A stretch of DNA of 50,214 bases, from assembly GCA_017455205.1 (NCBI GenBank), contig JAFTBM010000023.1, positions 1 to 50,214 of the forward strand, read 5' to 3'. The DNA comes from Bacteroidales bacterium (GTDB lineage Bacteria > Bacteroidota > Bacteroidia > Bacteroidales > P3). The notes below the pieces were generated by a model, which saw only the letters and a list, made by a program, of their open reading frames with translations, made no database searches and was not told the DNA's origin. Below are positions 1 to 50,214 of the stretch, piece after piece. Numbering within the stretch: position 1 is the stretch's first letter; each line of letters opens with the position of its first letter. The position numbers were made by a program, and so were the translations under genes.

Positions 1-133
1 AAATTTTATTCGATAAAAAGGTTAAGAGACAATGATTATTGTTAATAAAATTGTTAGTTAAATTATTAAATATCAGTGCGTTGATTGAATAATTATTCGT
101 AACTTTGTAAAGTGATTCCAAAACTTCAAAGTT

Positions 134-907
134 ATGACATCTTATCCAACCAACGTCACTGATAAGCAGTGGCAGATGATTACTTCGTACATAGAACTTG
201 TTGAACGCAAGCGCAAATATTCTCTCCGTGAGATATTTAACGCTATGTTCTATGTTGTCAAGACCGGTTGCCAGTGGCGTATGCTGCCGAAGGATTTTGC
301 TCCGTGGAACCTGGTATATTATTACTTTCGTAAGTGGAAGAATAACGGAACTTTCGAGGAAATATTGTCCGTGCTTGTCGGCGAGGTCAGAAAAGCGGCA
401 GGAAGGGACGAGAGTCCGAGTCTCGGGATAATAGATTCCCGCAGCGTCAAGACCTCTCACCACGTCGATGCTGACCGTGGCATAGACGGCAACAAGAAGA
501 TAAAGGGTCGCAAAGAGCACATTGTGACCGACACGCTTGGGCTTCCTTTGGCAATAGTGATTCATGCGGCAAATATCTTTGATGGTGTCGGAGCCAAGAA
601 GGTGCTTGAAAATCTTGCATACAAATATCCAAGGCTCAAGAAGATTCTTGCCGACGGTGGGTACAGGGGCGATGATTTGGCGCAGTTGGCGAAAAAGTAT
701 GGCTGGGAACTGTCTGTGGTGTTGCGACCCGATGAATCCTCGAAGAAGTTCCAGATCTTACCCAAACGTTGGATTGTCGAGCGGACTTTCTCCTGGATTG
801 AGAACTGCCGACGGCTGGCGCTGGACTTCGAGTTCTTCTCTGATTCCGCCCTCGCTATGCTACAGACTTCGTTCATCATGCTTCTCCTTAACAAATTATT
901 CAAATGA
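134..907 (+). CDS. IS5-family DDE transposase
   Basis: This transposase cuts and joins the ends of its own insertion sequence. The 257-residue product has an N-terminal domain of the IS5/IS4 type (residues about 5-80, with GCQWRMLP) and a DDE RNase H-like core. The likely catalytic residues are D101 in IIDSRSVK, D174 in ILADGGYRG and E217 in RWIVERTFSW, followed by the usual C-terminal basic RRL motif. The length is normal for IS5 single-frame transposases, and the frame is intact, so the copy may be active. The ATG start at 134 fits the family N-terminus. The TGA stop overlaps the first base of the right terminal inverted repeat, which is common in compact IS elements. Confidence 0.93.
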   Translation: MTSYPTNVTDKQWQMITSYIELVERKRKYSLREIFNAMFYVVKTGCQWRMLPKDFAPWNLVYYYFRKWKNNGTFEEILSVLVGEVRKAAGRDESPSLGIIDSRSVKTSHHVDADRGIDGNKKIKGRKEHIVTDTLGLPLAIVIHAANIFDGVGAKKVLENLAYKYPRLKKILADGGYRGDDLAQLAKKYGWELSVVLRPDESSKKFQILPKRWIVERTFSWIENCRRLALDFEFFSDSALAMLQTSFIMLLLNKLFK

Positions 908-922
908 AATTTAAACAGTCTC
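907..922. repeat. Right terminal inverted repeat of the IS5-family element
   Basis: Read inward from the right, this is GAGACTGTTTAAATTT. It matches 14 of 16 bases of GAAGCTGTTTAAATTT at 50078-50093 in the opposite orientation, as expected for opposite ends of related elements. Confidence 0.7.
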
Positions 923-960
923 AGAGATTTGTCCGTTGTATTCATTTTGTATTCACATAA

Positions 961-989
961 ACGGCAACTGATTGGTTTTCAGTTGCCGT
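961..989 (-). terminator. Hairpin terminator after tRNA-Arg
   Basis: A perfect 10-bp stem (961-970 with 980-989, ACGGCAACTG) closes a 9-nt loop. It starts 3 bases past the 3' end of tRNA-Arg on the minus strand and is followed there by a short T-rich stretch. It probably ends the tRNA transcript. Confidence 0.7.
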
Positions 990-991
990 TG

Positions 992-1063
992 TACCCCCTG
1001 GGGGAATCGAACCCTCATCTAAAGTTTAGGAAACTTCCGTTCTATCCGTTGAACTAAGGAGGC
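992..1063 (-). tRNA. tRNA-Arg (anticodon CCU)
   Basis: The minus strand folds as a tRNA cloverleaf. The acceptor arm GCCTCCT pairs with AGGGGGT (with G-U wobbles), the D arm is GTTC/GAAC, and the anticodon loop is TTCCTAA with CCT at plus-strand 1028-1030. The T loop is TTCGATT. The discriminator base is A, and CCA is not encoded. The T stem has one A-C mismatch at its second pair. It decodes the rare AGG arginine codon. The IS element lies just beyond its terminator. Confidence 0.93.
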
Positions 1064-1134
1064 AATCCCTATCTAATGTCTACTTTCTATAACCGCTGTT
1101 GGCTATTATTATTGTGTGGAGACATGCTTTTTAT

Positions 1135-1818
1135 TTATTGACCGAGCATTTCTGCGAGTCGGGCAACGAGATTCTCTGCGCCATCGAATATTTCGCTAAT
1201 CCGCGAGGCTACCATATAAGCTGGTGTGGTAAGCACTTTGTGCTCTTCGTCCACGCAGACGGCGGTGGAGCTGCATTCTTCTGTGTGGCAACCTAATTGT
1301 CGAGCCACTTCAGAGGCTTGGTTATCGGTATTGCCGAGGGTGAGTTTCACTTCGTATCGACCCAGCACTTTGGCCACCACCATTGGGGCTATGCACATAG
1401 CGAGCAGCGGCTTTTCAGCGCGGTAGGTGGCGAGGATGGCATCGGCCACGCTGTCTACCACCGTCATCCGTGGGCCATCGAAAGCGTAGGTGGAAAGGTT
1501 GCGTGCCGCCCCCATGCCACCGGGCAGCGCCAGTGCATCATAGTCGGAGGGCGAGTAGCGCTCCATCGGCAGCAGGTTGCCCCTGGCCACCCTTGCACTT
1601 TCTGCAAAGATATCGCGCTGCTCCATGTCCACGATTGTTCCTTCCTCTTCATCGTCTTCAACCTCGATGTGGGGAACCACTTCCAGCATCCCCTCGGGGG
1701 CAAAGCATTGGTATTCCCACCCGCGACGGTCTATGGCCAGCATCAGGGAGAGACTCTCCTGCAGTTCGCTGCCATCGCGGTTGCCACAGCCGCTGAGTAT
1801 GATTGCTATTCGTTTCAT
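1135..1818 (-). CDS. elbB: ElbB, glyoxalase-like DJ-1/PfpI superfamily protein
   Basis: The 227-residue product carries the ElbB signature near its start (SGCGNRDGSELQES) and the nucleophile-elbow cysteine in MCIAPMVVAKVLG, which places it in the DJ-1/PfpI superfamily. E. coli ElbB is about 217 residues and has weak glyoxalase activity. It was once linked to isoprenoid synthesis, but its physiological role is unclear. It is cytoplasmic, with no signal peptide. It lies 13 bp downstream of the trans-sulfuration gene on the same strand, so the two are probably co-transcribed from the promoter at 3084-3114. The ATG start gives the expected N-terminus. Confidence 0.9.
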   Translation of the reverse strand: MKRIAIILSGCGNRDGSELQESLSLMLAIDRRGWEYQCFAPEGMLEVVPHIEVEDDEEEGTIVDMEQRDIFAESARVARGNLLPMERYSPSDYDALALPGGMGAARNLSTYAFDGPRMTVVDSVADAILATYRAEKPLLAMCIAPMVVAKVLGRYEVKLTLGNTDNQASEVARQLGCHTEECSSTAVCVDEEHKVLTTPAYMVASRISEIFDGAENLVARLAEMLGQ

Positions 1819-1831
1819 CTTGTGTTGTTTG

Positions 1832-3037
1832 TTAGCGGCGACTTTCCTCCACGCTCTCTTTAATCAGTTGGAATGTGGACTCGATGTCGTTGTCAAGCCC
1901 CATGCTGAAGCGTATGAGTCCTTCGCTCATCCCCATCTTCTTCTGCACCTCATCGGGCACTTCGCTGCTGGTGCTCTTTCCGCTGTTGCTGAAGAGGGTC
2001 TTGAAGTAGCCGAGGCTCACGGCCAGGTAGCCCACACCTTTCTCTTGCATAATCTCCATGATGCGGTTGGCTGCCTCGGCTGTCCCCATATCGATGCTGA
2101 TCATTCCGCCATAGCCAAAGCCTTCGTTCATCATGCTGGAGAAGAGTGCATAGTCGGGATGTTCGGGCAGGCCGGGATAGTTGTATTTGAACCCCACTTC
2201 TTTGAACCTTTGAGCCAAGTACATGGCGTTTTCGCCGTGCTTTTTCATGCGGATATGCAGTGTGTGCAAATTCTTCAGTATGGAGGCACTGCGCAAGGGG
2301 TCAAGCACTGGCCCGAGGAGCATACACGTACCAGTACTCGGGTCGGCAAGGCTGTTGATATATTCCTTGCTGCCGCAGATGGCACCAGCCACGCAGTCGT
2401 TTGTCCCGTTGATGTATTTGGTCATGCTGTACACCGTGATGTCGGCCCCCAATTGGCAGGGGCTGAATATCATGGGGGTGAAAGTGTTGTCCACTATCAG
2501 TTTCGCTCCCGCTTTGTGTGCCATTTGGCTCAACTGCGGAATATTGGCGATGCGGAGCAGGGGGTTGTTCATTGTCTCGGTGTAGACCACCTTCACTTGT
2601 TTGGTGGTGGCAAGTGCTTGCTCCACAGCATCAAGGTCCTGCATATTGACAAATACTGTTTCCACACCGAACTTTTTCAAGTAGTTGGCCATGAAGGCAA
2701 ATGTGCCACCGTAGGTGGTCATGCTGGCCACGATGCGGTCGCCTGCCTCCACTTCGTGCATCAAGGCACAGGTGATAGCAGCCAAGCCCGACCCAGTTAC
2801 CCACGCAGCCTCTGTCCTTTCCATAGCGGCCAATGCTGCGCATAGTGCACGGTTGGTGGGGTTCCAATGGCGGCTGTAGAGGTAGTAGTCCTCCGTCTCG
2901 CCGTGGAACGTCTCTGTCATCAGGTGAGCTTCTGGAAAGGTGAACGTGGCACTATCGCTGATGGCGGGGTTGACTCCACGGTTGGAATCGCTGGCATCAA
3001 GGCGCTGAATGGCTGTGGCCGGGTCGTATTTCTTCAT
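1832..3037 (-). CDS. Cys/Met metabolism PLP-dependent enzyme (trans-sulfuration family)
   Basis: This 401-residue fold-type I PLP enzyme belongs to the cystathionine gamma-synthase / methionine gamma-lyase / O-acetylhomoserine sulfhydrylase group. The likely Schiff-base lysine is K207 in YSMTKYING. The phosphate-binding YSR...NPTN segment is at 54-61, TGSGLAAI at 81-88, and VDNTF holds the pyridine-ring Asp at about 183. Methionine gamma-lyases have a cysteine in YGCT at the position that reads YGGT here (about 109-112), so true methionine gamma-lyase activity is uncertain. The exact substrate cannot be told from sequence. It has its own Bacteroidota-type promoter and is followed closely by elbB. 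Confidence 0.88.
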   Translation of the reverse strand: MKKYDPATAIQRLDASDSNRGVNPAISDSATFTFPEAHLMTETFHGETEDYYLYSRHWNPTNRALCAALAAMERTEAAWVTGSGLAAITCALMHEVEAGDRIVASMTTYGGTFAFMANYLKKFGVETVFVNMQDLDAVEQALATTKQVKVVYTETMNNPLLRIANIPQLSQMAHKAGAKLIVDNTFTPMIFSPCQLGADITVYSMTKYINGTNDCVAGAICGSKEYINSLADPSTGTCMLLGPVLDPLRSASILKNLHTLHIRMKKHGENAMYLAQRFKEVGFKYNYPGLPEHPDYALFSSMMNEGFGYGGMISIDMGTAEAANRIMEIMQEKGVGYLAVSLGYFKTLFSNSGKSTSSEVPDEVQKKMGMSEGLIRFSMGLDNDIESTFQLIKESVEESRR

Positions 3038-3083
3038 GATTATGCAGTTGTTAGCGGTTATTGAACAATGGGTTTCAACCCTG

Positions 3084-3114
3084 CAAATTTACACCTTTTT
3101 TTGAAATCCTGCAA
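3084..3114 (-). promoter_or_regulatory. Bacteroidota sigma-ABfr-type promoter for the PLP gene
   Basis: On the minus strand, TTG (plus 3112-3114) is followed by 20 nt and then TAAATTTG (plus 3084-3091). This matches the phylum's -33/-7 consensus. It lies 47 bp before the start codon of the trans-sulfuration gene. Confidence 0.75.
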
Positions 3115-3150
3115 GAATTTTATTGCTCCTGGCCAACTTTTGAGGCACGC

Positions 3151-3183
3151 AAAAAACCACTGCCCTCGGGCAGAAGGCAGTGG
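3151..3183 (-). terminator. Rho-independent terminator of the rpmG-DUF4295 unit
   Basis: An 8-bp stem (3157-3164 with 3176-3183, CCACTGCC/GGCAGTGG) is followed on the minus strand by six T residues (plus-strand A-run 3151-3156). An A-run on the other side could make it work in both directions. Confidence 0.85.
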
Positions 3184-3213
3184 AAAAATGAAAAAACGAC
3201 TGAAATGTCCTGT

Positions 3214-3369
3214 TTACTTCTTCTTAAGGTACTCTTGCACGCTGTCCGACGGCACAATTTCCTCTTTGAACATGTATGCCCCAGTCTTCTCCGAGCGCAT
3301 CATTCGTATCACCTTCGCATAACTCTTGCCAGTCTGCGTCTTAAGGGTTGCAACAACTTTTTTTGCCAT
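3214..3369 (-). CDS. DUF4295 small basic protein
   Basis: This short gene encodes 51 residues beginning MAKKVVATLKTQTGKSYAK and ending EYLKKK. I recognise it as the DUF4295 family, a Bacteroidota-specific small basic protein that is normally found beside the ribosomal proteins L28 and L33. Its function is not established. Its conserved place among ribosomal genes and its lysine-rich composition suggest a link to the ribosome. It lies 20 bp after rpmG on the same strand and is followed by a clear terminator, so rpmG and this gene form one transcript. Confidence 0.88.
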   Translation of the reverse strand: MAKKVVATLKTQTGKSYAKVIRMMRSEKTGAYMFKEEIVPSDSVQEYLKKK

Positions 3370-3389
3370 AGTCTACGTCTCCTATTTTT

Positions 3390-3578
3390 CTACTTGATTT
3401 CTTTGTGAACCGTTACTTTCTTCAAGAAGGGATTGTACTTCTTAAGCTCCAAGCGCTCGGGAGTGTTCTTCTTGTTCTTGGTGGTGATGTAGCGGCTCAT
3501 ACCTGCCACCCCGCTGTTCTTCTGCTCGGTGCACTCCAAGATGACCTGCACACGTGCATCTTTATTTTTCTTTGCCAT
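3390..3578 (-). CDS. rpmG: 50S ribosomal protein L33
   Basis: This 62-residue L33 protein of the large ribosomal subunit starts [19 protein letters not shown] and contains the family segment [23 protein letters not shown]. Only one cysteine is seen (C16), so this is the zinc-free type rather than the CxxC type. In many Bacteroidota, rpmB (L28) precedes it. Here no L28 gene lies upstream; the space up to trmH holds a promoter instead. DUF4295 follows at 20 bp. Confidence 0.95.
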
Positions 3579-3666
3579 GACTATTTTGTTTTTTCTATCC
3601 TTATCTGTTTGACTTCCAGTGCAAAAAGAGCATCAACATTCCGCTACTGGCCATTCAAATCAGTTG

Positions 3667-3698
3667 CAAAGTTACACACTTTTTCTTTCTCCACCAAA
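3667..3698 (-). promoter_or_regulatory. Promoter of rpmG-DUF4295
   Basis: On the minus strand, TTTG (plus 3695-3698) is followed by exactly 20 nt and TAACTTTG (plus 3667-3674). This is a near-ideal Bacteroidota promoter. Transcription should begin around 3660, leaving an untranslated leader of about 80 nt. Confidence 0.85.
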
Positions 3699-3750
3699 TT
3701 TTTCTACTTTTTTACTCATTTTTTTTTTCGGCACAGGCTTCCCTGGCACC

Positions 3751-4482
3751 TCAATTGCGTCCCTTTTGGCCAATGATTCGCTCTCGGAGTGCCTGCATGG
3801 TGGCCTCGCCGTCGCGCAAACTGTGCATCGCCCAATGCAGCTTGAGGTCGAGCTGGGCATCGGCATCCAACCGCCATTCCACCTCGCCGCTATGCCTCAT
3901 CCGCTCGGTGAGCGAGAAGAGCGACAAGGCAGCACATACCGAGATGTTGAAGCTCTCGGTGAAGCCGTACATGGGGACTTTCACGTAGGCATCGGCTCCC
4001 GCTATAGCCTCCTGCGTCAGGCCTGTCAGCTCGGTGCCGAACACCAGCACCGTGGGCCTACTGATGTCGAGCTCGCCTATCATCTGGTCGTGCTCATGCG
4101 GCAGGGTGGCCACTATCCTGTAGCCCTTGGCGTGCAGGGCAGCGTAGGCATCCTGTATCGACCCGTAGCGGTAGTAATCCACCCACTTGGCACTCCCCAC
4201 CGCCACATCGCTTGCCGGCTTGAACGGATTGTGGGCATCCACCACATGAACATCCTGCACCCCGAAGCAGTCGCACGAGCGCAGCACCGCCGCTGCATTG
4301 TGGGCCTGGTAGACATCCTCGAGCAGCACGCTGACGTGGCGCGTCCGCAAGGCAGCCAGTCGGTCAAATGTCTGCCTTCGTTCCTCGGTCAGTAGGGCAG
4401 TGGCCTCGCGGTAGAGTGCCTCTTTCTCGGCGGTGGCGAGGCCGGAAAAGGGACTCGCCTGATTGGGTATACGTTCTGGCAT
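3751..4482 (-). CDS. trmH: TrmH-like tRNA 2'-O-ribose methyltransferase (SpoU family)
   Basis: This 243-residue SPOUT-class methyltransferase uses S-adenosylmethionine to methylate a ribose 2'-OH. The most likely target is G18 of tRNA. Visible motifs are motif 1 in AHNAAAVLRSCDCFGV (about 60-75), motif 2 in VLVFGTELTGL (about 145-155) and motif 3 in VPMYGFTESFNISVCAAL (about 169-186), which form the trefoil knot. A C-terminal helical tail follows, as in E. coli TrmH (229 residues). RlmB-type activity is less likely because the N-terminal L30e-like domain is absent. The gene lies upstream of rpmG but is separated from it by the rpmG promoter. Confidence 0.87.
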   Translation of the reverse strand: MPERIPNQASPFSGLATAEKEALYREATALLTEERRQTFDRLAALRTRHVSVLLEDVYQAHNAAAVLRSCDCFGVQDVHVVDAHNPFKPASDVAVGSAKWVDYYRYGSIQDAYAALHAKGYRIVATLPHEHDQMIGELDISRPTVLVFGTELTGLTQEAIAGADAYVKVPMYGFTESFNISVCAALSLFSLTERMRHSGEVEWRLDADAQLDLKLHWAMHSLRDGEATMQALRERIIGQKGRN

Positions 4483-4554
4483 ATTCTATTCGTAGGCTGG
4501 TGATACGAGTGGCATTATAGTTTCTCGCTATATGGTTTTTCCTCCCTAATGCTA

Positions 4555-4770
4555 TTATGCCAAGGGGGTAAAGTACTCAAAGCACAGGTCTTCGTCAAGT
4601 GATCGCCAGCTGATTCCGAAGCGGTCTGTATCATAGTTTTGCAAATCATCGTCGGAAGCCTGCCGCAGGCGAGGATAGTTGGCAATGCATTCCCGTAGTT
4701 CCTGCGCCTGGTCGGTCAGTATGTGTACATAATCCCTGTCAACCCACACTTTATTCACGTTTATCGCCAT
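4555..4770 (-). CDS. DUF2442 domain protein
   Basis: This 71-residue product starts MAINVNKVWVDRDYVHI and has the DUF2442 pattern: two short strands, a short helix (RECIANYPRLRQAS), then a C-terminal FGISWRSLDEDLCFEYF. The ATG at 4770 follows a possible AGGA ribosome-binding site; a longer TTG-started frame to 4800 would overlap the upstream gene. It follows the DUF4160 gene by 22 bp. DUF4160 and DUF2442 genes are often found as neighbours, and some have been suggested to be toxin-antitoxin-like, but I know of no proven function. Confidence 0.75.
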   Translation of the reverse strand: MAINVNKVWVDRDYVHILTDQAQELRECIANYPRLRQASDDDLQNYDTDRFGISWRSLDEDLCFEYFTPLA

Positions 4771-4792
4771 AATCCTAATCGGTTCTGTTCGG

Positions 4793-5044
4793 TTATTCAA
4801 AAAATGAGTGCCACTGCCTGATGATGATTTCCCGATTTTCTATCACCACCATTTCTGCCATCTTCAGTTCGTTGGCTTTGAGACCATCGTTTTCCACGAG
4901 GTGTACCTCGGGCAGTACATTGAACTTGGCCTTGCGTGCCGTTTTGCCTTTTCCAGCAACCACGTGGACGTGTATCGGCTCGTGGTCGTTGGAGTAGAAC
5001 TGGAAACGCATTCCAAAGAATATGAACAATACTGGCATATGCAT
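4793..5044 (-). CDS. DUF4160 domain protein
   Basis: This product of about 83 residues belongs to DUF4160. It has the family core MRFQFYSNDHEPIHVHVVAG followed by a basic strand, the ELKMAEMVVIENREIIIRQWHSFF helix and an aromatic end. The conserved HEPxHVHV histidines resemble a metal- or nucleotide-binding site, but no activity is established. The ATG at 5044 has AAGGAA about 10 nt upstream; the next ATG at 5038 is also possible. It leads a two-gene unit with DUF2442 and is divergent from murL. Confidence 0.8.
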   Translation of the reverse strand: MHMPVLFIFFGMRFQFYSNDHEPIHVHVVAGKGKTARKAKFNVLPEVHLVENDGLKANELKMAEMVVIENREIIIRQWHSFFE

Positions 5045-5171
5045 TATTGATATTTCCTTATCTCCAAACGCACCCCTCCCCACTTTATTGCCTATTGGCC
5101 GCAAGTTTTTTTTTCGTGTGCCTTAAATGCCCCCGGGGCAATATCCGAACCAGGGGGTGCGTTATGATGCT

Positions 5172-6551
5172 ATGATGGACAACAACGGCCAATACGCCGC
5201 CCTTCGGCGGCAATACCCCGTCTTCGATTATGAAGGCTACCACTACGCTTTCGACACCGACGGGCTGCACCTTCGCTTCGACTTCCGCATGGGCGACATT
5301 GAGTTCCACCCCACAGCCTGCATCGAATCCCGCCCCTGGCTCTCGCGCGACCTCCCGCCCGATGAGCTGGATCGCCTGGTGTTCGACATCGGGATGGTGG
5401 AGACCATAAGCTACTGGAAATCCGCCTGCCCACCCACACTGCGTGTCGGCTGCGGCACACTGGATGCCGAGGCCATCGCTTTCTGGAAGAAGCTCTATCG
5501 GCTCGGCCTCGGCGAGTTCTTCTTCACCAACGCTATCGCTGCTCCGACCGACGATTTCCTCACCATCATCGCCCACGGCGGACCCCACTGTTCTGCTACC
5601 ACTCCGCAGGCATCAACCCAAGCCACCTCCGCAGCCGATGCCAGCACCTACCTTGTACCCATCGGCGGCGGCAAGGACTCGGTGGTCAGCCTCGAGCTGC
5701 TCCGCCGCGCCGGCAGCCGCGTGCGTCCGCTGATTATGAACCCCCGCGGCGCCACACGCGATTGTGCCCGCACGGCAGGCTTCCCGATGGGTGAGGTGCT
5801 GGTCATCCGCCGCACCATCGACCCCGCCTTGCTCGACCTCAACCGCCGCGGCTACCTCAACGGCCACACCCCCTTCTCGGCCATGCTCGCCTTCTACACC
5901 CGCCTCGCCGCCCGCCTCTCCGGCATCAGCCAAGTGGCCTTGAGCAACGAAAGCTCCGCCAACGAAAGCACTGTGGCCGGCACCGCCGTCAACCACCAGT
6001 ATAGCAAGAGCCTCGACTTCGAGGACGACTTCCGCCGCTACGCCAGCTCCCCCGCCTTCCGCTATTTCAGCCTCCTCCGCCCGCTCTCCGAGCTGCAAAT
6101 CGCTATGCTCTTCAGCCGTCTCACCCCCTACCACGAGGTGTTCCGCTCCTGCAACGCCGGCAGCCGTACCGACTCCTGGTGCGGCCACTGCGCCAAGTGC
6201 CTCTTCGCCTACCTCATCCTCTCGCCCTTCCTTCCCCCCGAGCGGCTCGCCGCGCTCTTTGGCAAGGATATGCTCGCCGACGCGAGCCTCCGCCCCGTGA
6301 TGCTGCAGCTCGCCGGCTTGGCGCCGACCAAGCCCTTCGAGTGCGTAGGCACAGTGGCCGAAGTGCGCCAAGCCCTCGCCATGGCCAGCAGCCGCTGGTT
6401 TGCTGGCGGCCGTCCCGCCCTGCTGCAGGGGCTTCCGTTCCTCGACGAAGGCGTGCCGCAAGCCGACCTCGCCCTCCTCGCACCCATCGGCAACCTCACC
6501 CCGCGCGAGCGCGAAATCCTACAGAAAGCATGTACCGCCAAGACCAACTGA
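5172..6551 (+). CDS. murL: MurL, UDP-MurNAc-L-Ala-L-Glu epimerase
   Basis: I recognise this as MurL, known from Xanthomonas, which converts UDP-MurNAc-L-Ala-L-Glu to the D-Glu form in an ATP-dependent step. It follows a MurD variant that adds L-Glu instead of D-Glu. The product shows an N-terminal beta-rich domain, a PP-loop-like GGGKDSVVSLELL (about residues 165-177), the conserved SNESSANEST segment with a following NHQYSKSLDFE, and a C-terminal CGHCAKCLFAYLILSPF cluster. The start at 5172 (MMDNNGQ) is preferred; an upstream ATG at 5127 would add 15 non-conserved residues. The last 22 bp overlap murD, so translation is probably coupled. The coding strand is notably C-rich compared with nearby genes. 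Confidence 0.85.
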   Translation: MMDNNGQYAALRRQYPVFDYEGYHYAFDTDGLHLRFDFRMGDIEFHPTACIESRPWLSRDLPPDELDRLVFDIGMVETISYWKSACPPTLRVGCGTLDAEAIAFWKKLYRLGLGEFFFTNAIAAPTDDFLTIIAHGGPHCSATTPQASTQATSAADASTYLVPIGGGKDSVVSLELLRRAGSRVRPLIMNPRGATRDCARTAGFPMGEVLVIRRTIDPALLDLNRRGYLNGHTPFSAMLAFYTRLAARLSGISQVALSNESSANESTVAGTAVNHQYSKSLDFEDDFRRYASSPAFRYFSLLRPLSELQIAMLFSRLTPYHEVFRSCNAGSRTDSWCGHCAKCLFAYLILSPFLPPERLAALFGKDMLADASLRPVMLQLAGLAPTKPFECVGTVAEVRQALAMASSRWFAGGRPALLQGLPFLDEGVPQADLALLAPIGNLTPREREILQKACTAKTN

Positions 6552-7783
6552 AATCACTCCTCGAAGGCCGCCGCCTGCTCATCGCCGGCCATGGCCGCGA
6601 GGGGCAAAGCACCGAGCGGCTGCTCCAGCGGCTGCTCCCCGAAGCCAACTACGACATCGCCGACGGCAACGCCCAAATCGCCGCCATGGCCACCGAGGCC
6701 TACGACCTCATTGTGAAAAGCCCCGGCGTCCCGACCCGCATCATCCCCCCCAGCGCGCGCCCACGCCTCACCTCGCTGACCGACCTCTTCCTCCAAGTCT
6801 ACGCCGACCAGACCATCGGCATCACTGGCACCAAGGGCAAAAGCACCACCGCCAGCCTCATCCACCACCTCCTCCCCGGCAGCCTCCTGGCCGGCAACAT
6901 CGGCATCCCACTCTTCGACATCCTCGACAGCCTCTCGCCCACGAGCCTCGTCGTGGCCGAATTGAGCTGCCACCAGCTCGAAATCCTCCACCGCTCGCCA
7001 CGCACCGCCGTCCTCCTCAACCTCTTCCAGGAGCACCTCGACCACTACGACGGCTACCCCGCCTACAAGCAGGCCAAGCTCCAAATAGCCCTCCACCAAT
7101 CGCCCACCGACAGCCTCTACTTCTCGGCCGACAACCCCGAGCTCGCCTCCGAAATCGCACGCGTCGGCAGTAGCCTCCGCGGTAGCCTCCATCCCTGCAG
7201 CCTTGCCGCCCTCGCCCCGGGCGAGGAGCAGCTCCTCCGCGCCTGCCCGCTGGCGGGCGAGCACAACCGAGCCAACGCCCTGGTGGCCACACGCGTGGCC
7301 CGTGCCATCGGCTGCCTCGACCCCGAGCAGCTCGCCGCCCGCCTCGCCACCTTCGTCGGCCTGCGCCACCGAATGGAACGCATCGGCGAAAAGGCAGGCC
7401 TCACTTGGTACGACGACAGCATCAGCACCATCCCCGAAGCCACCCTCGCCGCCGTCAGCGCCCTCGGCCGAGTCAGCACCCTCATCCTCGGCGGCTTCGA
7501 CCGCGGCATCGACTATTCGCCCCTCGTCCCCCTCCTGCGCAGCCAGCGGGTCGGGCGCGTGGTCTTTGTCGGCGCCGCTGGCCGCCGCATGAAGCAGCTC
7601 TGCCCCGACCTGCAGCTCGAATGCCTCGTGGCCGACGACTACCAGCAAATCGTCAGCTGGTGCGCTGCCAACACCCCAGCCGGCGGCACCGTCCTCCTCT
7701 CGCCCGCCGCCGCCAGCTACGACGCCTTCCGCAACTTCGAGGAGCGTGGCGACCGCTTCCGCCAACTCATCGACCAACTCTAA
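6530..7783 (+). CDS. murD: MurD-family UDP-MurNAc-L-Ala:glutamate ligase (MurD2 type)
   Basis: This 417-residue Mur ligase adds glutamate to UDP-MurNAc-L-Ala in the cytoplasmic steps of peptidoglycan synthesis. The three Mur domains are visible: a Rossmann N-terminal domain, the ATP-binding loop GITGTKGKSTT (about 97-107), the NLFQEHLDHYD and SADNPEL segments of the central domain, and a C-terminal domain with LRHRMERIG and STIPEATLAA. It is joined to murL by a 22-bp overlap, as in Xanthomonas, where MurD2 uses L-Glu and MurL then epimerises the product. The L-Glu specificity is inferred from this pairing only. The start is the ATG inside the murL 3' end. Confidence 0.88.
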   Translation: MYRQDQLKSLLEGRRLLIAGHGREGQSTERLLQRLLPEANYDIADGNAQIAAMATEAYDLIVKSPGVPTRIIPPSARPRLTSLTDLFLQVYADQTIGITGTKGKSTTASLIHHLLPGSLLAGNIGIPLFDILDSLSPTSLVVAELSCHQLEILHRSPRTAVLLNLFQEHLDHYDGYPAYKQAKLQIALHQSPTDSLYFSADNPELASEIARVGSSLRGSLHPCSLAALAPGEEQLLRACPLAGEHNRANALVATRVARAIGCLDPEQLAARLATFVGLRHRMERIGEKAGLTWYDDSISTIPEATLAAVSALGRVSTLILGGFDRGIDYSPLVPLLRSQRVGRVVFVGAAGRRMKQLCPDLQLECLVADDYQQIVSWCAANTPAGGTVLLSPAAASYDAFRNFEERGDRFRQLIDQL

Positions 7784-7868
7784 CCACCCCGCCCCCCACC
7801 ACCTCTCCGCTGCCCTACCGCTGCTCTTTTTCCCCAGCCGCATAGGTGGCCTATAAGATTATTAGTAC

Positions 7869-8030
7869 CCCATCATTGGTGGTCAATCGACCCTCCGTCG
7901 GTAATCAATCGACCCTCCATTGGTGGTCAATCATCCCTCCATTGGTGGTCAATCGACCCTCCGTCGGTAATCAATCGACCCTCCGTTGGTGGTCAATCGA
8001 CCCTCCGTTGGTGGTCAATCGTTCCTCCGG
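7869..8030. repeat. 22-bp tandem repeat array
   Basis: Seven consecutive units of 22 bp (consensus CCCTCCRTYGGTRRTCAATC plus GA) run from 7869 to 8022, followed by a partial unit. Sub-types alternate between GGTGGTCAA and GGTAATCAA. A period of 22 is not a multiple of three, so a repeated protein is unlikely even though a frame stays open across it. The array sits in the 711-bp gene-free stretch between murD and mod (7784-8494), which also holds a hairpin element at 8143-8262 and the mod promoter. Confidence 0.9.
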
Positions 8031-8142
8031 CGATGCACCTCCGTCGGCATCTTCTGCCCCCCAAAATCCCCCTTCCTATTCCCGAAAATGCCATTTTTGG
8101 GCCATTTTGCAAGTGGTTGATTTGCAGCAAATTGTAACTTTT

Positions 8143-8262
8143 GTAGGAGATGATCACAATTCGCTGGCTGTCAGCCTCTTAAAGTGACCATCTCCTTACC
8201 AACGCCTTATCATCTCCTACCCATCTCCTACCCATCCTTTTCCGGGGTAGGAGATGGGTAGG
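8143..8262. repeat. Dispersed hairpin repeat element, copy A
   Basis: Its core, 8181-8262, matches 28056-28137 at roughly 76 of 82 positions. It ends in an 18-bp perfect stem (8216-8233 with 8245-8262, sequence CCTACCCATCTCCTACCC) around an 11-nt loop. A second pairing is possible between 8143-8154 and 8209-8220 and would compete with the first. The ATCTCCTAC module is repeated in both orientations. There is no T-run, so it is not a standard terminator. Confidence 0.88.
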
Positions 8263-8430
8263 CGTTGGGCAGGTGTTGGGGTGGGGAAAATAGGGTGATG
8301 GAGGGGTGAGAAGCGGAGGGGGCCAGGACGGAGAGAGGCAGGGGAGGGGAGACGGGGGCGGTCGAGCTGCGGACTACTCGCCCGAGGGCTCATGCCGTGG
8401 CACCACGCCGAGGGCTTCGGGGCGGCAGAT

Positions 8431-8461
8431 TTGGCCGATTGGGAAATATTTCTTATTTTTG
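8431..8461 (+). promoter_or_regulatory. Promoter of the restriction-modification operon
   Basis: TTG at 8431-8433, a 20-nt spacer and TATTTTTG at 8454-8461 match the Bacteroidota -33/-7 consensus. The expected transcription start is about 8468, some 27 nt before the mod start codon. Confidence 0.8.
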
Positions 8462-8494
8462 CAGTCTCAAACCTTAAATGCTACGTGATTTTAT

Positions 8495-10552
8495 ATGGCT
8501 GCAATCAACGACCTAATAGCCAAGATAGAGGATGCCGAGCTGCGGCAGCGAATCGAGGCCGAGCTGAAGCGTCTGCTCGGGCAGAAGAAGTTCGGCCTGG
8601 TGTTTGAGGATCATCAGCCGGAGGGGCTCGACCTGGGGCCGATATACCCCAGCCTTGAGCTGATGGATGAGGTAGTAGGTCAGGCCTCCGAGCCTGACGG
8701 CAAATCAGCATCCAACAGCTCTATCGGCAGGCTCGGAGGCCTGCCCCACTATTGGCATACGCTGATAGAGGCAGACAACTACTACGCCTTGCAGCTGTTG
8801 GCCTATCTCTATCCCGGCAAGGTGGATTGCATCTACATCGACCCGCCCTACAACACGGGTGCCCGCGACTGGAAGTACAACAACGACTATGTCGACAGTT
8901 CCGACCAATACCGCCACTCCAAGTGGCTCTCGATGATGAAGCGCCGCCTGCTGTTGGCCAAGGAGCTGCTGAACCCGAAGGACTCTGTGCTTATCGTCAC
9001 CATCGACGAAAAAGAATACCTGCATCTGGGATGCCTGTTGGAAGAACTGTTTCCGGAAGCAAGGATGCAGATGGTGACGAGTGTAATTAGTGCAAAAGGC
9101 GTTGTGAGAGCAGGACAGTTTTCAAGAGTGGAAGAATACATTTTTATTATTGAACTGGGGCAATCCAAACTGACTCCATTTGAATATAACATGTTGGATT
9201 CTGATATAAAGAAGGAGTCAAATAGAAGCATCGAATGGTTGGGATTTAGACGGAGAGCGCCCCAGGCAGTTCGAGAATCAAGGCCCAATCAATTTTATCC
9301 AATTTTTGTTGACAAGAAAACAGGTAATATTCATTCTATTGGTGAAGTTCTTCCTCAAGGGATAGATAGAAACACCGTTATCATTCCGGACAATTGTATA
9401 GCTCTTTGGCCTCTAAGTAAAGAGGGCGACGAGAGATTATGGAGTTTACAGCAGAAACAGGCTGTTATAAACTGGGGAAAAGGATATTTGAAGGTTAATT
9501 GGAATGAACAAAAAGAAATAGGTACCGTGTACTATCTTCCCGAAGGCACTATTGAGGACATTGAGAATGGAAGTGCTACTACATTAGGATATAATAATGA
9601 TGGTTCCATAAAAGCAAAGTATTGTGAAACGGGAACAACTCCACCCAAAAGGGTATGGAATATGCAGTCTCATAATGCAGAAACTTATGGTACAACAATT
9701 CTCTCCTCTATGATTGGTAAGCGGTTTAATTTCCCCAAATCCCTCTATGCCGTCCACGACACCATCCGTTTCTTTGTTGCCAACAAGCCTAACGCCTTGA
9801 TTGTGGATTTCTTTGCTGGCAGCGGCACAACGCTCCACGCGGTGAACCTGCTGAATGCAGAGGATGGTGGCAACCGCCGCTGCATTATGGTGACGAACAA
9901 CGAGGTGAGCGAGCAGGAGGCCAAGACGTTGACCAAGCGGGGCTTCAAGCCTGGCGACGAGGAATGGGAGCGATGGGGCATTGCCCGCTACGTGAATTGG
10001 CCGCGCACCGTCTGCTCGATAGAGGGGCACGATGTGAACGGCGAGCCGCTGAAGGGCGAATACTTAGTGGGCGACGCTTCCAAGCGTCGCAACAATGAAG
10101 ATGAAGAGGCTGGTGAGAAAGGCATCGCTGGCAATGCTGACGACGCTCGGAGGCGTCGCCCACTAAGCGAGGGTTTCGCGGCCAACTGCGCCTTCTTCAA
10201 GCTGAACTTCCTCGACAAGACGCAGGTGGCCCTGGGTCGCCAGTTCCGCGAACTGCTGCCGCTGCTATGGATGAAGGCGGGAGCCGAGGGGCGATGCCCA
10301 CGGTTAGAATCGGACCAGGTGCCACCGATGCTGGTGCTGTCGGAGAACCGCTTCGCCGTGCTGACCGACGAAAAGTATTTCGGCGAGTTCCTGGCGGAGG
10401 TCGAGGCGCAGGACGCCGTCCGCACGGTGTACCTTGTGGTGGACAGCGACACGATGTACCGCGAGATGAGCCGCTGCTTCCCCCGGCGGCAGACGTGCCA
10501 GCTCTACCGCGACTACTTGGACAACTTCAGAATCAACACGCCGAGACAATAA
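8495..10552 (+). CDS. Type III-like DNA methyltransferase (Mod), beta-class N6-adenine/N4-cytosine
   Basis: This 685-residue methyltransferase should recognise and methylate the DNA site of the island. Catalytic motif IV DPPYNTG is at 116-122 and the SAM-binding motif DFFAGSGTT is at 438-446. This order is that of the beta class, which includes type III Mod subunits. The segment between the motifs (about residues 190-410, bases 9060-9735) is visibly AT-rich, unlike the GC-rich flanks; this is the target-recognition domain and looks as if it was exchanged separately. Two REP-like inverted pairs lie in frame at residues about 60-86 and 524-558, in regions without conserved motifs. It is the first gene of an operon with the DUF1016 and Res genes. 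Confidence 0.9.
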   Translation: MAAINDLIAKIEDAELRQRIEAELKRLLGQKKFGLVFEDHQPEGLDLGPIYPSLELMDEVVGQASEPDGKSASNSSIGRLGGLPHYWHTLIEADNYYALQLLAYLYPGKVDCIYIDPPYNTGARDWKYNNDYVDSSDQYRHSKWLSMMKRRLLLAKELLNPKDSVLIVTIDEKEYLHLGCLLEELFPEARMQMVTSVISAKGVVRAGQFSRVEEYIFIIELGQSKLTPFEYNMLDSDIKKESNRSIEWLGFRRRAPQAVRESRPNQFYPIFVDKKTGNIHSIGEVLPQGIDRNTVIIPDNCIALWPLSKEGDERLWSLQQKQAVINWGKGYLKVNWNEQKEIGTVYYLPEGTIEDIENGSATTLGYNNDGSIKAKYCETGTTPPKRVWNMQSHNAETYGTTILSSMIGKRFNFPKSLYAVHDTIRFFVANKPNALIVDFFAGSGTTLHAVNLLNAEDGGNRRCIMVTNNEVSEQEAKTLTKRGFKPGDEEWERWGIARYVNWPRTVCSIEGHDVNGEPLKGEYLVGDASKRRNNEDEEAGEKGIAGNADDARRRRPLSEGFAANCAFFKLNFLDKTQVALGRQFRELLPLLWMKAGAEGRCPRLESDQVPPMLVLSENRFAVLTDEKYFGEFLAEVEAQDAVRTVYLVVDSDTMYREMSRCFPRRQTCQLYRDYLDNFRINTPRQ
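8673..8751. repeat. In-frame REP-like inverted pair in mod (pair 1)
   Basis: Two 26-bp arms (8673-8698 and 8726-8751) are inverted copies, 23 of 26 matching, with 27 bp between them. Each arm can form a small hairpin: 7-bp stems GTCAGGC/GCCTGAC and GGCAGGC/GCCTGCC with 6-nt loops CTCCGA and TCGGAG. The outer ends are TAGTAGG and CCCCACTA. The open frame continues through it. Confidence 0.85.
10064..10166. repeat. In-frame REP-like inverted pair in mod (pair 2)
   Basis: Two 26-bp arms (10064-10089 and 10141-10166) are inverted copies, 24 of 26 matching, separated by 51 bp. Each arm can form a hairpin: GCGACGC/GCGTCGC with loop TTCCAA, and CGACGC/GCGTCG with loop TCGGAG. The outer ends TTAGTGGG and CCCACTAA match the design of pair 1. 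The frame stays open and adds an Arg/Glu-rich linker just before the conserved segment that starts GFAANCAFFKLNFLD. Confidence 0.88.
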
Positions 10553-10570
10553 TAGAAAGGGAATTTAAGG

Positions 10571-11626
10571 ATGAGCAATAAACTTGTGAAGACCGATGTA
10601 AAGCTGCCGGATGCTGAATTGGTGTCGCTGGCCGACAAAATAGTGCAGGTGATAGAGGAGGGTAAGCAGGCGTTGGCCGTCAGCATCAACGAGATAATGA
10701 AAACAACCTATTGGAAAATAGGTCAGCATATTGTGGAATTTGAGCAGGAAGGGAACCGACGAGCCAAATACGGGACAGCCCTATTGTCGAATCTGGCCAA
10801 GATACTGAGGGCGAGAGTCGGACGGGGGTATAGCCATCCTAACCTGAACAATATGCGCAAGTTCTACCTGATGTATCCGATTTTTCAGACATCTGACAAA
10901 TCGCCTCAGATTTTTCAGATGTCTGAAAAATTGACCTGGTCGCATATCTGTGAACTGGTGACCATAGAAGACCCGCTGGAACGCGAATTCTACGAGAAAG
11001 AGTGCATTGCCGAGGGGTGGACGGCCCGTGTGCTGCACAGGCAGAAAGAGAGCGGGCTATTTATGCGGCTGGCCATGAGCAAAGACAAGGAAGGTGTGCT
11101 GATGCTGGCGCAAAAAGGGCAACAGGTGCAGACGGCAGAAGATGTGGTAAAAGACACATACACGCTGGAATTCATAGGCTTGCAAGATAAGAAACGGTAC
11201 AAAGAGAAGGAGTTGGAGGAGAGGTTGATTGACAATATGCAGATGTTTCTGTTGGAACTGGGCAAGGGATTCACGTTCGTGCAGCGACAATACGGACTTA
11301 CCATCAACAATGTACATTACCATATCGACCTTGTGTTCTACCATAGGATACTGCGATGTTTTGTTCTGATAGACATCAAACGCGGAGCGGTAAAGCATAA
11401 GGATATCGGACAGATGAATATGTATTTGGGCTATTTCGCCAAGGAAGAAAACGTGGAGGGAGACAATCCCCCGATAGGCATTATACTGAGCCACTACAAA
11501 GACGAACTGATGGTTGAATATGCAACATACGGGATGGATTCCAACCTCTTTGTTTCGAAATATGAGCTTTTCCTTCCGAACAAAGAAGACTTGCGCAAGA
11601 TGGTGAGAGGAATATTGGAAAAGTGA
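10571..11626 (+). CDS. DUF1016/YhcG-family PDDEXK nuclease domain protein
   Basis: This 351-residue protein has the two parts of the YhcG family. The N-terminal DUF1016 helical domain (about 15-180) includes TTYWKIGQHIVEFEQEG, NLNNMRKFYLMYP and LTWSHICELV. The C-terminal PDDEXK nuclease domain (about 195-345) includes FTFVQRQYGL, YHIDLVFYHR and CFVLIDIKRG. The Asp of HIDLVFYH and the D-x-K of LIDIKRG are the expected active-site residues. Relatives are often embedded in restriction-modification loci, and their job there is unclear. It lies between Mod (18 bp) and Res (18 bp) on the same strand, so it is part of that operon. A 17-bp palindrome lies in the coding sequence. Confidence 0.88.
   Translation: MSNKLVKTDVKLPDAELVSLADKIVQVIEEGKQALAVSINEIMKTTYWKIGQHIVEFEQEGNRRAKYGTALLSNLAKILRARVGRGYSHPNLNNMRKFYLMYPIFQTSDKSPQIFQMSEKLTWSHICELVTIEDPLEREFYEKECIAEGWTARVLHRQKESGLFMRLAMSKDKEGVLMLAQKGQQVQTAEDVVKDTYTLEFIGLQDKKRYKEKELEERLIDNMQMFLLELGKGFTFVQRQYGLTINNVHYHIDLVFYHRILRCFVLIDIKRGAVKHKDIGQMNMYLGYFAKEENVEGDNPPIGIILSHYKDELMVEYATYGMDSNLFVSKYELFLPNKEDLRKMVRGILEK
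10880..10931. repeat. In-frame 17-bp inverted repeat in the DUF1016 gene
   Basis: The arms 10880-10896 and 10915-10931 (ATTTTTCAGACATCTGA and its complement) pair perfectly over 17 bp with an 18-nt loop. The segment encodes the variable stretch between the FYLMYP and LTWSHI motifs. Confidence 0.85.
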
Positions 11627-11644
11627 CATAATAGAAGATAGGCA

Positions 11645-14341
11645 ATGATTGACGAACTGATAACATTCCAGAAGCGGGCGCTGGTGCAGTTGCGCCAGCA
11701 TTGCGCCGCTGCCCACAACGAATACAGGGAGAGCCACCTGAACCAGGTGGTGTCGTTCACGGCACCCACCGGCGCCGGCAAGACCATCATCATGGCCTCG
11801 CTGATAGAGGACATCCTCTGTGGCACAGAGCAGTATATGGAGCAGCCCGACGCCATCTTCGTGTGGCTGAGCGACTCGCCCGAGCTGAACCTGCAGTCGA
11901 GAGAGAAGATCGACACCAAAGCCGACAAAATCAAGATTAACCAATGTGTGGTCGTCAGCGACGACAGCTTCGACCGTGAGACATTGGAGGAAGGGCACAT
12001 CTACTTCCTCAACACCCAGAAACTGAGTAAGAGCAGCAACCTGACGCAGCACTCCGACAGCCGGCAATACACCATCTGGGAGACCCTTGCCAACACAATA
12101 CACGACAAGGCCGACAAGCTCTATTTCATCATCGATGAAGCCCATCGCGGGATGCGAGGCAACGATGCTGGCCGTGCCACCACCATCATGCAGAAGTTCA
12201 TCTTCGGCAGCGAAAAGGACGGATTGCCCCCGGTACCGGTAGTGATAGGCATGTCGGCCACCATCGAGCGCTTCAGCCAGCTGGTGAAGAACTCCTCGGC
12301 CACCAACCGTCCTGTACGCGTGTCGCCCAGCGATGTACGCTCGTCGGGATTGCTGAAAGACAGGGTAATCATCTACTACCCCAAAGAAGCCAGTGAACAG
12401 AAGGACTTGGCCGTGTTGCAAGCCGCCACCGATGAGTGGCTGCAGAAGTGCCAGCATTGGGAGACATTCTGTCGCGAGCAGCACCAGAGTCTGGTAAGGC
12501 CAGTGTTTGTAGTCCAAGTGCTCAACGGAGCAAGGGGCAACTTGTCGGAAACCAACCTTGACGAGTGCTTGGCAAAGATTGAGGAGCGGTCGGGGTTCAA
12601 GTTTGAGAAAGGAGAGGTGGTGCATGCCTTTGGCGACACTAGGGGTGTGGTGACCATAGGTGGCCTTGAGGTGCCCTACTTGGAGCCATCGAAGATACAG
12701 GACGACCGACTGGTGCGCGTGGTATTCTTCAAAGAGACGCTTTCCACTGGTTGGGATTGCCCACGGGCTGAAACGATGATGTCGTTTCGCCGCTATGTGG
12801 ATGTTACTGCGATTGCCCAGCTGCTGGGACGTATGGTGCGCACACCCATCCACCAGCGCATCATGGTAGACGACATGCTGAACGATGTGCAGCTCTTCCT
12901 GCCGCATTTCGATGCCGAGAGGGTGAAGTCGGTGGTTGATGAATTGCAGAACGAAGAGGGAGGTGAACTGCCCACCGACGTTATTGGCGACGAGATAGAA
13001 CATGGGTCGTATGTGTGGCTCACGTCCAAGCAGCCCATTCGCCACAGGCAGAGAGCCGACAGCAGCAGTGGCCCGACGCTGTTTGACCTACCCGGGAGGG
13101 TGGATATTCCAGATAATCCGATTAATTTGATTAATCAGAATAATCAGAAAAGAACCTCAAAGCCTGGTCTCCAAACATCCCTAATGCTCGAAGAAGAGGG
13201 CATTGACCGTGGGCGAATCATTGATTTCATCAACGACTTGGCCTTGCCGAGCTACCAGGTGCGGCAATATCAGCAGAACAATTATCTCGTCTCGCTATTC
13301 GCGTTGGGACGCTTTCTGCTGATATCGGGATTGGATGTCCGTGCGAGGGAGAAGACGGTCAATGACATCGTCGATAGGATGCACAACTATATCCAGCGAT
13401 TAAAGACTACGGAGCGGTATGCAAAGCTCAAAGAGGGGGTGGTCAGTTTCGAGATGTTTGCCAACGTATATGATGCCTTCGGTGAGCAGCTGAAAACAGC
13501 GCCGGTAAGAAATCTGTTTTCAGAGACTGGCAGGGATATTGAATTGCAGTTGCGGATGGCGGAAAAACAGCTGGGCAACGAGGGCATCGCCTACGCCTAC
13601 GGGAGAAAACACGATAACCCCGATGCTGTGGGCAGCTATATGGCCGATGTGATCCTATTCGTTTGCGACAACGAGCAGATGGCACAGCTATACGACTACG
13701 CGAAGACAGAGTACCACAAGCTGAACGATGCCTATCGCCAAAAAACAACCCGCCTTTCCGACACGCTGAAGACGCAATACAGGAACATTACGCGCGACAG
13801 TGCCGAAGTGTCGGAAACGCCGTTTAATCTGAGCAAGAATGTTCTGTTTAGGAATGACAGCGAAGGCGATGAATACACCGACCACCTGTTTGGTGACGAC
13901 CAGACGGGAATTGCCCGCATCAAACTGAATGGATGGGAGAAGAAGGTGATTGAGGAGGAGCAGAAAAGAGGAGATTTCCGCTGCTGGTACCGCAATCCCT
14001 CGCGTGGCACAGAGGCACTGGCATTATACCATATCCACAATGGGGTGAAGAAACTATTTTACCCCGACTTCCTGATTGTTCGCAGAGTAGAGGGTGGGGA
14101 TTACATTGTAGACATTTTAGAACCTCACGACCCTGGCCGTGATGACAATGTGAGCAAGGCAAAAGCACTGGCACAATATGCTACGGAAAACCCCTGCATT
14201 GGCCGTGCTCAGCTGATGCGAGTGGCGGGTGGAGTGCTGCGGAGGCTCGACTTTGCGTCTCACAGCGAGCTGAGGGAGAAGGTGGCAGTGATCAACACCA
14301 ACGAGGAATTGGAGCATCTGTTTGCACGATACGGGGAATAA
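11645..14341 (+). CDS. Type III restriction subunit Res-like DEAD/DEAH helicase-nuclease
   Basis: This 898-residue protein combines a superfamily 2 helicase with a C-terminal nuclease-like domain, as in type III Res subunits. Seen are Walker A TAPTGAGKT (39-47), DEAH (164-167), motif III SAT (204-206), STGWDCPRAE (about 367-376) and motif VI QLLGRMVRT (392-400). Near the end, YPDFLIVRR...YIVDILEPHD (about 806-829) resembles a PDDEXK site, but the usual E-x-K reads LEPHD, so the catalytic lysine is missing or displaced. A 15-residue Asp/Pro/Asn repeat tract at about 487-501 comes from a 9-bp repeat. With Mod and the DUF1016 protein it forms the defence island. Confidence 0.88.
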   Translation: MIDELITFQKRALVQLRQHCAAAHNEYRESHLNQVVSFTAPTGAGKTIIMASLIEDILCGTEQYMEQPDAIFVWLSDSPELNLQSREKIDTKADKIKINQCVVVSDDSFDRETLEEGHIYFLNTQKLSKSSNLTQHSDSRQYTIWETLANTIHDKADKLYFIIDEAHRGMRGNDAGRATTIMQKFIFGSEKDGLPPVPVVIGMSATIERFSQLVKNSSATNRPVRVSPSDVRSSGLLKDRVIIYYPKEASEQKDLAVLQAATDEWLQKCQHWETFCREQHQSLVRPVFVVQVLNGARGNLSETNLDECLAKIEERSGFKFEKGEVVHAFGDTRGVVTIGGLEVPYLEPSKIQDDRLVRVVFFKETLSTGWDCPRAETMMSFRRYVDVTAIAQLLGRMVRTPIHQRIMVDDMLNDVQLFLPHFDAERVKSVVDELQNEEGGELPTDVIGDEIEHGSYVWLTSKQPIRHRQRADSSSGPTLFDLPGRVDIPDNPINLINQNNQKRTSKPGLQTSLMLEEEGIDRGRIIDFINDLALPSYQVRQYQQNNYLVSLFALGRFLLISGLDVRAREKTVNDIVDRMHNYIQRLKTTERYAKLKEGVVSFEMFANVYDAFGEQLKTAPVRNLFSETGRDIELQLRMAEKQLGNEGIAYAYGRKHDNPDAVGSYMADVILFVCDNEQMAQLYDYAKTEYHKLNDAYRQKTTRLSDTLKTQYRNITRDSAEVSETPFNLSKNVLFRNDSEGDEYTDHLFGDDQTGIARIKLNGWEKKVIEEEQKRGDFRCWYRNPSRGTEALALYHIHNGVKKLFYPDFLIVRRVEGGDYIVDILEPHDPGRDDNVSKAKALAQYATENPCIGRAQLMRVAGGVLRRLDFASHSELREKVAVINTNEELEHLFARYGE
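13103..13147 (+). repeat. In-frame 9-bp repeat tract in res
   Basis: Five consecutive 9-mers (GATATTCCA, GATAATCCG, ATTAATTTG, ATTAATCAG, AATAATCAG) encode DIP DNP INL INQ NNQ. The first two are nearly the same as two units of the intergenic array at 48493-48510 (GAAATTCCA, GATAATCCA). The tract lies between the helicase core and the downstream domain. Confidence 0.65.
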
Positions 14342-14368
14342 CAATCAATGGAGTAACATTGCAGAAAG

Positions 14369-15154
14369 ATGAAGATAAAAGAGGTTACGGATTATTTGGA
14401 CGGGATGTTTCATCCTGAATACCAAGAGGAGTATGACAACTCGGGCTTCCTTTTTGGCGAGGCCGAGGCAGATTACCGAGGGGCGTTGGTGGCGGTGGAC
14501 TTAACCGAAGCGGTGGTTGCCGAGGCTGTGGAGCTGGGGATGAACTTGGTGGTTACACACCATCCCTTTCTATTCGGCGGCGTGAAGCGGCTGACCAGTG
14601 GCACTGCTCAGGGGCGAATGGTGATGGCATTGGCACGAGCGGGCATATCGGTCTACGCTGCGCATACCAACCTCGACAACCTGCCCGAGGGGGTGAACGG
14701 CGTGTTGGCCGAGGTGTTGGGCATCTCGGAGGGGAAGGTGCTTAAGCCATTGAAAGGCCACGAGGATATAGGTGCAGGAATGGTGGGAATGCTCGCAAGC
14801 GAGGTGGACTGCGATGAGTACTTGCAGCTGGTAAAGTCGCGGTTGGGATTGCCATTGGTCAGAACCTCGCCCCACGAAGCCAACCGAAAGGTAAAGCGAG
14901 TGGCGATATGCGGTGGCAGCGGGGCGTTCCTCATTGGAGAGGCCATAGCAGCCAAAGCCGACCTTTACATGACAGCCGACTTGAAGTACCACGACTTTCA
15001 GCGTGCCGAAGGCCAGCTGGTGTTGGCCGATATAGGGCACTATGAAAGCGAACAGTTTGCCAAGGAAATTATTTTCCGCACGGTATCAAATAAATTTAGT
15101 AACTTTGCATGCCGTATTTCTGGCGTGCAAGGGAGCATAGTCAGTTACATATAG
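14369..15154 (+). CDS. Nif3-like dinuclear metal centre protein (GTP cyclohydrolase 1 type 2-like)
   Basis: This 261-residue NIF3-family protein is likely a toroidal hexamer with a two-metal centre. Metal-binding segments are visible: VVTHHPFLF (about 60-68), AHTNLDN (about 98-104) and ADIGHYESEQF (about 216-226). The family's central PII-like insert seen in longer (about 365-residue) members is absent, so this is the short form and is complete. The biochemical function of the family is not settled; the GTP cyclohydrolase name rests on a few members. It lies 30 bp upstream of the zinc-ribbon gene, a common Bacteroidota pairing. Confidence 0.88.
   Translation: MKIKEVTDYLDGMFHPEYQEEYDNSGFLFGEAEADYRGALVAVDLTEAVVAEAVELGMNLVVTHHPFLFGGVKRLTSGTAQGRMVMALARAGISVYAAHTNLDNLPEGVNGVLAEVLGISEGKVLKPLKGHEDIGAGMVGMLASEVDCDEYLQLVKSRLGLPLVRTSPHEANRKVKRVAICGGSGAFLIGEAIAAKADLYMTADLKYHDFQRAEGQLVLADIGHYESEQFAKEIIFRTVSNKFSNFACRISGVQGSIVSYI
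15100..15107 (+). promoter_or_regulatory. Possible -7 box upstream of the zinc-ribbon gene
   Basis: TAACTTTG, the exact phylum -7 consensus, lies inside the 3' end of the nif3 gene, 77 bp before the next start codon. No matching -33 TTG at 19-21 bp was found, so this is a weak call. Confidence 0.35.
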
Positions 15155-15183
15155 TTGCAAAACAGAACAATATATTATCGTAT

Positions 15184-16008
15184 ATGGCAAAGAAAGTCAG
15201 TGCAAAAAAGGCGGCAGCCGAAGCTCAAGAGGCGCAGGTAATATTGCGTCCCGAAGTGGATCAAGCGATTGAAAAGCGCTTGGTGGCACTCTACACATTG
15301 CAGTGTGTGGACAGCGAGATTGACAAGATTAGAATCATCCGAGGCGAGTTGCCGCAGGCGGTGCAAGATTTAGAGGACGAGGTGGCTGGCCTCGACACAC
15401 GTATTGAGAACTATACCGCCGAGATTAAGGAGACGGAAGCAGCCATCAAGGCACGCAACGCCGAGATCGTAGACCACGGTGAGCAAATCAAGAAGTACCA
15501 AAAACAGCAGGAGAACGTACGCAACAACCGTGAATATGAGTCGCTCAACAAGGAAGTGGAGTTCCAAACCTTGGAGATAGAGCTCTGCGAGCGCAAGAAC
15601 AAAGAGGGGCAAGCCCACGTCAAGGAACTCAAGCAGCACATTGAGGCTGCCAAGCTTTTGAAAGAAAACAGGCTGAAAGACCTTGACGCCAAGCGCGAGG
15701 AACTGACCTCCATCACCGCCGAGACCGAGAAGGACGAAGCCCGTTTGGCAGAGAAGTCGAAGGAGCAAGCGCAGTATATCGACGACCGCTATTTGGCTGG
15801 CTACAAGCGCATCCGCGAGTCGGCACGCAACGGATTGGCCGTGGTGCAAATTGACCGCGGGTCGTGTGGCGGCTGCTTCAGCAGCATCCCGCCGCAGCGT
15901 CAGATGGAAATCAAGATGCACAAGAAAGTCATCGTCTGCGAAAACTGCGGTCGCATACTGGTGGACGACGACATTGCCGCCAAGGCAAAGGCTCATCTGG
16001 AGAGTTGA
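15184..16008 (+). CDS. C4-type zinc-ribbon coiled-coil protein (DUF164/CdsZ family)
   Basis: This 274-residue protein has a long helical hairpin coiled coil (about residues 25-190, rich in Glu, Lys and Gln heptads) and a C-terminal zinc ribbon with CGGC (about 228-231) and CENC (about 252-255). This is the DUF164 family. Members have been linked to flagella, type III secretion (CdsZ) or nucleic-acid binding in other phyla; the role in Bacteroidota is not known. The ATG at 15184 (MAKKVSAKKAAAEAQ) is chosen over upstream in-frame codons that lie inside nif3. A hairpin terminator follows. Confidence 0.87.
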   Translation: MAKKVSAKKAAAEAQEAQVILRPEVDQAIEKRLVALYTLQCVDSEIDKIRIIRGELPQAVQDLEDEVAGLDTRIENYTAEIKETEAAIKARNAEIVDHGEQIKKYQKQQENVRNNREYESLNKEVEFQTLEIELCERKNKEGQAHVKELKQHIEAAKLLKENRLKDLDAKREELTSITAETEKDEARLAEKSKEQAQYIDDRYLAGYKRIRESARNGLAVVQIDRGSCGGCFSSIPPQRQMEIKMHKKVIVCENCGRILVDDDIAAKAKAHLES

Positions 16009-16046
16009 TGCCCGTGCCCACAGAGAGTGTGCATAAAATGGTACAG

Positions 16047-16092
16047 CGAGGCACATAACCCGAGACGGCGATGACGTAGGGTATGTGCCTCG
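16047..16092 (+). terminator. Long hairpin terminator after the zinc-ribbon gene
   Basis: An 11-bp stem (16047-16057 with 16082-16092, CGAGGCACATA) extends inward through a CCC/GGG pairing across a one-base bulge and is followed by TTGCTTTT. It separates the zinc-ribbon gene from hutH. A small RNA here cannot be excluded. Confidence 0.6.
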
Positions 16093-16124
16093 TTGCTTTT
16101 CAAGGCAAACCAAACAGCTGCAAT

Positions 16125-17624
16125 ATGACACATACGATAGACCCCAATCAGAGACTTACGATTGAAAAAATAGGTGAAATCATTGCTGAACAAGCCACCC
16201 TTGAGCTGGGCGACGAGGCCCAGCGGCGTATCGTGCAGTGCCGCGACTACCTCGACCGCAAGGCGAATCACCCCGAGGCACCGATATATGGCGTAACGAC
16301 TGGCTTCGGTTCGCTCTGCAACATCAGCATCGATGGTGAACAATTGTCGCAGCTGCAGAAAAACCTGGTGATGAGCCACGCCTGCGGAGTGGGCGAGGAG
16401 GTGGATGCCGAGGTGGTCAGGCTGATGTTGCTGCTGAAGGTGCAGAACTTCAGCTTCGGATACAGCGGCGCACAGCTCGCCACTGTGCAGCGGCTGGTGG
16501 ATTGCTACAACGAAGGGGTGCTACCAGTGGTCTATCGCCAGGGGAGCCTCGGTGCCAGCGGCGACCTCTGCCCATTGGCTCACCTTGCCCTGCCGCTGGT
16601 GCTGGGAATTGGAGAAGTGGACTATAAAGGGCGGAGGTGCGACGTGCAGGAGGTCTATGCCGAAAAGGGGTGGAACGCCATCGCGCTGCAGAGCAAGGAG
16701 GGGCTGGCGTTGCTCAATGGCACGCAGTTCATGAGTGCCCATGCGGTGTGGTGTCTGCTCAAAGCTCACCAGTTGAGCCGTCAGGCCGATATGATTTTGA
16801 GTATGAGCCTTGAGGCATTCGATGGGCGCATCGAGCCTTTTTTCGAGGCATTGCATCGGGTGCGCCCACATCAGGGGCAGCTCGAGACGGCGGCTGCGGT
16901 GCGGACTTGGCTCGAAGGAAGCACCATCATGGCTCGCCACAAGGAGCATGTGCAGGACCCCTACAGCTTCCGCTGCGCACCGCAAGTGCACGGCGCAGCA
17001 AAGGACACGCTGCGGCATGTGGCCGAGGTGGTGGAGGTGGAAATCAATTCCACTACCGACAACCCTATTGTGCTGCCCGAGGAGGATATGGTCATCAGCG
17101 GTGGCCACTTCCATGGCGAACCGTTGGCTATGGTGCTGGACTTCCTATCCATAGCGGTGGCCGAACTGGGAGCCATCAGCGAGCGACGCACCTACCAGTT
17201 GATCGACGGGCGGCGCGGACTGCCGAGCTTCTTGGCTGCCGAGCCTGGGCTTAACAGCGGCTTTATGATACCGCAGTATACCGCGGCCTCCATTGTCAGC
17301 CAGAGCAAGCAGCTTTGCACCCCCTGCTCGGTGGACAGCATCCCCAGCAGTCAGAACCAGGAGGACCTCGTCAGCATGGGTGGCAACGCAGCCACCAAAT
17401 GCCAGCAAGTGTGCAACAACACCGAGCGTGTGCTTGCCATCGAACTCCTAAATGCTGCTCAAGCACTTGATTTTCGCCACCGTGAGGGTTGGCTTGCAAG
17501 CCCGAAGATTGAAGCTCTTTGGGCAGATTACCGCCAGGCGGTGGCCTTTGCCGAGCGAGATGAAGTGTCGTATCGCTTGATTCACGCCAGCCTTCGTTTT
17601 CTGCAACAACGCACGGTGGCCTAA
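16125..17624 (+). CDS. hutH: Histidine ammonia-lyase
   Basis: This 499-residue enzyme converts L-histidine to urocanate and ammonia, the first step of histidine breakdown. The ASG triplet that cyclises to the MIO cofactor is at 144-146 within GSLGASGDLCPLAHL. Also present are YGVTTGFGSL (about 49-58), the NGTQFM segment and SSQNQEDLVSMG near the end, all standard for HutH. The start at 16125 (MTHTIDPNQR) is chosen because the longer frame begins inside the preceding terminator. No other hut genes are nearby, so it stands alone here. It converges on adk with a hairpin between them. Confidence 0.93.
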   Translation: MTHTIDPNQRLTIEKIGEIIAEQATLELGDEAQRRIVQCRDYLDRKANHPEAPIYGVTTGFGSLCNISIDGEQLSQLQKNLVMSHACGVGEEVDAEVVRLMLLLKVQNFSFGYSGAQLATVQRLVDCYNEGVLPVVYRQGSLGASGDLCPLAHLALPLVLGIGEVDYKGRRCDVQEVYAEKGWNAIALQSKEGLALLNGTQFMSAHAVWCLLKAHQLSRQADMILSMSLEAFDGRIEPFFEALHRVRPHQGQLETAAAVRTWLEGSTIMARHKEHVQDPYSFRCAPQVHGAAKDTLRHVAEVVEVEINSTTDNPIVLPEEDMVISGGHFHGEPLAMVLDFLSIAVAELGAISERRTYQLIDGRRGLPSFLAAEPGLNSGFMIPQYTAASIVSQSKQLCTPCSVDSIPSSQNQEDLVSMGGNAATKCQQVCNNTERVLAIELLNAAQALDFRHREGWLASPKIEALWADYRQAVAFAERDEVSYRLIHASLRFLQQRTVA

Positions 17625-17643
17625 CCAGCAACCATCCAGTAGA

Positions 17644-17683
17644 ATGCCCCCAGCGGCGGCACAGTGGCCATCGGTGGGGGCAT
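17644..17683. terminator. Hairpin between convergent hutH and adk
   Basis: An 8-bp perfect stem, ATGCCCCC (17644-17651) with GGGGGCAT (17676-17683), lies between the two convergent stop codons. No T-run follows on either strand, so efficiency is uncertain. Confidence 0.45.
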
Positions 17684-17703
17684 GATGCTTGTTGGAGCGA
17701 GGG

Positions 17704-18261
17704 TTAGTCGAGCAACGCGCGAATGCGGGCGGCAATCTCTTCGATGGTGCCGAGGCCGTCGACTGTGTGGCGTTTCCCCTGCGAAGCGTAGTATTCGGCC
17801 ACAGGGAGCGTCTTGGCGCGATATTCGGCCAGCCGATTGGCGATGGTCTGCTCATTATCGTCGGACCGGCCTTGAATTTTAGCGCGCTCGAGCAAGCGGC
17901 GTATAAGTTCAGCCTCGGGCACTTCGAGCTGCACCATGGCCGTCAGGCTACGCCCGTGGGCGGAAAGCAGGCGGTCGAGCGTCTGCGCTTGAGCCACAGT
18001 GCGGGGAAAGCCATCGAAGAGCATACCGCGGGTGTCGGCAGCAATGGCGCGGTCAATCATATCCACCACGATGTCGTCGCTCACCAGCTGGCCGTTTTCC
18101 ATGATGGCCTTGATGCGGAGGCCGAGGTCGGTCTGGGCAGCAATCTCGCTGCGCAGCAGGTCGCCAGTGGAGACGTGGGTGAGGCCATAGTGGCTGACGA
18201 TGAAGTCGCTTTGGGTGCCTTTGCCAGCCCCAGGAGCACCGAAAATGACGATGTCTTTCAT
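17704..18261 (-). CDS. adk: Adenylate kinase
   Basis: This 185-residue cytoplasmic kinase interconverts ATP + AMP and 2 ADP. The P-loop GAPGAGKGT is at 8-16, with STGDLLR and the AMP-binding stretch that includes FDGFPRTVAQA following. The lid is the short form without the zinc-binding insertion of about 27 residues (RAKIQGRSDDN). It is the last gene of a three-gene minus-strand run, 11 bp after the FKBP lipoprotein gene. Confidence 0.95.
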   Translation of the reverse strand: MKDIVIFGAPGAGKGTQSDFIVSHYGLTHVSTGDLLRSEIAAQTDLGLRIKAIMENGQLVSDDIVVDMIDRAIAADTRGMLFDGFPRTVAQAQTLDRLLSAHGRSLTAMVQLEVPEAELIRRLLERAKIQGRSDDNEQTIANRLAEYRAKTLPVAEYYASQGKRHTVDGLGTIEEIAARIRALLD

Positions 18262-18272
18262 AGCGGGATGCT

Positions 18273-19184
18273 TTATTTTACACTAACAATCTCAATGTCG
18301 AACAGCAGCGGGGAGTAGGGCGGAATGGCATTGCCTGCACCACGCGGGCCGTAGGCCAGTGCCGAGGGAATGAGCAGCTGAAGGCGTGTGCCGGCGGGCT
18401 GCCCCATGACGCCTTGTTCCCAGCCAGGAATGAGGCTCATTTTCCCAACGGTGTAGGTCAGCGGCTCGTAGGGGCGTCCCGGCTGCTGGATGCCCCCTTG
18501 TATGGCATCGCTCTCCACGCTGGAATCGAATATCGTGCCGTCGAGCAGGCGACCCGTGTAGTTGAGAGCCACCTCGCGACCCGTCTCCACCTTGGGGCCG
18601 TTGCCTGCCTTCTTGACGATGATGTAGAGGCCATCGGCGTTGGGTTTGGCCTTGATGCCGTTGTCCCTGACGTAGGAGGCTATCGCTTGGGGTTCATTGG
18701 CGCGGAGGGAGTCCATCTCGGCGCGGTAGTTGTTCTCCTCGATGAGCAGCTCGTCGTGGGTGACGATGTCCTGAAGGCTGATTTCATAGTAGATGTTCAT
18801 GCCAGTGCCAGGCTTGTATTGGGGGGGCATCTGTCCCTCTTGAAGGAACTCGGCCAGGGTGTCGGCAGGGAAGTAGAACGTGGCGGCATCGCCGATATGC
18901 ATCATCAGTAGCCCTTCGTAGAGGTCGCCCCGAAACGAGGGCGTAGCTCCCAGTATGCGGTCGGCATGGCCGCGGTTGGAGAAAATCTCTGTGGTGTCGA
19001 TGCGCACAGTCATTTCGCCCACCAGCACATCGCCCTCTTGCACCTTCTGGGCATCGGGGTGGGTGGTCTGGAATTTGTAGTGCAAGCCGCTTTCGGTGGT
19101 TTTCCACTTTTCAGCGCAGCTGGCGAGGGTGAGCAGCATTGCCCCTGCAAGGAGCACGGCGACTGTTTGGGTGTGATTTTTCAT
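18273..19184 (-). CDS. FKBP-type peptidyl-prolyl isomerase lipoprotein
   Basis: This 303-residue exported protein has a lipoprotein signal ending LASC with Cys23, so it should sit in the outer or inner membrane facing the periplasm. Residues about 30-140 look like a degenerate FKBP-like domain, and residues about 195-303 form a clear FKBP domain (VALNYTGRLLDGTIFDSS, SLIPGWEQGV, IPSALAYGPRG, LLFDIEIV). It should help fold exported proteins. It lies 13 bp after the NrnA-FKBP gene and 11 bp before adk on the same strand. Confidence 0.88.
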   Translation of the reverse strand: MKNHTQTVAVLLAGAMLLTLASCAEKWKTTESGLHYKFQTTHPDAQKVQEGDVLVGEMTVRIDTTEIFSNRGHADRILGATPSFRGDLYEGLLMMHIGDAATFYFPADTLAEFLQEGQMPPQYKPGTGMNIYYEISLQDIVTHDELLIEENNYRAEMDSLRANEPQAIASYVRDNGIKAKPNADGLYIIVKKAGNGPKVETGREVALNYTGRLLDGTIFDSSVESDAIQGGIQQPGRPYEPLTYTVGKMSLIPGWEQGVMGQPAGTRLQLLIPSALAYGPRGAGNAIPPYSPLLFDIEIVSVK

Positions 19185-19197
19185 GGGTATTGGTTTT

Positions 19198-20739
19198 TTA
19201 ATTGTTTATTTTCAGGTGGTAGACGAGCACCATTCGGGTGCCTATGCGCCCTCCGTCGCCCAGCACGCCAAATGCCTGCTCGGAGGGAAGGATGACGGTG
19301 GCATCGCTGCCGCGACGGAGCGACCGCAGGGCCATATCAATGCCGCGGTTGGGCTGCAGACGCCCGACGCAGAGGGTGTCCGTGCGGTCGGTGTAGAGGG
19401 GGGTGCCACCGAGGTCTTCCACGGTGTAGACCACGCTCACCGTGTCGCCGCAAGCGAGCGTGGAGCCGTGGCCTACGGCGGTCAGGTGCACCCGTGTGCC
19501 ACCATCTATCTGCGTAGCCTGCCAGTTGCGGCGAGCCAGGTAGGCCTCAATCTGGGTAGCCTCACTGCCCGCGATGTAGCGATTAGCGTTGATGAGGTTC
19601 TCCTGCACGGAGGGGGTGGGGGAGGTGGGAAGGTCGACCACGGGGGTGCGTCGGCAGGCGGTGCCGACTATGAGCAGCAGGGGGAGGAGCAGCAGCAGGA
19701 AGTGGTGCTTGATGGCGGCCATCGTCTCGGCCAAACCGAGCGAGCTGGTGGCTCCAGCGGCACGCTCGTGGCCGCCGCCACCAAAGAGCTGGGAAGCTAT
19801 CTGGCTGACGTCGTATTGGCCCCTCGAGCGGAACGAGACGCGGGTGCAGTCGCCCTCCTCGCGTGCCAGGACGGCACAGTCTATGTCGCGCAGCCGCATC
19901 ACCTCGTTGATAAGTCCGCTAATGTCGGCACTCGACACGCCGTAGGCCTCCATCTCGGCCTTTGGCAGGGCCATCAGGACCAAGCGACGGTCGGGGTAGA
20001 AGGTGAGCAGGCTGTCCATCGCATGGCCGAAGAAGCGCAGCCGTGCTTCGGAGTAGACGTTGTGGATTCGGTGGTTAATCTCAATCGGGTCGATGCCGTA
20101 GCGCAGGAGGCTGGCTGCGGCCAGGTAGAGCGAGGGGCGTGTGTTGCTGTAGGTGAAGGTGCCAGTGTCGGTGCAGATGCCTGTGAAGAGGCAGGTGGCC
20201 GCATCGGTGGTGAATATCTCGGAGCCGAAGGCGGTGGACATCAGCCAGTAGACCAATTCGCAGGTGCTGGAGATCTCTGGTTCGGAGATGGCCAAGTGGA
20301 AGTCGGCGAGGTTGGGCGCCAAGTGGTGGTCAATGAGCATCCGCCGTGCGGTGGACTGCTGCAGCAGTGGAGCCAGGCTTTCGGTGCGGGCAAAGGTGTT
20401 GAGGTCGAGGAGAATGATGAGGTCTGCCTCGGCGATAGCCTTGCGGCAAGCCTCGGGCTGCGTCTGCCCATTGAGTATGTGGTCGGCTCCAGGCAGCCAA
20501 TCGAGCGTGTCGGGGCAGCCGTCGGGCAGGAGCATAGTGGTCTGAGCCGTGGTGGCCTTTGCGAGCAGGTGGGACATGCCCGTGAGCGAACCCACAGCGT
20601 CGCCATCGGCGTGGAGGTGTGCCACCATCACGATTCGCGAGGCCGAGGTGAGCGTCTGCTTCACCGCCGTGCTGTCCCAGCCGTTGTCGAAATGAGCCTC
20701 TATGGTTTGATTAATATTCATATTTGTAGTCAATTGCAT
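19198..20739 (-). CDS. nrnA: NrnA-type DHH phosphoesterase fused to an FKBP lipoprotein domain
   Basis: One 513-residue frame carries two unlike proteins. Residues 1-345 are a DHH/DHHA1 phosphoesterase of the NrnA type (oligoribonuclease / 3'-phosphoadenosine phosphatase). It has HADGDAVGS (43-51), LLDLNT, the DHH motif in LIDHHLAP and GGGGHERAAG (320-329). Residues from 340 read MAAIKHHFLLLLLP then LLLIVGTAC, a lipoprotein signal peptide, followed by a FKBP domain to the end. There is no stop between them. Either one fused polypeptide is made, or translation restarts at ATG 19722 to give a 174-residue lipoprotein that resembles GldI-like proteins. A second start for NrnA at 20721 (MNINQTIEA) is possible. 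Confidence 0.8.
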   Translation of the reverse strand: MQLTTNMNINQTIEAHFDNGWDSTAVKQTLTSASRIVMVAHLHADGDAVGSLTGMSHLLAKATTAQTTMLLPDGCPDTLDWLPGADHILNGQTQPEACRKAIAEADLIILLDLNTFARTESLAPLLQQSTARRMLIDHHLAPNLADFHLAISEPEISSTCELVYWLMSTAFGSEIFTTDAATCLFTGICTDTGTFTYSNTRPSLYLAAASLLRYGIDPIEINHRIHNVYSEARLRFFGHAMDSLLTFYPDRRLVLMALPKAEMEAYGVSSADISGLINEVMRLRDIDCAVLAREEGDCTRVSFRSRGQYDVSQIASQLFGGGGHERAAGATSSLGLAETMAAIKHHFLLLLLPLLLIVGTACRRTPVVDLPTSPTPSVQENLINANRYIAGSEATQIEAYLARRNWQATQIDGGTRVHLTAVGHGSTLACGDTVSVVYTVEDLGGTPLYTDRTDTLCVGRLQPNRGIDMALRSLRRGSDATVILPSEQAFGVLGDGGRIGTRMVLVYHLKINN

Positions 20740-20765
20740 TGACCGTGGCAGTCAACTTTCGAGTG

Positions 20766-20797
20766 CAAATATACGCAATAATTCTCAAAGTGGGCAA
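20766..20797 (-). promoter_or_regulatory. Promoter of the nrnA-FKBP-adk operon
   Basis: On the minus strand, TTG (plus 20795-20797), a 21-nt spacer and TATATTTG (plus 20766-20773) fit the Bacteroidota consensus. The -7 box lies 27 bp before the ATG at 20739. Confidence 0.65.
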
Positions 20798-20893
20798 TCT
20801 TTCGTCGGCGTGGCAGTGGTGGCGAGGCGAAAACTGCCGAGAATGCCGCCTCAAATTGCCCCCATTTTTCCCCCTTTCCGAGGGGGACTTGGT

Positions 20894-20973
20894 CCGTGTC
20901 ATCTCCGTGTCATCTCCGTGTCACCTCCGTGTCACCTCCGACTCGGGTCGGACATGCCACGGCGATGGCACGC
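20894..20973. repeat. 11-bp tandem repeat array with central hairpin (copy 1)
   Basis: Four 11-mers (CCGTGTCATCT twice, then CCGTGTCACCT twice) run 20894-20937. They are followed by a small palindrome CCGACTCGGGTCGG (20938-20951) and then two decayed units in the inverted orientation (20952-20973). The preceding GGACTTGGT also occurs before the copy at 36169-36270. It lies in the 508-bp gene-free stretch before the cyclophilin gene. Confidence 0.85.
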
Positions 20974-21247
20974 TCCAGGGGTGGCTCTGATGCGGAGGAA
21001 GTGGCTTGGGAATTCTCCTCGTGCAGAAGCAGGATTCCGATGCTGGCAACAATGGCATCCTGTGCTTGCCGCTGGGCGTGGCCACTATCCCCGAAATAGA
21101 TTGAAAGTGCCAAGAAAGAGTGGGAAAAGAAAATTAACAAAAAAAAATTAACACTTCACACAATATATCGCCTCAAGGGCTGTTATAAAGGCAAGAAAAC
21201 AGGAAGTGGATAGCCGCAGAACAGATAGAAAACAAACAGAAGATACG
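20974..21247 (+). other. Remainder of the spacer before the cyclophilin gene
   Basis: I see no gene here. The last 110 bases are A-rich with runs of AAAAATTAAC and probably hold the promoter and leader of the cyclophilin gene, but no consensus TAnnTTTG box was found. Confidence 0.4.
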
Positions 21248-21709
21248 ATGAAAGCAATTATCAAGACCTCAAAAGGCACTATGCATGCCACGCTTTATGC
21301 CCAGGAGGTGCCAGGGACGGTGGCCAACTTTGTGAAGCTTGCCAAGTCGGGTTTTTACGACGGCTTGCGGTTTCACCGTGTGATACCCGATTTCGTCATC
21401 CAAGGTGGATGCCCTTTCAGCCGCGAGCTGGGCGACCCGAGGGTGGGAACGGGCGGCCCAGGATGGACGATTAAGTGCGAGACCAGCGCACCGCTGCAGC
21501 GGCACGACCGCGGGGTGCTCAGCATGGCTCATGCGGGCAAGGATACGGGGGGCAGCCAGTTTTTTGTGTGCCATAATCGGATGAACACGCAGCACCTCGA
21601 TGGTGTACACACCTGCTTTGGCAGGGTGGACGAGGCCGACTGGAAGGTGATTGATGCCATTCGCGCTGGCGACGTGATTGAGAGCATCACGATTGAGGAT
21701 GAGGAGTAA
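21248..21709 (+). CDS. Cyclophilin-type peptidyl-prolyl isomerase
   Basis: This 153-residue cytoplasmic cyclophilin speeds cis-trans isomerisation at proline. Key segments are [13 protein letters not shown] with the catalytic Arg at about 38, then [19 protein letters not shown] and [12 protein letters not shown], all in family order. It has no signal peptide. The ATG at 21248 gives the standard start ([12 protein letters not shown]). It is 18 bp upstream of the response-regulator gene. Confidence 0.92.
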
Positions 21710-21727
21710 AACCAAATAGCAAAAGAT

Positions 21728-22420
21728 ATGAACCTCGGAATTAAACTGTTGGTGGCGGAAGACGACCCCAATCTCGGTACGATACTGAAAGCCTATCTGA
21801 CGCAGAAGGGCTACACGGTGGTATGGGTGAAAGATGGCGGCGAGGCACTGTCGGCGTTTGATAACGAGGACGTGGATGCCTGCCTGCTTGATGTGATGAT
21901 GCCAGTCAAGGACGGTTTTGCCGTAGCCAAAGAAATCAGACGGATTGACAAAAAAGTGCCCATCCTGTTTCTCACTGCCAAAAACCTTGAGGCCGACAAG
22001 CTTAAGGGCTTCGAGGTGGGAGCCGACGACTATATCACCAAGCCCTTCTCGATGGAGGAACTCTTGGCGCGCATCAATGCCACGATGCGTCGCTCGCTGA
22101 GCGAGGATAGGATAGACAAGAACGTCTTCCGCATAGGCAGCTTCACCTTCGACTATGTGCATCAGACCCTCACCATTGGCGATAAGTCGCAGCGGCTGAC
22201 GGCCAAGGAGTGCGACCTGCTGCGGATGTTTGCTATCAACTTCGGCCAGTTGGTCGACCGCAACACCACGCTGCAGCGCGTCTGGGGCGACGACAGCTAT
22301 TTTGCTGCCCGCTCGATGGATGTCTACATCACCAAGCTGCGGAAATACCTCAAAGCCGACCCCACGGTGGAGATAGTCAATGTGCATGGTGTAGGTTTTA
22401 AGCTGACCACCAAAGAATAG
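21728..22420 (+). CDS. OmpR/PhoB-family response regulator (RprY-like)
   Basis: This 230-residue DNA-binding response regulator has a receiver domain at 1-120 with acidic residues E11, D12 and D13, phospho-acceptor D55 in DACLLDVMMP and the conserved lysine in ITKPFSM. A winged-helix output domain at about 135-228 ends GVGFKL. It resembles RprY of Bacteroides. No histidine kinase gene is next to it, so its partner must lie elsewhere. It is followed 14 bp later by the metallo-hydrolase gene. Confidence 0.9.
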   Translation: MNLGIKLLVAEDDPNLGTILKAYLTQKGYTVVWVKDGGEALSAFDNEDVDACLLDVMMPVKDGFAVAKEIRRIDKKVPILFLTAKNLEADKLKGFEVGADDYITKPFSMEELLARINATMRRSLSEDRIDKNVFRIGSFTFDYVHQTLTIGDKSQRLTAKECDLLRMFAINFGQLVDRNTTLQRVWGDDSYFAARSMDVYITKLRKYLKADPTVEIVNVHGVGFKLTTKE

Positions 22421-22434
22421 ACAGCTGCAACGCG

Positions 22435-23205
22435 ATGAAGCTCACGTTTTTGGGTACAGGGACCTCGCAGGGTGTGCCAGTGATAGCATGCCACTGCGAG
22501 GTGTGCCGCTCGGCCGATGAGCGCGACCGCAGGCTGCGGACCAGTGCGATGCTCGAGGTGGAAGCAGGGGGCAGCACGAAGCGTTTGCTCTTCGACATAG
22601 GCCCCGACTTCCGCCAGCAGATGCTTCGCCACGAGGTGGAACGCCTGGATGCCATCCTCATCACCCATGCCCACCGCGACCACGTGGCGGGCATTGACGA
22701 TATCCGCGCCCTCAACTACGTGCAGCATGGCGAGTTGGCAGTCTACCTCAACGCAGAGGCTCAGCGGGCGCTTGTGCGCGACTATGCCTACATATTCTCT
22801 CCCCATCAGTACCCCGGCCTGCCCGAGGCGCACCTCCACACGGTGCAGGGCGAGTTTGAGGTCGAGGGAATCCGTATTATGCCCATTAGGGTGATGCATA
22901 AAGACTTGCCTGTGCTCGGATACAGGGTGGGGGAGATGGCCTACATCACCGATGCCAATCGCATTGAAGAGGAGGAGCTTGGCAAGCTTGCAGGGTTGAA
23001 GGTACTGGTGATAAACGCATTGCGGCAGGAACACCACTGGTCGCACTTCAACTTGGAGGAGGCACTGGGCATCATCGAGCAGGTAAAGCCGCAGCGAGCC
23101 TACCTGACCCATATCAGCCACGAGATGGGATGCTACGCACAGGTGGAACCTACGCTCCCCAGCAATGTCCATTTAGCTTACGATAACTTGGAGGTCAAGA
23201 TATGA
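22435..23205 (+). CDS. MBL-fold metallo-hydrolase (PhnP-like)
   Basis: This 256-residue metallo-beta-lactamase-fold hydrolase has the metal motif THAHRDHVAG (about 75-84). The early GTGTSQGVPV segment and an upstream CHCEVC cysteine group are typical of the PhnP-like phosphodiesterase branch. Later metal ligands appear as ITDAN and LTHISHEMG. The substrate is unknown; cyclic phosphodiesters are the known PhnP substrate class. Its stop overlaps the glycosyltransferase start by 4 bp (ATGA), which begins a run of overlapped genes. Confidence 0.87.
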   Translation: MKLTFLGTGTSQGVPVIACHCEVCRSADERDRRLRTSAMLEVEAGGSTKRLLFDIGPDFRQQMLRHEVERLDAILITHAHRDHVAGIDDIRALNYVQHGELAVYLNAEAQRALVRDYAYIFSPHQYPGLPEAHLHTVQGEFEVEGIRIMPIRVMHKDLPVLGYRVGEMAYITDANRIEEEELGKLAGLKVLVINALRQEHHWSHFNLEEALGIIEQVKPQRAYLTHISHEMGCYAQVEPTLPSNVHLAYDNLEVKI

Positions 23206-24128
23206 TATCGGTCTGCATCCCCATCCACGACTACTACGTCTACCCCCTCGTGCGTCGGCTGGCCAACGAGGTGGAGAAGCTCAACAGCGGCCAAGTGGAA
23301 ATCGTCTGCATTGACGACCACTCGGCAGCACACTATCTGACGCAGAACAAAGGCATTGCCGACATAGCCGACTATTACCTGCTGGGCAAAAACATCGGGC
23401 GGGCACGCATTCGCAACCTTTTTTTGAAGTATACCAAAGGCGACTACCTGCTCTTCCTCGACTGCGATTCCGAGGTGCCGCAGTTCTTCCTAAAGAACTA
23501 CCTCAAATGCATCAACCGAGAGCAACCGCAGGTGGTGGTCGGTGGGCGGACTTACGACAAGCGTGGGCAAGACAGTGAGCACTACCTCCGCTATCTGTAC
23601 GGAAGCAAGACCGAGGGGCGCACAGCGGAGAAACGGCGTCAGCACCCCTACCAGTCGTTTATGACCAACAACTTCATGGTGCGGCGCGAGGTGCTGGAAA
23701 AGGTGCGTTTCGATGAGCGCTTGGTGAAATATGGCCACGAAGATACCCTTTTCGGCTACCGTCTGCAGCAGCAGGGAATACCCATCACGCACATTGACAA
23801 TCAGGTGGTCAACGGCCACATAGAAGGCAACGCCGAGTTCCTGCACAAGTCGGTGGAGGCTGTCGAGAATCTTGCCCTGATATATGGAACTATGTGGGAA
23901 GACCAAAGCTTCTGCCAGTCGGTGCGCCTGCTGAGGGCCTATGGCAAGGTGCGTCGCTGGAAGCTGCAGGGGGCAGTCTACTGGCTCTTCAAGCTGTTGA
24001 AAAATCCGCTTGAAGAACATTTTGTCCGTGGTACGGGCATCAGCATTGCACAATTCAACTTCTACAAGCTCGGCTTGTTTATCAAGAACATCAATTATCC
24101 AAAACCAACGGAAGATACAGACTTATGA
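23202..24128 (+). CDS. Family 2 glycosyltransferase
   Basis: This 308-residue GT-A glycosyltransferase has an N-terminal Rossmann-like domain. It shows SVCIPIHDYY, the acidic CIDDHS, GRARIRNLFL and the DxD-type FLDCDSE (about 85-91) that binds the metal and nucleotide sugar. Later, YGHEDTLFGYRLQ resembles the acceptor-side ED motif. The acceptor is unknown. It overlaps both neighbours by 4 bp, so it is translated together with the metallo-hydrolase and the MORN protein. No other sugar-polymer genes are seen nearby. Confidence 0.88.
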   Translation: MISVCIPIHDYYVYPLVRRLANEVEKLNSGQVEIVCIDDHSAAHYLTQNKGIADIADYYLLGKNIGRARIRNLFLKYTKGDYLLFLDCDSEVPQFFLKNYLKCINREQPQVVVGGRTYDKRGQDSEHYLRYLYGSKTEGRTAEKRRQHPYQSFMTNNFMVRREVLEKVRFDERLVKYGHEDTLFGYRLQQQGIPITHIDNQVVNGHIEGNAEFLHKSVEAVENLALIYGTMWEDQSFCQSVRLLRAYGKVRRWKLQGAVYWLFKLLKNPLEEHFVRGTGISIAQFNFYKLGLFIKNINYPKPTEDTDL

Positions 24129-24823
24129 AGACAGCGCTCAAATCGGGTCTACTGGTAGCCGCAACGATGCTTATGGCACTTACGACCAGTGCACAAGTGG
24201 TTGAAACCACTGAATACGACGATGGTCGCGTCTATACTGGCCAGCGCGACGGCAAGGGCAAAATCAACGGACAAGGCATGATGACTTGGCCCAACGGCGA
24301 CCGCTACGAAGGGCAGTGGAAGAAAGGCAACCAAGAGGGGGAAGGCACCTACTACTGGGCTAACGGATTGGTGTATACTGGCCAGTGGAAGAAGAACATG
24401 ATCAATGGGCACGGCATTTTCCGTTTCCCCAATGGCAGCGTCATGGAGGGCGACTGGAAAGGCATGGGGACTGGCACGGGAAGTTTGCTTATGGCCGATG
24501 GCTCACGCTACGATGGCCAGTTCATCGGTGGGCTCTGCCATGGGCAAGGCGTGTGGGAATGCGATGATTATCGCTATGAAGGCAACTACGTCAAGGGGCA
24601 CCGAACGGGCTTTGGCAAAATCCGCCTCAAGAGTGGTGAGACCTACGAGGGCAACTGGAACAACGACTTCCGCCAGGGGCAGGGTACAGCTATCTATCCC
24701 GATGGTGCACACTATGAAGGGGGATGGCTCAACGATAAATACGAGGGACAGGGTCGCTACGTCAATGCCGAGGGCATAGTCGTGGAAGGCATGTTCCGCA
24801 ACGGTAAGATAGTCGAACAATGA
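24125..24823 (+). CDS. Exported MORN-repeat protein
   Basis: This 232-residue protein has a signal peptide (about 1-22, ending TSAQ) and then about eight MORN repeats filling the rest (pattern YEGxWxxGxxxGxGxxxWxNGxxY). MORN repeats form an elongated beta ladder and often mediate contact with lipids or proteins; the partner here is unknown. The gene overlaps the glycosyltransferase and the next lipoprotein gene by 4 bp on each side, which implies linked expression. Confidence 0.9.
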   Translation: MKTALKSGLLVAATMLMALTTSAQVVETTEYDDGRVYTGQRDGKGKINGQGMMTWPNGDRYEGQWKKGNQEGEGTYYWANGLVYTGQWKKNMINGHGIFRFPNGSVMEGDWKGMGTGTGSLLMADGSRYDGQFIGGLCHGQGVWECDDYRYEGNYVKGHRTGFGKIRLKSGETYEGNWNNDFRQGQGTAIYPDGAHYEGGWLNDKYEGQGRYVNAEGIVVEGMFRNGKIVEQ

Positions 24824-25683
24824 GGCAATTAGCACTCATCTTCTGCACAGCTGCAGTCCTATGCACTGGCTGTATGGGTGGCAGGTTCATCTCGGCAGAT
24901 GCCGACTTGGAAGAAATCTTCAAGGGCAAGACCTACTACGAGGTGGTAGACGACTTCGGCCGCCCTAATGCAACCCAGCACGACGGACGTGAAGGCACAA
25001 AGGTGGCCTACAACTTCGTCTCGCTCAGCGGTACCAGGGCGGCTCAGCTCTACGAGCGGTATCACCTGCGCAATCGGGTTACACACAGCGAAGGCTTCCC
25101 CTCGGGCGGCATCACCTTCTTCTTCGACGCTAACATGCGGTGCTATGCCGTGGACAGCGACTTTCAGCGCGAGCGTACCAAGCAGGACAAGCCCGTGGCC
25201 GCTGCACGCCACGAGGACTTGCGGCGGCCTATGCACATTACCCCTCGCATTCCTCGTACCCTCAATGTCCCCCACATTGAGGGAAAAAGCCCCTATGCCG
25301 AGGCCGTCAGCATTGAACGGGTGGAAGTGGAGCGAGACTTCACGAAAATCTACTTCACCTATAAGAGCCGCACCCCTCGCCACCAGTCGAAAACCAATGA
25401 TGGCATCTACATTATGCCCGATGTCTATATTGAGAATTGCACCACTGGCGAGCGCTACGCACTGAAAGACCATTCGGGAATCACGCTCTACCCCTACCGC
25501 ACCCACTTCGCCCAAAACGTCGGTGGATTCGATATGCTATCCTATTCGCTCACATTCGAGCCTGTGGCTACCGACACCGAGTACATCAACCTTGTGGAAC
25601 CTGGCCACTCGGGATATAACTTCTATCAGATTGACATTCGCACCCCGATGACCGACAAGTCGGAGCTGAAAAACGAGAAATAA
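24820..25683 (+). CDS. Lipoprotein of unknown function
   Basis: I do not recognise a family for the whole protein. The 287 residues begin with a lipoprotein signal (LCTGC, Cys18). Residues about 30-110 (TYYEVVDDFGRPNATQHDG...) look like a small domain seen at the N-terminus of some Bacteroidota lipoproteins that track outer-membrane assembly factors, but this is only a resemblance. The rest is beta-rich. It follows the MORN gene with a 4-bp overlap and is 13 bp before the S9 peptidase gene. Confidence 0.72.
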   Translation: MRQLALIFCTAAVLCTGCMGGRFISADADLEEIFKGKTYYEVVDDFGRPNATQHDGREGTKVAYNFVSLSGTRAAQLYERYHLRNRVTHSEGFPSGGITFFFDANMRCYAVDSDFQRERTKQDKPVAAARHEDLRRPMHITPRIPRTLNVPHIEGKSPYAEAVSIERVEVERDFTKIYFTYKSRTPRHQSKTNDGIYIMPDVYIENCTTGERYALKDHSGITLYPYRTHFAQNVGGFDMLSYSLTFEPVATDTEYINLVEPGHSGYNFYQIDIRTPMTDKSELKNEK

Positions 25684-25696
25684 ACCACACCAGCAG

Positions 25697-27808
25697 ATGA
25701 ACACACGACTTCTACTCATCCAAGCTCTCGCCATAGGAGGGCTTGTGGCTTGTCGTCCAGCAGCCACAGAGCCAGCCCCTATTGATGTGCAACCCCTCGC
25801 TATCGAGAACGGACGCTTCACGCCCGAGGTGATGTGGGGCATGGGGCAGCTTGCAGGCTACGCCGTCAGCCCCGACGGGCTGCAAGTGGCCTACGGTGTG
25901 AGGTATGTTGATATGAACGAGAATAAAGGCAATACCGACCTCTACCTCCTTGCCACCGATGGCCTCACCCAGCCTGTGCGCCTTACCCGCACTGCTGCCT
26001 CGGAGGGCAACCTCACTTGGCAGGACGACCACACACTCATCTTCTCGCGCGGCAATCAAATCCTCTCGATGGACATATCCTCGCAGCGTGAAGCCCTTGT
26101 GGGCGAAATTGCAGGTGGATTTGAAGGCTTCAAGCTTGCCCCCGACCATTCTGCCATCGTCTATATCGCCACCGTTCCCGTCCCTCGCCCAGAGCGCTTC
26201 GCCAAACTCTACGCTGGCCTCAATCAGACCACGGGTCGCATCAACGAAGACCTCATGTACCGCCATTGGGACACTTGGGTCGATGATATTCCGCACCTCT
26301 TCTACGCTCCCATCATCGAGGGGAAAGTGGCTGCCGACCAGGCCGTAGACCTCCTCAAAGGTGAGCCATACGAAAGCCCTATGCGCCCATGGGGAGGCAC
26401 AGAGCAATTCAGCTTCAGCCCAGACTCGAAGCAAATCGCCTACACATGCCGCAAGAAAACAGGCTTCGACTATGCTCACTCCACCAATAGCGACATCTAC
26501 CTCTACGACATTGCCACTGGCGAGACGCACAACCTCTGCCCCGCCTTCGAAGGCTACGACCAGTGCCCCGTCTTCAGCCATAGCGGGAAGATGATGGCTT
26601 GGACAAGTATGGCTCGCGACGGCTACGAGAGCGACAAATCGCGCCTTATAGTCCTCGACCTCGAAAGTGGTCTCACCACCGACCTCACTGCCGACTTTGA
26701 CTATAACGTGGGTGGCCTCACTTGGACTGCCGACGACCGAGAAATCCTCGCCAACGTCCCCTATCGCGGCATGAACGAAATCTTCGCCTTCAACCTCCAG
26801 ACAAAGGCTATCCGCCAAATCACCCACAGCTACTACGACGTCAATGGCATCGCCTTGAGAGGAACCAAAATCGTAGCTCCGCAAGTCTCCATCCAGTCGC
26901 CCGCCGAGCTCTATGTCTACAGCCTTGCCGACAGCCTATCGCCCGGTCGTAAGCTCACTACCATCAACAGCGATGCCCTCTCACAGCTCCGCATGGGGCG
27001 TGTGGAAGAGCATTGGATACCCACCACCGATGGCAAGCAGATGCTCACCTGGCTTGTCTACCCCTACGATTATGACAGCACACGCACCTACCCCGCCATA
27101 CTCTATTGCCTCGGTGGACCGCAGGGCATGGTCAGCCAATCGTGGAGCACCCGCTGGAACCTCGAGCTTATGAGCGGTGCTGGCTACTTCGTCATCGCCC
27201 CCAACCGCCGTGGCTGTGTGGGATTTGGCTCGCAGTGGTGCGAGGAAATCAGCGGCGACTACGGTGGCCAGTGCATGCGCGACCTCACCTCCGCCACCGA
27301 CTACTTCGCCTCGCTCATGCCGCAAATCGACCGTGGCAGCATCGGCGCCACCGGAGCCTCATTTGGTGGCTACAGCGTCTACTGGCTCGCAGGGCACAAC
27401 CACGACATCAAGGGATACCCCGATGGCCAGCGCTTCCACGCACTGCTTGCCCACGACGGCATGTTCAACTTCGAGCAGCAGTACCTCGAAACCGAGGAAG
27501 CTTGGTTCACCAACTGGGACCTTGGCGGCCCCTATTGGGAACATAATCCACAGACAGCCCACAGCTATGCCAACTCTCCCCACCGCTTTGTCGATAAATG
27601 GAACGCACCGCTCTGCGTCATCCACTCCGAGCAGGACTTCCGCATCGTAGCCTCGCAGGGCATGGCAGCCTACAACGCAGCCCAGCTGCGCCACATCCCC
27701 AGCCGCTACCTCTACTTCCCCGACGAAAACCATTGGGTGCTTCGTCCGCAGAACAGCCTCCTTTGGCATCGCAACTTCATTGACTGGTTCGACCAATGGC
27801 TTAAATAG
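25697..27808 (+). CDS. S9-family serine peptidase (dipeptidyl/prolyl oligopeptidase type), lipoprotein
   Basis: This 703-residue exported peptidase has a lipoprotein signal (LVAC, Cys19), a beta-propeller domain built from TolB-like blades (about 50-430) and a C-terminal alpha/beta hydrolase domain. The catalytic triad is visible: S555 in GASFGGYS, D647 in SEQDFRI and H679 in DENHWV. Relatives remove dipeptides or act as acylaminoacyl peptidases and help feed on peptides. The preferred cleavage site cannot be told. A strong terminator at 27838-27874 closes the transcript that begins near the response regulator or the metallo-hydrolase. Confidence 0.92.
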   Translation: MNTRLLLIQALAIGGLVACRPAATEPAPIDVQPLAIENGRFTPEVMWGMGQLAGYAVSPDGLQVAYGVRYVDMNENKGNTDLYLLATDGLTQPVRLTRTAASEGNLTWQDDHTLIFSRGNQILSMDISSQREALVGEIAGGFEGFKLAPDHSAIVYIATVPVPRPERFAKLYAGLNQTTGRINEDLMYRHWDTWVDDIPHLFYAPIIEGKVAADQAVDLLKGEPYESPMRPWGGTEQFSFSPDSKQIAYTCRKKTGFDYAHSTNSDIYLYDIATGETHNLCPAFEGYDQCPVFSHSGKMMAWTSMARDGYESDKSRLIVLDLESGLTTDLTADFDYNVGGLTWTADDREILANVPYRGMNEIFAFNLQTKAIRQITHSYYDVNGIALRGTKIVAPQVSIQSPAELYVYSLADSLSPGRKLTTINSDALSQLRMGRVEEHWIPTTDGKQMLTWLVYPYDYDSTRTYPAILYCLGGPQGMVSQSWSTRWNLELMSGAGYFVIAPNRRGCVGFGSQWCEEISGDYGGQCMRDLTSATDYFASLMPQIDRGSIGATGASFGGYSVYWLAGHNHDIKGYPDGQRFHALLAHDGMFNFEQQYLETEEAWFTNWDLGGPYWEHNPQTAHSYANSPHRFVDKWNAPLCVIHSEQDFRIVASQGMAAYNAAQLRHIPSRYLYFPDENHWVLRPQNSLLWHRNFIDWFDQWLK

Positions 27809-27837
27809 CAGCTCCAAGGCTGAACGCCCGCTCCCTG

Positions 27838-27874
27838 CCGTCACATTCCCTCTGCCGAATGGGACGGTTTTTTT
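27838..27874 (+). terminator. Rho-independent terminator after the S9 peptidase
   Basis: The stem CCGTC/GACGG plus CATTC/GAATG, interrupted by one mismatch, closes an 8-nt loop and is followed by seven T residues (27868-27874). It is 29 bp past the stop codon. Confidence 0.9.
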
Positions 27875-28016
27875 GTTGTCTGCTGGCCAATAGCGATAAT
27901 AGCATATAACGGTTTTTATCCACCATACCAAGCCGTGCTGCGTCCGTAATAGAGGGCTGCGAGTTCAAATCAACAGGCATTTGCCAATTATTTGAAAATC
28001 AGAAAAATACAAAATT

Positions 28017-28137
28017 GGTAGGAGATGATTGCAATAAGCTCATTATCAGCCATTAAAAGTGACCATCTCCTTACCATCGCCTTATCATCTCCTACCTATC
28101 TCCTACCCATCCTTTTTCTGGGTAGGAGATGAGTAGG
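28017..28137. repeat. Dispersed hairpin repeat element, copy B
   Basis: The core 28056-28137 matches 8181-8262 at about 76 of 82 positions. The terminal stem pairs 28091-28108 with 28120-28137 (18 bp, one mismatch and one G-U) around an 11-nt loop. A competing 13-bp stem pairs 28017-28029 with 28084-28096. It fills most of the 463-bp space between the S9 peptidase terminator and the next gene, 135 bp upstream of that gene. Confidence 0.88.
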
Positions 28138-28271
28138 AATTGATAAGGAGTTGAGGTGGGGTTGGGACGAAGAAGTAGGCTTTGGGAAGGGAGGAGGGAT
28201 GGGGTAGGGTAGGGCTTGTTTTTTTTTATAGGTAAGGGCAATAATTGCGGTGGAGGGGCGTTTTGAGGGAG

Positions 28272-29801
28272 ATGATTGTAAGAAGGTTTGAACATAGGAG
28301 CATAGGGGTATTGGGTCGGCTACTGGTGCTGTGGGTGGCGATGGCCGCTGGGTGGCAAATGGTGTGGGCCCAGGCGCAGGAGATTACCAATGTGGTGCTT
28401 AAGGGAGAGGCGGCCAATGCTGCGGGCAAGGAGATTGGGCTGTATGGCTATAGCGATATGCTTTCGCAGCAGGCGGTGAGGCTCGATGAGACGAGGGTAG
28501 GGGAGGATGGACGGTTCGAGCTGCGGTGCTACGCTAATTATCCGCGCTTGGTGTATGTGGAGGTGGAGAATTATAGCCAGTCGTTCTATGTGGAGCCTGG
28601 TAGGGATTATACGATGTACCTGCCAGAGTTTGATTGGAGCATTGACGAGACGCACAACGTTTTCCTCGACCCAGTGGTGCTGCCGCTGCGGTTTCTTGAC
28701 CTTCCGAGCGATGAGCTTAACCTCCAAATCGGCGATTTTGAGGCGGTGGTGGATAGTTTTCTGTTGGCCAATCGGGTGTTTTTCGATCCCAAGTTCAAAC
28801 CACAGAAGCGCTACTTTGATACGCTGATGGCCTGCCTTGCGATGAGGGGGTATAGACTGAAACCATACGGTGCAGAGGGGGAGACCTTTGCTGATAGGTA
28901 TATGCACTACCAGCTGGCGAGCATAGCGCTGGCAACGGGTGCCAGGAGCCGCCGCCAGCTGGTGGGGAAGTATGTCGAGGGGCAGCCAGTGCGCTACTAT
29001 GATGAGCAGTATATGAGGCTCTTTTTCGACCTTTATGCGGGGCGAATAGCGCGGGGAATGAAGCGAGTGCCGATGCGGCGGCTGCAGGCATGGGTGCACG
29101 CGGGCGACATTGCCACTTATCTTGACTCGATTGGCCTTGACCCGCTGCTTCGCAACGAGCAGGTGCGCGAGTTGGCGGCGCTTCAGGCGTTGAAAGAGAG
29201 CTACTACGACCGCGACTACGATTCGCCGTCGGCTCTTCGGATGATAGAGTTGCTGGGGCAGGCGAGCAAGTTTGAAGAGCATCGGGTGCTGGCCGAGCGA
29301 CTGGCGCAGGCTCTGACCGAGCGTGAACCTGGCGGGGAGACTCCTCGGCTGGTATTGCCCGACAAGGAGAGGCACATGGTGAGCCTGGATAGTATGAAAG
29401 GCAAGTGGGTATACTTGAACTTCGTCAGAGTGGGCGACCCGAACTGCATAGCAGAACTGGAGACGATGGCTCACTTCTGCGACAGCCTCTATGAGCGCTA
29501 CCCTAACGTGCGCTTTGTCAGCATCAGCTGCGACCGCGAGTTCCAAAAGATGTACCTCTTTCTGACGGGTAGCAAGCGTGGGCGACGCTATGGGTGGACT
29601 TGGCTCCACTTCGACGGCGACTATCGGCTGCTGGAACACTTCGGCGTGGTGAGCTATCCCACGTTTGTGATGATCAATCCCGAGGGCAGATGGCACTACA
29701 CGGTAACGCCTCCGCCGGCGAGCGGCATTTTGCTGCATGGCCCTTGGGATGTCAGGGAAGAGCAGGGCAGTGGGTTCAAAGCACCCTTTATCAATCGATA
29801 G
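28272..29801 (+). CDS. Exported thioredoxin-fold protein lacking a CxxC site
   Basis: This 509-residue exported protein has an N-terminal signal segment, a beta-rich DUF4369-like region (about 40-110), a helical middle and a C-terminal thioredoxin fold (about 370-490). Where TlpA/ResA proteins have CxxC, it reads VRVGDPNC, so only one cysteine remains. The cis-proline loop VVSYPTFVMINPEG is kept. It may act in protein binding or as a non-classical redox protein. The ATG at 28272 is used; an upstream TTG at 28245 would only add nine residues. It lies 25 bp before the large TPR gene. Confidence 0.8.
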   Translation: MIVRRFEHRSIGVLGRLLVLWVAMAAGWQMVWAQAQEITNVVLKGEAANAAGKEIGLYGYSDMLSQQAVRLDETRVGEDGRFELRCYANYPRLVYVEVENYSQSFYVEPGRDYTMYLPEFDWSIDETHNVFLDPVVLPLRFLDLPSDELNLQIGDFEAVVDSFLLANRVFFDPKFKPQKRYFDTLMACLAMRGYRLKPYGAEGETFADRYMHYQLASIALATGARSRRQLVGKYVEGQPVRYYDEQYMRLFFDLYAGRIARGMKRVPMRRLQAWVHAGDIATYLDSIGLDPLLRNEQVRELAALQALKESYYDRDYDSPSALRMIELLGQASKFEEHRVLAERLAQALTEREPGGETPRLVLPDKERHMVSLDSMKGKWVYLNFVRVGDPNCIAELETMAHFCDSLYERYPNVRFVSISCDREFQKMYLFLTGSKRGRRYGWTWLHFDGDYRLLEHFGVVSYPTFVMINPEGRWHYTVTPPPASGILLHGPWDVREEQGSGFKAPFINR

Positions 29802-29826
29802 ACAATAGCAGGAAAATGATTAGGAT

Positions 29827-32800
29827 ATGAAAAAAATCGTTATAGCAGTCCTCTTGATGGCAGCAGTGGCAGGTGCATTGGCACAAAAAGCCACTCCCGC
29901 ACAGCGGCAGGCCGAAAGCTACAGCCGAGCAACCGACCTCTACCAGAAGCAAAAATATGCGGCAGCACAGCAGCTATTCGACCAGATAGCCAGCAGTGCA
30001 CAAGGGCGGGCGGATATGACCACAGCCGATGCAGCCTACTATGCGGCAGTCTGTTCGGAGAAGCTCGACAACAACGATGCCGCCTATCGGCTGGAAGAAT
30101 TCCTCCGGCTCTATCCGCAGAGTGCGCGGTGCGTGATGGCACGGTTCTACCTCGGCAACTTCCACTACTCAAGGGGGGATTACTCGAAAGCTCTGTCGTA
30201 CTATCGTGAGGTAGACCCCAAGGAGGTGGAGTATAACCACAGGGGGGAGTACAACTTCAAGACGGGCTACTGCTACTTCCAAAAAGGCGACAGCAAGAAA
30301 GCCGCAGGCTACTTCTCGCAGCAGGTAGGAGGGCAGTCCAAGTATGCGGCCTCGAGCCTCTACTACTACGCCCACATCCAATACGAGAACGGGCAGTACG
30401 ACCTCGCACTCAAAAACTTCCGCGAGTTGGAGAAAGACAAGCGTTTTGCCAAGATTGCCCCGAGCTACATCGCGCGCATCTACTACTACCTTGGTCGAGA
30501 GAACGAGCTGCTGCAGATAGCCCCGAAGCTGCTGAAGGACGAGAACGCCTTCAAGCGTGGCGAGGTGAGCATGATGGTGGGGGAGGTGTATTTCAATCGG
30601 GGTGAGTATGCCAATGCACTGGAAAGCTATCGACTGGCACGAAAGGAGACCAGTCGGGAACAGACCGCAGGATGCACGCCGCAGGATAATGACTATCAGA
30701 TAGGCTACAGCTACTACATGGTGGGGAAATACGATTCGGCAGCGGTCTACCTTGACCGAAAGACCGCCTGCACCGATAGTGTGGCACAAAATGCGCTCTA
30801 CACGCTGGGCGATTGCTACGTGCGGCTTGGTCGCAAGGCCGAGGCTGCCAGTGCATTCCAGCAGGCGGGGAAGATGGACTTCAACAAGAGGATGAAAGAG
30901 GATGCGCTGTTCAACTATGCCAAGCTGGCTTGTGAGCTTAACCGCAACGCCATGGGCGAGAGCATACGCTCGTTTGAGAGCTACCTGAAGAAATATCCGA
31001 AGAGCAGCCATCGTGCCGAGGCCGAGGAAATATTGACCGACCTCTACTGCTCAACCAACAACTACAAGGATGCCATCCGCCTGTTGGAGCAGGTCCCTCA
31101 GCGCAATGCCGCCTTGGAACAGGCCTATCAGCGAGCTTTGATGAATCGGGGCATAGAGCTTTGCAACAATGGCAACCACAAAGAGGGGACTGCCAAGTTG
31201 GAGAAAGCCATCAAGGTGAATGCCATGCCCAAGATCACTGCCGAGAGCAATTACCTGCTCGGCGAGGAGCGTTATCGTGAAGGACAACTGAAAGTGGCCG
31301 AAACCTGCCTCAACAAATTCCTGCTCTCCTCGTATGCGGGCAGTTCGGCTTATGCCGATGTGGCTCGGCATACTTACGCCTACATCCTTATGCGTCAGAA
31401 GCGCTACGACGAGGCACTGGAAACGCTGACCGACCTTGACCGACGCCTTGTTGGCAGCAAAGAAGATAGCAAGAAAACCATGGCCGCCGATGTGCACTGC
31501 CGCATGGGCGACTGCCTGTATGTGCAAAGCAAGTTTGCCGAGGCCATAGGGCAGTATGACAAAGTAATCAATGCCAAAGCCAAGGATGCCGACTATGCCA
31601 CCTATCAGAAAGCCCTCTGCTATGGAGCACAGGGAAAGAACAGCGAGAAGTTGGCCAACCTCAACTACATCTTCGAGCGTTATGCAGCCTCGCCGCTGAA
31701 GTCGAAGGCCATGCTGGAGATAGCCGATACCTACCGTGCATGCGACAATAATGAGATGGCGCTGACCTACTATGGCAACTTCATCAAGCAGTATCCGCAG
31801 AGTGTCTACGTGAAGACAGCACTGCTCAACCAGGGGCTTATCTACTACAATAGCGAGCGAGCCGACGAGGCACTGAAGACCTTCGACCGACTGCTGACGC
31901 AGTACCCTGGAACTGCCGAGGCACGCGATGCTTTGAGCATTGTGAAAGATATCTATATCGGCCAAAATCGTGTGGACGACTACTTTGCCTATGTGAAAAA
32001 GGCTACCAAATCGACCGTCTCCACCACCGAACAGGACAGCACAACCTACCTTGTGGCAGAGGGGCACTACCATGGGGGAGATTTCGAGACAGCCTCGGCT
32101 GGCCTGGAAAACTACCTCAGCAAGTTTCCCAATGGCCTGTTTGCGGTGAAGGCACACTATCTGTTGGCCGACAGTTATTTCCGCTTGGGCAAGAATAGTT
32201 TGGCATTGCCACACTACGAGGCTGTGGCCTCGGGAGGGACAAACCAGTGCAGCGAGCAGTCGCTCTACAATGCTGCCAACATCAGCTACGCTTTGGGCGA
32301 CTACGCCAGGTCGGCTGAACTTTACAAGCGGCTCACCGAGAACGCCGAGAGCGACCAGTCGCTGCTGCAAGGGGAGGTGGGAAGCCTGCGCTGTGCGGCA
32401 GCTTTGCGGCAGCACGAGGCAGTGATGGCAGCGGGGCAAATACTGGTGAGTGAGCCAAAGGCGACAGCCGAGTTGCGCGAGGAGGCATATTTGACCATGG
32501 CACGCAGCTGCTTCGACCAAGGTGAGCGCAACGAAGCCTTTGGCTACTATGGCCATATCGTGGCCTCGGCCAACGGCGAGTATAACGGCGAGGCACGCTG
32601 CCGTCAGGCAGAGCTGCTGATGCTCGACGGCAACCTGACGGAGGCCGAAAAGCAGGTGGAGGCCATCGTGGCCGATGCTACAAGCGACTATTGGCTGGCC
32701 TACGCCTTTATCCTTTGGGCGGACATCTACTATGCCAAGGGCAATACCCTGCAGGCCAAGCAGACGCTGATGAGCATAGTGGAAAACTATGACGGAGCAG

Positions 32801-32898
32801 ACCTGGTAGGTGTGGCACAAAAGAAATACGACGCCATAGTGGCCGCCGAGCATCCGCAGCATGTGGAAGAAGAGCAAGAGATTGTCATAGAACTATAG
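29827..32898 (+). CDS. Large exported TPR-repeat protein
   Basis: This 1023-residue protein has a signal peptide (about 1-19, ending ALAQ) and is then almost wholly tetratricopeptide repeats. Repeats of about 34 residues with Ala/Tyr/Leu spacing recur throughout, for example SYYRE, ALKNFRELEKDKRF and AIGQYDKVINA. Such repeats are protein-binding scaffolds of the periplasm. It lies 13 bp before an outer-membrane barrel gene, so the two probably work together in envelope assembly or transport. The C-terminus is acidic. Confidence 0.9.
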   Translation: MKKIVIAVLLMAAVAGALAQKATPAQRQAESYSRATDLYQKQKYAAAQQLFDQIASSAQGRADMTTADAAYYAAVCSEKLDNNDAAYRLEEFLRLYPQSARCVMARFYLGNFHYSRGDYSKALSYYREVDPKEVEYNHRGEYNFKTGYCYFQKGDSKKAAGYFSQQVGGQSKYAASSLYYYAHIQYENGQYDLALKNFRELEKDKRFAKIAPSYIARIYYYLGRENELLQIAPKLLKDENAFKRGEVSMMVGEVYFNRGEYANALESYRLARKETSREQTAGCTPQDNDYQIGYSYYMVGKYDSAAVYLDRKTACTDSVAQNALYTLGDCYVRLGRKAEAASAFQQAGKMDFNKRMKEDALFNYAKLACELNRNAMGESIRSFESYLKKYPKSSHRAEAEEILTDLYCSTNNYKDAIRLLEQVPQRNAALEQAYQRALMNRGIELCNNGNHKEGTAKLEKAIKVNAMPKITAESNYLLGEERYREGQLKVAETCLNKFLLSSYAGSSAYADVARHTYAYILMRQKRYDEALETLTDLDRRLVGSKEDSKKTMAADVHCRMGDCLYVQSKFAEAIGQYDKVINAKAKDADYATYQKALCYGAQGKNSEKLANLNYIFERYAASPLKSKAMLEIADTYRACDNNEMALTYYGNFIKQYPQSVYVKTALLNQGLIYYNSERADEALKTFDRLLTQYPGTAEARDALSIVKDIYIGQNRVDDYFAYVKKATKSTVSTTEQDSTTYLVAEGHYHGGDFETASAGLENYLSKFPNGLFAVKAHYLLADSYFRLGKNSLALPHYEAVASGGTNQCSEQSLYNAANISYALGDYARSAELYKRLTENAESDQSLLQGEVGSLRCAAALRQHEAVMAAGQILVSEPKATAELREEAYLTMARSCFDQGERNEAFGYYGHIVASANGEYNGEARCRQAELLMLDGNLTEAEKQVEAIVADATSDYWLAYAFILWADIYYAKGNTLQAKQTLMSIVENYDGADLVGVAQKKYDAIVAAEHPQHVEEEQEIVIEL

Positions 32899-32911
32899 TG
32901 AACGCAGCACA

Positions 32912-34666
32912 ATGAAAAAGCAGAGCATCATAGGCCGTGTGGCGGCATTGACCCTAATGGTTTGGGCAGGCACCATGCCGATGGCCGCAGGACAAAACGA
33001 TGGTGGGTACAACGAGAGTGTGGTGGTCAAAGGGGCGTATCGCCCAGTGCTGGAATTGAGAGAGAAGGTGAACTTCCCTGCCACCATCTCCGATACCTTC
33101 CCGCAGGCAATTCGCAACTTCCAGTATGGCATCACGCCAGTGAGGTTGAAAGCCTTGTATGAGCCTACAAGAATCAAGGCTGCACGCCTTGTGGGCGAAC
33201 CTGCTACAAGGCTCTACAATAACTATCTCCGCATTGGCTTTGGCAACCATTGGACACCGATGGGAGACCTCTACTGGAGTTCGACGCGCGACAAGCGGAA
33301 GACCTACGGATTGAGGGTGAACCACCTCTCCTCGTGGGGAAAGATAGACGGCTACGGCAAGAACCACTATGGCAACACGATGGCTATGGTGTTTGGAAAG
33401 TATATCGTGGGGGAAACCTTGCAACTCTCCACTGACCTTGGCTATGAACATGACCACAACCTCTACTATGGCTTCAACGACGATATGCTGGGCAAAGTCT
33501 TCCCTACCTACACGCGAGATAGTATCGGCGTGGCGGACTATCGCGCCTCCTACAATGTGGCTACGTGGAATATCGGGCTCAAAAACATGCAGCTTGACCC
33601 CAACAAGTTGGGCTATGCGGCCAACGTCAGCGTGCGCGACATGTGGGCATTGTGGGGGCAAAATGAGTTCACCCTCACGCTATCGGGCGATGTCCATTAT
33701 GGCTTTTCGGTGGTTGAGCACTACAAAGGGGTTGCCTACCTGCATGCCGAGTGGGAGGGATATGCCAACCAGTTGCAACAGGGAGAAAAGTGGCCATTGG
33801 GGCATCGGCTCCCTGTGGCCGACACAGCGAAAGGCTACCGCAACATAGTGAGGGTAAATCCTTATGCCGACCTAATGCTGGGGGGATTTCAAGTGCATGG
33901 CGGCCTGCTGGCTGCGGTGGACGCATATAGTGTGGATTCTGCCAATACACTGCGGATATTCCCCGATGTGGTGGTCAGCAAAGAGATGCTCAAAGGAGCG
34001 TTGTCGGTCAGTGTGGCAGCCACGGGCGGCCTTGAAGCCAACTCTTGGAACAGCATCAGAATAGTCAACCCCTATCTAACGCCAGGAGCAGAACAGCGAG
34101 CCTCCTACCATTATGACTTCACTGGCAATGCCCGTTGGAACATCAGCCGCAAACTTGAGGCTCGCGCCTCGGTGGGGTACAGCCTCCTGCGCGATGACCT
34201 TTCATTTCAGCTTGATACCACCTATCGTTTAGGCAATGTCTATCGACCCTACTACATGGATTGCAACCGCTTCAGCATAGGAGCAATGGTGGCCTTCGTC
34301 AATGATGAGATGCTGACGCTCCAGGGTGGGGGACACCTCTACAGCTACACGATGGCTGGTGAGGACTCATTGCTTAGCTATCGCCCTCGGTGGGACTTGA
34401 CGCTCGGAGCGGATGTGAACTATCATGACAAGTGGCTGCTGCACCTCACGGGGCAGCTCATCGGCAGCATGGAAGGCGAGGCAGGGAAGACCTTACCCGC
34501 ACGCTATGGCATCGCAGCCGAGGTGGAATATCGCCACAATAAGGCCCTCAGCTTCTTCCTAAAAGCCGACAATTTGGCCTTCCAACGCTACTATTACTGG
34601 AGCCATTATCCTTCGCACCGAGGTCTGTTCTTGATAGGGGCTACCTACACAATTCCGCATAAATGA
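32912..34666 (+). CDS. Outer-membrane beta-barrel protein
   Basis: This 584-residue product starts with a signal peptide (about 1-28) and continues with a pattern of alternating hydrophobic and polar residues rich in Tyr, Trp and Gly. It ends in aromatic-rich strands (FLIGATYTI), as expected for an outer-membrane barrel. A short N-terminal segment (VVVKGAYRPVLELREKVNFPATI) resembles the start of TonB-dependent-receptor-like proteins, but there is no clear plug domain. Its role is unknown. It follows the TPR gene by 13 bp and overlaps folC by 4 bp. Confidence 0.8.
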   Translation: MKKQSIIGRVAALTLMVWAGTMPMAAGQNDGGYNESVVVKGAYRPVLELREKVNFPATISDTFPQAIRNFQYGITPVRLKALYEPTRIKAARLVGEPATRLYNNYLRIGFGNHWTPMGDLYWSSTRDKRKTYGLRVNHLSSWGKIDGYGKNHYGNTMAMVFGKYIVGETLQLSTDLGYEHDHNLYYGFNDDMLGKVFPTYTRDSIGVADYRASYNVATWNIGLKNMQLDPNKLGYAANVSVRDMWALWGQNEFTLTLSGDVHYGFSVVEHYKGVAYLHAEWEGYANQLQQGEKWPLGHRLPVADTAKGYRNIVRVNPYADLMLGGFQVHGGLLAAVDAYSVDSANTLRIFPDVVVSKEMLKGALSVSVAATGGLEANSWNSIRIVNPYLTPGAEQRASYHYDFTGNARWNISRKLEARASVGYSLLRDDLSFQLDTTYRLGNVYRPYYMDCNRFSIGAMVAFVNDEMLTLQGGGHLYSYTMAGEDSLLSYRPRWDLTLGADVNYHDKWLLHLTGQLIGSMEGEAGKTLPARYGIAAEVEYRHNKALSFFLKADNLAFQRYYYWSHYPSHRGLFLIGATYTIPHK

Positions 34667-35958
34667 CCTACGACGAAACCCTTGATTATATGTATGCGCA
34701 GCTTCCGATGTATCATCGGATAGGTGCGGCAGCCTACAAGGCCGACCTTGCGCCCACCGAGGCGTTGATGGCTCACCTTGGACACCCAGAGCGGGCGTTT
34801 CGCAGTATCCATGTGGCAGGGACCAATGGCAAAGGCTCTGTGAGCCACTTTCTGGCCTCTATTTTGCAAGAGGCAGGGCTGAAAGTGGGGCTTTACACCT
34901 CGCCCCACTTGGTGGATTTCCGCGAAAGAATGCGGATTGGCGGCGAGATGATAAGCCGTGCGGCGGTGGTGGACTTCGTGGAGCGGAACAGAGAGGCGAT
35001 GGAAGGGCTGAAGCTTTCGTTCTTCGAGATGACGGTAGGGCTTGCATTCGATTGGTTTGCCCGCGAGAAGGTGGATATTGCCGTGGTGGAAGTCGGTATG
35101 GGTGGACGCCTGGATTCCACCAATGTCATCACGCCCGAGTTGTCCATCATTACCAATATTGGCCTCGACCACACCCAGTTCCTCGGCGACACGCTGGAGA
35201 AAATAGCCGCCGAGAAAGCAGGCATAATCAAAAAGGGAGTGCCTGTGGTGGTGGGAGAAAGCCAAGAGGCGACCAAGCCAGTGTTTTGCAAGGTGGCAGA
35301 GGAAAAAGGTGCGCCATTGGTATTTGCCGATGAGCATTATTTGGTGGATAATATCAATAAGTATACCGAAGAACTGACGGGCGAATATCAGAAGAAGAAC
35401 ATCGCAACGGTGCTGATGGCGGTGGAGGTGTTGCGGGGGAAGGAGCAGTGGCGGACGGTGCTGACCGAAAATGCAGTGGCCATGGGATTGGCCAAAGTGG
35501 TAAGCAACACGCACCTGCGTGGGCGCTGGGAGAGGCTTGCGTCCGATCCGCTGACGATATGCGAGACCGCCCATAATGCCGACGGCATCCGCGCCATGGT
35601 GGATAAGGTGAAGCAGCTGGGGAAACGAAGGGTGCACCTGGTCTATGGCTGTGTGAATGACAAGGATTCCAAATCCATATTGCAGATATTGCAGCAGGAA
35701 ATTGTGCGTCAAGGAGTAGACATTACATGGTATTTCAGCCAGCCCACTGTCCCGCGCCGCAAGCCAGTGGCAGAGTTAGTGGCCGTGGCTTCGGAGGTGG
35801 GCATTATGGGGCAGCAGTTTGAGAAAGTGGAAGATGCTGTGAAAGCCGCCTGCAGAGCGGCTTGTGCGGCTGGCGACGGCGACATGGTGCTTATCACAGG
35901 CAGTATCTTCTTGGTGGCCGATGTATTGGCTGCCGCGACAAAAATATTTTCACACTGA
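34663..35958 (+). CDS. folC: Folylpolyglutamate synthase / dihydrofolate synthase
   Basis: This 431-residue cytoplasmic Mur-ligase-related enzyme adds glutamate to folates. Seen are the ATP loop HVAGTNGKGSVSHF (about 46-59), the TSPHLVDFRERM substrate loop, VVEVGMGGRLDSTN (about 142-155), ITNIGLDHTQFLG and the C-terminal domain with HNADGIR. Whether it also acts as dihydrofolate synthase cannot be told. It starts within the last 4 bp of the barrel gene. Confidence 0.93.
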   Translation: MTYDETLDYMYAQLPMYHRIGAAAYKADLAPTEALMAHLGHPERAFRSIHVAGTNGKGSVSHFLASILQEAGLKVGLYTSPHLVDFRERMRIGGEMISRAAVVDFVERNREAMEGLKLSFFEMTVGLAFDWFAREKVDIAVVEVGMGGRLDSTNVITPELSIITNIGLDHTQFLGDTLEKIAAEKAGIIKKGVPVVVGESQEATKPVFCKVAEEKGAPLVFADEHYLVDNINKYTEELTGEYQKKNIATVLMAVEVLRGKEQWRTVLTENAVAMGLAKVVSNTHLRGRWERLASDPLTICETAHNADGIRAMVDKVKQLGKRRVHLVYGCVNDKDSKSILQILQQEIVRQGVDITWYFSQPTVPRRKPVAELVAVASEVGIMGQQFEKVEDAVKAACRAACAAGDGDMVLITGSIFLVADVLAAATKIFSH

Positions 35959-36039
35959 AAGGTCAGATTGCGGGATTTCGCGATTGTGTCCTAAACGGGG
36001 ATTTTGCATTGGGAAAGAATTCCCTCTTGTGGTGGGAGA

Positions 36040-36158
36040 ATTTTCAATTCTCAATTCTCAATTCTCAACTCTCGCATTCCCCAATTTTCACTTCTCAATT
36101 TTCAATTCTCAACTCTCGCATTCCCCAATTCTCACTTCTCAATTTTCAATTCTCAATT
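36040..36158. repeat. 44-bp tandem repeat array
   Basis: Two full units of 44 bp (36062-36105 and 36106-36149) differ at one position and are flanked by partial copies. The unit is pyrimidine-rich and contains TTCTCAACTCTCGCATTCCC. It lies directly before the 11-bp repeat palindrome in the 587-bp gene-free stretch between folC and dnaX (35959-36545). The rest of that stretch (36271-36513) shows no gene. Confidence 0.88.
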
Positions 36159-36168
36159 AGGACTTGGT

Positions 36169-36270
36169 CCGTGTCAACTCCGTGTCAACTCCGTGTCAAG
36201 TCCGTGTCACGTCCGAGTGGAGTCGGACTTAACACGGACCTGACACGAACCAAGCACGGACTAAACACGG
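36169..36270. repeat. 11-bp repeat array forming a 102-bp palindrome (copy 2)
   Basis: Four forward 11-mers (CCGTGTCAACT twice, CCGTGTCAAGT, CCGTGTCACGT; 36169-36212) are followed by a small palindrome CCGAGTGGAGTCGG (36213-36226). Then come four inverted 11-mers (ACTTAACACGG, ACCTGACACGA, ACCAAGCACGG, ACTAAACACGG; 36227-36270). The preceding GGACTTGGT is shared with the copy at 20894-20973. Confidence 0.9.
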
Positions 36271-36513
36271 CGGAAGTCCCTACCAGCTTCACCTCCGATT
36301 TCCATCCTCATGCATCCGTCCCGCCATAGCATATTTGCCCAAATTGACCTCCAGCATGAGTTTTGGAATCCCTTGTTCTGCGGTCGAAGCCTCTATGTGG
36401 TGGGGGGAATTTGGCTTATTAACTTTGGCTGACCACCTCAAACGCTTTGCACTTACACCTCGTGGCAACAATTGTCCGCAAAAATATTTAGGGCACTATT
36501 GCGGAATTTTGTG

Positions 36514-36521
36514 TAAATTTG
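36514..36521 (+). promoter_or_regulatory. Possible -7 box of dnaX
   Basis: TAAATTTG matches the -7 consensus and lies 25 bp before the dnaX start codon. A -33 TTG at the right distance is not clear. Confidence 0.5.
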
Positions 36522-36545
36522 CACTCTCAAAATGAAAGGTAGACG

Positions 36546-37649
36546 ATGGAAAACTTTGTAGTATCGGCTCGTAAATATCGTCCCTCCGACTTTGCTACGG
36601 TGGTGGGGCAGGGGCATATCACCCGAACACTGAAAAATGCCATAGCCACAGGGCAGTTGCCGCAGGCGTTTCTATTCTGTGGCCCCCGTGGTGTGGGCAA
36701 GACCACCTGTGCACGCATCCTTGCTAAGACCATCAATTGTGAGCACCGAACTGCCGACAACGAGGCGTGCAACGAGTGCGAGAACTGCCGAAGCTTCAAC
36801 GAAGGCTCGTCGATGAACATCTTCGAGCTTGATGCAGCCAGCAACAACTCGGTAGATGACATTCGGGAACTGACCAAGCAGGTCTACATTCCCCCACAGA
36901 CAGGCCGTTTCAAGGTCTACATCATCGATGAGGTGCACATGCTCAGCACGAGTGCATTCAACGCTTTCTTGAAGACGCTTGAAGAGCCGCCTGCCTATGC
37001 CAAGTTTATTCTTGCCACCACAGAGAAGAACAAAATCATGCCGACCATATTGAGCCGATGCCAAGTGTTCGACTTCAAGCGGATAGAAAATCGCGACATA
37101 GTGGCTTGGCTGCAGCACGTGGCGGAAAAGGAGGGTGTGAAATACGAGCAAAGTGCGTTGGAACTGATAGCCGTCAAGGCACAAGGAGGGATGCGTGATG
37201 CCCTTTCGATATTCGACCAGTTGGTCAATTTCACGCAGGGCAACTTGACGCGTGCGGGGGTGATGGAAAACCTGAATGTGCTGGATGAGGAATACTACTT
37301 CAAGATGATTGACTTCGCAAAGTCGGCCAACGTGGGGCAGGCTTTGTTGCTCTACCAGGATGTGGTGGCTCGGGGGTTCGGGGGGCAACATTTCCTCACT
37401 GGCCTTTGCGAGCATTTGCGCAACTTGCTTGTGAGTCTTGACCCTCAAACACTATCGCTGATTGATGGGAGCGACGACCTAAAGCAACGCTACGGCAGGC
37501 AAGCACAGCAATGTAGTTTGCCCTTATTGCTCGGATGGCTCAATATTGTGGGCGATTACGAGTATCGGTTTAAGGATGCCAACAACAAGAACCTTTTCGT
37601 GGAGATATGCCTGATGAAATTGGCCTCCACCACGCTGCCACAGACATAG
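36546..37649 (+). CDS. dnaX: DNA polymerase III clamp-loader subunit, gamma-like product of dnaX
   Basis: This 367-residue AAA+ clamp-loader subunit carries the whole ATPase and oligomerisation core. It has the Walker A loop GPRGVGKTTCARIL (about 46-59), a four-cysteine zinc module (CEHRTADNEACNECENC, about 64-83), DEVHMLS (about 126-132), the sensor LATTEKNKIMPTILSRC and domain III to about 365. It ends at TAG 37647-37649. The same reading frame continues for another 600 bases with the tau-specific tail, so the gene looks like a full dnaX with an amber codon at the domain III/IV border. The first product would equal the gamma form of other bacteria. Confidence 0.92.
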   Translation: MENFVVSARKYRPSDFATVVGQGHITRTLKNAIATGQLPQAFLFCGPRGVGKTTCARILAKTINCEHRTADNEACNECENCRSFNEGSSMNIFELDAASNNSVDDIRELTKQVYIPPQTGRFKVYIIDEVHMLSTSAFNAFLKTLEEPPAYAKFILATTEKNKIMPTILSRCQVFDFKRIENRDIVAWLQHVAEKEGVKYEQSALELIAVKAQGGMRDALSIFDQLVNFTQGNLTRAGVMENLNVLDEEYYFKMIDFAKSANVGQALLLYQDVVARGFGGQHFLTGLCEHLRNLLVSLDPQTLSLIDGSDDLKQRYGRQAQQCSLPLLLGWLNIVGDYEYRFKDANNKNLFVEICLMKLASTTLPQT

Positions 37650-38249
37650 ATTGCAAGAAGCCAGCAGGCGGACATAAAATCCCCAACTGATTCTGTGCCG
37701 AAACAAACGGCGGCGGATGCAGTTGGTGTTGCACCTGTGGCAAAATTGGATTCTGCACCCACACAAGCCACGACGGCTTCACCTGCAACTGGCGAACCTT
37801 TGCCGCGAAAAGTGGCTGCTTCGCGTCTGGCTGGTGCTATTTCTATTAACCTCAAGGATATTCCGCGAGTCGAGCCCCCAAAGGTGCAGGTCGAAGTAAA
37901 GCCTCTCACGCAGGCCGACCTCGAAAAATATTGGGAAGAGGCAGCCGCAGAGTTGAACTTGCAAGAACTGCTTAAAGATGGCAAGCCGAGCCTCGGCGAA
38001 CAGGTAGGCGTGGTTGTGATTGATGCACAAACCACCCATTTCCACGAGGATTTCCGTCCCCACAGCACAGCTGTCATGCAGTTGTTGCGCCAAAAGTCGG
38101 GCATGAAAATGCTTGAATGCAAGGTAAACCAGCTCTTTGTGGAACGCGATGCCAGGATATACTCGCCCGACAGCAAGTATGAGGCCATGCTTCAGACCAA
38201 CAGCAATTTGGCAACCTTGCGGCGACTGATGCCCGACATAGACTTCTGA
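37650..38249 (+). CDS. dnaX: tau-specific C-terminal part of dnaX, in frame after an amber codon
   Basis: This part continues the dnaX frame right after TAG. It encodes a Pro/Ala-rich linker (about 75 residues) and a C-terminal domain with PLTQADLEKYWEEAAAEL and RLMPDIDF, typical of Bacteroidota DnaX tails that bind the polymerase or helicase. No ATG lies near its start; GTG 37695 is the first alternative start codon of note. A stem CCAACTG/CAGTTGG (37683-37689 with 37720-37726) follows the TAG by 33 bases. It could be made by amber readthrough, by restart, or not at all if the TAG is a mutation or sequence error. TAG is an ordinary stop elsewhere in the window, for example after the genes ending at 27808 and 32898. 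Confidence 0.75.
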   Translation: MARSQQADIKSPTDSVPKQTAADAVGVAPVAKLDSAPTQATTASPATGEPLPRKVAASRLAGAISINLKDIPRVEPPKVQVEVKPLTQADLEKYWEEAAAELNLQELLKDGKPSLGEQVGVVVIDAQTTHFHEDFRPHSTAVMQLLRQKSGMKMLECKVNQLFVERDARIYSPDSKYEAMLQTNSNLATLRRLMPDIDF

Positions 38250-38257
38250 CCCACGGT

Positions 38258-42136
<3,879 letters not shown>

Positions 42137-42142
42137 ACCTGC

Positions 42143-42685
42143 CTACTGTGCCGACTGCACGAGGTTGGCGTTGTTCGACATCTGCAGCAGGTAGTCTATC
42201 AACTCCTCCTGCGTCGCACCTACAAGATTGTGCTCAAGCATAATGCGCGTACTTGAAGCCAAAGCGTGTTCGGGATATGCCTCCACAAAATAGGCATATA
42301 CTGCCCGCGCCGAGTCAAACATCTCCGCTTTCTCGTAGGCCGACCCTTTCAAAAACACACATCCCCCCACGTCTTCATATCCTGGGTATTGTGCAATCGC
42401 AGTATCAAGCAGTGCTACAGCCTGCATGGGGTCGTCTATGGCAATGTTCATCTCGGCAGCCTCAATTAGGTAGACGGGGGCAAGGCTGTCGTCAGGAAAG
42501 TCCGCTACAAAGGTGCGGTACATTTCCAGCAGTTGCACCACATCGGGGTCGTCGCTAATCACCTCGCGAGGTGAGAGTTTCTGCTTGAGATGTTCAATGG
42601 CAGCCACCTCGCTGTCGCGGTCTGGACTGCCGCACCCTGCCATCAAACCAGCCACCACAAGGGCGGCAAATGCCATGCGTTTCAT
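42143..42685 (-). CDS. TPR-type lipoprotein
   Basis: This 180-residue lipoprotein (signal ending LMAGC, Cys18) has helical repeats of TPR type from about residue 50 to 150, such as DDPMQAVALLDTAIAQYPGY and FDSARAVYAYFVEAYPEHAL. The layout recalls BamD/YfgM-type periplasmic scaffolds, but it is too short for BamD. Its function is unknown. It follows def by 6 bp on the minus strand, so ruvX, def and this gene form one unit that runs head-on toward the PagL-like gene. Confidence 0.8.
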   Translation of the reverse strand: MKRMAFAALVVAGLMAGCGSPDRDSEVAAIEHLKQKLSPREVISDDPDVVQLLEMYRTFVADFPDDSLAPVYLIEAAEMNIAIDDPMQAVALLDTAIAQYPGYEDVGGCVFLKGSAYEKAEMFDSARAVYAYFVEAYPEHALASSTRIMLEHNLVGATQEELIDYLLQMSNNANLVQSAQ

Positions 42686-42691
42686 GCTGTT

Positions 42692-43261
42692 CTATCGTTT
42701 ATTGTTCGTTGATTTCATGCGGTAGCGTGTCCGCACCCGCCCAGCGGCTATGTCGCCCAGCCGCCGCCGAAGCATCGCTTTGCGCAATCCGCTCAGTCTG
42801 TCCACAAATACTTTACCATCAAGGTGGTCAACCTCATGCTGCACCACCCGAGCATAAAGTCCTTCAGCCACATCGGTGTGCTCGTTCCAGTCTTCGTCCC
42901 AGTAGTGAACCACTACTCGTTCTGGGCGCAGCACATCCTCGTGAATATCGGGCACACTGAGGCACCCTTCGTTGAAAAACTTCTTCTCCCCTTGAAATTC
43001 CAGTATCTCGGGATTTACCAACGTGTGCTCTTCGGTGGGGTCTCCATAGGTCTCCGTCTTCTCATCGTATGGTCGGAAACCAATGACTACCAAGCGCAGT
43101 GAGAGGTCTATCTGCGGGGCTGCGAGTCCCACCCCATCGGCAGCATACATCGTCTCATACATATTGGAAACAAGCGTTTTCAGCTCGGGATATTCCCGCT
43201 CTACGGGTCGTGCCACTTTGCGCAGTATTGGTTGGCCGTAGCCTACTATGGGCAATATCAT
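42692..43261 (-). CDS. def: Peptide deformylase
   Basis: This 189-residue metalloenzyme removes the formyl group from new proteins. All three motifs are present: GVGLAAPQ (about 43-50), EGCLSVP (about 98-104, with the metal-binding Cys) and QHEVDHLDG (about 142-150, with two metal His and the catalytic Glu). Its start overlaps the ruvX stop by 4 bp (ATGA), so the two are co-translated. Confidence 0.96.
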   Translation of the reverse strand: MILPIVGYGQPILRKVARPVEREYPELKTLVSNMYETMYAADGVGLAAPQIDLSLRLVVIGFRPYDEKTETYGDPTEEHTLVNPEILEFQGEKKFFNEGCLSVPDIHEDVLRPERVVVHYWDEDWNEHTDVAEGLYARVVQHEVDHLDGKVFVDRLSGLRKAMLRRRLGDIAAGRVRTRYRMKSTNNKR

Positions 43262-43713
43262 ATTGATTTTTTTGTGTTAGAGTGTTCTTTCTCCATAAGA
43301 TTGGACTGCTGCCGCATATAGTCTTGCAGCATTATCGTGGCAGCCACGCGGTCAATGCGGCCTTTGTCGCGCCGCTCCTTGCGCCGTGTGCCGCTGTCTA
43401 TGATGGCCTGCATTGCTATCTTTGAGGTGAACCGCTCGTCAATCCGAGCCACCTCTTTGTCGGGAAATATCGTCTTCAATTGAGCCACAAAAGGCTCTAT
43501 CAGCACCATCGATTCCGACGGAGTACCGTCTAAATGCCGAGCCTGCCCTACCACGAACATGTTCACCTCCTCTTCGCGGCAATAGTGCTTCAAGTAGTCT
43601 ATTAGGGTAGGAGTGGCCACAGTCTCCAGTGCTGTGGCTATGATGCGCAGCGGGTCTGTTACCGCCAGCCCCGTGCGTACTCGCCCATAGTCTATAGCCA
43701 TAATGCGTCCCAT
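43258..43713 (-). CDS. ruvX: RuvX/YqgF, putative Holliday junction resolvase-like protein
   Basis: This 151-residue RNase H-fold protein of the RuvX/YqgF family acts in pre-16S rRNA processing in E. coli and resembles a Holliday junction resolvase. The fold starts MGRIMAIDYGRVRTGLAVTD with the first acidic residue in DYG. VARIDERFTS and RIDRVAATIMLQDY supply later active-site residues. The C-terminal tail is polar. It is the first gene of the ruvX-def-TPR unit. Confidence 0.93.
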   Translation of the reverse strand: MGRIMAIDYGRVRTGLAVTDPLRIIATALETVATPTLIDYLKHYCREEEVNMFVVGQARHLDGTPSESMVLIEPFVAQLKTIFPDKEVARIDERFTSKIAMQAIIDSGTRRKERRDKGRIDRVAATIMLQDYMRQQSNLMEKEHSNTKKSI

Positions 43714-43736
43714 CGGTCGTCCTCTTCAAGCGAAAA

Positions 43737-43781
43737 AAGTGAAAAGTGAAACCTCTACTCAATGTTTTTCACTTTCCACTT
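43737..43781 (-). terminator. Hairpin downstream of the CAU tRNA
   Basis: The arms 43737-43751 and 43767-43781 pair at 14 of 15 positions (AAGTGAAAAGTGAAA type). The hairpin lies between the tRNA and ruvX, both on the minus strand. A 17-bp direct repeat (43790-43806 and 43823-43839) lies between it and the tRNA 3' end. A transcription stop is plausible but the stem is A-T rich. Confidence 0.4.
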
Positions 43782-43835
43782 CTTCCTCTCTCGCTGCTCT
43801 CGTGGCTTGTGTGTCAAGCTCACTCGCTGCTCTCG

Positions 43836-43909
43836 TGGCCCCTCTCGGGCTCGAACCAAGGACCCGCTGATTATGAGTCAGCTGCTCTAACCGACTGAGC
43901 TAAGGGGCC
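43836..43909 (-). tRNA. tRNA with CAU anticodon (Ile2 or Met)
   Basis: The minus strand folds into a standard cloverleaf: acceptor GGCCCCT/AGGGGCC, D arm GCTC/GAGC, anticodon stem CTGA-type with loop CTCATAA, T loop TTCGAGC and discriminator A. CAU can belong to elongator Met or to Ile2 (lysidine-modified, reads AUA). The acceptor and D-arm start GGCCCCTTAGCTCAG matches E. coli tRNA-Ile2 better than its elongator Met, so I favour Ile2. CCA is not encoded. Confidence 0.9.
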
Positions 43910-43926
43910 TGCCTCAAAAGCGACTG

Positions 43927-43958
43927 CAAAGTTACAACCTTTTTCCAAACCTACCAAA
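43927..43958 (-). promoter_or_regulatory. Promoter of the CAU tRNA
   Basis: On the minus strand, TTTG (plus 43955-43958), a 20-nt spacer and TAACTTTG (plus 43927-43934) match the Bacteroidota consensus exactly. The -7 box lies 18 bp before the tRNA 5' end. Confidence 0.85.
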
Positions 43959-44283
43959 ACTTTTTTTCCACTCACCCTACTTCATTCCCCCCAATTCTTA
44001 CCTTAACTCAATAGCTGTTAGTTAATAACCAACTCAATTTCCAATCTTTTCCTCCTCTTCTCCACAGCCTCTCCATCCCGCATTTTTCCCGTCCCCGAAC
44101 CCCATACTCTACACAATTTTCCCCACCCCTTATTCTCCCCTCAATGCTTTTCCCTCCATTCCCATCAACCCAATCACAAGAAAATTTGCACAAAAAACGC
44201 TTTTATTCAACACAATTCATTTTTTTTGTGTAGATTTGCCTTATGGTTATTCAATTTAGTATCAACCTAAAACGTTAAAAAAC
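43959..44283 (+). other. Gene-free spacer before ilvE with a -7 box
   Basis: No gene is seen in these 325 bases, which are C+T-rich in the middle. TAGATTTG at 44231-44238 matches the -7 consensus and lies 45 bp before the ilvE start; no well-spaced -33 TTG is evident. Confidence 0.45.
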
Positions 44284-45297
44284 ATGAACATAGATTGGCA
44301 AAGCCTGCCCTTTGGCTATGTGAAAACCGACTACAACGTGCGTTGCTACAACCGCAACGGTCAGTGGGGCGAGATTGAAGTCTCCTCCGATGAGAACATC
44401 AACATCCACATGGCAGCCTCAAGTCTCCACTATGGCCAAGAGGCTTTTGAAGGCTTGAAAGCCTACCGCTGCAAGGATGGCAAAATCCGCATCTTCCGCC
44501 CCGAAGCCAATGCCGAGCGTCTGCAAAGCACCTGCCGCGGCATCATGATGCCCGAGCTCCCCACCGAGAAGTTCGTGGAAATGTGCAAGAAGGTGGTGAA
44601 AATGAACGAGCGTTTCATCCCACCCTACGGCACTGGTGCCAGCCTCTACCTTCGTCCGCTGCTTATCGGCACAGGCATTACCGTCGGTGTCAAACCAGCC
44701 GATGAGTACCTCTTCCTCATCTTCGTTACCCCTGTGGGACCCTATTTCAAAGGCGGTTTCAAAGCCAACCCCTACGTCATCACCCGCAAGTACGACCGTT
44801 CTGCCCCCCTCGGCACGGGTATCTATAAAGTGGGTGGCAACTACGCTGCCTCGCTCCGTGCCCACGTTGAAGCCTGTCATGGCGGCGAATACGCCTGCGA
44901 GTTCTACCTCGATGCCAAGGAAAAACGCTACGTCGATGAGGCAGGTGCTGCCAACTTCTTCGGTATCAAGGACGGTGTCTACGTAACCCCCAAGAGCACC
45001 TCCATCCTTCCCTCCATCACCAACAAGAGCCTTATGCAGTTGGCCGAGGATATGGGCATGAAAGTGGAACGCCGTCCAATTGACGTAGAGGAACTTGCCT
45101 CGTTCCAAGAGGCTGGTGCTTGCGGCACGGCAGCCGTCATCAGCCCCATTGAGCGTCTCGATGACCCCGAGACTGGCAAGAGCTACCACTTCGGCAAAGA
45201 ACCTGGTCCCATCAGCACCAAGCTCTACAACGCCCTTCGTGCCATTCAGCTCGGCGAAGCCGAAGACCGTCATGGTTGGAATACCATCGTCGAATAA
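44284..45297 (+). CDS. ilvE: Branched-chain amino acid aminotransferase
   Basis: This 337-residue fold-type IV PLP enzyme moves the amino group in the last step of leucine, isoleucine and valine synthesis and the first of their breakdown. The PLP lysine is K182 in GIYKVGGNYAAS. SSLHYGQEAFEGLKAYR (about 46-62) and FLIFVTPVGPYFKGG are typical of the branched-chain group. No signal peptide. It stands alone, with a terminator about 120 bp after it. Confidence 0.94.
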   Translation: MNIDWQSLPFGYVKTDYNVRCYNRNGQWGEIEVSSDENINIHMAASSLHYGQEAFEGLKAYRCKDGKIRIFRPEANAERLQSTCRGIMMPELPTEKFVEMCKKVVKMNERFIPPYGTGASLYLRPLLIGTGITVGVKPADEYLFLIFVTPVGPYFKGGFKANPYVITRKYDRSAPLGTGIYKVGGNYAASLRAHVEACHGGEYACEFYLDAKEKRYVDEAGAANFFGIKDGVYVTPKSTSILPSITNKSLMQLAEDMGMKVERRPIDVEELASFQEAGACGTAAVISPIERLDDPETGKSYHFGKEPGPISTKLYNALRAIQLGEAEDRHGWNTIVE

Positions 45298-45413
45298 ACC
45301 AGCTATGATGCACTCGGCACTACACCCAGTCCCCCACTACCAGCCAGCAGCCATAAGCCGTTGGCTCTGGGATGGGCAAGTAACTGCTGCCGAGGCTGAA
45401 GGCTGAACAACCG

Positions 45414-45452
45414 AGGGGTGCATCCTGGCAAATGCCGCAGGGATGCACCCCT
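45414..45452 (+). terminator. Hairpin terminator after ilvE
   Basis: A perfect 12-bp stem, AGGGGTGCATCC (45414-45425) with GGATGCACCCCT (45441-45452), closes a 15-nt loop and is followed by TATTAATA. It also lies just before the next start codon and could affect that gene. Confidence 0.65.
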
Positions 45453-45471
45453 TATTAATACTAAAGGCAGA

Positions 45472-45963
45472 ATGAAAAGAGCCACCATTCAGAAACTGAC
45501 CCTCCTCGCAGCAATGCTCGCAGTAGGCACCGCCACAGCCCAGCAAGCCATAGTCCCCTGTGGCAATGTGGTAACAGGTCTCCACGGCAGTTTCAGCTAC
45601 AGTGCAGGCCAAATAGCCATGCAACGCAGCACCAGCACCGACTCCCAATGGCGAATGGCCGAAGGCGTGGTGCAACCCATGCAGATTGAACAAGAATCCA
45701 TCGAAGGCATTGAGCCTCTCAACATAGCCATCGCCATAGGTCCCAACCCCACCGAAGGCAAGCTCCACATCAGTGCGACTGGCGAAATCGAAGGAGAGAT
45801 ACGCTATGAAATCCTCAGCATCCACGGCCAAAACCTCATGGTAGGCGCTATAAAGCTTCCCCACGCCCACCTCAATCTCTCGCCCCTGCCAGCTGGCACC
45901 TACCTCCTCCTCCTCCGCGACGGCAATGCTCGGCAAAGCCGCTACCGAATAGTGAAAAACTAA
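45472..45963 (+). CDS. Small exported protein with type IX secretion sorting domain
   Basis: This 163-residue protein has a signal peptide (about 1-23, ending TATAQ), a short mature part (about 24-80) and a C-terminal sorting domain of type A (about 85-163). The domain reads GPNPTEGKLHIS, YEILSIHGQNL, LNLSPLPAGTYLLLL and ends in a basic tail RIVKN. Such domains send proteins through the type IX system to the cell surface. The mature part is short and not recognised. The ATG at 45472 follows AAGG. The next gene starts 41 bp later. Confidence 0.82.
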   Translation: MKRATIQKLTLLAAMLAVGTATAQQAIVPCGNVVTGLHGSFSYSAGQIAMQRSTSTDSQWRMAEGVVQPMQIEQESIEGIEPLNIAIAIGPNPTEGKLHISATGEIEGEIRYEILSIHGQNLMVGAIKLPHAHLNLSPLPAGTYLLLLRDGNARQSRYRIVKN

Positions 45964-46004
45964 ACCCATATCAACATAGAAAAACCAACCCTCACACATA
46001 AGCG

Positions 46005-48416
46005 ATGAAGACACAAGCCATACACACCACATCCCGCATCTTGATGCTGGTAGCTATGATGCTGCCTATGCTGGCTGCCGTAGCACAAGTGCCCCAAAGC
46101 ATGACATACCAAGCCGTAGTGCGCGACGCAGCTGGCAACCCCGTGGCCTCCACCAGTGTCGGTGTCAGGTTCACCCTGCTGCAGGGCAACGAACTCGGCC
46201 CCACCGTCTGGGGACAAAGTGGCAGTGCACGCACCGATGCTGCTGGCCTCTTCACCTTCGTGCTGACCGACATGCAAAGCGTCGACTGGGAGCTTGGTCC
46301 CTACTTCCTCCGCTCCGAAATCGACCCCAACGGCGGCTCCGACTACTCCATCGCCTCCATCCAGCAATTCTTCAGCGTCCCCTACGCTATGCACGCAGCC
46401 GTGGCCGACAGCATCGCCAGCGGTAGCCTCTTCGGCACCGAACACGACCCCGTCTTCAACGCCTGGGATCGCGACTACAACAGCCTCACCAACCTCCCGA
46501 CCAACGTCAGCACCTTCACCAACGATGCGGGCTACCTCACCTCCTACACCGAAAGTCAAACCCTGGCCGACGTCGTAGCCCTCGGCAATACCGCTCGCAA
46601 CCAACTCAAAAGTGTCAGCGACCCCACCGAAGCCCTTGATGCTGTCAACCTCCAGACCCTCACCCTCGCCGTCAATACCCTCACTGCACGTTTCGAGGCC
46701 ATCATAGCCCATCAAAACAGCCTCATCGATAGCCTCCGTCTCCAGCTGGCCAAGCTCAGCCCTAACACCCACTGGGGTATCGACTACCAGCAAGCCTGCG
46801 GCAGCTTCACTTGGATCAACGGGCAAACCTACACCGCATCCACCACCACCCCCACCCACGTCCTCACCGCCGCCGATGGCTCCGACAGCGTCTCTGTCCT
46901 CCACCTCACCATCCTCCCAGCCTTCTACCAGTTTGACACCCTCGTCGCCACCGAAAGCCTCCGCTACCACGGCAAACTCTACACCGAAAGCGGCGACTAC
47001 TCCATCCCTGGCACCAACGCCTTCGGCTGCGACAGCACCTACCTCCTCCACCTCATCCTGACCAACCCAGGCTCCCTTGCTGGCGACACCATCTTCGCCT
47101 GCGATAGCTACACTTGGTGGCACGGCATCACCTACACCACCTCTGGCTCCTACCGCGACACCCTCGCCGACCGCAACGGCCAGGACAGCATCGTCGCCCT
47201 CTACCTCACCCTCCATCGCAGCTCCCACACCGACACCACCGCCATCGCCTGCGACAGCCTCGCTTGGCACGGCGTCACCTACACCAAAACTGGCTACTAT
47301 ACCGACTCCACCACCCTCACCATCAACTCTCAAGGCTGCGACAGCTCCCAAGTCCTTATCCTCCTCATTAACCCCAGCACCTCCTCCGACACCACCATCT
47401 TTGCCGTTGGCATGAGCTACAACTGGAACAGCCAAAGTTACACCACCGACGGCACATATAGCACCCACTTCACCAATGCTGCAGGCTGCGACAGCACCGC
47501 TACCCTCCACCTCCACCTCTCCCCATTCTGCCTCCCCACCGCTGGCGACACCTCCATCCACACCTGTGCCCCCCTCCTCTTCGATGGCCATACCTACACC
47601 ACCTCGGGCAACTACACCCTCACCTACACCAACGTCTTCGGCTGCGACAGCACCCTCAACCTCCACCTCACCATCGGCTCACCCTCCGCAGCCGACACCA
47701 CAGCCACCATCTCCGCCGCCAGCTTCACCTGGCACGGCATCACCTGCACCGCATCTGGCACCTACCGCGACACCCTCGTCAATGCCTCGGGCTGCGACAG
47801 CATACTCACCCTCCACCTCACCCTCCAACCCTCCACCACCTCCTGGGTCGACCTCGGCCTCCCCAGCGGTATCCTTTGGGCCGACCGCAACCTCGGTGCA
47901 GCATCCCCCGAAGCCTACGGCGACTACTACGCCTGGGCCGAAACCTCCACCAAGACAGCCTACAGCTGGACAACCTACACCTATGGCACCTCCACCACCA
48001 CCCTCACCAAATACTGCAACTCCGCTTCCAACGGCCTCAACGCCTACACCGACGCCCTGACCACCCTCCAACCTGCCGACGATGCCGCTACCGCTATTCT
48101 CGGCAACGGTTCCCGCACCCCCACACAAGCCGAGTGGCAAGAGTTGATTGACAATATTCCTGGCATCTGGACCACCCGAAGCGGCATCCAAGGCGTCCTC
48201 TTCACCGCCACCAACGGAAACTCCATCTTCCTTCCCGCCGCAGGCCAATACACCGAAAGCGACCTGCAGCACGCTACCGCCACCGCCAGCTACTGGTCTG
48301 CAACCCTCTATGGTAGCTATCCCTACGGTGCCTACGCCACTACCTTCAGCTCCACCAGCACCCTCATCGGCTGGGACAACCGCAAAAACGGACACACCAT
48401 CCGAGCTGTCAAATAG
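46005..48416 (+). CDS. Exported repeat protein with FISUMP-like C-terminal domain
   Basis: This 803-residue protein has a signal peptide (about 1-27). An N-terminal module begins SMTYQAVVRDAAGNPV and is common at the front of Bacteroidota surface and tail-fibre-like proteins. A short coiled region follows. Seven repeats of about 45-50 residues (about 255-610) each carry a variant of W-x-G-x-x-Y-T-x-(S/T)-G-x-Y and a GCDS or DSxxxLxL end. A FISUMP-like domain (SWVDLGLPSGILWADRNLG, about 607-803) ends WDNRKNGHTIRAVK. It is probably a surface adhesin or appendage. It lacks a clear sorting domain of its own. The coding strand is strikingly C-rich. Confidence 0.78.
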   Translation: MKTQAIHTTSRILMLVAMMLPMLAAVAQVPQSMTYQAVVRDAAGNPVASTSVGVRFTLLQGNELGPTVWGQSGSARTDAAGLFTFVLTDMQSVDWELGPYFLRSEIDPNGGSDYSIASIQQFFSVPYAMHAAVADSIASGSLFGTEHDPVFNAWDRDYNSLTNLPTNVSTFTNDAGYLTSYTESQTLADVVALGNTARNQLKSVSDPTEALDAVNLQTLTLAVNTLTARFEAIIAHQNSLIDSLRLQLAKLSPNTHWGIDYQQACGSFTWINGQTYTASTTTPTHVLTAADGSDSVSVLHLTILPAFYQFDTLVATESLRYHGKLYTESGDYSIPGTNAFGCDSTYLLHLILTNPGSLAGDTIFACDSYTWWHGITYTTSGSYRDTLADRNGQDSIVALYLTLHRSSHTDTTAIACDSLAWHGVTYTKTGYYTDSTTLTINSQGCDSSQVLILLINPSTSSDTTIFAVGMSYNWNSQSYTTDGTYSTHFTNAAGCDSTATLHLHLSPFCLPTAGDTSIHTCAPLLFDGHTYTTSGNYTLTYTNVFGCDSTLNLHLTIGSPSAADTTATISAASFTWHGITCTASGTYRDTLVNASGCDSILTLHLTLQPSTTSWVDLGLPSGILWADRNLGAASPEAYGDYYAWAETSTKTAYSWTTYTYGTSTTTLTKYCNSASNGLNAYTDALTTLQPADDAATAILGNGSRTPTQAEWQELIDNIPGIWTTRSGIQGVLFTATNGNSIFLPAAGQYTESDLQHATATASYWSATLYGSYPYGAYATTFSSTSTLIGWDNRKNGHTIRAVK

Positions 48417-48447
48417 CGGCCTCTCCGCGCACTTCCCAAACGCTACA

Positions 48448-48519
48448 GATAATCTAGAAATTCCGGAAATCCCGGATTATCCAGAATCTCCGGAAATTCC
48501 AGATAATCCAGATTATCCC
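48448..48519. repeat. 9-bp degenerate tandem repeat array
   Basis: Eight consecutive 9-mers of the form GAWWYTCCR fill 72 bases between the surface-protein gene and rluB. In one frame they read EIP-EIP-DYP-ESP-EIP-DNP-DYP. Two units nearly match the start of the tract inside res at 13103-13120. Confidence 0.82.
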
Positions 48520-48521
48520 TC

Positions 48522-49529
48522 CTAAATCATCTTCAGGTAGCCCACCTCTTTCTCGCTCAGCTCGCGCCAGCGACCTCGTGGCAAATCCTTCTTGGTTAGG
48601 CCGGCAAACACCGTCCGGTCCAGCTTCCGCACCTCATACCCCAGGGCCTCGAACAGCCGCCGCACAATCCGATTCCGTCCGCTGTGGAGTTCCACTCCCA
48701 CGATGCACTTATCTACCTTCCCTCCCACGGCAGCATACTGGATATCGTCCACGTGCATCGGCCCATCGTCCAGCTCCACCCCCTCCAGCAGCCGCTTCAT
48801 ATCCTCCTTGACCACTGGGCGGTCAAGTTCCACCTGGTAAATCTTATACACCTGCGTCGAGGGGTGAGTCAGCCTTCGAGCCAACTCGCCATCGTTGGTG
48901 AAAAGCAGTAGGCCCGTGGTGGCACGGTCGAGCCTCCCCACGGGGTAAATCCGCTCTGCGCAGCAGCCATCCATCAGCATCATCACCGTGTGCCGCTCCT
49001 GCGGGTCATCGGTGGTGGTGATATACCCCTTGGGCTTGTTGAGCAGGAAGTAGCGGAGGCGCTCGCTGCGGAGCGTCTCGCCGCCGTAGCTCACCTGGTC
49101 GCCCGGCAGCACCTGATAGCCCATCTCCGTAACCACCTGCCCGTTCACCTTCACGCTGCCCGCTGCTATCAGCTGGTCGGCCTCGCGCCGCGAGCAGATG
49201 CCTGCGTGAGCAATATACTTGTTGAGGCGTATTGCCCCCTCGGGGTGCTTGGCGGCAGGTCGAGCAGCGGGAGTGGCTTTGCGGGGCATCCGCCGAGTGG
49301 CCGACCGCTGCGAAGGCACAACGGCAGCCTCTGCCCGCGCACCATTCTTTCCACGCTGCGGCTTCTCCGCAGCCACTTTCTTCTCCCTCGGCGGCTTCGT
49401 GCCAGCCTCTTTCCTATCCTTGCGGGGATGCTCCCCAGTGCTATTCTTTTTCGTGCGAGGCCTCGCATCCTCGCGCCCAGCCTCGTGCCTATTGGCCCTC
49501 GGGCTGCCGTTGTTCTGATTCTTTATCAT
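48522..49529 (-). CDS. rluB: RluB-type 23S rRNA pseudouridine synthase with long basic N-terminal tail
   Basis: This RsuA/RluB-family enzyme (335 residues from ATG 49529) isomerises a uridine in rRNA. After a basic, low-complexity tail (about 1-95, rich in Arg, Lys, Ala and Pro), an S4 RNA-binding domain appears (IRLNKYIAHAGICSRREADQLI). The catalytic domain follows with YPVGRLDRATTGLLLFTNDG, which holds the active Asp in GRLD. RluB is likely; RluE, RluF or RsuA are not excluded. The first 41 bp overlap the end of the upstream gene. An earlier in-frame start at 49577 is less likely. Confidence 0.9.
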   Translation of the reverse strand: MIKNQNNGSPRANRHEAGREDARPRTKKNSTGEHPRKDRKEAGTKPPREKKVAAEKPQRGKNGARAEAAVVPSQRSATRRMPRKATPAARPAAKHPEGAIRLNKYIAHAGICSRREADQLIAAGSVKVNGQVVTEMGYQVLPGDQVSYGGETLRSERLRYFLLNKPKGYITTTDDPQERHTVMMLMDGCCAERIYPVGRLDRATTGLLLFTNDGELARRLTHPSTQVYKIYQVELDRPVVKEDMKRLLEGVELDDGPMHVDDIQYAAVGGKVDKCIVGVELHSGRNRIVRRLFEALGYEVRKLDRTVFAGLTKKDLPRGRWRELSEKEVGYLKMI

Positions 49530-50040
49530 GGTTCTTCTGTTGTTGCCACTCTTCCAGTGCTGCTGCTGCTCGCACATGCCCGCCGAAATGCATCACGTAG
49601 GGCCAATCGTGCTCTTTCTGCTGGTATTCCAAAAAGCGTTCCACCTCGCGCACCAGCATCAGTAGCACCCCCAGCCGCCGTGCGTAGAGCCAGCGCAGCG
49701 ACCCCACATCGTGGCGGCAGGCCAACGCAAACCGCAGGTTCACCTCCGTCATTCCCCGCCGCACCCAGTCGATCGCTCGCTCCTCGCCGTCGCACGCATT
49801 GCTCAATATCGCCAGCCACGCATACCCATTCTTGAACAGCCACACCATCGCATCGTCGTCGCCACGGATGGCATTGCTAAACGCTGCCAACTGCGGATAC
49901 CCCAGCTCATGCAGCAGCTTGAAAAAATCCACCCGACCTTTGACGCTCTGCACCAGTGCCAAAAGCACCTTCACCGGGTATTGTTCCAATCCCTTCATCA
50001 CGCTCCCATTAACGCCCATTTCCCCGCATTTATTGCCCAT
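49489..50040 (-). CDS. Hypothetical helical-repeat protein
   Basis: I do not know a function. The 183-residue product contains repeats of about 22-24 residues with the pattern (A)-x-x-W/L-L-x-x-x-G-Y-x-x-L-A-x-x-x-x-A-x-x-G-(D/E), for example KLLHELGYPQLAAFSNAIRGD followed by AMVWLFKNGYAWLAILSNACDGE. I have seen similar Bacteroidales proteins of unknown role. It has no signal peptide. It overlaps the rluB start by 41 bp, so the two are translated together. A second start (MKGLEQYPVK) lies 14 residues in. Confidence 0.7.
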   Translation of the reverse strand: MGNKCGEMGVNGSVMKGLEQYPVKVLLALVQSVKGRVDFFKLLHELGYPQLAAFSNAIRGDDDAMVWLFKNGYAWLAILSNACDGEERAIDWVRRGMTEVNLRFALACRHDVGSLRWLYARRLGVLLMLVREVERFLEYQQKEHDWPYVMHFGGHVRAAAALEEWQQQKNHDKESEQRQPEGQ

Positions 50041-50077
50041 ATAGCCACCTGCCTCATTATTTTTTTTGCAGAACTTA

Positions 50078-50214
50078 GAAGCTGTTTAAATTTGATTGAT
50101 GAATTTTATTATGCATAAAAGCGAGCAGATTTTTCTTCTTTTTGATGGCGCAATGGGGTTCCATTGTAACGGAAAAAAGAAGGGAAAGATGCCGTTTTTA
50201 TGCTTTAAGAAAAA
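50078..50214 (+). mobile_element. Left end of a second IS5-like element, cut by the window end
   Basis: GAAGCTGTTTAAATTT at 50078-50093 is the inverted counterpart of the right terminus at 907-922, and the next bases (GATGAATTTTATT) resemble the first bases of the window. A frame from ATG 50111 stays open to the end (MHKSEQIFLLFDGAMGFH...), but whether it is coding cannot be judged. The sequence after about 50120 differs from the left element, so this is probably a related, not identical, insertion sequence. Confidence 0.55.

Follow-up and report, generated by a model that had tools for sequence, protein, structure and literature searches.

In the dnaX gene of a Bacteroidales bacterium, an in-frame UAG separates the complete clamp-loader core from a tau-type tail encoded in the same frame, and our comparative analysis indicates that gamma is probably produced by ordinary termination at this codon and tau by programmed readthrough of it. 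The gene occupies positions 36546-38249 (+) of the contig that we analyzed at its full length of 50,214 nucleotides (the window), where it is flanked by folC upstream and by dapF (38258-39043, +; NCBIfam) as the next gene downstream. Translation confirmed what the first-pass annotation had read from the letters, namely a single frame running from the ATG at 36546 through 367 residues, TAG (37647-37649, +), 199 residues and a TGA, with no frame change at the border. The 367-residue core (36546-37646, +), comprising the AAA+ ATPase, lid and domain III, was identified as the clamp-loader core of DnaX (Pol III gamma/tau) by the Pfam models DNA_pol3_delta2 and DNAX_ATPase_lid and by NCBIfam TIGR02397, while the linker and C-terminal domain, with the TGA, span 37650-38249 (+). 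The NCBIfam gamma/tau model NF011531 (614 positions) matches the core over its positions 1-362 and the tail over 476-607 (E 5.3e-7 for the tail); neither match reaches the 685 bits set as cut-off for the whole protein, which half of it would not be expected to do. Since core and tail match one full-length gamma/tau model, the TAG stands between two halves of a known protein.

No Pfam family matches the 199-residue tail of the window at an E value of 0.1 or below. The tail's homology to the tail of uninterrupted relatives is established by the NF011531 match and by an hhalign comparison, in which a profile of the genus tails (42 of the 104 complete ones) matched a profile of uninterrupted Bacteroidota dnaX tails (30 of 62) at 99.6% with an E value of 2e-24. 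The median dN/dS over the last 105 codons is 0.051 (27 of 33 overlapping close pairs with finite dS, drawn from 104 of the 106 tails, the pairs sharing species), and substitutions at codon positions 1, 2 and 3 number 417, 183 and 1354, respectively. Judged by these substitution patterns, the tail is in use and under strong purifying selection. A conserved in-frame stop followed by selected coding sequence in the same frame is the arrangement expected of readthrough; in-frame continuation alone fits readthrough and other in-frame recoding alike.

A search of 120 genomes of the genus gave a dnaX match in 113, 7 having none at E 1e-60, and one matching gene (G120) has no C-terminus; hence, the C-terminal region could be read in 112 genomes, of which 106 carry the in-frame TAG, six have the tail in the +1 frame and none is uninterrupted. 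A second, partial match in G053 (contig C15, residues 1-172) was kept outside these counts. In each of these 106, AT(T/A) comes directly after the TAG that closes the core frame, and the tail goes on in that frame. The class was assigned by a script rule (TAG, AT, not C), and the identical 106 loci are selected by at least 166 open codons past the first stop or, for L049 and L051, by a frame still open where the contig stops. Thus, the absence of ATC is not a product of the class rule; the four loci with TAG-ATC all belong to the +1 type. The same TAG arrangement is seen in three named public records from uncultured bacteria (L055-L057, including RUG13693 and RUG539, which we take to be rumen genomes). 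These are probably members of the genus set under their own names and, as duplicates of genus genomes in their flanks, were left out of the per-genome counts and retained among the 116 loci used for the hairpin and the 109 used for the sequence context. A second dnaX found in one genome (L201, G042:C222:6346-7396), with an uninterrupted open frame of 621 residues and 63% identity to that of the window, was also counted apart from the genus totals; it probably lies on a foreign contig, the genome having 5% contamination. Another genome, G067 (97% completeness and 1% contamination), gave no dnaX match at E 1e-60 or 1e-8, though the gene should be essential, and it may have been lost at a contig break or be very divergent.

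A point mutation or sequence error had been named as the plain alternative in the first-pass annotation, and the surveyed genomes do lie in many contigs, with the public records coming from uncultured bacteria. However, relatives carry TAG rather than a sense codon at this position, and because it is conserved across 106 of 112 congeneric genomes together with a fixed 3' context, the TAG is neither a mutation nor a sequencing error. Given also the dN/dS of 0.05 beyond it, mutation, misassembly or gene decay retains next to no probability.

The annotation of TAG as a normal stop, with no reassignment of the code, holds as well. Among 35 window ORFs of at least 150 residues (picked mechanically, with little overlap, some of which may not be genes), 13 end in TAG, dnaX included, and RF1 was found in 10 of 10 congeners tested. 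ARAGORN calls in two genomes (G000 and G106, one of them 93% complete) returned no stop-codon anticodon among loci holding 43 and 45 tRNA places; a Gln-CUG tRNA is present in both. As a side observation, a tRNA-Arg (CCU) at 992-1063 (-) of the window reads AGG, which is the slow codon in the +1 loci described below. Decoding of the UAG by a dedicated suppressor tRNA or as a special amino acid would recall SECIS-type insertion, in that a specific element follows the stop; yet with neither a CUA-anticodon tRNA nor loss of RF1 or of TAG as a common stop in these surveys, we consider it very improbable.

The sequence 3' of the TAG consists of AT(T/A)-GCA-AG(A/G), a small potential hairpin and ACAYR. 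In the window these correspond to AUU GCA AGA at 37650-37658 (+; AUW GCN AGR by codon comparison), GCC-AGCA-GGC at 37660-37669 (+) and GGACAUA at 37670-37676 (+), whose ACAYR part is conserved. The isoleucine codon past the TAG is ATT or ATA in 106 of 106 loci, whereas ATC makes up 53% of isoleucine codons in the same genes; the alanine codon is GCA in 99 of 106 (18% of alanine codons overall), and the arginine codon is AGA or AGG in 105 of 106 (together 11% of arginine codons overall). Near-invariant columns of 58 congeneric cores served as control: ATC accounted for at least 53% at each of 10 isoleucine columns, GCA exceeded 19% at only one of 15 alanine columns (67%), and AGR reached at most 37% at 9 arginine columns. 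Moreover, a modal codon fraction of 0.93 was reached by none of 50 near-invariant four-fold columns of these cores. Since dS is 0.23 to more than 2 already among the closest pairs, shared recent descent does not explain the fixed codons. Further downstream, ACAU is kept at the RNA level despite a different codon phase: one subclade writes it as GCA-GAC-ATA, the other as GCG-GAA-CAT-A. The nucleotide context therefore exceeds what the protein constrains, as expected of a readthrough signal, and on this comparative evidence the element is an RNA-level signal, of which the primary sequence is the well-supported part. A pairing of AUU/AUA with CAC/CAU was considered and rejected: the two are correlated, yet they form no consistent pairs, and the correlation probably reflects shared ancestry. 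In a comparison of the element with 16S rRNA (a single 16S, from G106; six genomes searched), no perfectly complementary run of 7-9 bases was found.

A model of the element (R1), built from the subclade other than that of the window, had its best genome match at the dnaX site in 14 of 16 congeners, the others being a genome with no dnaX match (G007) and one of the +1 type (G011); a second match in G005 scored 19.9 bits. Over 393 genomes of the order, with two listed for the genus, the single match above 30 bits was in dnaX of G112, the window's own element scored 25.6 bits and the remaining matches scored at most 23.8. In genomes near the window the dnaX site receives no more than 20-26 bits, not far from the scores of background hits, so uniqueness of the element is well shown for the other subclade only. 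The hairpin part was also matched by a dispersed short repeat on many contigs of G372 (17 matches, about 18.8 bits), which is probably unrelated to the element.

The case for the hairpin is mixed. Immediately 3' of AGR, a G+C-rich stem is possible in 102 of 116 loci, compared with 13-44 of 113-116 at 14 other offsets (the score cut-off being our own choice), and its variants GCC/GGC, GUCC/GGGC, GCCCC/GGGGC and CGCC/GGCG follow the subclades; one locus (L198) is without it and the hairpins of two (L174, L199) are unlike the others. Its stability is no greater than that of shuffled sequences (mean z -0.27; 53 of 106 loci folded), only 60 of 106 loci give it a local pair probability above 0.5, and it is missing from the minimum-energy folds of the window at both 44 and 114 bases and from that of a +1 type stretch. 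Within-subclade pair counts barely beat shuffles, 95 and 22 of 500 shuffles being as good, so that covariation is thin. A small hairpin after AGR is less well supported than the primary sequence, though we regard it as likely. The stem-loop named in the first-pass annotation (37683-37689 with 37720-37726, +; CCAACTG/CAGTTGG) is present in the window sequence, but it lies outside the conserved element, and the conserved potential hairpin is a different one, nearer the TAG. A larger downstream structure was likewise considered: bases 40-117 past the TAG gave a mean z of -1.12, against -0.38 and -0.05 further down and -0.74 upstream (53 of 106 loci), a slight excess over neighboring stretches that is not convincing.

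The arrangement could also arise if the UAG ended gamma and ribosomes restarted at the AUU/AUA or at a later codon, releasing the tail as a free protein. Non-AUG starts exist (infC begins with AUU), AUU or AUA stands directly 3' of the UAG in all 106 loci, 52 of these have an ATG, GTG or TTG among the first 30 codons, and all but 6 of 104 linkers contain at least one of the three. Against this, an AUG is never found at the UAG, a usual start codon falls within 10 codons in only 1 of 106 loci, and 54 have none within 30. The GTGs (present within 30 codons in 44 of 106) occur at scattered positions; the one at 37695 (codon 16), suggested in the first-pass annotation as a restart site, is found at that codon in 1 of the 106 UAG-type loci, the window itself. 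The +1 congeners show UUA, CUA or AUA at the matching place, restart would leave the fixed wobble base of GCA and AGR without evident reason, and a tail unjoined to the core would lose its place in the clamp loader. Since no usual start codon is conserved, and since recoding that joins the tail to the core seems to be the rule in this family, judging by the +1 congeners and the sister genus, restart is unlikely. A second possibility is that ribosomes hop over the UAG in frame, in the manner of the phage T4 gene 60 bypass, rather than having it decoded by a tRNA. GGA, the T4 take-off codon, is the commonest codon ahead of the UAG (38 of 106), and some structure may follow; yet the codon at this position varies among 17 types, and a one-codon hop needs matching flanks, which we did not find in the 106 loci: ATT never precedes the UAG, and at the one locus where ATA does, the codon after the stop is ATT. 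PMC5009743 names stop hopping as something that might occur in place of readthrough, no case being known, and we judge it quite unlikely here.

Under readthrough, most ribosomes would terminate at the UAG and release gamma as the default product, whereas the 3' element (UAG-AUW-GCA-AGR, the small hairpin and ACAYR) may slow termination or hold the ribosome. We know of no readthrough signal that this element resembles. In a fraction of passages a near-cognate tRNA would then decode the UAG, yielding a gamma/tau mixture, and Gln-CUG would be a natural candidate for this tRNA (compare PMC5289835 for E. coli). The comparison across 106 of 112 genomes strongly supports the proposal of the first-pass annotation that a stop read through in part takes the place of the usual dnaX frameshift, even though the GTG restart, the stem-loop and the error alternative offered alongside it were not borne out.

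Outside the genus, we compared 84 loci from other families and the phylum (7, plus 77 taken from the top 80 among at least 594). The frame stays uninterrupted past residue 460 in 62 of them; another 2 reach the contig end, and 20 are short. The short loci comprise 14 with an A-run and the tail in -1, one with an A-run and the tail in +1, two with an A-run on contigs ending before the complete tail, one adapter-like artefact at a contig end and two (L029, L059) with NNY-AGG-C and the tail in +1; a core-frame tail was found in none of the 17 short outside loci with a visible tail. The artefact (L071, JADILW010000088.1) makes dnaX look truncated through a contig-end sequence that resembles a Nextera transposase adapter. 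The dnaX of L134, from a Flavobacteriales MAG, contains a long A-run; its tail lies in +1 instead of -1, as would fit transcriptional slippage. All three genomes examined from the sister genus g18 (G198, G302, G392) have an A-run, a zero-frame TAG soon after it and the tail in -1, a slippery border that the UAG loci do not show.

The six exceptional congeners (G011, G062, G123, G093, G060, G086) differ in how the core frame ends: each carries NNY-AGG-C, with GTT, GTC or CAT ahead of AGG, and has its tail in +1. After AGG follow C, NUA, GCU and AGA (AGG in G062); four of the six continue with UCGC and then AAGCGGAACAUA, and in G011 and G062 this part is varied with ACAUA kept. The UAG type reads UAG, AUA/AUU, GCA and AGR, followed in one subclade by UCGCC...GCGGAACAUA or similar. 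The slow codon, AGG or UAG, thus stands 10 or 9 bases ahead of the same downstream sequence. A tree was built from 81 core proteins, with L071 left out and L084 labeled -1 by its A-run despite a tail cut short by the contig end; in it the +1 congeners occupy four separate positions. The eight +1 rows, including L029 and L059, imply at least three label changes forced by well-supported branches, several of the forks concerned being poorly supported. This distribution would fit repeated switching and between-species exchange of the site alike. On our best reading of these alignments, UAG readthrough would be interchangeable in evolution with +1 frameshifting. Tentatively, we further suggest as a possible model that one 3' element acts on a slow A-site codon about 10 bases upstream, a UAG giving readthrough and AGG-C giving +1 frameshifting, and that species of the genus have switched between the two.

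The dnaX gene is a textbook case of bacterial recoding. Chromosomal bacterial genes that rely on programmed readthrough by ordinary tRNAs appear to be rare. We found no report of dnaX readthrough in the open-access literature searched, from which most subscription papers are absent; if true, it would be a further route to the two products of the gene. The routes named in PMC5009743 (section 21) are -1 frameshifting, transcriptional slippage and proteolysis, and PMC3711429 describes dnaX divided into two ORFs with recoding required for tau. In such A-run genes (PMC3711429, PMC5009743), gamma is likewise terminated in the frame of initiation and tau needs recoding, and the sister genus has this A-run form; the genus studied here has neither an A-run slippery site nor a frame change, and the stop would be read instead. 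The -1 frameshift of E. coli dnaX concerns the same gene, border and pair of products, except that gamma comes from frameshifting there and would come from ordinary termination here. Similar in form is gag-pol of Moloney murine leukaemia virus, which, according to PMC5009743, also has an in-frame UAG, a 3' stimulator and two products of one frame; its stimulator is a viral pseudoknot, whereas here a short motif and a tiny potential hairpin lie in a bacterial chromosomal gene, and we claim no shared sequence. The +1 type resembles Ty1 frameshifting, for which the same source gives a slow AGG and a GGC that overlaps it in the shifted frame; the six congeners and two other lineages combine NNY-AGG-C with a +1 tail. 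Of the latter, L029 (G025, family f2) and L059 have no A-run, a small hairpin being possible downstream, and are apparent cases of Ty1-like +1 frameshifting in bacterial dnaX. The difference from Ty1 is that the gene is a bacterial dnaX and that the AGG-C of the congeners sits above a 3' element like that following the UAG of the genus. For bacterial RF2 and eukaryotic antizyme, passages of PMC5009743 state that in no known organism has frameshifting been replaced by in-frame readthrough; such a replacement seems, from the arrangements compared here, to have happened in dnaX of this genus. With both forms coexisting in one genus above a similar element, interchangeability is directly testable on a cassette of about 40 bases, and, if true, a single bacterial recoding signal, placed in a gene essential for replication, would yield readthrough or frameshifting interchangeably.
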